From Myrmaecium sp. VS I D KN 1 (taxonomy: Eukaryota > Ascomycota > Dothideomycetes > Valsariales > Valsariaceae): 64,000 nucleotides of DNA. This document shows positions 1 to 64,000 of this stretch, piece after piece. Below the pieces are notes generated by a model. That model searched no databases. It was given only the letters and a program-made list of their open reading frames with translations, and had not been told where the DNA came from. Position 1 is the first letter of the stretch. Each line of letters begins with the position of its first letter. The position numbers were made by a program, and so were the translations under genes. The stretch is taken from contig JADQAV010000002.1 of assembly GCA_019775845.1 (NCBI GenBank), positions 496,001 through 560,000 on the forward strand, in the 5' to 3' direction.

Positions 1-511
1 AAATTCGTGATCAAATATCCACGAAGGTGACGGCAAAGATAGATTCCACCGAGCCGGACACCTTTTGATATCGCCTAGCAACAAGGCTACACGCAAGGTA
101 AGAACAACAGATGTAGCTCACTTGGATTAAGTGGTCGCTCCAATATCAACCAGAGAAGCCCACCGAAGACTTAGAACCGGAGCCATGACATGTATGTTTT
201 GCTCTCCCCTGACTCAGTAACATCCGAAGCCACGAAACGAAGTATTCAAGCTTGGATGTCTTTGTTTCAGGGTGCCTCGACCCACTCGAGGCTAGGACTT
301 GGAGAAGAGTGAGGCGCATACGTGGTAAGACGATACCACTGTGCTATGCCTCATCATTGAGGTAAAGGAGAAAAGAGGAGAAGAGAAAAGAAGGGGTATT
401 ATACAACTAGATTGGTGTTCGTCTAGTCGTGGACAAAGAGAAAAATATCCTCCTTGATGCTCATCACACTTACATATCGTCCACAGCCCCAATATGGGGT
501 GCATCAAGCAC
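1..511. other. Intergenic / 3' flank of MRH4
   Basis: No coding segment, RNA gene or repeat is supported here. It holds the 3' untranslated region of the leftward helicase gene and flank of unknown content; the neighbouring gene to the left lies outside the window. Confidence 0.5.
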
Positions 512-2338
512 TTAAATGAGCGCTTGACCCTTGAACATCGTCTCCCTGACTTCGGCCACAATATCCGTCCGGTCTCCCCTGCCCACCAGAACGACACCGC
601 GTCCACGGCGTCCCATGCGTCCAGTTCTACCCAGGCGATGGATGAAGTCGATCGTGGTGTGGGGGACATCGTACAGGATGACGTGCCGAACGGCCAAGGT
701 GTCAATACCTCGGGAGCCGAGGTCGGTTGTGACAAGGACTTTGGTGTTGGGTAGGTGGCGTCTGACCTTGCCCTCAAGGTGAGAAGGGATGAAGTTTGGA
801 GCCTTCTCCTCTTCCGGATTGATTGCTTCCGGTTTATTGCTCTTAAAGGTGGCAAGGAGCTTGGAGTGCCGCTCGCCAGCGGTATCACGGTTGATAGCGA
901 TGGCGTCGATGCCTTTGCTGTTGAGGTACTCTGCCAACTCGATCGACTTCTCGCGCTCGTTGACGAAAACGATCATGCGCTTGACGTACGCGACGACCTT
1001 GCCGTCACTGCCCGCGTGCTCTTCGTGGGCACGCCCGATGTTCCAGATGGTATCGGCGCAGGCGAGATCTTTGTTGCCGCGGTAGGGATCCTTGTTCACA
1101 TCGACAACACCAAGCTGAACGCGGCGAGGGATTGCGTGAAGATTGGGCGTCACCAAACGTTGAAGGTCGGGATAGAGCTTCCTAAGCTTACGCTCCAAGC
1201 TCTGCGGTATGGTCGCGGAGCACATGATCAACTGCTGGAGAGAAGGCGCGGACTTGTCGATGATTTCGGTAGTCAGAGGGGAGAAGGAACGGTCGAAGAG
1301 GGAGTCGGCTTCATCAACCACAATGTGGCTGACCCGAGAGAGGATGTTGGGATCACTCTCTGCTATGCGCGCGATGAGGTGTGGTGTAGTGATGACCATG
1401 TCAACGCCGTTTGGGTTGAACAAACGATTTTTGATGACAGTGCTACTGTAGGCGGAGGAGATTGGCGCGGCCTTGAACTTGACTGTGTGAGAAAACGACT
1501 TCGCAAGAGCGCCGACCTGCGCGACCAGCTCTGCTGTAGGGACCAGGATGATGGCGCGAGGGCGGGCTACACGCTTGTCCGTGGTCGTAGATAGCGGCGG
1601 CGGCTCAACTTCGAAGGGATTTTTCCAGGATTTCTCGGTCTCCTGCCTCTCTTTCTCCGCAGCTGCCTGTCTCTCCATCTCCGCCTCCTTCATCTCCGCG
1701 CGTTTCATAGCATCGATGACCGGGAGCAGATACGCCAGCGTTTTCCCGGAACCAGTCTCAGCAGCGAGAAGGAACTGCTGGAATCTCTTCCCTTTTACCT
1801 CCTTATCCTTCCCGAGCAACGCGGGAATGGCAACGCGCTGGACCGGGGTCGGCTTGATTTCCTCCAAGTCCGGAAATGCCTGGGTCGGGATGGATTCCTG
1901 AATCACAGGAAGCAATGGCATGGCAGCGAAGGACTCGATTTCCCGGATCTTGTCCCTTATCTTTCCACGTGTTCCGTAGGGTATAGGTGTCAGCGCCTGC
2001 TGCATCTTCAGTGCTTTGAACTGGTCATCCGCACTCCTTGGTCTCGAAGCGGAGGACCGGCCGGTTGATTTCGCATCCGGCGGCGGAATGTTTGCTCTGG
2101 TCTTGTTTAAGCCAGCGTAAGGCCCTTCGGCATGCGGTTTTGGGCGCTTCGCCTTGTCCGTGGTCACCCTAGGAGCAGCGACGGATCCTGCAAGCTGCAT
2201 GCGCGATGGCCTGCGCTTCTGCATTTGAGACGCGAGACGATATTGCTGCCATTGTACCGGCCGAGGGACAGGCTTAGCCAAGGGGGTTAGCAAGGAGCGG
2301 ACCTCGCAGAACGGACAAAGCTGCGGCACCCGCAGCAT
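512..2338 (-). CDS. MRH4: Mitochondrial DEAD-box ATP-dependent RNA helicase MRH4
   Basis: Single-exon gene, 608 aa. Seen: motif I AETGSGKT at about residue 193, PTAELVAQ (Ia), DEAD box VVDEADSLFD at about 340, CSAT (motif III) at about 372, RGIDT (V) and HRLGRTGR (VI) at about 565, in normal order. Known: MRH4 is a DEAD-box helicase needed for assembly of the mitochondrial large ribosomal subunit. The N-terminus (MLRVPQLCPF..., rich in Arg, Gln and Ser, poor in acids) looks like a mitochondrial presequence. The open frame runs 123 codons further upstream with no initiator context or similarity to the family, so I chose the ATG at 2338. Before motif I lies a basic linker typical of the family. 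It is divergent from BUD4 across a 614-bp gap. Little else in fungi has this combination, so the assignment is firm; the exact start is less so. Confidence 0.9.
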   Translation of the reverse strand: MLRVPQLCPFCEVRSLLTPLAKPVPRPVQWQQYRLASQMQKRRPSRMQLAGSVAAPRVTTDKAKRPKPHAEGPYAGLNKTRANIPPPDAKSTGRSSASRPRSADDQFKALKMQQALTPIPYGTRGKIRDKIREIESFAAMPLLPVIQESIPTQAFPDLEEIKPTPVQRVAIPALLGKDKEVKGKRFQQFLLAAETGSGKTLAYLLPVIDAMKRAEMKEAEMERQAAAEKERQETEKSWKNPFEVEPPPLSTTTDKRVARPRAIILVPTAELVAQVGALAKSFSHTVKFKAAPISSAYSSTVIKNRLFNPNGVDMVITTPHLIARIAESDPNILSRVSHIVVDEADSLFDRSFSPLTTEIIDKSAPSLQQLIMCSATIPQSLERKLRKLYPDLQRLVTPNLHAIPRRVQLGVVDVNKDPYRGNKDLACADTIWNIGRAHEEHAGSDGKVVAYVKRMIVFVNEREKSIELAEYLNSKGIDAIAINRDTAGERHSKLLATFKSNKPEAINPEEEKAPNFIPSHLEGKVRRHLPNTKVLVTTDLGSRGIDTLAVRHVILYDVPHTTIDFIHRLGRTGRMGRRGRGVVLVGRGDRTDIVAEVRETMFKGQALI

Positions 2339-2952
2339 GTTTGGTGGAGGATGGGTGTTGAGGTCTAGGTGAATGCGGAAGGGGCATGATAGATTTTTTG
2401 AGGCGGCGGATCTGATGGAAATTTCGAAGCTTGGGCCACTTCGGGTTTTCAGCCTGAGGGTAGGGAATTTTGATGCCTCAGGCGAGAGTAGTCGCGCCTG
2501 AGGATCATGTGGCCTGAGGCGTGATGTAGAATGCGGAGGAGGGACCGTGCACGGGATTTCCCGGTTAGTTGCCTTGGTGCCCGAGAGTAATTCTCCGGTT
2601 GTCATGGCGATTGGCGCCAAGCTGCGCTTTGTTTTCCCCAGAGCCGGCGGGAATATCAAGGCCGCACTGAGATCCCACCAACACATGCACATCCCATCCT
2701 CCACCAACCTCTCCTGTCTCTGCCTCTTCAGAGGTAAATAAGATTGCTACTTTGCTATTTCCGTAGCACGGGGCTGCGTCTCTCAATTTTATCTTTGCTG
2801 CTTCGTCCTGCATTGCTATTCATCGTCACTTGCGGTACGATTGCGTTTGCTTGCCGGTGCGCATTCCTACTGCACCGTCGCTACATCCTGCCTCACTCCA
2901 ACCTGTCCCGGCTCTGTCTTGACTCGGACACTCGAGTAGGCTCTTGATCAAC
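2339..2952. promoter_or_regulatory. Divergent promoter MRH4 / BUD4
   Basis: 614 bp between two start codons pointing away from each other. A reverse CCAAT box (ATTGG) lies at 2610-2614. Long CT-rich stretches before the BUD4 start resemble fungal pyrimidine-rich leaders. No separate gene is supported. Confidence 0.5.
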
Positions 2953-5900
2953 ATGTCTTCTGAAGCGGTACGTCACCATCCCTCCCCTCCACTTAACACT
3001 TCACTTCGTGCATGCATTCCTAACGCGCGCCGTTGCTCTTCTGAAGGTGCAGCCGCTCCGCATCAGTAAACCAAACAACTATTCCTCACCGATGAGGATG
3101 GCTCGGCCGCTCTCAGAGATCGGTTCGACAGAGAAGAGGAGAAACTCTCCCAGCTACAACCAAGCAACAAAGGTACAGTCATCTGCATTCCTCGCCTGCA
3201 CCTGCACCCGTCAGCTCACCCTCCCGCAGAAGATGGTGCTCAACCAAGACTCCACGGAGGGATCATCGCCGTTCAGCAACTCACAGTCGCCGCGCTTGTT
3301 CTGGCGAGGTCGCGACCCAACATCGCCTGGCCGATTCGACCCTGAAAATTCCTTTGAACGCGAAGTTTCAGTGTCGCCAAAGCGGTCTTCCATCGAAAAC
3401 CTCAAGAAAGCGTCACGCGTGAAGAACAGCAACATGTTCGCGCGAGAACAGAAGAATGAATACGACCCTACTGCAGTGCCTAAGATCGAACGACCGCTTG
3501 CAGCTGGACGGCCTCTCAGTGGCATTGGCTCCCCCGACAGCTTGAGACGCGGTGAAAGTCAGACCAAGATTCCCGTCTTGAGTCCGTCCAAATCTCCTTC
3601 CAAGTCCGAAGGTGCAGGTTCTCTTTCGAACTCGCCGCAGAAGAAGGAACCCGACTCTCCCACCAAGTCTTCGCTCAGCCGAAACGGTCGTTATAGCACA
3701 ATGGGCCAACAATACAACCCCGATTCAAGCGTGCTGTCGGAGGATGATGAGGGGGAATCACCAGCGACGCCGCGCGGCTTGCGTCGCCACGCGAAAAGTG
3801 TCACATTCGACGCTGCTCCGCCGCAAATTAACGAATACGAAATGGTCACTCCGGATCCGTCATCGGTCGCATCCGGCTCCCGCGATGGCAGTTATGAATC
3901 AGACGAAGAGTACGATGAGAGCTTTGACCGAGAGTCCATTGACAGGGACGATAGCTTCGACGCATCCTTGGAAGACACCGACAAGACTCCTGTTGTGCTT
4001 CCTGAAGATTGGCGCCACATGAGCCCTGACATGGCCAATACATCTCTCGCTGACTCAATGGATGACCCATTCGATGGCCAGGAACATTCTGCCGTGAGGC
4101 CGCACAGCAGTGGCCGTTCAAACTCCATCACATCGGACGGTTCCTCTAGGCCACTACCACCGCTCCCAGGCGGCCAACAAGCCATGAACGATCGATCGCG
4201 GCGTGAGTCGAGTCAAGGTCTCTCGGCAGCACTGGAGCGCATCAACGGAGCGCATCGCTCATTGCCTACTCCACCCCGGGCGGCGGCTGTTTCAAAGGCA
4301 GACATTCTCAAGATGCGCGACCCAGCTATGACTCTGGAAGACAGGCTTCGGCTGATGGGTCTTCATGAGGGTCCTGAGACTCCAACTCGTGAACTTAGTG
4401 CAGAAATGCAACTGCCCGATGCTGAGAAAGGCCTTGGTATCAATATCCAGGAAGACGAGGCCAACGAGGAATCAGAAGATGGCAGTGATTCCACGGAGCT
4501 GGAGGATTTCAAGCTTCCTCGCATATCTCGCGAGTTCATCATGCGCAAGGTCAAGAACCAGGAAGCTGAAGACAACGAGACAGATTATTCGTACATGTCT
4601 ACTCCTGAGCGCAACTATGGAGAATTGGCGGACCTCGATCCGGACGTGCCAATCCCTTCTCGAGAGGTCTCTTCACACTTTGACGAGGCTATGCGGGACC
4701 ATTCTGTCAAAGAAGAGAAAGATGAGTCCGCGATTGACCTATATGATATCCCCAACCTTGACGCTATCGGGCGGTCAATGGAGCCAGATGACGATAATTC
4801 ATCTGTGATACACCATGAGATCAATCACGACGATGACGAAGAGAGCCAGTACTCGTCACATACGGAGGAGCAGCAGGCAGAGTCGAATAGCACCACTGAG
4901 GATGAGGGCCCTGCGACTCCGAAACAAGAGACTCTACCTGCGCCTGCGACCGAAACGGTAGAGGAGCAGAAGCCAGCGAAAATGCCTGATTTCGGGTCAT
5001 TCGTTAGCGACGATGATTTCAGTCTTCACCTAAAGCCTTACACGAACCCGGAAGAAACGACTGGGAAGATCTCTCCCACGACTGAGTCGATACCTAAGCT
5101 TGAGGCGGTTCCAGAGTTTTTGCAGAGGCCCGTCACTCCACGAGTGGAGGGGCCGGGTGAGGGTACCGCTGACGAGGAGCCAGGTACTCCAGGCTCTGTC
5201 ATTCATCATCCCGTTGACAGCGATGGCGAAATTGACGAGGAAGGGAATGAATCCTCCATCGCCATACCCGATCCTGTTGCGACTATCAAAGCCCCAGGCG
5301 GCAAACTCAAGACCAGGCCGTCGCTCACACCCGCGGATTCTCGCGCCATGGCTAAGGCCAGACGTCAGGTTAGCGGCGAACATCCCCCTCCAGTCCCCAG
5401 GAAGAGTCCCAAGCGTCAGTCGATGGGCATGGAGCAGGAGCCCGATGAGTACGAGTCTTCCGAGAGCGAATCCGACGACACCGGTGGGCTGGCCCCTCCG
5501 CAGTCTGAAATCAACAGACGACGCAGTCTTCGTATGCTCGATCTTGCGGTTGACGATGAAGACCTCGAGCTTGGTCTCAGCCGAGAGTTCGACCGTGTTA
5601 TCGAGGCACAAAAGGTAGCAGATATTTTTCCTATTCCAGTATATGCGCGATTTCCTTTTCCCTCCACCCATGGTGGACCGCAGTCTTTCGATCGTTCGGC
5701 CATAGAAATCCAGCAAACTAATCGATATGCACCTACACAGAAGGGGTACCTGATGCGACAAAACACCAAGGTTGTGGTAGCTAGCAACCGTAAATTCAGC
5801 GATGAAGAACCTCCGATGTCTCCACCGGCTACTGACTCTGCAGCTGCAGCCAAGAGTCCCAAGGCGGTCACTAGGAAACCAAGCAGCGACCGAGCCTGGA

Positions 5901-7542
5901 CAACTGAGCAGTGGAATGGCAAGGCGAGGCGCAAGAGCTCCCGTACCGTGTCGGGGCGGAGAGCACCCAGTGGAGCCGTGCCTCCTCTCCCGGGCCAGGA
6001 GAGCAACGCCAATAATGGCTTGGGTACGCTCATGGAGGATCAGGTAGTAAATGATACTGATGAGGAGGAGAGGGGCCGACTGTTTGTCAAGGTCATCGGC
6101 GTGAAGGACTTGCTCATGCCTCTACCGAAGCGTAAGTCGAAGCACATTGAAAAGGTACATGTCCTCGGGCTAACATAGCTTTAGAAGAGCGCTGCACGTT
6201 CCAGCTTACGCTGGACAACGGCCTTCACTGCGTTACTACGTCCGAGATTGAACTGGGCCGCAACGCACCAATCAACCAAGAATTCGAGCTCACTGTCTTC
6301 AACGACCTGGAGTTCCAGCTTACTCTTCAAACCCATTTGAAGCGCCCACCTCCGCCCAAATTCGTGGCCGAGCCGCTTCCACCTCCGCAGCCAGTGGCCC
6401 CTCAGGGACACAAGAGATCTCAGTCCGCGTTGGCGCGACTTGGACTGCTCGCGTCGCCGAAGAAGAGGAAGGAACAGGAGCGCCTTAGGCAAGAGGAGCA
6501 AGAGCGCGCAGCCCAACTTCAGCAGCAACAGCGGCAGCAGCAGCAACAGCTGAGGGCAAAGCAAGTTCGGACTTCCCCCACTGCATGGGATTTGCTCCAC
6601 AATCTGGTCGCCTCGGACGGCTCCTTCGCTCGATCATACCTGTCTTTGAGCACCTTCGAGGACCAGATCTTCGGGCGACCCAAGCACTATACCATTCCGT
6701 GCTACAATGAGTGGGCCTTGGAAGACGACTCCAATGTCTCCAGCAGTGTGAAGAGCAAGCGTGGTGGAGCGGTCCGCAAGCCCCCTTACCGCATCGGAAG
6801 CCTCGAGCTCCAGCTACTCTACGTCCCTCGACCAAAGAACATCAAAGACGACGATATGCCGAAGAGCATCAGTGCCTGCGCCCGGGAACTGAGAGAAGCC
6901 GAGGAGATCCGGGACCGAACGTACGAAGGCCACCTCAGCCAGCAGGGAGGAGACTGTCCGTACTGGCGTCGTCGATACTTCCGCCTGACCGGCACCAAAC
7001 TGACTGCTTATCACGAAACCACTCGTCAGCCTCGTGCCACGATCAACCTTGCAAAGGCCACCAAGCTTATTGATGATCGCTCGAGTTTGACCCAGTCTAC
7101 TTCTACCAAGAACGGCGGACGACGCAAGTCAGCTTTTGCTGAAGAGGAAGAGGGTTACATGTTTGTGGAGGAGGGTTTCCGCATCCGATTCGGCAACGGC
7201 GAAGTCATTGACTTCTACGCGGACAATGCACAGGAGAAGGACGGCTGGATGAAGGTCCTCGCTGATGCTGTTGGCCGGGACGCCGGATGCTCAGCTGGCA
7301 GCGCTAAGGCTTGGACCGACATCGTCCTTGCCAAGGAGAAGAAGGACAAACTGCTCGCCCAGACAGGAGACCAATCTAGCAGGAAGTCTTCCAAGAGCGT
7401 GCCCACGAGCCCGGCGAAGAAGAATGCGCCGCTACCTCCCACTCCCGTCGAGAAGAGCGCCAGACATTCCGCCATTCAACAGGCGCCCGTGCCACGGGTG
7501 AACACTGGACGGAGACAGGAGGTCAGGTCGATGATCTTCTAA
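2953..7542 (+). CDS. BUD4: Anillin-like septin/axial-budding organiser Bud4
   Basis: Proposed exons 2953-2967, 3047-3172, 3230-5614, 5741-6131 and 6185-7542, giving 1424 aa. The 15-nt first exon (MSSEA) joins to VQPLRISKP. The introns at 3173-3229 and 5615-5740 are in-frame and have clear GTACAG/CAG and GTAGCA...ACTAAT...CAG signals, so a naive ORF reads through them. The first 900 residues are acidic and Ser/Pro-rich, probably disordered. An anillin-homology/C2-like part starts near residue 955 (LFVKVIGVKDLLMPLP). A PH domain spans about 1218-1332 (YEGHLSQQGG, YWRRRYFRLTG, final helix DGWMKVLADAV). Known: fungal Bud4 binds septins at the septation site and recruits the contractile ring and Axl2/Bud3 machinery. 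A Gln-rich patch (about 1057-1072) precedes the PH domain. Domain order and length fit Bud4; the chief uncertainty is the small introns. Confidence 0.9.
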
Positions 7543-9083
7543 GCTACCAAACGCCAATGCCCTTGCTTCCTTCGCCATGACGCTTACGACCATGACTACG
7601 ACTTTGGACGTCCTCACATGAAGATACCCTCGGCTCATTCACAATGACCCGTTCGCCGGTTCAGATCATGACGCCCGCCTCTTCTCTACGCTCTCCCCGA
7701 TGTCATGGCAACGGATCTTTCCTCCTTCTCCCGGTCGACGAATTGGCTGGAACATCTGTCAACCAGGGAAGGACTTGATTTCCGTCCCCCGCTCCTCTCT
7801 TCTTCCGCCCAAAAGCAACATTTGACTCTTTTGAATTTCATCATCCTCTACCTTTTCTTGACCGTCCGAGTATTCTTCACACCTCTCTTTCTCTCAATTC
7901 CTCTCCCCCCTCTCTCTCCGTTTTTGGCTTCTTTGTGCTTAATTCAACCGATTTTACGGTTTCGCAGTCACGGATAGGGGGTTTTCTCATGATATTCTAT
8001 TGGCGGGGAGCATCTTCTAACTTTCCTTGAGTCACTACTTTCTCTTCCTTTTTTCATTTCCTTCTTCTCTTGGCGAGGCGTCTGTGTAATGAAACCTTTT
8101 CCTGTTTTCTTTCTTTTTTTTTCTATGCCAGGCAACAAATCGAGAAATTTCACACACCGCGTCTTCAGGCGGACCATGCAGCGTACGGTTGGACTTGCAC
8201 TTTTTCGGGGAGGTTTTCCTCGCCCCTCTTGCTTTGGGAAGGTCATGTCTTCCGCTCCGTGACTGTCAATCACTTGTCTTGATCTCCCTGACACAAAGTG
8301 TCTTTTGTCAGACCTGCGAGCGCGCAACGCAGGCAAACCGCGATCCGATCCCCGTTTCCCCTTCGACCAGGGCGCCTATCCATCCTATCAGAAGCAGGGG
8401 TGGGGGATCATACTTCCACGAGACGGGTCGCTGCATGATGTGTGATCTGCCACTTGCTTTTTTTTTGGTTTGTCCGTTCGTTTGTTTGCTTCCTCGTTAT
8501 ATCGTGCAGCCATCCGTACACCGGTACGACGGGGCCAGCCAGCACATCTATTATGTGCCGATAACCCCTCTCCTCTCCCTCACGCGGCGTTTGCGTGTGC
8601 GGCGATCGGTGGAAACATGGGGGTGACACGAGGGGTACGAAAGAGAGGGGAAGGAGAGGGGACTGTATGTGTGTATGTGGTTTGTCTTCTTGTGCGTCGT
8701 GAGTGGAAACGCTCCTCACACTTTTCTCCGTTTCGCTCGAGGGAGTGAGGGATGGAGGGTTCCTGTTTCTCCTCCGGCTTTTTACACTTTGTTGGCCTAC
8801 TTACCACCTCTTTCCCCTGATTTACACGCCTTCGTTATTTCCCTGCTATTGTCTTTCCCCCCTCCCTCATACTCACTTCCTTTGTTACATCCTCAGAGGG
8901 GGCAGATCATACCTACCGGATCGATGTTTAGGACTTGAGACCTCGTCACACAACGCTCACGCCTGTCAACCTCCTCTTTTTTGTCTGAGAGTCGTTATAC
9001 TCCTTGCGGAGCAGTTCGCAGCCCGCTCTTGCGTGTACTGTACGAGCAATCAAAAGGAGAAAGAAAACGAAAACGAAAATAAC

Positions 9084-9117
<34 letters not shown>

Positions 9118-9296
9118 AAAAGAAGGACAGGAGAACACAGAACCCACGACACCCACAGCAGCAGAAGCAGAAGGGAGACAACAAGAAGGAGAACCGGAAA
9201 AAAGATATCGAAAACCAAACTTCAGGCCAACACGCTTCCCCCCAATTCCCCTTCCTACCTTCCTACCCCCCTAACACACCACCACCACTACTCTCC
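7543..9296. other. Intergenic region and probable long leader of the next gene
   Basis: 1.75 kb with BUD4 3' UTR and then strongly pyrimidine-rich sequence (many CTCT and TTTC runs), turning purine-rich after 9050. An open frame runs from 8703 into the next gene, but its translation before 9297 is compositionally unlike protein, so I treat it as leader. No gene or RNA recognised. Confidence 0.4.
9087..9114. repeat. (AG)14 microsatellite
   Basis: Uninterrupted AG dinucleotide run of 28 nt in the presumed 5' leader of the low-complexity gene, about 180 nt before its start codon. Confidence 0.9.
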
Positions 9297-12200
9297 ATGG
9301 GCCAAACCCTCGCCACCCCCACACCACCGCCCCTAATGCGCACCGCCGCCATCGGCGGGGGTCCCTTAGTACCGTACTACTACAGCAAGAACGACCCGGC
9401 TCAGCAAGCCCAGCAAGCCCTCGCCGCCGCCGCAGCAGCAGCAGGGGGGATCTACGATCCCTTCAACGGAGCAGCAGCGGCAGGACGAGGTGGCACGCGA
9501 CGTCGCCAGCAGCAGCAAAATCAGCAGGCGTATCCCGTCGCCATGCCGGGCGCGTGGCCCGGGATGGGGATGGGTATGGGCATGATGCCGCCACCACCGC
9601 AGTATTCCGCTGCTGGTGCGCAGGTGGGATTTATGGGGACCTCGCAACAGGTGCAGCAGCAGGCGGCGATGTATGCGGCCGGAGCAGGGGCGGGGGCGGG
9701 GGCGGGGTTACCGCCTTCGTATCCTGGTACGGGGGAGGGCGTGCATGTGGATGGTTATCAACCGCGTCCTCGCCACGGACGAGGACGGCGGCGGCGGGGG
9801 GGTAGACGGGACGAAGAGGACGACGAGGACGAAGACGACGACGCCGATGCGGATGGGAGCGAGGAGGCCGGGTGGGAAGACTGGCCCCCACCCGGCGGGG
9901 CCGAGGATCCGCCTTACCACCGTGCCGGTGCCGCTGCCGGCAAGACGCGCCGGGACGCGGACTGGCTGGCGCAGTGCACGTGCGAGCGGGCGTGCCGGTG
10001 TCGGGGGGCGGGCACGTTTCCGGTCCGGGCGGTGCTGGCGGGACGGCGGATCCGGGGGAGCGTGCGGGTGCCGGATTTGGATTTGGATGGGGAGGGGGGG
10101 AGGGGCTGCTGTGGGGAGGAGAAGAAGAGGAGGGGGAGGGAACGAGGGAGGAGGAGGGGTGGGGGTAAGAAGGAGGTGGTGGAGGATGGGGAGGAGGAGG
10201 GGGAGGATGGGGGATTGAGGGAAAGGGTGGAGGGGTTGGAGGAGCGGTTGAGGGGGTTGGGGGTTGGGGGTGCTCAGCCGCCGCCGCCGCCGCAACAGCA
10301 GCAGCCGCAACAGCCGCCTCCGCCGCCTCCGCCGCCTCCGCCGCCTCCGCCACCGCTTGGAGGTGCTGCTGCCGGGTTTGGTCCGGGGATGGGGCCGATG
10401 GGACCCATGGGGCCGGGAGGACCGGCACAGTGGCCGGCAGGAATGGCCCCGCCCGGGATGGATCCGAGGTTTGGAGACCCGAGGGCGATGGGAGGGTGGA
10501 TGAAGAGGGGTCCAGGGCCCCCGATGGGTAACAATGATGATGGATTCGATGATGGGATGTATCCGCCGCCTGGCTTTGGGCCCGGCCCTGGTCCTGGTCC
10601 TGGTCCTAGTCCCGGTCTCGGTCTTGGCCCCGGAATGCGAGGCGGAGGCGGAGACGGTGGCCGCTATCCTGGTTGGGACGGCGGGTTCGGCGGAGCGGAT
10701 ATGGAAGACCCTCGACTCGCTAGCCTCCGGCGAACAGCCGCGCTGCGGAACGCTAGGATGGGAAGAGGCGGCGGTGGTGGTGGTAGTAGCATATTCGGGG
10801 CTGGCGGTCACCAAGGGGATATGCTGGGTCGGCGCAACCGTCGCAGAGATCTCGATGAGGATGAATCTGAGCTGAGCTTTGGCGGCGGAGGAGCGAGAAA
10901 CCGGTTCGGAAGAGATCCGGGACGGCGGCGACAGAGCTGTAAGTTAGGAATACCCTCCTCCCCCTTTTCCCTGTGTCCGCAACAGCGATCCAGGATGATC
11001 TGACGATGTCGAAGATTGGTGACTGACTTATCGCCGGACCAAAGCGGATGAAAGCGAGCACGCAGAGGAGACGCCGGAGAAGGAAAAGATCAAGAAGAAA
11101 GCTACTAGCCCGAAAATCAAAACAAGACCAACAACGGAAAAGAAAAAGCACGACGATGATGAAGACAACTATGACAAGGCGACAACAACAACCGAAACCA
11201 AACCCCAACCCTCAAACTCAAACCCTCCATCTGACCACCCTTCCCCCACCAACGAACCTCCTCCTCCTCCTCCTCCACCACCACCTCCCCCACCACAACC
11301 AATCTTCCCATCACTCAACTCAAGCGTAACCAATCTCCTCGAGGCACACGCCCAAGCCGAACGTCTCCGGCAGTTCGCCGGGGGCGGCAACCCTACTCTC
11401 CCCATGCCAATGCCAATGCCTATGCCGGGGGGGATGATGGGTCGAGGGATGTCCATGCCGATGGGTGTGCCGATGTCAATGCAGATGCCGATGGGCATGT
11501 CCATGGGACCTAATCCGGCTTACCCTGGCCTATATGGGATGGGACCAGATATGTCTGGAGCTGGCGGCGGAGGGGGAGGAGGAGGAGGGGGAGCAGGAGC
11601 TGCGTATCCGTCTCTCGATATCGGCGTCGGCGGCGGCGGTGGAGGAGGGGGCGGAGGACATCTAGCGTTTCCCTCCATGCTGCCGATGAACGGCGCCGGC
11701 GGCGTAGATGGAGGCGGAGGCGGAAGCGGAAGCTACCCACCACCTCCTCATCCTCATCCACCTCATCCTGCTCCTCTAATCCCCGGTCTAGCCCCAGCGT
11801 CAACACAGCAGGGCATACCAATGCAGATGCGGATGCCAGCACCACCACCAGGCCAAGGGATGCCGATATCAATGCCGCTGCCGATGCCGCTGCCACCCAA
11901 CTTTCCCCTGCCGCCGACAGCCGCCGCCGCCGTGAGACAGCGGCCGCCAGGAGGACATCCAGGAGGACATCCAGGAGGACATCCACCAGGACATCCACCA
12001 GGACACCCCCAGCCTCGCCACACACCCGCAAAGCCGTCACCCCATCCAGCGCAGAGTTTGGATAGTCTGTTCCTTCCACTGCCTATGGGACACCAGCAGC
12101 AGCAGCAGTATCAGAACCAGCCGTATATGGGTATGGGTATGGATATGGATATGAGTATGCACACACCCAGCGTAACCCCCACACCGCCGCCAGCACCGCC

Positions 12201-12453
12201 GCCGCCAGCACCACCACCGCCGCCGCTGGTGGCGGGGTTCTGGGGGTTTACGGAGACGGCGGGGGCTGCGGCAGCACCTCCTCTACCTCCACCGCTGGCG
12301 CCGCTGGCGCCGCCGGGGCAGGCACAGGCAGCAGCAGCAGCAGCAGCAGGGGAAACGCGGCAACACGACCAGCACAACGCTCCTGATCACGATCACGACC
12401 ACGATCCTTTCGCGTTTCTCTTTGCGAGCGACCGCCAACCACAACAACAATAA
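9297..12453 (+). CDS. Very low-complexity Gly/Pro/Met/Gln-rich protein, unrecognised
   Basis: Proposed exons 9297-10938 and 11045-12453 (intron with GTAAGT donor, CTGAC branch, AAG acceptor), 1016 aa. Family not recognised. In order: N-terminal Ala/Gln/Gly region; a basic RGRRRRGGRR patch followed by an acidic stretch (DEEDDEDEDDDADAD); a compact Cys-containing segment, CTCERACRC, at about residue 230; a short possible coiled coil (GLRERVEGLEERLRGL); poly-Pro/poly-Gln; Pro-Gly repeats; a more ordinary segment (MEDPRLASLRRTAALRNARM) near 465-485; after the intron a Lys/Glu-rich part, poly-Pro, alternating Met-Pro repeats, poly-Gly, and Gly-His-Pro repeats. The compact segments are the likely conserved core. 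Start chosen at the ATG with CTCTCC before it, where the protein-like MGQTLATPTPPP begins. The stop is discussed as a finding because the frame stays open past it. Coding status is likely; function unknown. Confidence 0.6.
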
Positions 12454-12750
12454 CAACCTCATCCCCACTCCATGTTGAACGTAGAGCATGGACACCCTAC
12501 CACCGGCGCACCACTACAGAGCGGGGGGAATCCGTTCCTGCAACCCCTTCAGCCCCTCCACCCTCCGCATCCACACCCGCACTCCCATACCCAGCGCTCC
12601 CCATCTGCTGCGTCCGCTTCCGCTCCTGCCTCGCAGGATGGAGAAACAGCCCAGCACGTGCAACCGGGGACGAGGTTCGTTTTTGTGTCGGGGGTTGATG
12701 GGGGGAGCGGGAGCGGGAGCGGGAGAGAGGATAGGGGAGGCGGGGTTTAG
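12454..12750 (+). other. In-frame open extension after the stop of the low-complexity gene
   Basis: Directly after the TAA at 12451-12453 the same frame is open for 98 codons, ending at TAG 12748-12750. Its translation keeps the style of the gene before it (Pro/His/Gln-rich, NPFLQPLQPLHPPHPHPH) and ends in a less repetitive GTRFVFVSGVDGG segment. It may be the true C-terminus (stop mutation, intron or read-through), or chance in a GC-rich stretch. Confidence 0.35.
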
Positions 12751-13529
12751 GGGGGTAGGGAGTGAGTGAGTGAGTGATGGGTGGAAGAATGGCGTTTCTT
12801 TTTTCTTTTTTCTTTTTTTTTTTTTTTTTTTCCTCTTGCAGGATGGGATGGAAGGTTTGATAGGGGGGGACTCGAGATAGAAACAGAAGATGGATGGAGG
12901 AAGAAAAAGAGGGCTTGTCTTTTCCGATCTGATGTGGGAATTCATGCATGTCCTGGAGATGATATGAACGAAGATATATCACGCCTTTTTCTCTTCCTCC
13001 TCTTCTCAGGACGCGATGCGGTCTGCCTTCCTCTGCTTCCCGAGCCCGTCAAACGATCGTGCAAAGGAAAAGGAGGTAGGAAAAGACCGGCAGAAAACGA
13101 AGAGGGAGAAAACACCATAACCGGACCATGATTTCCCTATAGCGCATATACCGCGCATCCCATATATGTATGTATCATCCATCGCCCATATACATGAGTA
13201 TATATAAATTTCGCCCCGTCCGTTCATACACCAACCCACCGTGCGTACATATCGCGTGAGTCTCATGATGCCGTGCGCGTTGCCCCGGAATGAAAAGGAA
13301 GGAAAGAAGGGAAAAAAAGAAGAGGTGGTGGGGGAGATGAAACAAGAAGAGAAGAAGACCGAACAAGGAAGAAAGAAAGAACGAAAGACCAAAAGGAGAA
13401 GGAAGGAAGGAAGGGAAGAGGACAGGAGGTCGAAAACCCGCACCCCTCTCTTCAACCCCCCATCCCAGCCGAACGACGACGAGAAGTAGAAGGAAACGAA
13501 CCCCGCAACGCCACACACCTCACTAACCA
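12751..13529. other. Convergent intergenic region with poly-T tract
   Basis: 779 bp between two genes ending towards each other. It holds a 19-nt T run (12813-12831) and purine-rich stretches around 13290-13420. No gene supported; open frames here translate to simple sequence. Confidence 0.5.
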
Positions 13530-14726
13530 TCAATCGCCCCCTCTCCCACTCTCCTCATCCACCTCATCCTCCCCCTCCAACCCCCTGACCCCGACCCCCC
13601 ACCCCTCCATCCCCCGCACGCCCTCCCCCTCACTCAACCGACGTCCAACGGCATCCAGCAACGCCGCCCGCTCGCGCTTCGCGCGCCACCAGCGCTCGAA
13701 CGCCTCGTCTCCGCCCTCGAGCTCCGAGCCGCTTTCGCCGGCCGCATGATGATGATGCGGAGACGGGGACAGGGATGGCGGGGGACGACAGCAGCAGCGG
13801 ACGCCGCCGTAAGAGCAGCGGACGCCGCCGTAAGAGCGGCGGAGCTCGGCCCATTCGGCGCTGAGCCGGCGGGCGGCGTGGCGGAGTCGGACGAGGGCGT
13901 CGGCGCGCAGGGCGGAGAGCTCGGCGGCGTAGTAGGCGGAGGGTGGGGGGAGGGGGGCGGTGAAGGAGCGGGCGTGGTGGCGGCGGGTGGTGGGGTTGCC
14001 GCTGCCGCTGCTGCTGCCGTTGAGGTCTTTGGTGGGGTTGGTGGTGGGGTCGAGGATGGGTGGGGGGAGTGGGGAGGTGGGTGTGCTTGGCGTTGGCGGC
14101 GAGTGTGAGGGTGAGGGTGAGGAGTGGAGGTCCGCGGAGGTGGTGGTGGTGGGGAAGACGACGTGGACCGAGGCGCTGCAGGAGATGGTGGAGTGCGTGG
14201 CGGGGTGGGAGGAGAGTGAGATGGCGGAGTCGCGGCGGAGGGCTTCGAGGGCGGGGGTGAGAGGTTTGGTGGTGGTGGAGCTGGCCGCCTCGTCCTCTTC
14301 GATGGCGGAGGACGTCGTTATCGACTCGGCAGCCTCAGCCTGGAGGATGGCGGCGAGGAGGGGGTTCGGCTTCATGGACTCGAGACGCTCGAAGCTGGTG
14401 AGGACGGCAGCGCCGGCGTGCTGAACCGCGGCAACGCAGGCCTGCAGGTGGACGGGCAGCTGCTCCCAGATGTCCTGGGGCATGTACCAGGAGGCGAGGT
14501 GCTTGGGGTTGTAGCTGAAGGCGTCGGTGTCGCGCGGACAGGTGGTGCGCGGGTCGGAGAGGGAGGGCGAGCGGAGGGAGATGAGGTTCGGGTTGCTGCC
14601 GTAGGAGCGGGAGGTGCGGCGGATGGACGGACGGCGCTGGTGATACTTGCCGCCGGAGGGGGAGATGTACAGCGGACCGGCCGCCATGGGAGACGCGAAG
14701 GAGGTGAGGATGGGCGCCATGGCCAT
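13530..14726 (-). CDS. Conserved-looking hypothetical protein, Ser/Pro-rich with helical C-terminus
   Basis: Single exon, 398 aa, family not recognised. The N-terminal third is the most protein-like: GGKYHQRRPSIRRTSRSYG, then a compact segment with LASWYMPQDIWEQLPVHLQA (about residues 70-95) that looks like a folded motif, followed by helix-forming LTSFERLESMKPNPLLAAILQ. The middle is Ser/Thr/Pro-rich linker. The C-terminal part has a long helix (YYAAELSALRADALVRLRHAARRLSAEWAEL, cited by its ends), a duplicated SYGGVRC heptad, then an acidic, Gly-rich tail. Start: two adjacent in-frame ATGs (14724-14726 and 14718-14720) give MAMAPIL; I took the first. The frame is open 118 codons further upstream, but that part reads like leader. 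It is convergent with the low-complexity gene. No function is inferred. Confidence 0.65.
   Translation of the reverse strand: MAMAPILTSFASPMAAGPLYISPSGGKYHQRRPSIRRTSRSYGSNPNLISLRSPSLSDPRTTCPRDTDAFSYNPKHLASWYMPQDIWEQLPVHLQACVAAVQHAGAAVLTSFERLESMKPNPLLAAILQAEAAESITTSSAIEEDEAASSTTTKPLTPALEALRRDSAISLSSHPATHSTISCSASVHVVFPTTTTSADLHSSPSPSHSPPTPSTPTSPLPPPILDPTTNPTKDLNGSSSGSGNPTTRRHHARSFTAPLPPPSAYYAAELSALRADALVRLRHAARRLSAEWAELRRSYGGVRCSYGGVRCCCRPPPSLSPSPHHHHAAGESGSELEGGDEAFERWWRAKRERAALLDAVGRRLSEGEGVRGMEGWGVGVRGLEGEDEVDEESGRGGD
13793..13834 (-). repeat. Perfect 21-bp tandem duplication inside the hypothetical gene
   Basis: Two exact head-to-tail copies (13793-13813 and 13814-13834). On the coding strand they duplicate SYGGVRC in frame, so the reading frame is preserved. 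Exact identity suggests a recent slippage event or an assembly/PCR artefact. Confidence 0.85.
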
Positions 14727-17700
14727 CGCTAGTGGGTGGGAAGGCGTGAGAGGTGGAACGGGAACGGATATACGCTGAAATGCCCAGCTCGGCTGGGTGA
14801 GGATATGGTGGAATCGAATGGAACCGTCACGGGAGAAACGGGGTGACGTGCCCGTCCGGCTTGGAGACGGCGGAAGGGGACAAGTCGGAAGTCGGGAGAT
14901 GAGGAGGACGTGACCTGAGGGATCGAGGCGGATGGGATGGATATCGGTTTTATACCCGATCAACCCGGTGTTGCCAAGCGAGGGAAGGCGAGGCAAGGCA
15001 AGGCAAGGCGCAAGGCACCAAGCGCGACAAGACAACCTGGGGTGTGGGGGATGGTGGGGCGTGGCGGGGAGGCGCGGCACACGAGGCGGCCGTCAGTCGT
15101 GCGGATTGGTGGGGTGGGGGAGGGAAGGATGTGGAGAGAGATAGAGAGGGAAGGAAGAGGCGATCGGACAGGAGGAGGAGAAGGAGAAGAAGGAGAAGAC
15201 GAAGACGAAGACGAAGACGGAGATGTAGAGAGAGAAGGTCGTGTCGAGTGGTATGGAGAGGAGAGGAGAGGGAGGTGAGCCAGCAGAGTGAGAATATAAA
15301 AACGGATGGATGGATCCGGAGGTGTTCCGTCTTGACGCCAACCGAGGGTGAAGTCTGGGCGACGGACGTATTTAGCTTGGCTCGTCCACCGTGGTTGTCG
15401 TTGTCGTTGTGGTGGAAGTGGATGTGGTTGGCAACCCTCTCGAGACCCAGTTGGGTTGGGTTTCTTTGGTGGTGACGTTGTCAGTCAGCAGGTGGTGGCG
15501 GTGGTGGAGGAGGAGAAGGAGGAGAGGAAGAGGATGCTGATGATGAGTGACGAGTGATGAGTGAGCCCACAACACCAACAGAGATATCTGCTAGACAGGT
15601 AGATGACAGCGGGCATGTGTCGGAGGTGGTGGTGATGATTGATGTGAGCATGGAACTTTCCTCCCTCCCATCCATCCATCTCATTCCATCCCAACCACCC
15701 ATTCATTCACAATCACGTCAAAAAGAACAAAAAGAAGACCACCATCACCGATCCATCCCGATCAATCGATCCAAAAATCAGTCGACCAATCAGTCGACCA
15801 CCCAATCAACCAACCAATCAGGCCTATTCATAGCAGAAACCCACTCACTCACCCACTTCCCTCCTCCGCACCACGCTAGGTTAGTCAGGTAGTAGCCTCG
15901 CCCAACCCTAAATTCCCCCGAGAAAGGGAGGGAGGGAGGGACAACCCGAGCCGATTACCGTAACTATCCGTACATGCTTGCAACGACCCAAGCAAAAGAT
16001 AACGTGTTTGGCGGCCATATGCGATGCAGAGTGGTTTTCCTAGTCGACGGGGGCTAGCTTGTAGGGGCCTGGCGACTTCCTGATCAATCAGTTGTGGTAT
16101 TAGCCACCGTATCGTTACTTTCTATGGGATACGCGGCAGTAATATAATAGCAGCGTTAATAGGTCAGAATTACTCGTAATTCCGGTAGGCGCTTGATAGA
16201 AGACTAACTTCTAGTAAGTTACTATTAACTTACATATCTTTCTAAACCGCTAAGAAAACCAGGCCGCATCGCATATGGCCGCCAAACACGTTAACGAGAA
16301 AAACAGTAAGAATTCGCGAGCGAGAGAAAGAAAGGAGGCCGAGAACGAAAGCAGCGCGTCGCTTTCACAGAGAGAGTGAGAGCCGGGGGATCGATTGGGC
16401 ATTTTTCGGCGCCCCTCTGCAATCATGACAAAGGAAGGGAAGAAGGACGCTCGGCTGGAACCGGTTCCGGGGCGGTGGGTAAGGTCGGCTAAAGTACCGT
16501 ACCTAGGTAAGGTACAGTAGTAGGTAGGTAGGTACTAATGGTATCACGGTATGTATGGATGGATGGGTGGATGCAGCAACGAGAGACGAGAAAGAGAGAG
16601 AGAGAGAGAAGAGAGAGGTCTAACACTTACCGGTAGGTACTTATTTACTCTGGTACCTCCTAATTCACTCCTGCCCAGGTGGTACTAACCACTATGGACA
16701 ATCCTTGAGGCGGGGGAGGGGTAGGTTGTAGAGAGGAAGGGCGGGGGTTCCCGAGCAGCCGAAGGAACCCGGCTGAGGTTACTCCCTAACCCCCCCTCCT
16801 TTTTTCTTGTTCGAGGAGCTTCCATACTTACCTTCGTGACTTTTGGTAGATCGATGGAAGACTGACTGCCAGTGGTATGTAGTAAATACTAGTACTTGGC
16901 GGTGGTGAGAGACAACGCGATCGAATCGATCTCGAAACGAGTCGGGAAGTGGGTGTATAACACCACCCCACCAAACACACAGCACATGTTCTCTGTCTTT
17001 GTCCCTCGCTCCCGTATATCAACATGATCAAACCGATATACCCCGAGTAGATAACTACATACTGATGCGAGGTACATATCATGATAGCATTCATCAGCAT
17101 GCGATATCTTACACCCCATAACTACCAGTACCATACCATGTATGTACATCCATCTTTTCCATCCAAGACAAACGGAGAAACGGAAAGGGAAAGGGTACCT
17201 GCAGACATGTACATTTAGTTCCCGTCTTCACCAGCCAGAGGCGGGAAGAAGAGGGGGGTACGGCCGGGGGGGTTATCTCGAGGTGATCATCCGACCGTGA
17301 AACGGGACGGGAGTTTTTCCTTCCCGAGGTCCGCTGGCATCTGAGATGCAGTGGTGAGGTGAGGGATTCCTATTCCGGATTAAATGAACGGGGGTCCCTC
17401 ATTCCTTCGGATGTGGATTGATATGGATTGGATCTGAGGGTGATGAGAGAGCGGCTGCGGACGGTGTGCACCTAATAGTTATGGCATCTTTTTTCATTCA
17501 TTTAGTAGTTTGGGCAGTTCATTGCATTCATTTTTCACTTTCGATTCCCTAGGGGTGGGGGATGGGTATGCACTTTCGCTCAATCAAATCCACTCCCATC
17601 ACTTCCCACCAAAATCCCAGTTCCCACTGCAATCCAACCAAAGGTCAGAACCAGCAGCATCAGTTTTCGAATTAACGAGCAGGGTAGGTAGGGTAGAAGA

Positions 17701-18081
17701 ACGACAGGATCAACAGACGATGCCTGTCCATATCGCCGCCCAAGAAAGAGGAGACGAGAAAAAAGAGAAAGGAACAACGCCATGTGGAGATGGGCATTGA
17801 CGCCCAAGGTTCCTTTCCTTACCCATGTGATAGAGACAGAAAAGCAATGTGCCTCCAACCCCCTTCTCTTCTCTTCCGAACCGGTGGGGAGGAGGGTCCC
17901 CTGGCGATTGGTGAGTGTATTACTCCAACCTGTATGTCGCCGAGGAAAAGGGAAAAGGTTAGCTACGAGAAACTCCAAACAAGCGATCATGCACGGCCAC
18001 GTGGAAGACTTCCTCCAGCAAGGCCTCCGTATGGTGGTGGAAGGGGTTGTCTCTCTCTCTCTCTCTCTCGTTCTTGCGCAC
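14727..18081. other. 3.4-kb intergenic region, no gene supported
   Basis: Holds the 5' flank of the leftward hypothetical gene, simple repeats (GGT/GGA-rich around 15490-15545, GA repeats at 16595-16610, TC repeats at 18047-18070), a MITE at 16002-16291 and the 3' flank of the parvulin gene. Several open frames of 60-130 codons on either strand have no protein-like features and overlap each other. Confidence 0.5.
16002..16291. mobile_element. MITE with 26-bp perfect TIRs and TA target duplication (Tc1/mariner, Fot1/pogo-like)
   Basis: The left end reads ACGTGTTTGGCGGCCATATG and continues GCGATGC to 16027; the right end (16266-16291) is its exact reverse complement. Each end is flanked by TA (16000-16001 and 16292-16293), the target-site duplication of Tc1/mariner-type transposons. 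Ends beginning ACGT are usual for fungal Fot1/pogo-group elements. The 238-bp interior has no coding capacity and is more AT-rich than its surroundings, so the element is non-autonomous and would need a transposase encoded elsewhere. Untouched inverted repeats argue for fairly recent insertion or for little RIP at this copy. Superfamily assignment is inference from TSD and end sequence. Confidence 0.85.
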
Positions 18082-19052
18082 TCACCTCTCGATCAGGTGC
18101 AATCCGGACGCCGTCTCGACCACGCCGCTCACCTCGCCCGGCTGCAACGCGAACGACGCATCCTCGAACTCTTTCTGCATGTCACCCTTGCCGAAGAAGC
18201 CCCTGTGCACCAAGCGGTTCAACCGTCGTTAGCCACGAATCGAGAATGATGAATCGGATAATGAGAACGACAGATTGGCGCCCAAAGAGGGGGAGAAACA
18301 GGGGACGCGGGAGGGGAAGGGGAAAAAGGGAATGCTGCCCAATGTCGGGCGCCACCCTCAAAGCGTGCAGGGATGAACATGGACGTGTGAAGGGGTTTGA
18401 ACGACGACGACAGGTGCGCGCCGCGCCCAACAAGAAGAACAACACTTACAGGTCGCCTCTCTTCCGTGCGCTACTGCAGTCAGACTCGGTCACGGCTAGG
18501 TCGCCCAGACGGACCTCGCCGGCCTTGATGCGGGCCTCGTGGGCCTGGATGATGGCCAAGGCCTCGTCGCGGGTGCGGGTGATGCGCTCCTCGCGCCAGC
18601 TGGACGGGCGGCGGCTGCCCTCGTGCTTGACGAGCAGGTGGGCGCAGCGGATCTTGCCCGGGGGAGGACCGCCGGCGGCGCCGCCGCCGTTGCCCGCCGT
18701 CGCCGGCACGGGCACGCCCCCGGCGCTGTGGTGGTTGGCCATGTACACCTTGAGCTTCTCCGGGTCGGTGCCCGCGGGCGGCTCCCAGCGGGACTCCTTG
18801 GTGGCCCGGTTGAAGTAGTAGGGCAGGTTCTTGGAGTTGGAGTGGCGCACCTCCCAGCCGTCGGGGAGTCCGGTCTCGACCTGTTTCGGTGGGCGGCGCA
18901 GGGCAGGGGGAGAGCCTCTGGGTCAGCCGAGGGGTTTCGCTGCGGTGTTGCGGTGGTTGTGGGTGCGGGTTGGGGTTGAGGGAGCGCATCTCGCATGTGC
19001 GGATGACCAAGGTCGGCAATGCGGGGGAGGGGGAGGGCTGTAAACATACCAT
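18082..19052 (-). CDS. ESS1: Pin1/Ess1-type peptidyl-prolyl cis-trans isomerase (WW + parvulin)
   Basis: Exons (minus) 19050-19052, 18450-18880 and 18082-18202, 184 aa. The first coding exon is just ATG, spliced at GTATGT to CAG/GTCGAGACC, giving [17 protein letters not shown] domain: [19 protein letters not shown] (about residues 4-37). Parvulin domain about 70-184: [19 protein letters not shown] with the phosphate-binding Arg pair, catalytic-site Cys in [17 protein letters not shown], and the usual end [18 protein letters not shown]. The exon 2/3 junction splits the Leu of RGDLGFF. Known: Pin1/Ess1 isomerises phospho-Ser/Thr-Pro bonds, notably in the RNA polymerase II CTD, and acts in the nucleus. 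The linker between domains is Gly/Pro-rich and about 30 residues long. It is divergent from RPB9. Confidence 0.95.
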
Positions 19053-19639
19053 CTTGGCGTGAACTGTGTCGGGAGTTGCGAACGGTAAGGTAGTAAGGTT
19101 TGTATGGGATTGGGACCGAAGTCGCGAACAGATGTGATGTTGGAGAAAGTAGGTGGAATCGGATTGGTATGCGAACGGAGGTTGATATTTGGGAAGGAAA
19201 GGGAACTTGGAAGTCGAAGGTAGGTATGTTTTAGTTGTAGGTTGCGCTTGGATCGGGTACAAGAGGTTTAGTACCTGAGGTGGCCAAGTGACCGGGAAAC
19301 GCGGGGCGCTAGGGCCAACCGCCCGCGTGCTGATTGGCGGTCACGGGGGGAAGTGGTGGGCGGGACGTTCCATTAGGGAGGGTCAGCACGGTAAAGTGCC
19401 GGGGAATCGTAGTACGTCTGTTTTGGTATCGTTCTTCACCTTACCTAAGCCAACGAAGCAGTGACGACCCTGGCTGCTCACCTCCATTTCCATTTCCATT
19501 TCCATTTCCACACCCTTCCCAACCTCGGACCACTCACACCGCGCGACTTCACCCACCGGTACCGTTACCGTCACGACTTCATCATCTTAAAGGCAAATAG
19601 CATACGTCGAACTCACACAGAGCGACACGCACACGGAAA
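19053..19639. promoter_or_regulatory. Divergent promoter ESS1 / RPB9
   Basis: 587 bp between two outward start codons. It contains a reverse CCAAT box (ATTGG 19333-19337) and a (CCATTT) simple repeat of about four units near 19484-19508. Shared promoter for two genes of the RNA polymerase II machinery; co-regulation is inference. Confidence 0.5.
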
Positions 19640-20743
19640 ATGTCTGCTTCACCCAAGCCCAGCGGGATCGACCCGCGAGACGACAAGCACAAAGAAAAGG
19701 TCATGTTCCGGTTCTGCGCGGAATGGTAAGTGACCGCTGATCCCGTCTATCTTCCAGACGACTGACGATGCATGCCTACTCGAACCAGCTCCAACCTCCT
19801 CTTCCCGAAGGAAGACCTCTCGAACCGGCGGCTGCTCTACTCCTGCCGCACATGCGCCTACGAAGACGAGGCCACCACGACCTGCGTGATGCGCCACGAG
19901 GTGGGCAGCGCCGCCGCCGACACGGCCGGCATCACCACCGACATTGGCCAGGACCCCACGGTTGGTCTCCCCTCCGATTCTGCTGCTGCTGCTGCTGCTG
20001 CTGCTTCTCTCCCCGCGTTCTGCACCATGTGCGGGCAAGAGATTTTCTGCGAAAGGTGCGGGCAGGAGGCGGACGACACCGGCTACTTCCTCGAGGTCGA
20101 CGAGACCGACGTGCCCATGATCGATGTTTCCGATCTCGACGACGACGACGCGTACATGGACGGCGACATGCCGCCCACGCCGGAGCGCTCCCGTTCGCCC
20201 ACGCCCTCCCAGCACGCGCAGAACCCGGCGCAGATGGCGTTCACCCACACCCCTGCCTCGCAGCAAGAGATGGATCCGCACGCGCACTCGCATGCGCACA
20301 GCTGAAGCGGACCCGGAGCGACCCGCCGGATGAAGACCGAACCAGGACAGAAGAGCACTGCCCGCACATGGCGCCACAGCACCATGCAGCACCGCCCACG
20401 CCCGTCACCTTTCCTTGTTGTTCTTTCTCGCTATGATGGGGGCTCCAGTGGCTGACAATCTTCTCTCTTTCTCCTTTGCGCGGCCGTAACAGCTCCCCCG
20501 CAAGCCGATGTGGTGCGCGCGATGCAACGAGGAGGTCGAGGCCGTCTACTTTCAGTCGCAGCAGCGGTCCGCTGAGACGGGAATGGTATGGTCCCTCTTG
20601 CGTTTTTGCTTCATTCCTTTGTCTGTGTTTCACACGTTGGCTTACACGACATGCCTGGGAAAAACGAACAGAAACTGTACTACGTCTGCACGAACCCGAA
20701 CTGCGCGTACACGTGGCAGGAACAGAACGAGAAGGAGAGGTGA
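19640..20743 (+). CDS. RPB9: DNA-directed RNA polymerase II subunit RPB9
   Basis: Exons 19640-19725, 19789-19960, 20493-20585 and 20672-20743, 140 aa. N-terminal zinc ribbon: RFCAECSNLLFPKED...LYSCRTCAYEDEA (Cys pairs CAEC and CRTC; the CAEC pair is completed across intron 1). C-terminal TFIIS-like zinc ribbon: MWCARCNEEVEAVYFQSQQR, then MKLYYVCTNPNCAYTWQEQ. Known: Rpb9 sits at the jaw of RNA polymerase II and affects start-site choice, fidelity and transcript cleavage. Intron 2 (19961-20491, 531 nt) is far longer than the others, starts with the poor donor GTTGGT, and is entirely open in frame up to 20305; see the separate entry. An extended acidic N-terminus (MSASPKPSGIDPRDDKHKEK) makes it about 18 residues longer than the yeast protein. 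It is convergent with uL14m. Confidence 0.93.
19961..20305 (+). other. Open, coding-like retained-intron segment of RPB9 (possible alternative C-terminus)
   Basis: If intron 2 is not removed, translation continues in frame for 114 residues to TGA 20303-20305, giving a 200-residue protein with the first RPB9 zinc ribbon and a new tail. The tail begins with a poly-Ala run, then a CxxC-x5-CxxC knuckle (FCTMCGQEIFCERCGQE), an acidic segment (FLEVDETDVPMIDVSDLDD), a Ser/Pro phosphosite-like PPTPERSRSPTPSQ, and a His-rich end. Outside the GCT run, codons end mostly in C or G, as in real exons of this window. The donor of the intron is weak. Inference: regulated intron retention, or an exon of a fused transcript. 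Alternative: chance open frame in GC-rich DNA. Confidence 0.5.
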
Positions 20744-21759
20744 TTGGAAGAGGGAAGTCGAAGAAGTTGGTGGGGGGTTTCTATGGCTGATCAAAGAGGT
20801 TGCTGTGATGGTTGGAATCTGCGAAGGAAGTGGTTGATGTATGCGCTGGGAAATCAAAAAGCATTTTGAGGTGGGCGTGGGCGGAGCTGGGGCGGGGATT
20901 TGCTGGGAGCTTTTTTTTGGATTTTTCTTTTGGGTTTCTTCTTCATCTACTGCCTTTCTCCCTCTCGGGCATATCGGGGCGTTTTTCCTTTCCACTTTCC
21001 TTTCTGGGCTAGCATTTTGCATTATCTCCACTGGTCTCTTCGCGGTTTTTCTTCTTTTTCTTTTTTTTTTAGGAGTGAAGAAGAATGGAAGGCGGGGAGA
21101 GAGGATCTTTGTTCTCGTCTTTCTTTCTTTTCTGATGACGATGACTACGAAGTGGAAAGGAGGGGAGTCATCAGCTCCATCCTCATGTTCGGGGATGGAA
21201 TTAAATATCAAGCGGATTGAATGGACGGGCTCTGGGCTTGAGTATTGGTCAATATCTCTCCTCTCTCTCTCTCTCTCGTGGCCGTGGTACACGCATGGTG
21301 AATGGATCATAAAAATATCGACGTGACGTGAAATATACATATTGACTGATATACAAAGAAACATATAATGGATGGGCTCTCCCACTCCCCGCGCCGTGTC
21401 GCATTCGTACCCACAGCCCTCTTTCCGTTCAGCGTTGGTTTGCTCTTCCTCGTCCACAGCATCTGATGCCGCTGCTTTTCTCTTTCTCTCCTTCTCTTTC
21501 TCTTTCAGCGGTTGTCGGGGGGTCTCTAGGCCCTGTTTCTTCTTGCACGCTCACTCCTCATGTCTATCTTCATGTCCATGTCCATTTATGTCTTCACCTC
21601 CGCCTCGACCAAACGCCTCCCCTCCCCTCCCCTCCCCTTCCCCCCTTCTCCCTGCCCTTTCACGAACAATCCGCCTCAACGTCCAATCCCACCTTCCCGA
21701 CCCATCTCGACCCGTTCCGTTTCATTCCGTTGCGTATCTTTCGACTGAAACCCCGGGGT
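20744..21759. other. Convergent intergenic region RPB9 / uL14m
   Basis: 1.0 kb of 3' flanks, T- and CT-rich, with a CT microsatellite near 21260-21277. No gene supported; overlapping open frames read as simple sequence. Confidence 0.5.
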
Positions 21760-22443
21760 TTAGATGTGCATGGGCGCGAGGGAGAGGATCTTGGACCACT
21801 GGGTCTTGCGGAGCTCGGCGCCGACGATGCCTGGTAGGTTTCCCACGACATTAGCATCCCATCGTTTCATTTCCACGGGCTCCCGATGTGCCTCCCAGAC
21901 CATTCCCAACCTCCTCAACCCGGCAGAAGGGAACCCGACAACGACTCACCGTTCAATCTCGTCCCAATCGGGTCACCACCCTTATTAATCAGGACGCAAG
22001 CGTTATCGTCGAACTTGACGACGCTGCCGTCGGGCCGCTGGTACTTCTTGGCGGTGCGGACGACGACGGCGTGGCGGACGTCGCCGCGCTTGACCTTGTT
22101 GGCGGCGGAGACGGAGACGGAGGAGGCGCCGGGCCCCTCGGCGGCGAAGTGCCGCTGCTTCTGCACCACCACGATGATCCGGTCGCCCACCTTGGCCGGC
22201 CGCTTCGACCGCAGCACCTTCACGCACTCGACGATCGCGGCGCCCGAGTTGTCGATGCAGTTGATGAGGGACTGGATGGGGAGGGAGGGAGCGGTTAGCT
22301 GGGGAAGATCAAGTTGGTTGGTTTCTGGTTTGGAAGTAGAGTGTGGGTTGGTTTGCGACTCGTGGAGGTGTGATGTGACGTGCGGGAGACGGAGGATGAT
22401 GGGAGAGCGATTGCGGATGGGTCGGTACCTTTAATTGAATCAT
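21760..22443 (-). CDS. MRPL38: Mitochondrial large-subunit ribosomal protein uL14m
   Basis: Exons (minus) 22429-22443, 21950-22271 and 21760-21830, 135 aa. Exon 1 encodes only MIQLK. Then SLINCIDNSGAAIVECVKVL, RPAKVGDRIIVVVQKQRHF, KRGDVRHAVVVRTAKKYQRP, FDDNACVLIN, and after the second intron GIVGAELRKTQWSKILSLAP ending MHI. This is the full uL14 fold, and the length and RKTQWSKILSLAP ending match fungal mitochondrial uL14 rather than the cytosolic homologue. Known: uL14m lies near the subunit interface in the mitoribosome. Donors GTACCG and GTGAGT and both CAG acceptors are clear. A poly-Ser/Val insert (GASSVSVSAANKV) carries a short loop. It is divergent from SET9. MRH4, a mitoribosome assembly helicase, is encoded in the same window but 20 kb away. 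Confidence 0.95.
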
Positions 22444-23335
22444 GATGCTTCGGATGTGTGGATCGTGGTGTGTCCCCCTCGACGGACGCCGCTGGATAGG
22501 TGGTGGACGGTATGTGAAGCGTTGCGCGAGGGCGGAGGTGGATGTTGATCTCTCTCTCTCTCACTCGCTGTCGTCGGTTGCGGATGGAAAAAGCCGTTGG
22601 CCTGGGCGTTGTCGGCGTGCGGCGTTCGGCGGGAGAGCCCTGAGGGACAGGGGGGTTGCCTGTGGGCCTGGGGCATGCAAGTGAATCTTCAGGCCCGTCA
22701 GTCCCTCGAGGCTCTCAATGGAAGGTCTCACTCTCTTCCCTCCGGCTCACTCTGACCAACCAACTTCACTCGTCCGCCAATCCAACATCCTCGCCCGGCA
22801 ACACAAACAATCACCAGCCAGCCTTGGACTGACCGGCCATTGACCAGCCTCTCTTCTTTTCTCTGCTACCTCTTCTTTCTTCTTCCTTCTCCCTCTTGTT
22901 CCCTTTTCACCAGCCTTCTGCTTCACATTCACACTCGGTTTTCTTCTCCGATCGCCTAATTCGTCTCCAACGGTTCCCCGTTGCGATCGACTCTAATCAC
23001 TTTCCCCCATTCTTCTCACCGTCCCTTACACCCTTCTTCCTGCAGAACCTCACTTTTTTTTCTCTCTGCCATCCTCTCTCTCCGACCTCTTTGCTTGTTC
23101 ACATGCGCCTCCTCGAGTCAGCTTCTCGAGTTTCCATACATTCCTGCACCAGCGCCAGGCCCTGGTCTTACTACGTCACACGCTTCAATTTCCCCTGACA
23201 TCCTGTCGCCAAAACGCGTTCCGCCCTAACCCCCCGGCCTAACGAACGCACCATCACCTCCGACGCTCACCACCTGGAACCCGTGTTCTTCGATTCACGC
23301 ACTCCTCCATCATCACGATCACCACCACCACCACC
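22444..23335. promoter_or_regulatory. Divergent promoter uL14m / SET9
   Basis: 892 bp between outward start codons. A CCAAT box lies at 22777-22781; CT-rich leader sequence fills 22850-23330 before SET9. No gene supported. Confidence 0.5.
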
Positions 23336-25824
23336 ATGGCGCTGAAAGAAGCGCTGGGGAAGAAAGGCGGCTTGACGCTTGCCCAACTGGCCAGTTACGA
23401 CGATATGATCACAGATGCGTTGGTGGATCATGTCAGTACCCGTCCTTGAACCGCCCCCAATTCCCGCTCCTACTCCCTACCCGAGATCATCATTCGCACG
23501 CGCACGCCGGCTCGGGAAGTTGCAGCCTCCACCGGTTTGTGCTGGTCGCGACGTGTCCCGGCCCATGCGCCGTCGCAATTGATCCAATCCCCCTGCGAAA
23601 CAACGTGGAAAAGCATGTAGCACTAACGTCTCCTCGTCACGAACAGGTTTACTTTTGGTCCACCATCCGCAAGAACCGCCCGCGCTACTCGGGCTGCCGC
23701 GGCGTGCGGGAAGACGAGATCACGCGCATCCTGCAGCAATGCGTCGTCATCAACAAGGACGTGCCCGGCGCGATCAAGCAGCTGCTGGAGTTGCGCGGCC
23801 TGAAGGCTTTTCACGAGCGCCTGACGACCAAGGATCAGAAGGAGCAGTTTGTGCGCCATTTGCGCAAGTATGTTTCCATCTACTTGCCGGACTGTCCCTT
23901 CGAGGTGACCACGACGAACCGTTACACCGTCCTGACGCATGAGGCGAGCGTGACCGCCCGCCGAGACATCAAAAAGGGAGAAGAAATCAAGTACCTTACC
24001 GGTATTCAGGTCGCGATGACCAAGGAGGAGGAGAAAGATCTCGACGTGTCCAGTCGCGATTTCAGCATCGTCATGTCCAGTCGCAAAAAGACGCCGTCGC
24101 TTTTCCTGGGACCCGCGCGCTTCGCCAACCACGACTGCGACGCCAACGCGAGACTGGCGACGAGAGGCAGCAATGGCATGCAGATTGTGGCCACGAGGAA
24201 CATTGAAGTGGGGGACGAGATCACGGTCACGTACGGAGACGACTACTTTGGCGAAGATAATTGCGAGTGTCTTTGCGCGACGTGCGAAAGTTTGATGAGG
24301 AATGGGTGGGATCCGGCGCAGCAGCAAGAAGAGAGCGAGAAGAACACGCCGGCGCCGCAGACGGAGCAGCAGATCGGTGGTCGCAAACGAAAGCGCGGGA
24401 CGCAGAGTGAAAGCGAGCTTCAATCAAGCACCGCAACCCCCAGCAAGAAGCTCAAAATGGAGAGCGCAAACACCACGCCATCAGCGGCTGTGAGACGAAA
24501 TCTCGGTGCTCCGGTCACGATCAAGCAAGAGAGTTCACTGAGTCAAGAAGTCATATTCGACGACGTGTCGGTATCCGGCAGTGCGGCGACGAGCACAGCG
24601 TCTCGAGATTTGCGCCAGCTGCGCGACGAGCTGACTCCGTTCCCCATCACACAACTCTCTGAATCCGACCGCCACTCCTGCTCTCCGGTGTCTTCCACCG
24701 TAGATGGCTCCCTGCCTTCCACGCAGTCCACCGCAGCGACGTCGGTGGATGGCGATACCGTCTCTGTGAACGCCACGTCCTTGAAGCAGTCCGTCACTAC
24801 GACCGTCGAGACAAGCGTCCCGGCAAGCGAAGTAGCCACTCCTCTTCTCGCGATTACACCGGCAGACTCCGTCATGACAGCATTACAACTCGACACCACA
24901 GGCCCCACCGAATGTCCTTTATCACCCCTTCCCGCCCACTTACCCATCACCGAAACCCACCCCGACACCGCCTCCGACTGCGGCTCCTCCACCCTTTCCG
25001 ACCTCCCCGACACCCTCGACTTCGACGACCAAAACCAGCGCCTCGTCCCCCGCCCACCCCGCACGCGCTCGCAATCGCGCCTCAAAACCGCCGCCGCCAC
25101 CGCCGCCGCTCGCCACGGCAGCACGCCCCTCCCCTCCATCGAGACCTTCCCGCAAGCCCACCCACCCTTCGACCCGGCCCGCCGGCGGCCGCGCGACTAC
25201 TGCCTCACGCCGGCGCTCTGCACCAGCAAGCGACACCGCTGGGTCGCGTGCACGCATTGCGCGGCCGACTTCGTCCAGGCGGAGGACGGGCCGCGCGTGC
25301 GGGCGTGCTGCCCCCGCTGCGAGCGCCACTCCAAGCTGTACGGCTTCCCCTGGCCGCAGACGGAGCCGCGGGACCGGGCGGACGCGCGCGTCCTCGATCC
25401 GCGCGAGGTGGTCCGGTTCGTGGACGTCAAGGCCGAATCGACCCGCGCGAGCAGCTCTGCGACCGCCCGCCGCACGGCGACGGCGGCGGTGGCGGAGGGT
25501 AGTCCTGATGTAGAGGATGCGGAAGAGGAGGAGGAGACACCGGCGCCGAAGAGGAAGCGGAGGGTTTCGGCGAAGGCGGCGGAGATGATCAGGGTGCAGG
25601 AGGAAATGGAGCGGGAGAAGAGGAAGAAGAAGATGACGGATAAGCTGAAGAAGGCGGGAAAGGGCAAGGTTGCTACTTCCGTGGCGCGCGGGAGCGGGAG
25701 GCGGAAGAGTGAGGGCTCTGCTGTCACCACTATCCCCGCGAAGGCTGCGAAGGCGACGCGGACTGCAGGGCCGGTGAGGACGGGCCGTGTGACGAAGAGG
25801 GGAGGTGCGAGGAAGACGTTGTGA
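23336..25824 (+). CDS. SET9: Histone H4-K20 methyltransferase SET9 (SUV420/KMT5 family)
   Basis: Exons 23336-23431 and 23647-25824, 757 aa. Exon 1 gives LTLAQLASYDDMITDALVDH, the start of the fungal Set9 N-terminal domain; exon 2 continues VYFWSTIRKNRPRY. The N-terminal helical domain precedes a SET domain at about 115-245 with ARFANHDCDANARL (NHDC motif), GDEITVTYGDDYFG and a post-SET CECLCATC. The 215-nt intron is long for this window but has a GTCAGT donor and CAG acceptor. The rest is a long Ser/Thr/Pro-rich linker, then a Cys-rich segment at about 545-620 (PALCTSKRHRWVACTHC, VRACCPRCERHSKLYGFPW) and a basic C-terminal tail with PKRKRRVSAKAAEMI. Known: this family trimethylates histone H4 Lys20, acting in chromatin and the DNA-damage response. 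The function of the C-terminal Cys cluster is not known to me. Confidence 0.93.
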
Positions 25825-26771
25825 GTTGCGACGGTGGAGGGGGCAGTATCGCTGCTCCGCCTGCCTTTCTTTGAGGCACATTCTCAAGGAGCGGCGAGTT
25901 CGGAAAGCGGGAGTTCCAATCTCCAACTTCCCTGTTTTGTTTTTTCTCGGTCCCCTGTCCCCATGAAACGCATTCAACCATGTATTCCCACCTGCCGAGC
26001 GAGCGAGCGGGCGGGTGAGCAGAAAAAGGAACCCCAAGTCCGGCGGTGTGTCTCCCTCTTCCCTTCTTAAGTATCTTTATGTACATATATACACACCTGT
26101 ACGTCTGTGCGTGAAAGGACGTACGGTACGATTCACATGAGCGGGCGCTGCGCCGTTTTCTCTTGTTTCTGCTCGTCTCTTGTCCGATGGCTTTGCGTCC
26201 TGGTCCCGGCCCCGATACTTTTGCCACGTCTTCGTGCTTTCATGCTGCTGCTGATGATGATGACGATGAAGATGATGTGTTCGGAGGGAGGAAGCTGTTC
26301 TGCGCTGCTACCATGCTCTTCTCGAAGAAGTCAACGGGTTGGATTTCATGTGTATATATCTCCATGCGGAGAGCGCGCGCGTGTCTTTTCTCCACCACGC
26401 AATCATCAGGCACCCGCGTTGTCAGGCAAGGCAAGGCAAGGCGGAAGGCAGAAGGTAAAAGGCATATAAAAGCGGAGGGAAGAGGAAGAAGAAGATGAGG
26501 ATGAGGATGAGGATCAGACTCCAGATCTACGGCCGGCTGAAGGGACGGCGATTCGTACAGTACAGTACAGTAGAAGCTGAAATCACACCCACCGCAACAT
26601 AAGATCTAATATTAAGAAATATATTTTACTCTGGATATACATACACACTTTCCCACCCTTCCCCAAACACCACCCATGAACGCGCGAGCCGTTGTTTTCG
26701 CAATAAAGAAAAAGACCTCCTCTCCCTTACAAGTAATAACAACACATAATATCCGATCTCCAGCACCCCTG

Positions 26772-26804
<33 letters not shown>

Positions 26805-27569
26805 TGTACGTACGTACGCCTCCTCCCCCACCTAATGCGCAAAAACTCCCACCGAAACCAGGACAACAACAACAACAGAAAGAGACAAAACGAAAAAGAA
26901 AAAAAACACAAGGCCAGCTCTGTTCTTGAAAAAGAAAAAACAGGAAAAGAAGGAAAGAAGATTTGATCCAGAATACCACCCCATCCCATCCCAACCCCAT
27001 CCTTTGCCGGCACGATGCGATGCGAGAAGAAAATGAACAAAAGACCCCATTCCCAAGTGAGAACAACCATATGCCTCCCATCCTCTTGTGTCATCTTCCT
27101 TTCCTCTCGTCCTCCTTCAAAACGTCAACGAAACAAATAAAGGAAAAACTCCCCAGGACGACGATATATGAAGCTTTCTTTTCTCTCTCTCTCTCTCTCT
27201 CTCGCTCTTTCCTTTCTCCATCCGAAGAACATGCTAATGAAAAGACGGCATCACATTCCGGGAGGGGGAATAAACATTGAGCTGCATTGGAGTCTGAGCG
27301 AGCAAGAAAAAAACGAGACAGAAGAAAACGAAGGGAAAAAAAAGAAAAAAAAATTCGCTACCGGGACCGTGGCCGTGTTGATGCCTCTTCTCCTCCGAGC
27401 TTCATTATCCAATGAAGCAAGCATAGCCTCATCGCACCCCTGCCCCCCGTTCGCGTGTACAATGTCCCTTGCGATCCGTCTCCTTTTCGTCCTGTAAAGG
27501 AAAGATAAGAACAATAAAAAAAAACTCCTGTTGGTATGTCCCGATGATAGATGATGATCCGCCCAATGT
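25825..27569. other. Convergent intergenic region SET9 / poly(A) polymerase
   Basis: 1.7 kb of 3' flanks. It contains a (CT)14 microsatellite at about 26772-26800, another CT run at about 27180-27203 and A-rich stretches near 27340. No gene or RNA recognised. Confidence 0.5.
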
Positions 27570-30500
27570 TTATCCGCCTTTCCGATCCGCCTCATTCACG
27601 GGCAGTGGCTCCCCGCCGGTTTTCGAATCCCCATGCGACTTGTGATGGTTAGCTCCGGACTTGGCTCGCGCTCTGCGCTTCTTGCCCGTGCCGGCCTTCT
27701 GCCAGTTACCCGAAGAGGGGGCACCGCCCCCTTGGTTAGATTTTTGATGTCCTGAGCTGTTGTTCTCCTTCTGCTGTCCCGATCTGGACGATTCCTTGCC
27801 GTTAGCCGACGAGCGCTGATGTTGTTGCTTCTCTTTCCCATGGGTGTTATCCACAGCTTTGGACAGGCTGCTGGGCGTGTGATTCTTCGAGCTAGAAGCC
27901 TCCAGCGTCCGGCTGGTGGTCGGCGACGGCGTGCGAGCCTCGAAAACAGGCGATAGTAGAGGAACTCCGGCGGACTTCGAGGCCTGGGAGGCATCTCCAG
28001 TCACCTGGGACATGTCAAGAGGGGTTACACCGTTGACCTTATTGGATCGCCAGGGCAATTGGTGTTTCGGCGTTGGAGATGAGTTGTCTGCTCGGTGCTT
28101 CGAATCTCCGTTCATATGCAGATTCTGAGGGCCGGAACTCTGCAGGGTCGGAGAATAGCCGTGCATTGATGAGGTCACAACAGGTGGGCTGTCAAATCGA
28201 GTGGGCGAACCATGCGTGGTCATGCCATTGATAGCACTGGCCCCCAGATCGGCAATGTTATGTCTTTGCAACAACTCCGCTGCGTACAGATGCGGTTGCG
28301 GGTGCTCTGGAGCGCGATCCTCCATCAGGAACTGATCTTGATATGCCGGAAACGGGCGAGAAACCGTGTCATAGCTTGGCTCATCGCCGGAAAAGCCTTC
28401 GTCAACAGCGAGGTTGGCGGCGGCTTGATGATCTACAGGGGGAACATAAGGTGCAGGGTTAGACCCGTTCACGATGACCGGTCCGCCATCTCCTTGTTCG
28501 TTGCGCTGACCAGGCAAAGGAGCAGAACGAGGCGCGGTAGAATCGACGCCTAAATGACCGTTACGGAGCGGCGAAGGCGATCTGGAGGCACGCTTTAAAC
28601 TACTTGTCAATAGTGAAGTCGAATGCTCCGATGACTCCTTCCGGCGTCGTTGTGCGAGTTCCTTGAACGAGGGTATCGGCGGCACGCTGTAATCTTGATA
28701 CTGAGGTCGAATCTGGGGAGATTCGCCCATATAGTATCCCACATACTCCTTGGGCGTGGATGGAGTGGCCGGCTCGGGAAGATAAGGCGCCGCAGGCACG
28801 CTAGTCGGCGTGAAGGGTGGCTGTTGTTCGGCGTTTGTTTGCCCAGCAACCTCTTGCGGAGACCGTGAAAGGGGGTAAGATGCCATGAATGCCGGGTCAT
28901 AGAGGGGAATCGATGGGTAGCCGGCGATTGGCACCCCGTTAGCGACCGATCGGGCAGGTTGTGAGTGTGAGCGCGCCGAGCTTGTCGACGCTTCGCTCGC
29001 AACCGACGATCGATGGAACGCCCTTCTCGAATTTGGGGCGCTGCTCGCCAGCGAAGGCGAAGACGGATTCGTCCGGCTGCCGTCGTTAGACAGTGCTGCG
29101 AGAGACTGCGCCTGGTCAAAATGCGCTGGATAAGGATATAGAAATTGCAAGGGATGAGAGGTAGCTGGTCCGGCTTCCGAGAGATGAGGACTCGAGGCCC
29201 CGTTGCCAGCATAGGCACCCGCGTGCGATGAAACTCTATTTTGAGCTTGTGCAAGAGCCTGAGCATGTTGCATATGGGCTGCTTGTAGATGATAAGGAAC
29301 TGCCAGAAGCTGTGCTCTCAGCGCGTTCGACTGCATTTCCAGCAGTTGGTAGCGCTGATACAGCTGATCGTGAATGTTATTGCCGTTGAAATATTCCTGG
29401 TTTGGGATTTGGATCGGTGGACTTTGCAGGAAGGGCGGGCGATTGTTTCCAAATTGTGCACCACTTGAAGCCCTGCGGTAGTTGCTGCTCTTCTGCCCAA
29501 AATTCGATCGGGGCCCATTCCGATTGCCCCCATTGCGTCCGCCTCGTGGAGGCTGCGGAACACTTGACGTCAACACCGGTCGCGGCCCTGGCGTCGGCCG
29601 CTTGAAAACAACCTTTTCTTCCGGAGGAAACTCATATTTCTCGCAGCATTTGTCCAGCTGCGCGCCGTCCGCCAAGTAATCAAAAGCCTGGCGGATTTCA
29701 ATGTGGATACCGCGGAACGCGGTGTCATCCGCCGAATTCCCCAAATTGCGAGCCACGTTGAACGGCTCTTCGACACAAAGTCGATCACGCCCCTCTTTGG
29801 TCAAACTCTCTAGATCCCAGCCCTTTTCTTTCCTGGTCAGAAGCCTCCCCTGGCGTACCGACACAACCGAGGTTTCGTAGTCTATTTCATGACCGTACCG
29901 CCGGAAGAAGTGAAAGAGCAATTGACCTAAAGTTTCATGGTTATCCTTACCATATCCTTGCAATTGGTCCAAATCATCTGCGAAGTCCGTTGGTCGCCCC
30001 GTCACTTTCGAGATGGGGTCATGGGGGATCTGATGCAATGACGGGAGGACCGGAGGATTTCGCGTTTGCAGAAAATTCAGTATCAGACATATCCATGTGT
30101 AGGAGCTTAGTGTGCCCCCAAGAGCTATGGTGGTGTTAGTGTTGAGCAATCATGGAAAGAGGTAAAACGCATACCAGCATCGTTCAATATTCGCTGCTTT
30201 GTCCAATGCTTGACGATCATGGCCAACGGACGAACGCGCTCGTCAATCTGAACATAGGTCCTAATCAGACGCGTGTTCTCGAGAGCAAGTGTGTTGTTGA
30301 CATTCATATCACAAGCAAGCTCCAGCTGCGGGTCCCATATCTTTACAATGGGGACCTTCGCTAATGGTACGCATACAACCCTTTCCATGCCATCTACAGA
30401 TTGTTTGTTAGCCTGGCCGTGAATGTAGAGACAGTATCAACTTACGCCTCGCCAGAGCGTCAGCAAGCATGTGCATGCTCTCCAGCTTCTTCATGGGTGT

Positions 30501-31534
30501 CTGAATGCATATATCAACTTCCGACGAGGTTAGCGCACGTCCGAGAGATTGAAAGGGTCGCATCGCATACCATCAGATTCACTTGTACATAACAGGTTCC
30601 CTGAGGAACCGAAAACATGAACCGTAAACTCGTTGCCGGGCCATTCCTCGTGGAAAATTCTCTCCAGCTTCTTCACCAACGTGACCCTCCTCTCGTCACT
30701 CTCCTTGGTCGGGATTAACCGCTCATAGAGTTCTTTCATACTCTCGCTGAGCTTCTTGTCCTCTTCCGCGGTAAGTGCCCGTTTCGGCTCCTCTTTCGCC
30801 TTTTCCAGAGGATCCGATCCGATGGTATAGGGTATTCGCCTCCGCCCAAACGCCAGGCTCGTCTCATATGGACAGCCGACACGAGGTTTTCGCAGGGCGG
30901 GGAGTGCCCCATTTGCCTCGGAGGACACGGACCGTGGCGAATGGTTTCCAAGCCCTCCGTTCGGCGACGGCGATCGAGATCGCGACGTGAACTCGCGGGC
31001 ATGTTGGTGCGGGGTAGAGGGGACGGAGTTTGAGTGGTGGGAGGTGAAGGCAGGTCGAGCGGGCAGGGGATTGATGGGCCCCTCCTCCTTCCTATTCCTC
31101 ATGCCTGCGACACCGTTCGACGTCATCGGCGACGAGCCAGCACCTGCGATGTTGTTCTTCGGCGCCCTATTATGGACATCGGTTTGTTGCCGCGAGTTTG
31201 TTTGCCACTGTACGTCGATTTTCTTTGAGGATTTGCGGTCCTCCGCACCTAGTGGAATCTCGAAATACGGAGACACGGTGGCGGTGGGTGAGGAAGAACG
31301 AGCGGAGGACTCTGCGTTCGTTGCGTCGGCAAGAAGAGGGTGTTTATATGCGTGACGTTCCAAAGCGGCGCGACTGAGGTGTCGACCGTTCCTGCGTGAA
31401 CGGAAAAGGGCGTTAAGGAGTGGCTGAGAGAGCGGCGATGGAGTCTGATGACGCCCCAAAGACGGTGGGGTCAAGGCAGTCTGCAGCTGGTAAAGATACT
31501 CGAGACCTTGTTCAGCGTGGCAGGGTACGCCCAT
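27570..31534 (-). CDS. Cid1-type non-canonical poly(A)/poly(U) polymerase, PAP-associated family
   Basis: Exons (minus) 30571-31534, 30446-30517, 30175-30393 and 27570-30124, 1269 aa. Residues 1-300 are Ser/Pro/Arg-rich and probably disordered. The nucleotidyltransferase core starts near residue 307: FGSSGNLLCTSESD joined across intron 1 to VDICIQTP (Gly-Ser and the two catalytic Asp), with the third Asp in ELACDMNVNN. The central domain has RPLAMIVKHWTKQRI, then GGTLSSYTWICLILNFLQ and the PAP-associated motif GQLLFHFFRRYGHEIDY. A long C-terminal region of about 650 residues is Gln/Ser/Pro-rich and ends in a Lys/Gly-rich tail (GTGKKRRARAKSGANHHK). All three introns are confirmed by conserved residues on both sides. 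Known: Cid1/Cid13-like enzymes add A or U tails to RNAs in the cytoplasm. Which tail this one adds cannot be told from the sequence. Confidence 0.88.
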
Positions 31535-34039
31535 AAAAGCGTGTAGTTATGTAGCAAGGAGTGCCGCGCCTGCGGATGCTTGCAAGGAGATAATAGGTAC
31601 AGGGCGGAACGCGGAGAACGACCGTTATGTCACAGCCACTGATCCACACGGAGCGGCAGCAAGAGTGCGGCCACAGAGAAAGGATACGGTGCGGCGGCGG
31701 AGAGGGACAGGCAGATGATCCGTACAGTCGTTGGCTTCGCTCACAGCGCGGCGGTCATTTGGCAATTGAGGATGCCAGTTGATGTGGGCGCTGAGTGCGT
31801 GCGTGTGTGGGTTGTGGGTTGTGGGCGGGCGGGTGGGTCGGACGAGGATGCGGAGGTGAGGCTGGAATGAACGATGTATCAATGTCGCGGATGAGTGACG
31901 GGTGCTGCGGCGGCTCAGGAAGGGCGACAGCAGAGGAGGTGCCTGTGTGGTGAAGCGGAAAGAGAGCGAACGGGTGGTTGGGATGGGCGTGTAAGGCGAG
32001 AAGTGATTGAAGAAGGGTGGATTCGCTTGGCTCGCTATGGAGCAAGTACGGATGGTAGTATTATTACTCGGAGAGCCCCCTACTCCGTCCTCCCCTACAT
32101 TACCTCAGTACCCGACCTTAAGTTTCCCCGTCGATTCCACGGGCGGGCAAGCAAGGCCAGGCACTCCAGGGCAGGCCCGGACGAGGGCAGCGCAGGGCAG
32201 CGCAGGGCCGCCCCAGGGCACTCACGCACTCTGGCTCTGCACTTTGCACGGGGCAGTCCCAGTCCACAGTCCACCGTCCACCGTCCACCGTCCAGCCAGA
32301 CATTGTGCAGGCTGCTGGCTGATCCGGCAAGGATGAGGGACCCAGGAGGAGTACTTACTGTAGTTACCGCGCTCTCTTGCTCTCCTCAGTAGTACTCCTA
32401 GTCCGTTGACCCTGCGGTATTGGACCATGGAGGCACACTGACGCTGTCTCTGCCCTCCGTCTCGACCAATTTCAATTGATTAATCCCGACGCTCTGCGCC
32501 CGCAAACCGAACCACCACCATCACCGCTGCCACCACCGCCGCCGCCGCCGCCGCCCATTTCCATTATTCATCTCCAACCAACACCGTCCAGTGCCGCCCG
32601 TCACCGTCATCCTCCCCGAGTAGATTCTCCGAAACCTTCCTTCATGAACAGAGAGGGTGCGGTGCGGGCGGCGGCACAACACCTTACTGTCTTCTGTTTC
32701 TTTCACGGCAGATAAACCCCGCCGTCGTTCTTCAAAGGAACCTCCCGAACGCCGCCCACCTCAGCATCAGCCACTCGAATGATTCCCCTGGCCCGCCCAT
32801 TGTGCCCCCGGAGTGAGAGATAGAGGAATAGATAGAGAAAGGGGGTTTGAGGGGACAGAGGGCCTAACGTGAAGCCAACACTTGACCAGCGCCGTAGAGG
32901 CAACCGCAGAAGGTTGTGACGTCCCCCCGGTGATGGGCAGCAACTAGTAGTTCAACGGCGCAGATAGTAGGATGTATCTATCTAATGTGCGATGGAAGTG
33001 GAAAGGAGGTGCATATTGCCCCCGCGTGCATCCAGCGCGAATCTCCGAAGGTGCCTGCCTTTTCATATACGAAATACACGAGGACTGACAAAGCCGTAAT
33101 AAGCGGATGGGCCGGCATCGCGGGCCTCTTGGCTGGGGTCTGGGCATGTTGCCGTCTTTGTATTGTTATGTGTGTATATTTGTTGCTCTATAAATGGGCC
33201 AGCGGCAAATTCCAATTAGCTCAGGTCGCGCTTCCTCAGGGCTTGCGGTCGGGGCCGTGTTCGTGTTTCAGAGAGAGCCGTGGATGTTGCGGTCTTCACG
33301 AAGCCCCTTCCGCCGAGCCAAATATGAACCCTATCGGCTCCAACTTCCTTGCACCCTCTCATCTTCCTCAGGAGGACTCGGGAGGTCCTCACACCGGCCG
33401 CCTGGCAAAAATGCCGGTGGGCTGGCCGTTCGGTTTGTGCAACGCGATAAAACTCTTCATCAGAGCACACCCACTTCGAGGGTACTTTCGAGACCGATAG
33501 ACCCCCTTTCGGCGTCTCGGGGGCGTTTCTTATTCCTTTCGAGACACCGGAGGCGTAACTTACAGAGCATGTGCCATTGAGATGATGATCAATGCTGACA
33601 TACGACATGATGAGGTAAATTAGGTACCTTTTGTACTCCCGGATGACTGCAATGGTACTAGCTGGTGGGTATCGATCCGTCGCTTCGACGTCGCTTCCCT
33701 TTTGGCGGCGGCCGTAAGGCGAAATCCGCAGCTGCTGCAGGTCACCGAAAACGAGGGCGGTCGATCCCCTTTGCCCCGCACAACCTCAGAGCCCCCCCGT
33801 TCTTCGCGTGCCCCTTCCCGAGGCTCCCGCGCCCGACCCTTCTAGGTTCCTGAGGCCCTCCGTCATCTCGTTGCGGGTCTCCTCCTCGGACAACATCACT
33901 TCGTATCGCTGGCACACAGCTGTCCACCAAAGTACCCAAGCTTCAAGCAACACCATCGCCCTTGAAATCTTTCAACTTCTTCGTGCATGCTGTAGTCCCT
34001 TCTCCCATCACCACGTCCACATCCTCTCCACCAGATACA
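31535..34039. other. 2.5-kb divergent intergenic region
   Basis: Upstream of both the poly(A) polymerase (-) and the hydrolase (+). It contains short repeats such as the CCACCGTCCA series near 32265-32292 and CCGCCG runs near 32535. A 171-codon open frame (32985-33500) lies over an antisense one (33216-33608); neither resembles a known family nor has splice-supported continuation. No gene called. Confidence 0.45.
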
Positions 34040-35054
34040 ATGGCAGCTCCTTTGCGAAGGCTCCGTACGCCTACTTCTCGACCACCTCCTCAGTAATCAT
34101 GCTGATTCTCCCCGCAGTCAACCCATCGCTGTTGTACGAGATGCCCTTTCGCCCTCTTCAGCCCCACGGGGCCACCTGCAGCCACGAAATACTCATCATC
34201 TCGTCAGCATCTGCGACCTCCAAGAGAAGTTCCGCCCCGCCATCTGGGAATTCCCCAAGGTCATCTCGACCACCAAGAAGATGCTCGAAGCGAGTACGTG
34301 ACCATCTCGCACGTCTCTATTGCATTGTAGAAACCCATTCCAACCCTGAAGATCAGGCAAAATCTTGAACATCCCCGTCTTCGCGACGACCCAAAACCGG
34401 GCCAGGCTAGGAGAGACATGCTCGGAGTTAGGCCTCGATACGCCCGGCGGAGTCGCGACCAAGGTGCATGCCGACAAGACACTCTTCTCCATGTGGTCCG
34501 TAACCCCCCACATCCGCGCACCTTCTCCAATCACGGCGGCATGAGAATCCCCTCTAACCACGCTGAACCCATGCAGGACACCGGAGGTCAAAGCCGCCTT
34601 CAACAGCCTTCCCCAGAGTCCGTCCTCGGCGGCCGGGCAGCAGAAGCGCGAGTGCGTCATCGTCGGCATCGAATCCCACATCTGCGTCACCCAGACCACG
34701 CTTGACCTCCTCCGCGAGGGGCACCGGGTGTACGTGCTGGCGGACGGGGTCTCGAGCTGCAACCGGGAGGAGGTGCCCATCGCGCTCGCGCGGCTGCGGG
34801 CCGAAGGCGCCGTCGTCACCACGAGCGAGAGCTTCCTTTATGAGTGCATGGGCGATGCGTCTATTGAAGAGTGAGATTCCTCTGTTCCGCTCAGCCTTGC
34901 CATTTCCGAATCAACCAGCCAGGCTTCATGGCACCTGGAAGGCTCCTTCCATGGCTAACAGGAAAACCATAGGTTCCGCGCAATTGCCAAGTTAGTTAAG
35001 GAATACAAGGACAGCACGACGACGTCGCTGCAGACGCTGTGCTCTAGAATCTAA
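34040..35054 (+). CDS. Isochorismatase-fold cysteine hydrolase (ISOC-like)
   Basis: Six exons: 34040-34064, 34118-34133, 34208-34293, 34357-34495, 34577-34870 and 34973-35054, 213 aa. Exon 2 is only 16 nt; it is needed to give RLLNPSLFICDLQEKFRPAI, the family N-terminus. Catalytic residues visible: Asp in FICDLQEKF, Lys in VHADKTLFSMW, and the nucleophile Cys in GIESHICVTQTT. Other family blocks: VFATTQNRARLGETCSELG, VYVLADGVSSCNREEVPIAL, ARLRAEGAVVTTSESFLYE, ending IEEFRAIAKLVKEYKD. Known: this fold includes nicotinamidases, isochorismatases and many mitochondrial or peroxisomal ISOC proteins whose substrates are not settled; the sequence here is closest in style to ISOC1/2-like proteins. 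Substrate unknown. It is convergent with acetate kinase, 0.8 kb away. Every phase closes, which supports the exon set despite a weaker GTCCGT donor after exon 4. Confidence 0.88.
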
Positions 35055-35861
35055 CATGGTCCGAAAGAGAAAGGTAAGAGGATAGGCCGTGGGGGCTCCC
35101 CTGGACGGGCTTATGAACATTCACGTAATCTGTTTCATTGGATCAGCCTCTGAAGCTGGGTAAAAGCCTGTCTTCGCATCCCGCTGTCAGAATTTGCGGG
35201 GTAAAAAGCTCTTTTCTCTTCTTTCGTTCTTTTTTTGTCCGCCCGGCTTGGCTGCAGGTACGAGCGTGGCCTGTCTGACCGCATGCGTGCATTGGGCTGG
35301 CTGACCGGCCGGAAGTCCGCTTCGCTCGTCCGAGCCCACTTACAGATGACGGGAGACGGGTGGTGGGGTGGGGGGTACTACTGTATGTACCGGAGTGAAA
35401 GCAAGCCACACGCACGGCACCACAAAGAAAGAGTACCCGGTTATCTTGAGGATGCCTTCCTCCTTGTTGAACGTGTCCGCACGCAGTAGTAAAAGAAGAG
35501 CCATTTGAGTTCTTTTGGGGTTATCGTTCGTTGTCATCAGGAAATCTTTCGTAAGCGTTGGATAAGAAAAGTCAGGGCGAAGGTACACACATGCCCAGCC
35601 CCGTCCAGCCCTGGAAAAGCACCGCCCGTTTACAGGTTGACCTCTCTTCCTTATCTGATTGAAGTACCCGAGAGAGAAAGGGAAAGATAAGAGTACTACT
35701 AGAGAAGAATAATAAAGAAGACAAAGAAATAGAAGGAACAAAGACGGGAGGGGAGCCGTTCCATTAGGCAAGGATGGAAACGTGGAACGACCCCCACTCC
35801 ACTCCACCCCGCAAAAAACCCCGCAAACCACAACCCTTCCCCCACCGATCAAACCCTCACC
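35055..35861. other. Convergent intergenic region hydrolase / acetate kinase
   Basis: 807 bp of 3' flanks with A-rich sequence near 35690-35740. No gene supported. Confidence 0.5.
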
Positions 35862-37490
35862 TCACTTCCCCGCCTCCGGCCCCGCGAACTCCTCCTCCTC
35901 CACCACACTCCTCGCCATCTCCAACTGCTCATCGGTGCGACAAACAAGGACGCGATACCGCGCCCCCTCCTTCCCCACATCCGTCACCACGCCCGGGCCG
36001 GGCTGCTCATTCCTCGCCGGATCGAGGGGTCCATAGCCAAGACACGCCAGACCATCGACGACGGCGTCGCGCAGGCGGGCGCCGCGCTCGCCGATGCCGC
36101 CGGCGAAGACGAGGGCGTCGACGGAGCCGGCAAGCTTGACGTGGTAGGCGGCGACGAGGTCGCAGATGCGGTCGACGAGGAGGTCGAAGGCGAGGCGGGA
36201 AGGGGGGTCCGGGTGCGGGTCGGCGAAGGCGCGGGTGGTGATGAGGCCGAAGTCGGTGGTGCCGGTGAGGGCACGCCAGCCGGATTCCTTGTTGAGGATC
36301 TCCTCGGCGCGGGTGAGGTGGAGGGAGGTGGTGGAGGCGCGGGAGAGGCGGCCGGCGTGGTGGGTGAAGTGGAAGATGAGGCTGGGATCGAGGGTGCCGC
36401 TGCGGGTGGCGCCCGGGAGGCCCTGGAGCGGGGTGAGCCCCATGGAGGTGTCGAGGCTGCGGCCGTGGCGGATGGCGCAGCCGCTGGCGCCGGAGCCGAG
36501 GTGCAGGGCGATCAGGTTGAGGGACTCCCGCGGCTTGGCCAGGTGCGCGGCCACGGCTTTGGTGATGAAGCTGTAGGAGATGCCGTGGAAGCCGTATTTG
36601 CGGAGCTTGTTGTGTCGGGCGATTTGTGGGTTGATGGGGTAGGTGCGGATGTACTCCGGCATGGTCGTGTGGAAGGAGGAGTCGAAGTAGGCGATGTTTT
36701 TCGCGGAGGGCACTTCTTTTGTCACCGCGCGCACGATGGTGAGGGCGCCGGCGTTGTGGCTGGAAGCAGGGAGGGTTAGCTATGGGTGCGTTCTCTTGAT
36801 CAATCGTTTGGAAAGGCAGCTTTGCTCTGTGCTGTGGGAGGCTCATGTGTGGAGAGATGCGGACGGATGCGAAGGGAATATATGAAGATACATAGATGAA
36901 AGGGGGTATAATCATGGGAACCACAGGGCTGAGAAGCAGGGAGAGCGTACACAAACCCCTCCGAGCAATCTAATCATGGAACGGAGAAAAGGACGGTAAA
37001 TGTAGGAAAAGCCCGGAGATGAAGAGGGTAACGACTGAAACCGAGGCCAGACCACAAGAATGAAAGAAAATATGATGAAAATAAATAAGAACCGAATCAC
37101 TTACAGCGGTGCCAGATCGGACAGCTTCTCAATGACATGGTATGTATTCTCATCAATGAGCTGGGCGCGAGGGAAGTCGCCGCCGTGAACGACACGATGG
37201 CAGGCAAAGGCGACGTCGTCCCGATGGGAGAGCTCAGGCAGACCCGGGTCGGCGGTCAGGTGGTCGAGGATGTACTTGAACGCCTCCTCCTGCGACTTGA
37301 TCTCGGACAGCTCCTGGCCCTTGATGCGCTCCTCGCCGCGGGAATACTTGAGTCGGGCCGGCGGGGCGGTCAGGCCTTCGACTTGCGCTTCCGCCAGCAG
37401 GGTTGGGTCGGTGCCTTTGGCGGTGGCTTGGTAGACGGATACTTTGACGGAGGAGGAGCCGGCGTTGATGGAGAGGATGATTTTTGTCAT
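35862..37490 (-). CDS. ACK: Acetate kinase
   Basis: Exons (minus) 37105-37490 and 35862-36759, 427 aa. The 345-nt intron has a GTAAGT donor and CAG acceptor and lies between LSDLAPL and HNAGALTIV, a conserved stretch. Signatures: ILSINAGSSSVKVSVY (ATP-binding Asn/Ser), ACHRVVHGG, IAYFDSSFHTTMPE (catalytic Asp), KYGFHGISYSF, LHLGSGASGCAIRHGRSLDT, LPGATRSGTLDPSL (catalytic Arg), and ALVFAGGIGERGARLR. Known reaction: acetyl phosphate + ADP gives acetate + ATP; in fungi it is cytosolic and works with phosphoketolase, since fungi generally lack phosphotransacetylase of the bacterial type. The gene is head-to-head with phosphoketolase across 860 bp, strong context for a common pathway. No truncation or missing catalytic residue seen. 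Confidence 0.95.
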
Positions 37491-38350
37491 GGTTTGTCTT
37501 CTGTCTTTTCTCCTTTTTTTGCTGGATTTTGGGTATTGCGGATTGGTGAGTGAGGGTGCAGCCTTGCTCAGGTGTGAAAGCCCCGCTCGGGGAGAGACGG
37601 GATGGTTTGTGAGGTGGGCGGGGCCCGGTGAGGTGGTGAATGGAGGGGTTGAGGGGTAAGTCAAGAGTATTCCGGGTGAGCGACGTACTGTCTGTGTATG
37701 TATATTGTACTGGTTTTGATCAATGAAGAAGGGATGTGGTGAATGAAAAGGCGGGGAGGATGGCGGGGCAGAGGGGAAGGGGAGGAGGGGGAACGAGAGG
37801 GGGGATATCGAGGAGTGTATACTGTAGGCAGTAACAATGCAGAGATCACGTCTATGGTTTCGGCAATATATAGTGGTGAATTCACAGGAAGGATTTCGAT
37901 TTTCGATATCGCAGTCGCTCACTCCACCTGGTTTAACCGCAGCCTGTCAAACCGGCAGTAATGCGCTTGGTGAGAATTGCAACGGTCGGATCCTCCAACT
38001 TCCGGTGGGACTGCTCGCTCAACAATGTCATCCGCGATCGGGAGTTGCGTGCCGGCAACTCATCGTCGACCTCGGCCCCCTCAGGTTTCTTCGATGGTCG
38101 GCGTTTGACAACTCCGGTTTGCGAGCACATGGCATTGCGTCACAGCCTCCTCAACCTGCCAGCCGCACCACATCAACGTCAACGACAACGTCAACGGTAC
38201 AAGTATAGGACCGATAGCAGAATCAATGAATGACAACCCATATTTTTCATCTGCTGCACTCTTTATTCTCGCTGCTTGAACTGTGTCGCAAATAAACTCC
38301 CTCGATTGAACACATCCAGGTCAGACATCTCGCAACGAGAAGTAGACGAG
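37491..38350. promoter_or_regulatory. Divergent promoter acetate kinase / phosphoketolase
   Basis: 860 bp between the two starts. Two GCGGGG boxes at 37751-37756 and 37763-37768, spaced as a pair, match the SYGGRG consensus of the carbon-catabolite repressor CreA. Whether they act is unknown. Repeated CAACGTCAACG-like units lie at 38175-38200. Confidence 0.45.
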
Positions 38351-41060
38351 ATGCCCGGAGAAGTGATCGATAGGCCCAACCCGGCCCCAATGCCCTCACA
38401 TGTTCCCGACAATGTCCTCGACCTAGCCGTCCGCGTCGAGAAGAAGACGCTGCCGGAGGAAGCAAACGCTTCGCTCAAGGCGTTCCGGCGGGCAGCCTGC
38501 TATATCGCGGCCGGTAAGCAGACATACCTCGACGAGGCTGCCGCGGCCTCGCTTGCGTAGGCCAGACCGCTGACGACCCGACTTCCAGCCATGATCTTTC
38601 TGCGTGACAACGTCCTGCTGGAACGCGACCTCACCTTCGACGATGTTAAGCCGAGACTGCTAGGTAGGTTTGAAAATTATTCCAATGCACGGGTTCGCGA
38701 TGGGTCACGCCAGAATCCTTCGCGATCTATCCTCGAAATATTTTCCCGCTCTCCCGCATTGGATTTGATACTGATTCGGGCCAGGCCACTGGGGTACCTG
38801 CCCCGGTCTAATCCTTGTGTACTCCCATCTCAACTACCTCATCAGCAAGCATGACCAGAAAATAATCTACGTCGTTGGCCCCGGCCACGGTGCGCCGGGC
38901 GTCCTTGCTTCCCTCTGGCTCGAAGGCTCGATGGGCAAGTTCTTCCCACAGTACAGTCGCACCAAGGAGGGCCTGCGCAATCTGATCTCCAAGTTTTCCG
39001 TCACCGGTGGCCCTCCCAGTCACATCAATGCGGAAACTCCAGGCGCCATCCACGAGGGAGGGGAACTTGGCTACGCACTGCCGGTTGCTTTCGGAGCTGT
39101 GATGGACAAGCCGGATCTTGTCGTGGCGTGCATTGTGGGAGACGGCGAGGCCGAAACGGGTCCTACGGCTACAGCATGGCACGCTTACAAGTACATCGAC
39201 CCGAAGGAATCCGGCGCGGTCCTTCCCATCGTTCACGTTAACGGCTTCAAGATCTCGGAGCGAACGATCTATGGCTGTATGGACAACAAGGAGCTCACCG
39301 CCCTCTTTACCGGTTACGGCTACCAGGTCCGGATTGTGGAGGATGTCAATGACATCGACGCCGACCTTGGCAACTCCATGGAGTGGGCGCTTGCGGAAAT
39401 CAAGAGGATTCAGAAGGCCGCCCGCGAAGGGAACCCGATCCCGAAGCCGCGATGGCCAGTGATCATCATGAGGACTCCGAAAGGCTGGAGCGGACCTAAG
39501 AAGGTTGGCGGAGAGTTCATCGAGGGTTCTTTCCATTCCCATCAGGTGCCGCTGATGAAGGCGAAGAGCGATAAGGAGCAGCTCGGCATGCTTCAGGACT
39601 GGCTGAAGAGTTATGGCCCCGAGGAGCTTTTCAAGGAAGACGGAACGCCAACGGACCAGGTGCTGGAAACAATTCCTAAGAAAGACGAGTTGAAGCTGGG
39701 TCAGATCAAGGAGACGTATGATCCTTACGTTGGCATCAACGTGCCCGACTGGATGCAGTTTGGCGCGGAGAAGGGCGGACAGGAAAGCAGCATGAAAGCT
39801 TCGGGCAAGCTCCTGGACAAGGCATTCCAAGAGAATCCTACCAGCCTCCGGTTATTCTCGCCCGACGAGCTGGTCAGCAACAAACTGGATGCTGTCTTTG
39901 ACCACACTGGAAGGAACTTCCAGTGGGACCAGTACTCCAATGCTCAAGGTGGACGGGTCATTGAGGTCCTCTCGGAGCACTGCTGCCAGGGCTTCATGCA
40001 AGGTTATACTCTGACAGGCCGTGTCGCGGTGTTCCCCTCCTATGAATCCTTCCTAGGCATCATCCACACGATGATGGTGCAGTATGCCAAGTTTGGGAAG
40101 ATGGTCAGTCCCCCATGAATTCATAAGATATTCTTTACTGACAACCTACTTTAGGCCCGAGAGGTCTCGTGGCGACAAGATGTTGGCTCGCTCAACTATA
40201 TCGAGACCAGCACATGGTGTCGCCAGGAGCACAATGGCTTCTCGCATCAGAATCCCTCCTTCATCGGGGCTGTACTGAACTTGAAGCCGGATGCCGCTCG
40301 CGTATACTTACCACCAGATGCGAATTGCTTCCTCTCCACTCTCGCACACTGCTTGCGATCCAAAAACTACGTCAACCTCATGGTCGGCTCCAAGCAGCCG
40401 ACCACCGTGTTCCTGTCCCCCGAAGAGGCGGACGCGCACTGCCGGGCCGGCGCAAGCGTCTGGAAATGGGCAAGCACCGACGAGGGCCTCGACCCGGACG
40501 TCGTGCTCGTGGGCATCGGCGCCGAGATCACCTTCGAAGTCATCAAGGCGGCCGAGCTGCTCAAGGCGATCGCGCCCGACCTCCGCGTGCGCGTGGTGAA
40601 CGTCACCGACCTCATGGTCCTCGGTCCCGAAGGGTCGCACCCGCACGCCCTGACCAGCGACGACTTCGACGCCCTCTTCACCACCGACCGGCCCATCCAC
40701 TTCAACTATCACGGTTACGCGGCCGAGCTGAAGGGCCTGCTCTTCCATCGCCCCCAGATCGACCGCATCACCGTGGAGGCGTACCGGGAGGAGGGCAGCA
40801 CGACGACGCCGTTCGATATGATGCTGCTTAACCACGTCAGCCGGTACCACGTCATGGAGTACGCCCTGCGCGGCGGCGCGAAGCACAACCAGAAGGTCCG
40901 GGTGGATCTGCCCAAGCTGCTGGCTGATATTAAGCACCGTGTCAAGAAGACGCGGGACTACATCGTCGAGCATGGCCAGGATCCGGAGGATACGTATGAC
41001 ACGCCTAAGTTCAAGGGGCTCAGGGAAGCCCACGGCGGTGGTGTGCTTTACGAAGGTTAA
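38351..41060 (+). CDS. XFP: Xylulose-5-phosphate/fructose-6-phosphate phosphoketolase
   Basis: Exons 38351-38513, 38589-38663, 38785-40103 and 40155-41060, 820 aa, the usual length. Exon joins restore AACYIAAAMIFLRDN and LLGHWGTCPGLILVYSHLN, both conserved. Thiamine-diphosphate site: GDGEAETGPTATAWHAY at about residue 198. Other blocks: GGPPSHINAETPGAIHEGGE, IVHVNGFKISERTIYG, GRVAVFPSYESFLGIIH (with a Glu in the cofactor-activating position), HNGFSHQNPSFIGAVL and RVYLPPDANCFL. Known reaction: xylulose-5-P + Pi gives glyceraldehyde-3-P + acetyl phosphate; fructose-6-P gives erythrose-4-P + acetyl phosphate. An earlier in-frame ATG at 38276 exists; I chose 38351 (MPGEVIDRPNPAP), where family-like sequence begins. 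Acetyl phosphate is the substrate of the acetate kinase encoded head-to-head. Confidence 0.95.
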
Positions 41061-41541
41061 CCTGGACGAGAGAATGTTGCGATGAGATTGGACGAGAGGC
41101 CTGGATCGTACTAGCCTGGCATGAACATGATGACTTTGTTTAGATATAGATACCTGTGTTTAATGATATAAATATTGACGGTTCATGATTTTCGAACAGA
41201 CATGAGAGATACCTAAGGCATCTTGCGAGGTCGATTAAGTAATCAAACTCGGTGTGACTGGACAAGGTGCCAAGACTTCGGGGGCGGCGGGAGATCTCCA
41301 CACTAGTCTCCACCAACGTCAGTTCGCCGGTACCTGGTCATCCATCCATCGAAGACATCCATCAGCAGACCCGTCACATCTGCAGCACGCCTCCTGGGAC
41401 GAAAGATGAGGGAAGCGGGCTGAACTAGCTCAATCGCCTTCATCACTTCTTTCTCTTCTTCTCTTCCCTCCTACCAAACGCTGTTTCTCCCCCTCGCTCT
41501 TCCAGACATTCCCCCACCCCCTCACCGCACCTTCTATCAGC
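41061..41541. other. Short intergenic region
   Basis: 481 bp, tandem arrangement: 3' flank of phosphoketolase (AT-rich near 41140-41190, likely polyadenylation region) and CT-rich leader of the transporter gene. Nothing else seen. Confidence 0.5.
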
Positions 41542-42978
41542 ATGGAGCGGGTTCGCAAAGCCCTCAAGCGGAGCCCTTCCTACGAGCCGCTGGAAGGCGG
41601 TTCCGTCGACGCAGATGGCGAGACGACGGCCACGCCGATTCAGGAGCCCTTCTCCTGGACAGACTACTCCATCTTCCTCCTCCTGGGGGTAGCCATGCTC
41701 TGGGCCTGGTGAGCTTCGACGGGGGCCTCTACACCCTCTCACACATCTTCCCATCCGTGTTGCTGACAATGGCCCTTGCACGACAGGAACATGTTCCTCG
41801 CCGCGAACCCGTACTTCCAGAAACGCTTCCGGTCGAACGAGCGGATCGCGGCCAACTTCCAGTCCACCGAGCTGACCGTGTTCACGGTCGCGAACCTGGG
41901 CTTCATGCTCGTGCTCACCAAGCTGCAGGCCACGGCCTCGTACCCGCGCCGCATCATCGCCGCCCTGCTCATCAACGTCGTCACCTTCACCCTGCTCGCC
42001 CTGTCGACGCGGATCTTCGTCGGCGTGTCGCCCGCCGCCTACCTGGCCTTCCTGATCGCCATGGTGCTCGTGACCAGCCTGGCGACGGGGGCCTGCCAGA
42101 ACGGCGTGTTCGCGTACGTGTCCACCTTCGGGCGGGAGGAATACACCCAGGCGATCATGGCCGGGCAGGGCGTCGCCGGAGTGCTCCCGTGTGTGGCCCA
42201 GATCGTGTCGGTGCTGTCGGTCCCCGATGGTGGGCATCGGGCCGCGGCAGACGTGGCGGACGAGTCGTCCCGGTCCGCGTTCGCCTACTTTCTGACGGCG
42301 ACGGCGATCTCGGCCGTCACGCTCGCGGCGTTCCTGCTCCTGCTGCACCGGCACGGGCATCGCCATCAGCACAAAGTGCCTGTGGTTGACGCCGGAGAAG
42401 CCAACAGCCTGCAGGACATCGGCCATCACCACGTCCCGCTGATGCTGCTGCTGCGCAAACTGCGGTGGCTGGCGGCCGCCATCTTCCTCACCTTCACCGT
42501 CACGATGATCTACCCCGTCTTTACCGGGCGCATCGACAGCGTCCGGACCGGCGACGACGTGCCCCGGCTCTTCCAGCCGGGCGCTTTCATCCCCCTCGCC
42601 TTCCTCTTCTGGAATGTGGGCGACCTGCTCGGCCGCCTGCTGCCCGCCGTGCCCGCGCTCTCGCTCACCGGGCGGCCGCGCGTGCTCTTCGCCCTGTCGG
42701 CGTGCCGGCTGGTCTTCATCCCGCTGTATCTGCTGTGCAACCTCCGGGGTCGGTCGGGGCCGCCGCCTGTGCGGAGCGATTTTTTCTATCTAGTGGTGGT
42801 GCAGCTCCTCTTTGGTGTGTCGAATGGGTACGTGGGCAGCGGGTGCATGATGGCGTTCGCGGAGTGGGTGGAGGTGCATGAGCGCGAGGCGGCGGGCGGG
42901 TTCATGAGCTTGTGCCTCGTGGCTGGCTTGACGGCGGGGAGCATGTTGAGCTTTTGGGTTGCGACGTTGGGGACGTAG
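41542..42978 (+). CDS. FUN26: Equilibrative nucleoside transporter (SLC29/FUN26 family)
   Basis: Exons 41542-41708 and 41787-42978, 452 aa; the 78-nt intron splits the Trp of AMLWAWNMFLAANPYF, the family's first-membrane-helix motif. About 11 hydrophobic segments follow, e.g. FTVANLGFMLVLTKL, IIAALLINVVTFTLLALS, AYLAFLIAMVLVTSLATGAC, then the conserved GACQNGVFAYVSTF and YTQAIMAGQGVAGVLPCVAQ. A hydrophilic His-rich loop (HRHGHRHQH) sits between helices 6 and 7, as in the family. The C-terminal half has FTVTMIYPVFTG, FIPLAFLFWNVGDLLGRLL and VQLLFGVSNGYVGSGCMM. The N-terminal 40 residues are cytosolic-like. Known: yeast Fun26 carries nucleosides and nucleobases across the vacuole membrane; the animal ENTs act at the plasma membrane. 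Location here is not determined. Confidence 0.9.
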
Positions 42979-43803
42979 GGTGGGAGGAAGAGATGGGCGG
43001 GTGGTGTGCTGTTAGAAGTAACTTTTCTCCCCTTCGCGCTGCATTGGGAAGAACACGGTGGTCATGTGGGTTTATATCAGGGTCTGAGAAGGGTGTTTAG
43101 GTGCTACAGGTGTTTAGGTGTCCTTTGCGGATTAGGTCTGCGCATCCATCCATCATCCCGACGAAACCTCGCCGTGCATGGGAATCATAGAATCGCATCA
43201 TCAACGTTTTGGTCACCGTCGTTCTTTATACGGCATCCCCGGAGCTGGGGGCGGGCAGAGAGTGATGATTGCGATGTACTAGGTACTAGTACTACTTCTA
43301 GGACTTAGCGCCGGTGCTGGTACGCCGTCGATGACAGGCGAGGAGATGCCTGCTTCTTTTTCTCCTTTTAGAATTTTCAGGGGTTATCCATCGCTATGCT
43401 ATACTGCGTGCCTGTTAAGGGAAGATGAAGATCATGGGGAAGGGGGGGCCGAGATCTAGAAGTCGGTAGGAGTACATAGTGTTTCTCCCTCCCATAGGGC
43501 TGACCAATGAGAGCGGGGCGGCACCAACGTCACCTCTTCAAGTTCATGTCGGTTTCCTCCATAGTAGGTACGGGCAACACCCGCCGTCCCGTCCGCGCCC
43601 TTTTTGCCTTCGCCAACCCATATAACTACTTACTGTATCAACCAGCCCGTCCGTTTGTTCTGACATACGTATATCTTTCCCCCCCCGTCTCCCTTTTCAA
43701 AACTTTTCTGCAACCCGCTTTTGCTTTTTTGCTTTCGTGTCCTCTTCACATACTGTACATATCGCANNCCCCCCCCCCCCCCCCCCCCCCCCCGCACACC
43801 ACG
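42979..43803. other. Intergenic region containing an assembly join
   Basis: 3' flank of the transporter and 5' flank of IWR1, with a CCAAT box at 43504-43508. The NN plus C run at 43767-43793 means bases may be missing, so the true spacing is unknown. No gene supported. Confidence 0.5.
43767..43793. other. Assembly gap: NN followed by 25 C
   Basis: Two ambiguous bases (43767-43768) and then 25 consecutive C, 10 bases before the IWR1 start codon. It mirrors the G run plus NN at 47341-47363. Both look like sequencing/scaffolding artefacts rather than biology. Confidence 0.9.
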
Positions 43804-45489
43804 ATGGATCACCCGAGCTCAACGTCGACGTCGACGCCCACGCCGTCGACGCCCTCCCAGCGACACATCCCGACCAAAGTGCTGCTGAAGCGCAAAGCGG
43901 TCGATGAGCCGGTCGAACGCCTGTGTAAGTCCCAGCATTACTGCTTCCTCTTCCTCTTCTTCCCGCCACGTTACGAGGGAAAAGAAAGCCGTATAGCGAT
44001 CGCATTCTAACATTCACCGTCCTTTTCGACATACAGACATCGATGACGGCCCCTCCAGCACCGGCACCGGAACCCCCACCTCCCGCTACGTCTTCCGGCG
44101 CGTCGCGAACGACGCGAAGCGTCGCGCGCTGGCGCAGGCCCAGCCTTCGCAACAAACCCCCGCCTTCGCCGCAACCCCCCGCACCCGTCCCCCGACCGTC
44201 TACGCCACGCAACCCGGGCAGGAGGATCTGGTGGCCAGCGGAAAGATCAAACCGACGGCCACTGCCGCCGCCGGTGGCCCGGCCACGACGCCGAGACACT
44301 TCCATTTTTCCAAACGCGCGCTCTCGGCTTTGCAGCGGCCTAGCGGCCGGGGTGCGCGGCCGAGTTTGGCGGTGTTTGAGGAGAAGAGGGAGAGGGAGAA
44401 GAGGCGGAATGGGCAGGGTGAGGGTGTGGGAATGGGGCAGGATAACATGGGCGGAGCGGAGGACATGGACTTGGATATGAGTGATGCGACGGCAACCACG
44501 ACCACGACCACCACCGCTGGGGCCGCTGTGGCTACGCCGAAGAAACCTGTTGTCCACGCAACCGAGCGGGAATGGCGGTCGGCCAATTGGTCTGCGGGGA
44601 CGCCACAACGACAGCAGGGACAGCAACAACAGCAGCAGAAGCGGACGGCGGAGAAGCCGCCCGTGACCGGCAGCGGCTTGAACGACGACATGATGCGCAA
44701 GATGGAGCAGCTGGCTGAGGAAGTGGATAACGGTCCGGCGGCGCCGGCGGCAGCAGAAGAGCCAGCACCGACGCCGAACAAGTTCCCCTGCACCCGAAAA
44801 TTTAAGCCGAAAGTTCCTGCGCGTCGTTTGCCGGAGCGATCACAGCAGCAACCCAACCGGGACGAACAGATGATGGATCTCGACGGAGGCGAGCAAGAGG
44901 AAGAAGAAGAGGAGGAGGAGGACGCGGACTACGTCTACGACACCTACGAGCGGTACATCGTCTCCGGGCCGATGGCGACCGCGACCGCCGACCCGGACCC
45001 GACCGGTCCGTACGGCTTCCTCGTCATCGACGCCGAGGACCAAGAGCTCTTCTGGGAAACCTTCGGGCCGACGGCGGATGGCGACGGCGCCGGCGGGGAT
45101 TCCGATCGTGAGTTCGACACCGATGAGGATGATGAGAATGGTAAGCATGAAGGAAAGCAGAAAGAAGGAGAGGAGAATGCTGACCGCGCGCAGCGGAGGA
45201 CTGGTACGGCGCCGACTACCCTGAGGACGAGGTCGCGACGGACGATGAGCTGGATGCGAACGCGTATGCGTACCGACGACGGGGCGGCGGCGCGTCCGAC
45301 GAGGAGGAGTGGGCGGCTGATCGGGCGGTGTGGAGTGATGAGGAGGATGTGGATGAGGATGATGAGGCGGTGGATGCGTTGCGCTTCCCGTGGCAGAAGA
45401 AGAGGAGGGATGTACCGCGGTATGTGACGGCGGAGGAGCTGAGCGAGGAGGATGCGGAGGGGGAGGAGGTGGTGGTTTTGAGTGATTGA
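43804..45489 (+). CDS. IWR1: RNA polymerase II nuclear import factor Iwr1
   Basis: Exons 43804-43924, 44037-45140 and 45194-45489, 506 aa. Intron 1 has donor GTAAGT and joins VERLYIDDG; intron 2 has donor GTAAGC and joins DENAEDWYGADYPEDE. The N-terminus has the family features PTKVLLKRKAVDEPVERLYI and SRYVFRRVAND. The Iwr1 core follows an acidic run: DADYVYDTYERYIV, GFLVIDAEDQELFWE, and YGADYPEDEVATDDE (about residues 411-425), then EEEWAADRAVWSDEED. The middle is Gln- and Pro-rich and longer than in yeast. Known: Iwr1 binds assembled RNA polymerase II in the cytoplasm, brings it into the nucleus through importin-alpha, and is exported again. The start codon lies 10 bases after the C run of an assembly join, so the upstream sequence is doubtful although the start itself looks right. 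Confidence 0.88.
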
Positions 45490-46225
45490 TGTGGAGGGGA
45501 GAGGTTCGTGTCTTTCTTCTTCTGCTCCTCCCTCGTCGTCTCTTCTTCCCCGGCACCATTTTCTGGGGCAGCACGATGTTCCTTGTCACGACTGTTCATC
45601 CCTTTCCGTTGTGTTCGCGGCTTACCTAGCAGGGCAGGACGAAGCATCAGCTTCAGCGATGGCGGTCTTTCCTCCGATCACACACACGAAGAATCGAGTC
45701 GAGCGAGCGGAACGCAAACTTGGAAGTGTCACCTGCGACGTTGAGCACACACGCCTGACGAACCCCACTCATCCCAATGGCGGAAGAAGAAGCACGACAC
45801 GAAATCACAACACATCGATTCGGTGTTGGAGGGGAAAGAAGAACGATCCTTTATCGCCGTGCTATATATAGCTAGGCTTCAATCCGATCCCAATCCGATC
45901 CCATCCCGTCAGACGCGAGAGGGGGTGGATGGTGAGGAAGAGCCAAGGACCGGGAGAATTTATAAACAGAGGGGGAGAGAGGGGGGGTGACGAGGGAGAA
46001 AGAGAAGAAAAGGGAAACAAAAAAGGTGCCATTTCCCAGACGGAAAGTACGGGGAGGGGGAACAGGATAGGGTGGTGTCATTATATACATTTCGTCAATT
46101 CGTTTCATGCTTGGCATGTGCCGCGCGACGCCAGGGGGACGAGAGGGAATAGAGGGAGTTAAGAACAGACAGCAACGAAGACCAAGAGAGAGAGCAAGAA
46201 AGAATAAAATGAATAGTCCCAATCA
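45490..46225. other. Convergent intergenic region
   Basis: 736 bp of 3' flanks; purine-rich near 45920-46020. No gene supported. Confidence 0.5.
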
Positions 46226-47167
46226 CTACTGATCCTGCTTCGGCTTGCGTATGATCTGCTGGATCGCCGGGATCTCGAGGAGCTCCAGGAACGGCTCCAT
46301 GTACCCTTCGGCCCGCAGACGGGCCCGGACCTTGGCCTTGTCGGTCGCCGCGTTGGAGTGCCGGACCTTGCCCAGCCCCCAGTACGGCTCCTCGCGCTTG
46401 CGGTAGTAGAAGCTGCTGAGCCCGCTCTCCGACCGATAGTTCTCCAGGTCCGGGTCGTCGTCGGCGGGCCGGGGGTCGTCGTGCTGCTCGCGCGCGAAGA
46501 CGACCCGGAAGACGTCGAGCACCTGGTCCCACCGCAGGCCGCGCTCCACGCGCAGGAACATGATGAGGTAGGTTTCCTTCGTCTCGTAGGGCGGCCGGGG
46601 CGCCCGGCGGATGCCGTGGTATGGCGAGCCGAGGACGCCCGTGTCGGGCGAGCCGAGCGAGTATCGTCGGTCGGGACCCGGGGGGAAGTGGTGGTATGGA
46701 GAAGAGAAGGGGTATGGGGCCCACGGCTCCGCTAATGGTCGTTCGCGCGGCGGTGGCAGGGCACCGAACGACGACAGCCCTCGCGGCGGTGCGGCTTGAC
46801 GGTTCTCGGGATACCGACCGCGTCGTGCGTCGGGGTAGAAGTGCTGCCGGTGCCCTTGCCCTCCGCCCGGAAAACACTCATTCTCGTTGTTCTCCGGCCA
46901 CCTGGCCATGGGAGCCATGAAGTCGATCGCCATTCTGTTTGCGGTGGGCACGCGTCGGTGTGCAGTCTTGTAGGCCTTCGGACTATCCGGTGGTGTAAGT
47001 GGCTGCCTCGTCCACCGACGATGGTGGGCGGGTTCTGCGTCCTTGCCATGATTTTGAGGTGTCGGATCGAGACGTGAGTCTCTCCGCTCTTTCGTTTGGG
47101 CCTCGTCGGGTTGTTTCGTTTGGCCCTCGTCGGTTTCAGCATTGAGAAGGCTATGTATCTTAATCAT
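46226..47167 (-). CDS. Hypothetical protein with possible Myb/HTH-like helical domain
   Basis: Single exon, 313 aa, family not recognised. The N-terminal half is polar and Pro/Arg-rich (QPLTPPDSPKAYK). A compact region at about residues 190-300 is predicted helical: KETYLIMFLRVERGLRWDQV, then LDVFRVVFAREQ, an acidic spacer, and GLSSFYYRKREEPYWGL. This helix - spacer - aromatic-helix layout resembles the small helix-turn-helix domains of many fungal-specific proteins that end in a YYR-type helix, but the resemblance is only by eye. The end, ARLRAEGYMEPFLELLEIPA, is helical. A second candidate start is the ATG at 46931-46933 (MAIDFMAPMARW). The G-run/NN assembly join lies about 170 bp upstream, so a 5' exon could be missing. 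Confidence 0.6.
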   Translation of the reverse strand: MIKIHSLLNAETDEGQTKQPDEAQTKERRDSRLDPTPQNHGKDAEPAHHRRWTRQPLTPPDSPKAYKTAHRRVPTANRMAIDFMAPMARWPENNENECFPGGGQGHRQHFYPDARRGRYPENRQAAPPRGLSSFGALPPPRERPLAEPWAPYPFSSPYHHFPPGPDRRYSLGSPDTGVLGSPYHGIRRAPRPPYETKETYLIMFLRVERGLRWDQVLDVFRVVFAREQHDDPRPADDDPDLENYRSESGLSSFYYRKREEPYWGLGKVRHSNAATDKAKVRARLRAEGYMEPFLELLEIPAIQQIIRKPKQDQ

Positions 47168-47340
47168 TCTGATAGCGTCCTCGAAAGAACAGTTGGCGGC
47201 GGGACGGGAGATCGGGTAATAAAGTTGGACGTAAGGCTGGCAGAATCGAAGGTAAAATGGTCACCTTTTTGTGTACTCATACCCAGGGGAGGTTCCAATT
47301 GAATCCTGGCGGACCGGGATCCCATACATATGTGGGAGCT

Positions 47341-47363
47341 GGGGGGGGGGGGGGGGGGGGGNN
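47341..47363. other. Assembly gap: 21 G followed by NN
   Basis: G run (47341-47361) and two ambiguous bases (47362-47363). Counterpart of the NN plus C run at 43767-43793; the 3.5-kb piece between them looks like one contig with G tails pointing outwards. Confidence 0.9.
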
Positions 47364-47520
47364 CAATAATTTCCGCATCCCCTAGCTCACTGCAGAACGG
47401 AAGGCTTCCGGGGGAGCTGGTCCCGCCTTCCTAACGCCCTTGGCTTTTAGACAAACGGCCCCAGGATCGCCACAATGATCGGTTGAATCCAGACACGACG
47501 TCCTCGGGTAACGGTCTAGT

Positions 47521-48359
47521 CTATCGGCTCACTCGTGCGAAACATCGAGCAATGTGCGCACCCTGGCGTGAATGCAAGCCGCAATGTTGCTCTGTCTTCG
47601 TCAAAAAAAATTCCGAGGCCGACCTTGAAGAAGCGGTCAGCATCTGCACCACGTATCCAGCTTTCTGCATCTGCTGGAGTGGTGATTCACTCAGTGCCAC
47701 CAGAAAACGCCACAGCTTCTTCCAAATGCTCTTGCCCTGTCCAGCACCGGCGAGGAGCATGACGGTACCCCTCTCTTGCGATGGCCGGCCGATGGGTCAG
47801 CAACGAGGTCATGATTATGACAAGAACATTATAGTTCAAGGTACTTTCTGCATGAGACAGCGCGACGTCAGGTTTAGCGGTCTCCGTCAAGGTCCGCGGT
47901 GAAGATTCGAGGATCTTGGTCCAGGAGAACCTGGTAGCCGGACGCAGCCACATCACCGGCAGATACTCCGTAATGAGACAAGGTTTCTTGAGCAGCCACG
48001 GTTGATCTGCATGATTCGATCCTCCAGAGCATCTGGCGAGGCTGAGGATACCCCCGTTAGCATTGGCGCTTCTCAGCGGCTGCCAGCTTCGAGTAACGCC
48101 AAAGACCAGCAGGAATAACTCTCACATGGCTGCGCTCTGGACAATCACAGAATTTTTGTTGAATCAGACCAGGTCACATGTACTTGGGTACGGACCGTCC
48201 AGGATCTCTGCATTCCCTTGCTGTTGATGTTGCGAAAGGTGGCTTGGGAGGCGGTTTGCTAACCATGGAAATCTCCGCAGGGCACAATATGTGATAGCTT
48301 GCTCGGCTATCTCTTAGACTGTTCTGTGAGCATCTGAGTGGAGACGGTGGGTTCCACAC
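47521..48359 (-). pseudogene. Possible relic of an unrecognised host gene
   Basis: Several protein-like open stretches lie close together on the minus strand but in different frames: 48174-48359, a stretch near 47890-48010 (SHYGVSAGDVAASGYQVLLD), 47687-47956 and 47521-47760. Stops interrupt each and I see no set of introns that joins them well. The peptides have ordinary, non-repetitive composition, unlike most chance frames in this window. It could be a decayed gene, or an intron-rich gene I cannot resolve; the adjacent NN join may have removed part. Family unknown. Confidence 0.25.
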
Positions 48360-51300
48360 TTACCAGAGAAGTGCAGCGATTGTCCTCAGCCAGAGGGTGG
48401 CACAGGTGGGGACATAAGTCAGGCATTCAGGCATTCATGAAAATATCACCAGAATAACCAGCTTCAACTGCTTTTTTTTAGTTCTAATATCGCTCTATAC
48501 GACTCTTTACCATAGCCAGGGTATATACTAACTTAGATCTTACGAGTTTTTACCGTGTTGTTGTGTCTGACAGTGAACTGGCTGTAGATATTTGGTGCCT
48601 GGATTTGTTTGGTGGGGCTAGTCAGGCAAGCGATCTGTGATAATCTTCCGCAGGTCCTCGTGGAAAGGGCAACACACCGCATGCCTTAGTCCTCGGGAAG
48701 GCTCAAGCTACCCTAACCTGAAACAGGGTAGCACTGACCGGAAACGATGTGGCTAGGCCCATCAGATCACCGGCACTTTAAGGGTCATTATTGTGAGCGA
48801 TGATGAGAGCGCTGGGAGCGATGGAAGCGATGAAAGCGCTACGAGCAGATTTGCTGCTACGGACACCCGGCCGCACCGGCAGGGTGAGGTGGGTTGATGT
48901 TGGGCCGTGGCCAGTCATGTCCTGCGGTTGGCCGTGCATGTTAGCGGTGGCAGCGGTAACAGCGGTGCATTCCATCCTTTTCCTCCTTTCTCCTTAGCAC
49001 TGAGCAGCAACAGCAGCCGCCATGCTATGAAACCGGTCCAGGGTCTCGAGACTCGAGGCGGCCAAAGCTTACCTACATCTTTTGGTCGCTCATCTCCCGT
49101 TGAGTGTCCTGCTGGTAGTGTGTCCCTCCTTGCGAACCACGGCGCAGGGCGACCAGCTCCGCCTTGAAAGGCTCGGGCCCCGCTCATACATAGATCCGGG
49201 CAAGGCTCCCTGGGCTGCGGCTGGATGATGGTGATGAATCGGGAGCTCGGACGATGCGTGATGGGTGGGACGAAAACGTCGTGTGCCGTGGTACGGTAAC
49301 ACACAGGTCAGAGTGACATGCTGTTGACACCTGCAATACGCGCGACAGCCGTACACATACACTTGAGATACACACGCATAACACAGAGACAGATAGACAG
49401 ACAGACAGACACACTCCTGCACGTCTGCTCGAGGGGCGGGAGGCTACAGACGTCTCTCTCCATCCCCCAGGCCGGTCGAGGTGATCGAGGTGGTCGAGGT
49501 GGTCGAAGACGGTCGGAGATGGGAAGCAGCAGCCGTCGATGCAGGCGTCGATGCCGGCGCAGGCAAGTCATGAGGGCATCAATGTGAGCGAAAGGAGACG
49601 TCACCGGCACAGTGAGCGGGTGGCGGGAGTCTCTCAGGGAGCCTGGAGTGGAAGTTGAGGTGCCCTGGCCGGTCGCGTGGCTTACACGGCATGCCGGCTG
49701 CTGCATCCGGTGCAGGAGAAACCCCTCCCTGGCAGCGCTAGGTAAGGCGCCTAGGCAGAGAGAGATGGAGCAAGGACGGGTACCTCCAGTCCATACAGTC
49801 CATACAGTACGAGTCTGGGTGCAGTCTACAGGCGCAGTCATTCCAATGGATCACGGCCGCACCGCTTCCCTCGTCGTCATCGAAGCAATGTCCTTGCGGA
49901 GGGCGGAGAGAACCGTGGATACAAACTTGGACCTTACGGCTAGGGAGTACTAAGGTACGTACTGCATACGGTACTCACGCGCACCAGATACCTACTGTAC
50001 ATACATATAAATATGTACGGACCCAGGAGTCTGTGACTACAATGATCCTGCAGGGTACAGCACCGTGGAATGTACTGTACATATGTACATCCGTCAGTTA
50101 CCAATGGAAGGCCGAGGAAGGAAAGGTCGGCAAGAAATACATGACGACCTCCTGCTCGTGGTATAGCGAAATACTAGGTACTTAATTAGTACTGTCCAGT
50201 GTCCGGTTTTTCTATCGTCTCCGTCAGCGCACCGCAGTCTGGCTTAAATCGAATAAATCAGGCTTTCTTCCACAGTAGAACTTTACGCACGAAATGGTTC
50301 CGTATAAGCGGGGATGTCCTAGCTTCGGAGCCGCAACAGCCACACATGCACCTAAAACCAACTGAGTATGGCGGGTGATGTGCGGAGATCGCACATGCGC
50401 ACCCGCGCCACACCCCGCCTCGCCATTCCCCTTACCCGCCTGGCCTTCCGCGTGTCTGATAGGCGGTGCTCCGTTAAGCTTTCCGCCCCAGGCATGAAAG
50501 GCCCCACCTTCCCGCTCCCGCGACCGCCGCCATGGCTGATGGCTGACCAATGCACCGCCCAACGTTACCTTTGCTCGAACCGCCAATCGTCAATCCTTCG
50601 TCGACCGCTCCAACTTCTCCCCCCGACCGATCCCACCAACATCTCCACACCATCCCCTAATCCTCACGATCTGACTCCTCTTCCAAATACTCCCGTCATG
50701 GGCTCCCGTTCTAGAGGTTCCCCCTCCCCGTCTCCGCGGATGGTTGACCATTGCACGCATCAGATCACTCTCCCGTACCGTGACGAGCAGAGTCTCACCG
50801 AGCTCAGTTCCTGAACCGAGTCCACCCGCTAACTACCCTCCGCGGCTAAACCGTCCGGATGTACTCCGTATGCAGGGGTGTCTCGGGGGGGTTGATGTCC
50901 ACTGCTCCTCAGGAGTGATATCGGAGGTGAAGACCCCCGTGTTCCGTCCACTCTACTTCCTCCATCTCCACTTCCCTTCACTTCCGCCGCCATCGCCTTG
51001 CCGCCATGCTTCAACGGTGAGGAGTGAGCTGCCGCGCTCCTGCGGTTCCAAGGCCAAACGTGACTGACCGCACGAATGCAGTTTGGCCGGGTCTACTAGT
51101 CGGCGATTTCGTCGTTGCCCCCACTGAGCTACGCCCACTTCTTGGAGCATTCAATCCGCCATCATCTCTACTCCCCCTCTGTACTCCGTATTGAGGCAGT
51201 ACTCCGAGCACGGGATCGATATGGCAAAGTCCCTACAATATCGAGGATGCGGAGGTTCTCCTTACGCTCGAATTCCAAATTTCAATCGGTCCTTCTTCCG

Positions 51301-53710
51301 CTCCGCACGCTCGGGGATGATTTGCCAGTGATCCTCGCTTCATGCCGCCCTACCAGGAACCCGGAAGATCGTTGGAAGCGTCGCGGGCAGTCAAGCTACA
51401 TTTCGCTGGACCCTGAGAGCCGCCCAAAACCCTTGGGTCTATCGGCTGCAGCATTGTCACTAACTCAGAATATCCAGAGTGCTGGAGTGATCGCATTCCT
51501 GCATTCCTCGAAGCCATGCACAGTAGCATCTCCCGTCGATCTCCTTGCTCGGCGGCATCTCCGTCCCAAACCACTCAGCAGGCCATCTCGCTATCCATTG
51601 CCAGATTGCAATTTCTAGATTGACTAGCCTGCACTTGACAACATGACCGCGACCCGAAATAAGGGTTATCGACCTGAACGGAGCGCCCGCCTCTGGAGGT
51701 CGACAGTCAGCAGATCTTCTTCACATCCAGTCGCTAAGGAACGAAGTGGCGTGTGCATCAAGCAAGAATCTTCACGGTATCGATCATTGTCATTGGCACC
51801 GGGAGATAACGCCGTCCCAGCCGCATAAGCTCAGGCGGCCCGGCCCTTTTCTGCTCGTGCTCTCTCTGCTGCATGGCGACAGCCTGCATCTCCCACTGTC
51901 GATCTCGGTCACTGTAGATCATTGAATGCTTGGTGGGCTGAAGGAGGTTGCTCCTGCCCTCACCCCCCGTTGCTTTTTTTTTCATTGCTAACAGCAGTGA
52001 TCATCGCTGGTTGATATGCACTCTGGTATCCGTCAAGGCTACATACACCATCAGCAGTCACTCAATTAGATTTCGCGATACGCACCGCGAAGGATCATGA
52101 GACCGGCTGCGCAATATGCTAAAGCTAGTATAGGAAGGATACCTCACCTCAGCCTACATAACAACAACCTATTGTATGTGAAGATCCAATCATCGAAGTC
52201 AGCAAGCACATGTAGAGATTCCTGTTTCCGGAGGCATCTCCGCACGCTTTCCATGCGATCTTCCTTCCCACTCCTGAGATGCAGAGAGGTGGGAAAAACC
52301 AACCACCAACCAGAATGCCGGGCTTGAAAGAAACGGGAAAGGGGCCGGTAGGGGAGGGGAAAGAGATGAGGCTTTCAGCCGAACGCCACCGCATGCGTTT
52401 GCTTGCCGCCCGGGCCGCGGAAAAATACTCCCCGCCCTACCTCCTGCAGGGCACGCTGGAGTAAACAGAAGCTTTTCGTCGAGGAGAACGAGAAACGCCA
52501 AAGTTTGCAGCGCTTCTCAGATCAACAGGAATTGATCTATCAGAATTGCTCATGTACCTAGGCCCTTCGCGATAGAATGTGAGTTCCTCCCAGCCTGTCA
52601 CTTGCAGCTTTCGGCCGCGATGCGTATTACTCCCGCGTATAGGATCCGGGTGTTATGGCGGTGTGATTCGACGCCGGGAAGGATGGGGGATCGCCGCTCT
52701 CGGTGATCCTTTTGGGGGTCTCTGCGTTCTCCAGAGGATGAATGGATGGACGGCATCATTTCCTGGTCCCCTCCTATCTGCTCTACGGCCGATGGACCTG
52801 GAGCGTCGTCCCGCAACTCTCGCCGCCCTTTCTCTCATGGTCCCCTCCGTTGATGCTCGATGGAGCAGCCGGCGATGTCGTTCGAGACGGATCACCGTTA
52901 GCTTCCGTTCGTGTTTTAGGAGTACGGGACTATCGGGAATGTACCCCTTTCCCCAGTCTCCTCCCGTGCGGCTTTCGCCATTTCGATAGAACTGTACGCT
53001 GAAAGGCTCCCCCTCTCTTTCTTTATCCGACGATACGCCAGCGGTATGTTTGGGAAATGCGGCCCCTGACCCTCACGAAAAAACCTATTGTTGCCCTTTC
53101 TCGAAATAGGGGGCCGGAGGTGTCTCGCCAAACTTCTTTTCCCCCTCTCCCTAGCTATTGCATTCCCCTTTTGATGAAAGATTCGATCTCGTGAGCGCTT
53201 TGCTTTCTTTCCTACGCTACGCATGTCATGTTCCCGTGGTCTACGACGTACAGTCCACGATGATGCCTGTCCCGCTCGTGGCGTCTTTGTGATATATCTC
53301 ACTCAACGAAGGGAGAACGTGTCTATCCCTGACGTGCTCTGAGTTTTCTCCTTCTCATCCTCGTATGTAGCCAACTCGTCATAGGTAAGTCTGCTCACGC
53401 TGGATGGATGGATAAAGGGCCAGGGCGAATTCAAAGGCACGTTCAATTGCGTCTCATATGTATAAGGAACTGGATCGAACAAATAGTTCGTTAGAATGCG
53501 AGAAGTAGTAACGAGCCATGAATATACAAATATATGGATAAATCAAGGAATGGACCGTGCTATGACCGACCTCACACAATGCTGTCTATCGTTACCCAAG
53601 GGGCAAGGGATGAGTATAAGGGATGAACTGCACCACCGATCGTGATGGAAGGAAAAGAGAGAGAGAGAAAGACAGGTCGACGGGGTACCTCAGGCTTTCC
53701 TTTCCATTCT

Positions 53711-53790
53711 TCTCCTTTCCTACTCTTCTCCTTCCCTACTCTTCTCCTTTCCTACTCTTCTCCTTTCCTACTCTTCTCCTTTCCTACTCT
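53711..53790. repeat. 16-bp minisatellite, five units
   Basis: Five head-to-tail copies of TCTCCTTTCCTACTCT; unit 2 differs by one base, the others are identical. It is flanked by an imperfect inverted repeat: AGGTCGACGG near 53675-53685 and CCGTCGACCT at 53800-53809. Confidence 0.9.
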
Positions 53791-54895
53791 TCTCTTCTCC
53801 GTCGACCTCTTTCTCTTCCCCGTGGAGAGATGACGTACCTCTCCTAACCTCTTCCCGCAGAAGAGATAAACCCGAGGATGAGGATGAGCAACAGTGACAG
53901 CCATATCCACAACCGGAGCATGCGTCAGCTTTGCTGAAGGGGAGACTGGTGTAAAGAGAGAAGAGGAAGATCAGACAGGTAATCCGCGCGAGAAGGAGTT
54001 GGTGCGTAGGAAAAGAAGAAGAGCAGGGACTGGGAGGTAGAGGACTTCTATCGAGAGGAGCGATGACGTGGGAGCTTGTGAGCTTGAAAGTGAGGGATAA
54101 GATAGCAAGGGATACAGGGGCGGGGGGAATTACATCTCGAATACAACTAAGCTCTACAGAAGACCATCCAACAACGACGTTGCTTCTATCCTAGTACACT
54201 CTCCTGCCAACAGCACCATCTAACACTCGACGCCATCCCCTCTACTTCTAACCTTCAAACGAAAACAAACTCTAAACTTACACCAACCCTCCATCCCTCC
54301 GTCCCTGAAACGTAGGAAGCGCAACCTTCTCCGCGTGCCTTCTGGTAAACTCCTACAACGACCCAACGCGAGTAGGGACATCCGTGACAGCAGGTTCAAA
54401 AAGCAGCAACCCTCCGTACGAGAAGAAGGGCGGCGTTACACGATAACAACGATGACCTCAAATATCCAAAACACGCAGCACCCTCAAAGCAGATAACAAC
54501 GAACGACGCGAAACAGATTCGGACGGAGGAGATGTGACTTTATTACGGTCTGTTCGAGCGGAAGACATGCTGGTATTACTTAGGGCATAACAAGACAAGA
54601 GGTGTGGTGAAGATACACAACAAAACGAAGATACATAGGAGAGAAAAGTGAAGCTGCGCGAGGCAGACACACAACGGTGGAAAAAGCGAATATTAGATTT
54701 CTTAGGGTGTAGGGTGGTGGTGGTTGGCGGAGAGGAAAGGACATCAGAAAAATCAAACATACAAGGAAGAGGAAAGAAAGATAAAAAAGAAACGGAGGGG
54801 TGACTCAATCGCACAGAAGAGAATTCAACGAAAGTATAAAGGTACTGTGCGATGGTACGGGATGTTTGAGGGTTGGTGAGGGATAGGTTCACATC

Positions 54896-57334
54896 TCACT
54901 GTGCACCGATCTCTTCTTCAACCCAACCGAGGCCACCTTCTCCTTGGATTGCAAGGCCGTAACCGGAGTTATTGTTACCGAAACCGCCGATACCGGAACT
55001 GAGGCTGCCAAACGCGTTTGACTGCTGCTGAGATCCCTGCGAGGCCTGGATAGGCTGAGTGAATGGCCCTTGGGAAAAGACAGGCAAGCTGACAGCGCGA
55101 GCGTGCTGTGCACGAGCACTCAGATTCGAGGGAGCAAGGAGGCCTCCAATGGTGGGGGCACCAGTACTGTTCCCATTGGTGAGGCTGAAGCTGTTGCTGC
55201 TGTTATGCGAAGGGTGCGATTGATGCTGAGGCGAGTTGTTGTCGGCACCGTAGAAGGCAGCTTGCTGCGCCGCGAATGACTGCTGTTGCTGCTGCTCTAA
55301 TTGTTGCTGGCCTTGCTGCTGCTGTTGCTGCTGCTGTTGTTGCTGCTGTTGCTGGAGATACAACATGAGAGGGTTGTTAGACCCGGTGTTGAGGATGGCA
55401 GCCGGAGTAGGGACCTGCATTCCCTGGAACTGTCCATTGGAGTTTGGCCCGTTAGAGTTGGTAGGCGATGCGGAGGGCCTCTGTCCAGACTGGAACCCGT
55501 TCAGAGGAGAGGGCGACCCCAGACCATCAGCGTTTCCAGACTGCTGGTTCTGATTGTTCGGGTTCATTTGACGAGGAGGGTTGCCGCAACGGTCTTTGCC
55601 AAAGTTCACCTTGAATCGCTTGTACTCCTCGCGTCCACGCACAGCCTCAATGGCCTTGATGGCATTGGCAATGTTTGTGAAGTTGACGAAGGCACAGCTC
55701 TTCTCACGCAAAGTGTTGACCAGCTCAATCTCACCATACTCCGAGAAGTCCTGGCGCAGGCGTTCCTCGGTCCACGACTCGTCCAGGTTGCCAATGTACA
55801 CATTACGCGAAGCACCACCGCTGACAGCCAACGCAATAGCCGGAGGCAAGGCGCCTGAGTGCTTGCCCCAACCGATCTTGAGACGACGGTTGTGGATCAT
55901 CAGACCTTGCAGGTTGCTCAAAGCATAGAAAGATGCAGCTGAAGTGGGGTCAATAAAAGTCACGAAGCAGATATGCTTGTCAGGAATGTAACGGATATGG
56001 TGCAGGAGGCCTCCACGCACAACATTGCAGATCTCCTCGATGGTGGTCTCGGGGTGGATGTTCCCAAGGTAAACCGTTCTGTTCCCAAGGTTGTTGACAC
56101 CGCCAGCGGAGGTAGCAACAGCAGCGGCAGCAACGGACTGCTGAGCAAGTGCATTCGAGATCAAGTCTCGGTCAGCTCCGTTCAGAACGTGCGCATAGCC
56201 AGGCGCAATACCCAAGTACTGAGCAGCGTTTTGCTGCTGAGTCTTAGAGACATAAGCGCATCTATCCTTGCCATAGTAGACACGACGAGGGGCTTGCCAC
56301 TTCGGCTCCTGGGGCAGCTGAGCCACAGCCTTGATAGCGTTGCCAATGGACAAGAAGTGCACGAAACCAATGTTCTTCTCGCGAACAATCTTAACCGTGT
56401 CAATGGGACCAAACTTGCCCAAATCCTCACGAAGCTCATCCTCAGTGACGTCTTCCGGAAGGTTTCCAAGGTAAACATTCCTAGAAGCACCCGATTGCTG
56501 GACGGCCAAAGCAACTGACGTGGGAACCTGAGAAGGCTTGCCCCACCCAATCTTGATATCCTGACCTCTGATGGACAACTTTTTCAAGATTGCATCAGAA
56601 TGGAAATGCGTTGCCGAGCTGCTGTCCAGGAAAGAAATGAACGCGCAGTTCTTGTCGGGCAAGAGCCTGACCGACTCGATCTGTCCACTCCGGACATGTC
56701 CCAGAATTTCTTCCGCGGAGGTCTCCGGAGGGATATTACCCAAGTAAACAGTACGGCTGGTACCGGCGACCAAGCCTGGCGCCATCTGCATAGACGCGCC
56801 AATGCTGCCAAGGGATTGACCGGGAAATCCGCCAGTGGGTGACTGAGGCCCGCCAAAGAAGGACGGAGCGTTCACTCCAGTGGGCGAAACGAGGCTTTGG
56901 TAAAGCTGCGGAGAAAGCGGCTGCTGCGCCTGAATAGGGCTACCAATTTGGGCCTGCTGGTTCTGCTGTTGCTGAACAGAGTTCTGCGAAGCAAAGCTGG
57001 AAAAATTCTGAAACTGTGGAGAAGTGAAAGCGGAAGGAGATCCAGGTTGGAAGGGGCTGCCAAGGAGCAGTTGCGAAGGAAGTAGAGGAGTGAAATTCAT
57101 ATCGAATCCCGTTCCAGGGGTCTGCATATCGCCTGCGCCCGCGTTGCCCTGGCCAAGTCTGCCGGTGTTGATCGACGGGACGTTGGTACGCTGAGGGTGC
57201 CTATCCCCGTACCCCCCGACAGACGGCTGGTTGTTGGCAAAGGCGCCATGGGAGAAGCCAGTGTGGTCGCCGTTCATCGATCCCTTGGACAGGTTTCCCT
57301 GCAGACGGCCAGTGTTGGAGTCTTGGTGTTGCAT
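54896..57334 (-). CDS. MRN1: Four-RRM RNA-binding protein, MRN1 / S. pombe Nrd1 family
   Basis: One long exon, 812 aa from the ATG at 57334 ([14 protein letters not shown]). Four RRMs with clear RNP motifs: RRM1 from about 190 ([20 protein letters not shown]), RRM2 about 285 ([29 protein letters not shown]), RRM3 about 420 ([26 protein letters not shown]), RRM4 about 511 ([29 protein letters not shown]). RRMs 1 and 3 are each followed by the family's IKIGWGK/LKIGWGK motif, and RRMs 2 and 4 by YYGKDRC/NFGKDRC. The N-terminus is Gln/Ser/Pro-rich; a run of about 14 Gln lies near residues 661-675. Known: Nrd1 represses sexual-differentiation genes and stabilises myosin mRNA in fission yeast; Mrn1 binds mRNAs in budding yeast. 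The frame stays open 86 codons upstream (to 57592), so the start could lie further up or in a 5' exon. Confidence 0.9.
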
Positions 57335-59815
57335 TCCGAGCAAGTGGGGTGGCAGGACAAAGGTGTCCCGCGCGTTCGATAAAACAGCCGTTGTGAGCGT
57401 ATTACTAGGTCCGGTACGGCGCGTCCCGGACTTGGAACAGATATGTAACGGGCGAAAGGAATGCACGAACTTCTCGGTTGTCGGTTGTCGTGGAGTTGCG
57501 CGAGCGTCGGACTGCAGGAAAGCGAAAACTGCCATGGCTATTAGCGAAAACCAAACAATGACGACATGTACAGAGTGCTGGATATGGCTCACTTATGCGT
57601 TGCGCGATGGACATAAACACTGCTCAGGTAAACGATGCGACGGTTGTGAAGCCAAATGGAGTCTCCGCGGTCGAAGTGATAAAACCACTACGGTCTCCGA
57701 TCTAAGAGGCTGAAGGATAGTAGTGCGCAGAAGCCAAAAGGAGGGCAACGCCTCTAGATACAAGTAATATGAAGGCTGACGGCGCGAGATGCGCGTGAGA
57801 ATTAGTTCTTGGTACTGAAAGGTGGTTGGACGACGAATGGAGATGCCTCAGGCGGCCGGTTGGAAAGAGCTGCAAACGGTAGCGAAAGAGCGAAGAATGA
57901 AGCAAAGAACGAAGTGAAGCCGACTACCGGGCGGTAGCCGCTGGATAAGAAGGGGATTGCCGAGTGAAAGAATGTCGGGTGCGAAGAGCAGACGGACTGG
58001 ACAGAAAGGATGGAACAGAGAGAGAAGAAGGAGAAGAAAGAGAGGAGATGGGAAAAGGGTCGCGAGGGAGGGTTTGCAACGGGAGGAGGGGAGGGAGGAG
58101 GAGGTTAGGGGTCGTCCTTACTAACCGCAAGCAGCCGCTGGTACAATCTCGTCAGTTTGGGACCGATCGCCTTGTCATATTCTGCAGAATGATGCAGGTA
58201 CGGGCGGTACGGAGGAGGGGACAGGGACACACGAGAACCGGGCCGGGTCAACACAACGTCGTCAGGGACAGGTCGAGATGCCAGGGGGGTGGGAGGCGCC
58301 TCGTGGGAAGAGGTACAGTCTGTATGTATATAGGCGAGTACAGCATGTACGAGTCACGGGAAAGAGGAGCAACGAGAGAACGATGGCGAAAGCGAAAAAG
58401 AGAGAGCGAGAGAAAAAAAATGTGCTTGTCGCCGCGCAGGTCGACGGGTCCTTGCTCACCGCTTCCTCCTTACTACTCCTTTTCCCCCTCTTCCTCCGCC
58501 TGCTTCCCCTCTCTCTCTTCCTCCCTCGCGCCCTTGATTTTCAAGGGTTCATGTACGATCGTGTCCCTGGCCTCCTTGCGGGCCAGCTAGCCAGCCCTAA
58601 CTATTAGGCAAAACGGCGCCAGCGCAAAGCTACAGGCTGCTACTCCGTACCAAGGCCTGCTATTCCCATGTGCCGATGCCGCAGACGGGCGTGGTGCGGG
58701 CAGCATGGGGGCCTGTTGCGGCCAGGACCTGCTTACCCTGCACCCGCCCTAGGCGCAAACCGGCCGAATCGCTTGCAAATCCTGTCCGGTTCTGCTTGTC
58801 GCTGCTGCCGCCCTGGTGTCGTTGGGTGGGACTTGCCAATCTCTTTCGGTCGGCCGCGGCGGGGCGTCCCATCATTGTCACGTCGCCCGTTGCCGGGAGG
58901 TCCCCGTCCATCGTTTGATTATGCACTTCCATCGGCTTCAGCACCCTGCCCTCCAATACTGCCTCAGGTACGTACCAGTAGGAAGGAGTACTACTGTACG
59001 TACCATTAGGAGCCTCAAGTCCTCGAAATGCTGTGGCCAAGAGATCAGGTCCTCCTCCTCGTGGGATCGAGGAAAAAGCGGACAGCGCGCCGGTTTATAT
59101 AGGCTCAAGGATTTCCATATAACGAGCGTGCTGATCTGCTGTATAGTGTGGAAGTAGATGGGCAGTCAATAGGGCCGCAAGACTGCAGTAGTACTCCATT
59201 TGGCAAACGCTGGAACACGACGTGTATACCGTACCGTGTACGCATATTGTACGGTGCTGCTGATCGGTCAGGCACGGTCAGGCCCATGCTTGCCCTTTTT
59301 TCTGTAGCCTTTATGACTGCTATGACCCCTTCTCGCCATCTTGAACACGGCGATGTCATGTAGATCCAGGGTCCCGTCGTTCTCGCAGAAGCGTACTGCG
59401 AACTGTCCACGCGATTGTGGTGAAATCCGCATACTGTTTGTACTGCAGCTACATCTCGAACTTGCGGTATTTTGAACAGAGAACCCCACCCTTACGGCAC
59501 TCCCGTCCGATGCTGACCGATAACCTAGGCGAAGCTAGGGAGTCAGGCAAGTGTCAAGGCGTTCACAGCCCTAGGGACGTGAAACTTTTCGAGCTGCCGC
59601 GGTTTTCAAGTTGTTCGGAGAATACAGGGGCTACGGATACGGTAACCGTATCAGCCACAGCCAACCCCACCGATCGCGTTACCGCGTTGCCTCGCGTGTG
59701 GTGGCTGAACAGCCGAACCTCCAACGTTGACCATGATCCCATCCCGTCCGCGGCGCACAGCAAGATACCCAGATCGGCGCAATTCACCTGGAACTGCCCG
59801 CCAAGCAACAACTCC
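57335..59815. other. 2.5-kb divergent intergenic region MRN1 / ALG8
   Basis: Upstream of both genes. It includes GA-rich leader-like sequence at 57960-58110, a likely long MRN1 leader, and one TACTCCGTA motif (58641-58649). A 126-codon minus frame (58660-59040) has no family features. No gene called. Confidence 0.45.
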
Positions 59816-61631
<1,816 letters not shown>

Positions 61632-62662
61632 ATGAAGGTCCCGGAAGCACTGCCCAGGACCGAATCACCATGCTAGAGTAAATACATTTAAAGATGCTGT
61701 ACCATCGCGTTTCCATGTGCTCGTTGCTTCAATTAGTCGTAAGCGTCAAGAATGCCTTTCTGTGATTCCCCTGTCCGAGGGTACGCTTACGCCCCACCTC
61801 GACAAGGTATATCTGCTATACAAAGCGCAGTAAAGCCAGCGGTATACGCCCTTCGTATAGTATAGCAAGCTCGCCGCTCTGATTACAGGGAGGACAGCTT
61901 GCGGGGCTCAATTGCGAACCCCCGGGCACCTTGCATCGATCATGAGGATCCCATCTCAGCCGCGCTGTGATAGAGAGCCGCCGGTCTATATAATCCAAGG
62001 GCTGATCTATGAGAAGGCCTCTACTGCTCCGTACGTGAGACGAGGATCACAACGAGTACAAACATGCGGGTGTGCCGGCGGTCGTACGTGGTCAAGAAGA
62101 TAGAAGTTTGTTGTTCCCGGGGCGGGTAGAGGGTCCTAAAACGGTCCCAAGTGGATTACCGCTTTCCGCATGGACCCATTATTCGCCGCCCCAGGCACGT
62201 CCATTAAAACATCCACCACCCACCCACCTTTTCCCGGCCCTCCTCCACGGCCTGTCGCGACACTCTCCCTCCTTCCAAAACCCTTTTCACCTTCTCCCGC
62301 GACCTCGGCCGCCCACGTCGGCACCCACCACGACCGCCGCCCATCTCGGCCTCAGCCTTGCGACACGCCTCCATCTCTCACACGCGTCATATAGCTCCAG
62401 AAGCACCTCCGCAGCACCTCCGCGATTCCGCTCGAACCCCCCTCCCCCCCCTCTCCGGAGATTCGGGAAGGCCAGGTCCTTGCGCCCGAAGACCACGACG
62501 TCCTTCCGCTCACGCTCCGCCAATTGTCTGGAGGACCTTCAAAGATTGCGGGAACAAGTGCTGTACCGCAACAGATCGACTATCCGGATCGCGGGACGCG
62601 AACGTGCGCGTCACTTGCCCCTACATTGGCCGGGACGTGTAGAGGTGGATCGATCTCCCACC
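61632..62662. other. Intergenic region ALG8 / ITC1
   Basis: 1.0 kb, tandem arrangement. The first half holds the ALG8 3' flank and a weakly tRNA-like stretch near 61850-61935 (rejected); the second half is C-rich and leads into ITC1. Open frames at 62072-62731 and nearby overlap in three frames and have no family features. Confidence 0.45.
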
Positions 62663-64000
62663 ATGGTGAGGACCATCCACCACCACCACCACCAAACCCC
62701 CCTGCGGGGCGTCGTATTGCGCGCGTGCTGAAACTCGCAATTCCAGGTTCAGTTCAGGCGGAAGCCTGTCCAACATGTACCCCCACCGCCCAATCTGGAT
62801 GAGAATACGGAGGTGTGTGTGTGAGAGCCGAAGCAAAGCGTGGCAGAGGCAGAGGCAGGGAAGCTGATGTGTGATTCCAGGTTTGGGGCATTCCGGAGAC
62901 CGGGGAGGTTTTCACGAGCTATGAGAGCTATCTTCGAAGGTATGTGTTGTGTTGGTGAGGAGGCGGTGAGGGGAGGAAGAGTGGTCTACTCTTCGCCAAG
63001 TCTTAAGTAGCTCAATCGCTAATCACACCGTCAATATGCAGGCGCGATTTCTACCAACAGGCAAGTGCCTTTTGTGTTTTCACGTGCATGCTGGGGGTTG
63101 CGCCTTGATCACCGCTAACAGCTACCCCAGAAGAAGTTCACGTGTGACATCACCGGCCATAGTGGGCTAACATACTTCGAAGCTCTGCACAGTGAAGTAA
63201 GCATATCGTTTCGGTGCTCTGTTGTTGCAAGGCTGACCAGGTCGTAGATGGTCGAATCGACGGAGGTGGACAACACCTTCCCGGAACCGCTTCGAGAGCC
63301 GGTCCTGCGCAAAGTCCAGCATTCAACGATACCACGGATGGATGATGTTGGTATGCATATTATGTCCTTTACACTGACCTGAACCCTATCATTAACTGTC
63401 ATCTAGTAAATTTTGTGTTCAATGTAAACCGTCGCCCGTGGAAACCCGTGTGTATGGTCACTAACGCATAACGTAGGAATTCAAGGATGACTTCTTTCCG
63501 AAGGAGCATGTCGCCGTGTTCATGGCTGACGGAGCCAAGCTTGAAGGTGTCGTAAGGGAGAAGATGACGTTTCCGAGGATGCGCCAATCCGACGGAAGTG
63601 TGACCGAGTCTTATTCCAGATATTTCGTCAGCATCAAGACAATGCCAGGGCAGGAAGCCATGGCTGACTCGAAACATCTGACAAGGGATCGCAACACATT
63701 TACAAAGGCGAAGCTGAAATCCTTCCTGAAGCATTCCATCGTAAAAGAGGGCGCACAGGGTGCATCATATTGGCAAGTCAAGGAGCAACTCGCGCGGCAT
63801 TACAACATTCCGACACAACTGCCTCCCGACCTTCTACAGAAGGATAAGCCGGTGGAGAAGAAAGGACCGCCCTCGAGACATAAGGTGGACCAGGAAGGGT
63901 CATTCTTCAACTTCCTGGCGGACCTGGCGAACCAGAACCAAGCTCGTCCTTTGGCAGCAAAGAAGCCCTCAAAATCTACCAATCCCTTCGATCCGATACA
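62663..64000 (+). CDS. ITC1: ISWI chromatin-remodelling complex subunit Itc1/Acf1-like (WAC domain), 5' part
   Basis: Partial; runs off the window end. Exons 62663-62665, 62747-62812, 62881-62939, 63042-63060, 63131-63196, 63248-63350, 63407-63423 and 63477-64000+. Exon 1 is only the ATG; the protein starts MVQFRRKPVQHVPPPPNLDE. WAC domain: VWGIPETGEVFTSYESYL, RRRDFYQQKKFTCDITGHSG, LTYFEALHSE, then FKDDFFPKEHVAVFMADGAK and HLTRDRNTFTKAKLKSFLKH. Intron 4 (63061-63130) begins GCAAGT, a GC-AG intron, required to join FYQQ to KKFTC. Exon 7 is 17 nt. Known: the WAC domain binds DNA, and Itc1/Acf1 partners the ISW2/SNF2H ATPase to space nucleosomes and repress transcription. The DDT domain expected downstream is outside the window. 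Confidence 0.88.

Follow-up and report, generated by a model that had tools for sequence, protein, structure and literature searches.

Within the 64,000-nucleotide window that we analysed (positions 496001-560000 of the contig; all coordinates below are those of the window), the plus strand carries a four-exon gene for the RNA polymerase II subunit RPB9, whose spliced product of 140 residues contains two zinc ribbons. Both ribbons were recovered above their cut-offs in a family profile search (PF02150, 5.4e-11; PF01096, 2.6e-09), and RPB9 chains from yeast, human and plant align along most of the spliced product, in a comparison whose query contained a surplus W where exons 1 and 2 meet. The junction across intron 2, at which QDPT is joined to LPR, matches the yeast RPB9 chains of solved structures. 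The features of the locus are as follows:

19640-19725, plus strand: RPB9 exon 1 (start codon, spliced translation, donor GTAAGT, PF02150)
19726-19788, plus strand: RPB9 intron 1, 63 nt (donor and acceptor read; the gene finder agrees)
19789-19960, plus strand: RPB9 exon 2, remainder of the first zinc ribbon and linker to QDPT (PF02150; alignment to solved RPB9 chains)
19961-20492, plus strand: RPB9 intron 2, 532 nt, phase 0 (donor GTTGGT, branch-like CTGAC at 20452, acceptor TAACAG)
19961-20305, plus strand: in-frame extension of exon 2, 114 codons and TGA, candidate alternative terminal exon
19982-20005, plus strand: (GCT)8 run, eight alanines
20018-20068, plus strand: two copies of a 24-nt unit at 27-nt spacing, coding FCxxCGQE and forming a CxxC-x5-CxxC pair (repeat search)
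20069-20170, plus strand: acidic stretch ADDTGYFLEVDETDVPMIDVSDLDDDDAYMDGDM with FxxV (residues 43 and 46 of the extension)
20493-20585, plus strand: RPB9 exon 3, first half of the TFIIS-like ribbon (PF01096)
20586-20671, plus strand: RPB9 intron 3, 86 nt (sequence reading; gene finder)
20672-20743, plus strand: RPB9 exon 4, second half of the TFIIS-like ribbon and stop (PF01096, spliced translation)

Upstream lies a minus-strand gene (18446-18919), which we take to be ESS1/Pin1-like, with a WW domain (5.8e-11) and a PPIC-type rotamase domain just below cut-off; downstream, also on the minus strand, is a gene of the Ribosomal protein L14 family (21918-22430, 1.7e-34). RPB9 is a single-copy gene, its four matches across the 25.7 Mb genome all falling within the gene described here, and the translated extension of exon 2, hereafter the tail, likewise has one genome-wide match, at the RPB9 locus. 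As both are confined to this one locus, two forms of RPB9 would need to derive from the same gene.

Intron 2 had been given as 531 nt in the first-pass annotation and comes to 532 nt on re-reading. For comparison, a home-made, self-trained gene finder, which draws on no relatives and overcalls introns, predicted 414 introns in the window and 17 further stretches; intron 2 is longer than every one of the 73 in a stricter subset (longest 366 nt), a comparison to be read with the length penalty of the finder in mind. Its donor, ACG/GTTGGT, had been called poor, which is too strong a word: it is below average and no outlier, scoring above 21 of the 73 strict donors, two of which are themselves GTTGGT. 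The exon 3 acceptor TAACAG, together with CTGAC at 20452, is the top-scoring acceptor (5.1) within 19990-20700. The finder itself placed one gene at 19640-20305 with intron 1 only and a second at 20508-20743, a call that speaks for a gene end inside intron 2, though the penalty on long introns pushes towards it.

The frame of exon 2 runs open through the donor for 342 nt and closes with the TGA at 20303-20305, which bears out the first-pass claim of a stop-free continuation of 114 codons into the intron. Among 324 predicted introns of complete genes, a set which leaves aside three introns from unfinished genes and probably includes many false introns, one is internally open for at least 200 nt (228 nt), and 128 are open to their own end because they are short. 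We scored the tail with a codon model whose training set was 21 open frames, each 500 codons or longer and lying clear of RPB9, with a total of 17,807 codons. Under this model the tail reaches 20.1 nats in frame; the other sense frames give -10.9 and -28.2 and the antisense frame in register gives 2.7, and the 187 nt 3' of the TGA have an in-frame score of about zero. Relative to stop-free shuffles of the same composition, the whole tail stands at z 5.7, the tail minus its first 51 nt at z 5.0 and 20072-20302 alone at z 5.7, with none of 3000 shuffles as high in any of the three comparisons. The tail also takes the 59th percentile among 280 in-frame windows of long open frames, windows which overlap one another by half; the coding-like character that had been ascribed to this segment is hence upheld. 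At the three codon positions the tail has GC contents of 0.675/0.50/0.789, and exon 2 has 0.58/0.53/0.93.

This signal is unevenly spread. Of the 20.1 nats, 18.5 come from 20072-20302 and 2.6 from 19961-20011, and 20012-20071, which holds the Cys pair, costs 1.0. The first 111 nt, up to and including the Cys pair, have almost no share of the codon score. The earlier statement that the segment uses mostly C/G-ending codons accordingly holds after the first 51 nt, where the pieces have a third-position GC of 0.85-0.96, and fails within 19961-20011, where it is 0.24. With the score carried by 20072-20302, the support for coding covers the acidic, Ser/Pro and His-rich parts, which follow the Cys pair in that order, and not the part adjoining the donor. 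That these three parts are coding is well supported, and the presence of an in-frame, coding-like segment within RPB9 intron 2 is confirmed as a real observation.

Soon 3' of the donor comes the (GCT)8 microsatellite, the length of which may vary from strain to strain. The 'new Cys knuckle' of the first-pass annotation is there as a CxxC-x5-CxxC pair; as a zinc-binding domain it fares less well, being a short tandem repeat that stays under every zinc-ribbon family cut-off (Zn_Ribbon_1, E 0.014 and 15.6 bits against 25; DZR, E 0.017 and 15.7 against 27.3). The repeat is itself weak by a codon-shuffle control, which matched it in 12 of 200 cases. PF01096 finds no match in the tail up to E 1, and the intron-retained product would thus be devoid of the TFIIS-like ribbon. 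A search of solved structures with the whole tail yielded one chance match (E 2.2), NCBIfam a single sub-threshold match, and the viral and prokaryote contigs scanned no relatives, as expected of such collections; a single-sequence AlphaFold2 prediction of the tail alone has low confidence along its whole length (mean pLDDT 52.9) and carries little weight in either direction.

At the nucleic acid level, intron 2 holds an inverted repeat (20022-20037 with 20359-20374, 15 of 16 positions complementary), to which a weaker second 5' arm at 20049-20065 is added by the tandem Cys repeat. No shuffle out of 300 equals it, yet 3 of 117 other stretches of the window do, and its pairing, which would loop out most of the tail, is left unused in the predicted fold. 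RNA folding of the intron is no better than that of shuffles (z +1.07), and Rfam has no family above cut-off in 19500-21000.

Several other splicing arrangements were considered and set aside. A cassette exon within intron 2 could be built from 28 frame-keeping splice pairs, the best of which scores 1.06, with weak sites. There is no good alternative donor inside the tail that keeps the RPB9 frame: an extended exon 2 that continues in frame into exon 3 would have to use one of three further phase-0 GT sites, all of which score -2.38 or lower, and the stronger donor at 20056 (2.02) shifts the frame. A copied or mutually exclusive exon 3 was suggested by an alignment of the tail with the C-terminal ribbon (score 34.0, equalled by 3 of 500 shuffles), which involves just 11 residues around one CxxC; against RPB9 exons 1-2 the tail aligns no better than 177 of 500 shuffles. 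Exitrons are intron-like stretches within coding exons, typically stop-free and with a length that is a multiple of three; intron 2 has the in-frame TGA at 20303, and its 532 nt are no multiple of three.

We tentatively propose, at a little short of even confidence, that RPB9 has an alternative terminal exon, consisting of the first 345 nt of intron 2. The chief rival, which we consider rather unlikely though it is the most serious of the alternatives, is ordinary retention of intron 2: the transcript would stop at 20303 and be cleared by nonsense-mediated decay, so that no working tail protein would arise and the event would at most tune the level of RPB9. In a retained mRNA with intron 3 spliced, the stop lies 280 nt upstream of the junction at the end of exon 3, making it a likely decay substrate, and the exceptional length of intron 2 and its below-average donor are in keeping with such retention. 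Moreover, fungal alternative splicing, as far as described, mostly consists of retention in which the unspliced mRNA is non-functional (PMC3597508), and decay-coupled retention is reported from cellulolytic fungi (PMC9118705). Yet decay requires just an early stop, and leaves unexplained why 114 exon-like codons precede it, to a degree that none of 3000 shuffles attains.

Less probable still, and unlikely in our view, is that the segment is a separate or former coding unit which came to lie in the exon 2 frame by chance: a relic exon, or a nested short gene with its start at ATG 20028 or further 3'. In favour of this, the codon score sits in 20072-20302 and not in the part adjoining the donor, chance would bring agreement in frame about once in three, and the (GCT)8 run has no stop. 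No second copy or source gene exists in the same genome, and the ATG at 20028, the supposed nested start, falls within the Cys pair; with the first CxxC straddling this codon, read-through from exon 2 is slightly favoured. Least probable is that the frame is open by chance in GC-rich DNA or as the shadow of an antisense gene. The antisense strand does have an open frame of 251 codons (20404 to 19649), and stop-free off-frame windows that score as high as the tail (4 of 142) are each antisense in register. As the antisense strand is open at the tail too, we compared the two strands directly: across the whole tail the sense frame leads the register antisense by 17.7 nats, the median in 32 real coding windows with open antisense being 17.8, and 20012-20071 leans slightly to the antisense (-2.1 nats). 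The gene finder placed no antisense gene over the tail, and a chance frame is at odds with the absence of any composition shuffle, in 3000, that reaches the tail score.

Under the preferred reading of an alternative terminal exon, the locus would have two outputs. Splicing of intron 2 gives the ordinary 140-residue RPB9 with its two zinc ribbons, as read directly from the sequence. Were intron 2 kept, or were the mRNA to end inside it, the result would be a 200-residue form made of the first ribbon, the linker and the 114-residue tail. The frame and coding character of this form are observed, and its retention and translation are what we infer from them. The predicted swap of the TFIIS-like ribbon for an unrelated tail, as envisaged in the first-pass annotation, thus finds support in the open, in-frame and coding-like segment. 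For an mRNA end inside the intron, none of the six poly(A)-like motifs tried occurs within 20306-20492; this counts weakly against such an end, because AATAAA, one of the six, is also absent after the gene. A literature search brought up no matching paper on intronic polyadenylation in filamentous fungi. Separate searches for a splice or intron-retention isoform of RPB9/POLR2I, in a literature thin on subscription journals, returned no title or opening lines that describe one.

From the known domain roles of RPB9 and its Pol III counterpart C11, the first ribbon would be expected to keep the 200-residue form seated on Pol II, while the form would be without the TFIIS-like ribbon that is tied to elongation and proofreading. 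Loss of the second ribbon of RPB9 would be expected to weaken both. In yeast, reduced RPB9 leads to higher RNA error rates (PMC4868539). The N-terminal domain and linker of C11 supply its essential function without the C-terminal ribbon, and so offer a precedent for an RPB9 half-subunit with first ribbon and linker; like the proposed form, this is an RPB9-like subunit that keeps an essential function minus its C-terminal ribbon, but the C11 half-subunit is a laboratory construct in Pol III and no natural isoform (PMC8501072).

Two fungal genes are comparable on the side of splicing. In PTC7 of Saccharomyces cerevisiae, the retained intron yields a second functional protein; as in RPB9, one intron of one gene is spliced or kept, with coding in both frames. 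The PTC7 case is experimentally shown and both its forms are phosphatases, whereas the retained form of RPB9 is predicted from sequence, would end early and would bear an unrelated tail (PMC3597508). The coding character of the retained frame, which is to be expected of a functional retention isoform of the PTC7 kind, is present at RPB9 and is carried by 20072-20302. SKI7/HBS1 resembles our proposal in that two proteins come from a single fungal gene, in this case by alternative 3' splice sites in diverse ascomycetes; the alternatively spliced gene is conserved across Ascomycota and Basidiomycota (PMC3597508), whereas the RPB9 case is read in one genome. Fungi have few functional proteins that come from retained introns (PMC3597508).

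As for what the tail might do, it may supply an additional binding site on the 200-residue form. TFIIH-interacting regions have a central aromatic residue with acidic flanks, to which UVSSA, Rad4 and TFIIE-alpha add a valine, three residues further along, that occupies a second pocket (PMC11266705). The tail offers F43 and V46, with 7 of the 16 flanking residues acidic, and so conforms to the sequence pattern of such regions. The remaining 62 predicted proteins, with 35,597 residues between them, hold no such site with at least seven acidic flanking residues, one with six and seven with five, and 5 of 5000 tail shuffles give a site as acidic as that of the tail, figures which are too favourable since the motif was picked after the tail had been seen. 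Searched against PDB sequences, the acidic stretch matched only 14 isopenicillin N synthase sequences, at E 0.46 or worse. Both a Tfb1 PH domain and Elf1 are encoded in the genome. A close parallel is the C-terminal tail of Elf1, which binds TFIIH p62 and, like the RPB9 tail, is an acidic tail with a central aromatic on a Pol II-associated zinc-ribbon protein; Elf1 is without the neighbouring valine of UVSSA, Rad4 and TFIIE-alpha, whereas the RPB9 tail, a putative binder, has F43 and V46 (PMC11266705). The end of the Elf1 homologue in this fungus (about 1080-1330 of another stretch, L025, minus strand) is acidic by eye, with an aromatic between acidic residues, so RPB9 would not be alone in having a putative TFIIH-binding tail. 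As a weak suggestion, the acidic FxxV may be where a partner docks on the RPB9 tail, with TFIIH p62/Tfb1 as the most specific guess.

Taken a step further, and improbable as it stands, a putative splicing switch could set up two kinds of Pol II in one cell, the spliced one with the TFIIS-like ribbon and the retained one with an acidic tail that would recruit TFIIH or some other factor to the polymerase. RPB9 is generally seen as one fixed subunit that aids the accuracy of Pol II. If the 200-residue form is natural, its anchor would be kept and its TFIIS-like ribbon dropped, and the subunit make-up of the polymerase, and perhaps the accuracy of transcription, would be something that a fungus may set by splicing.
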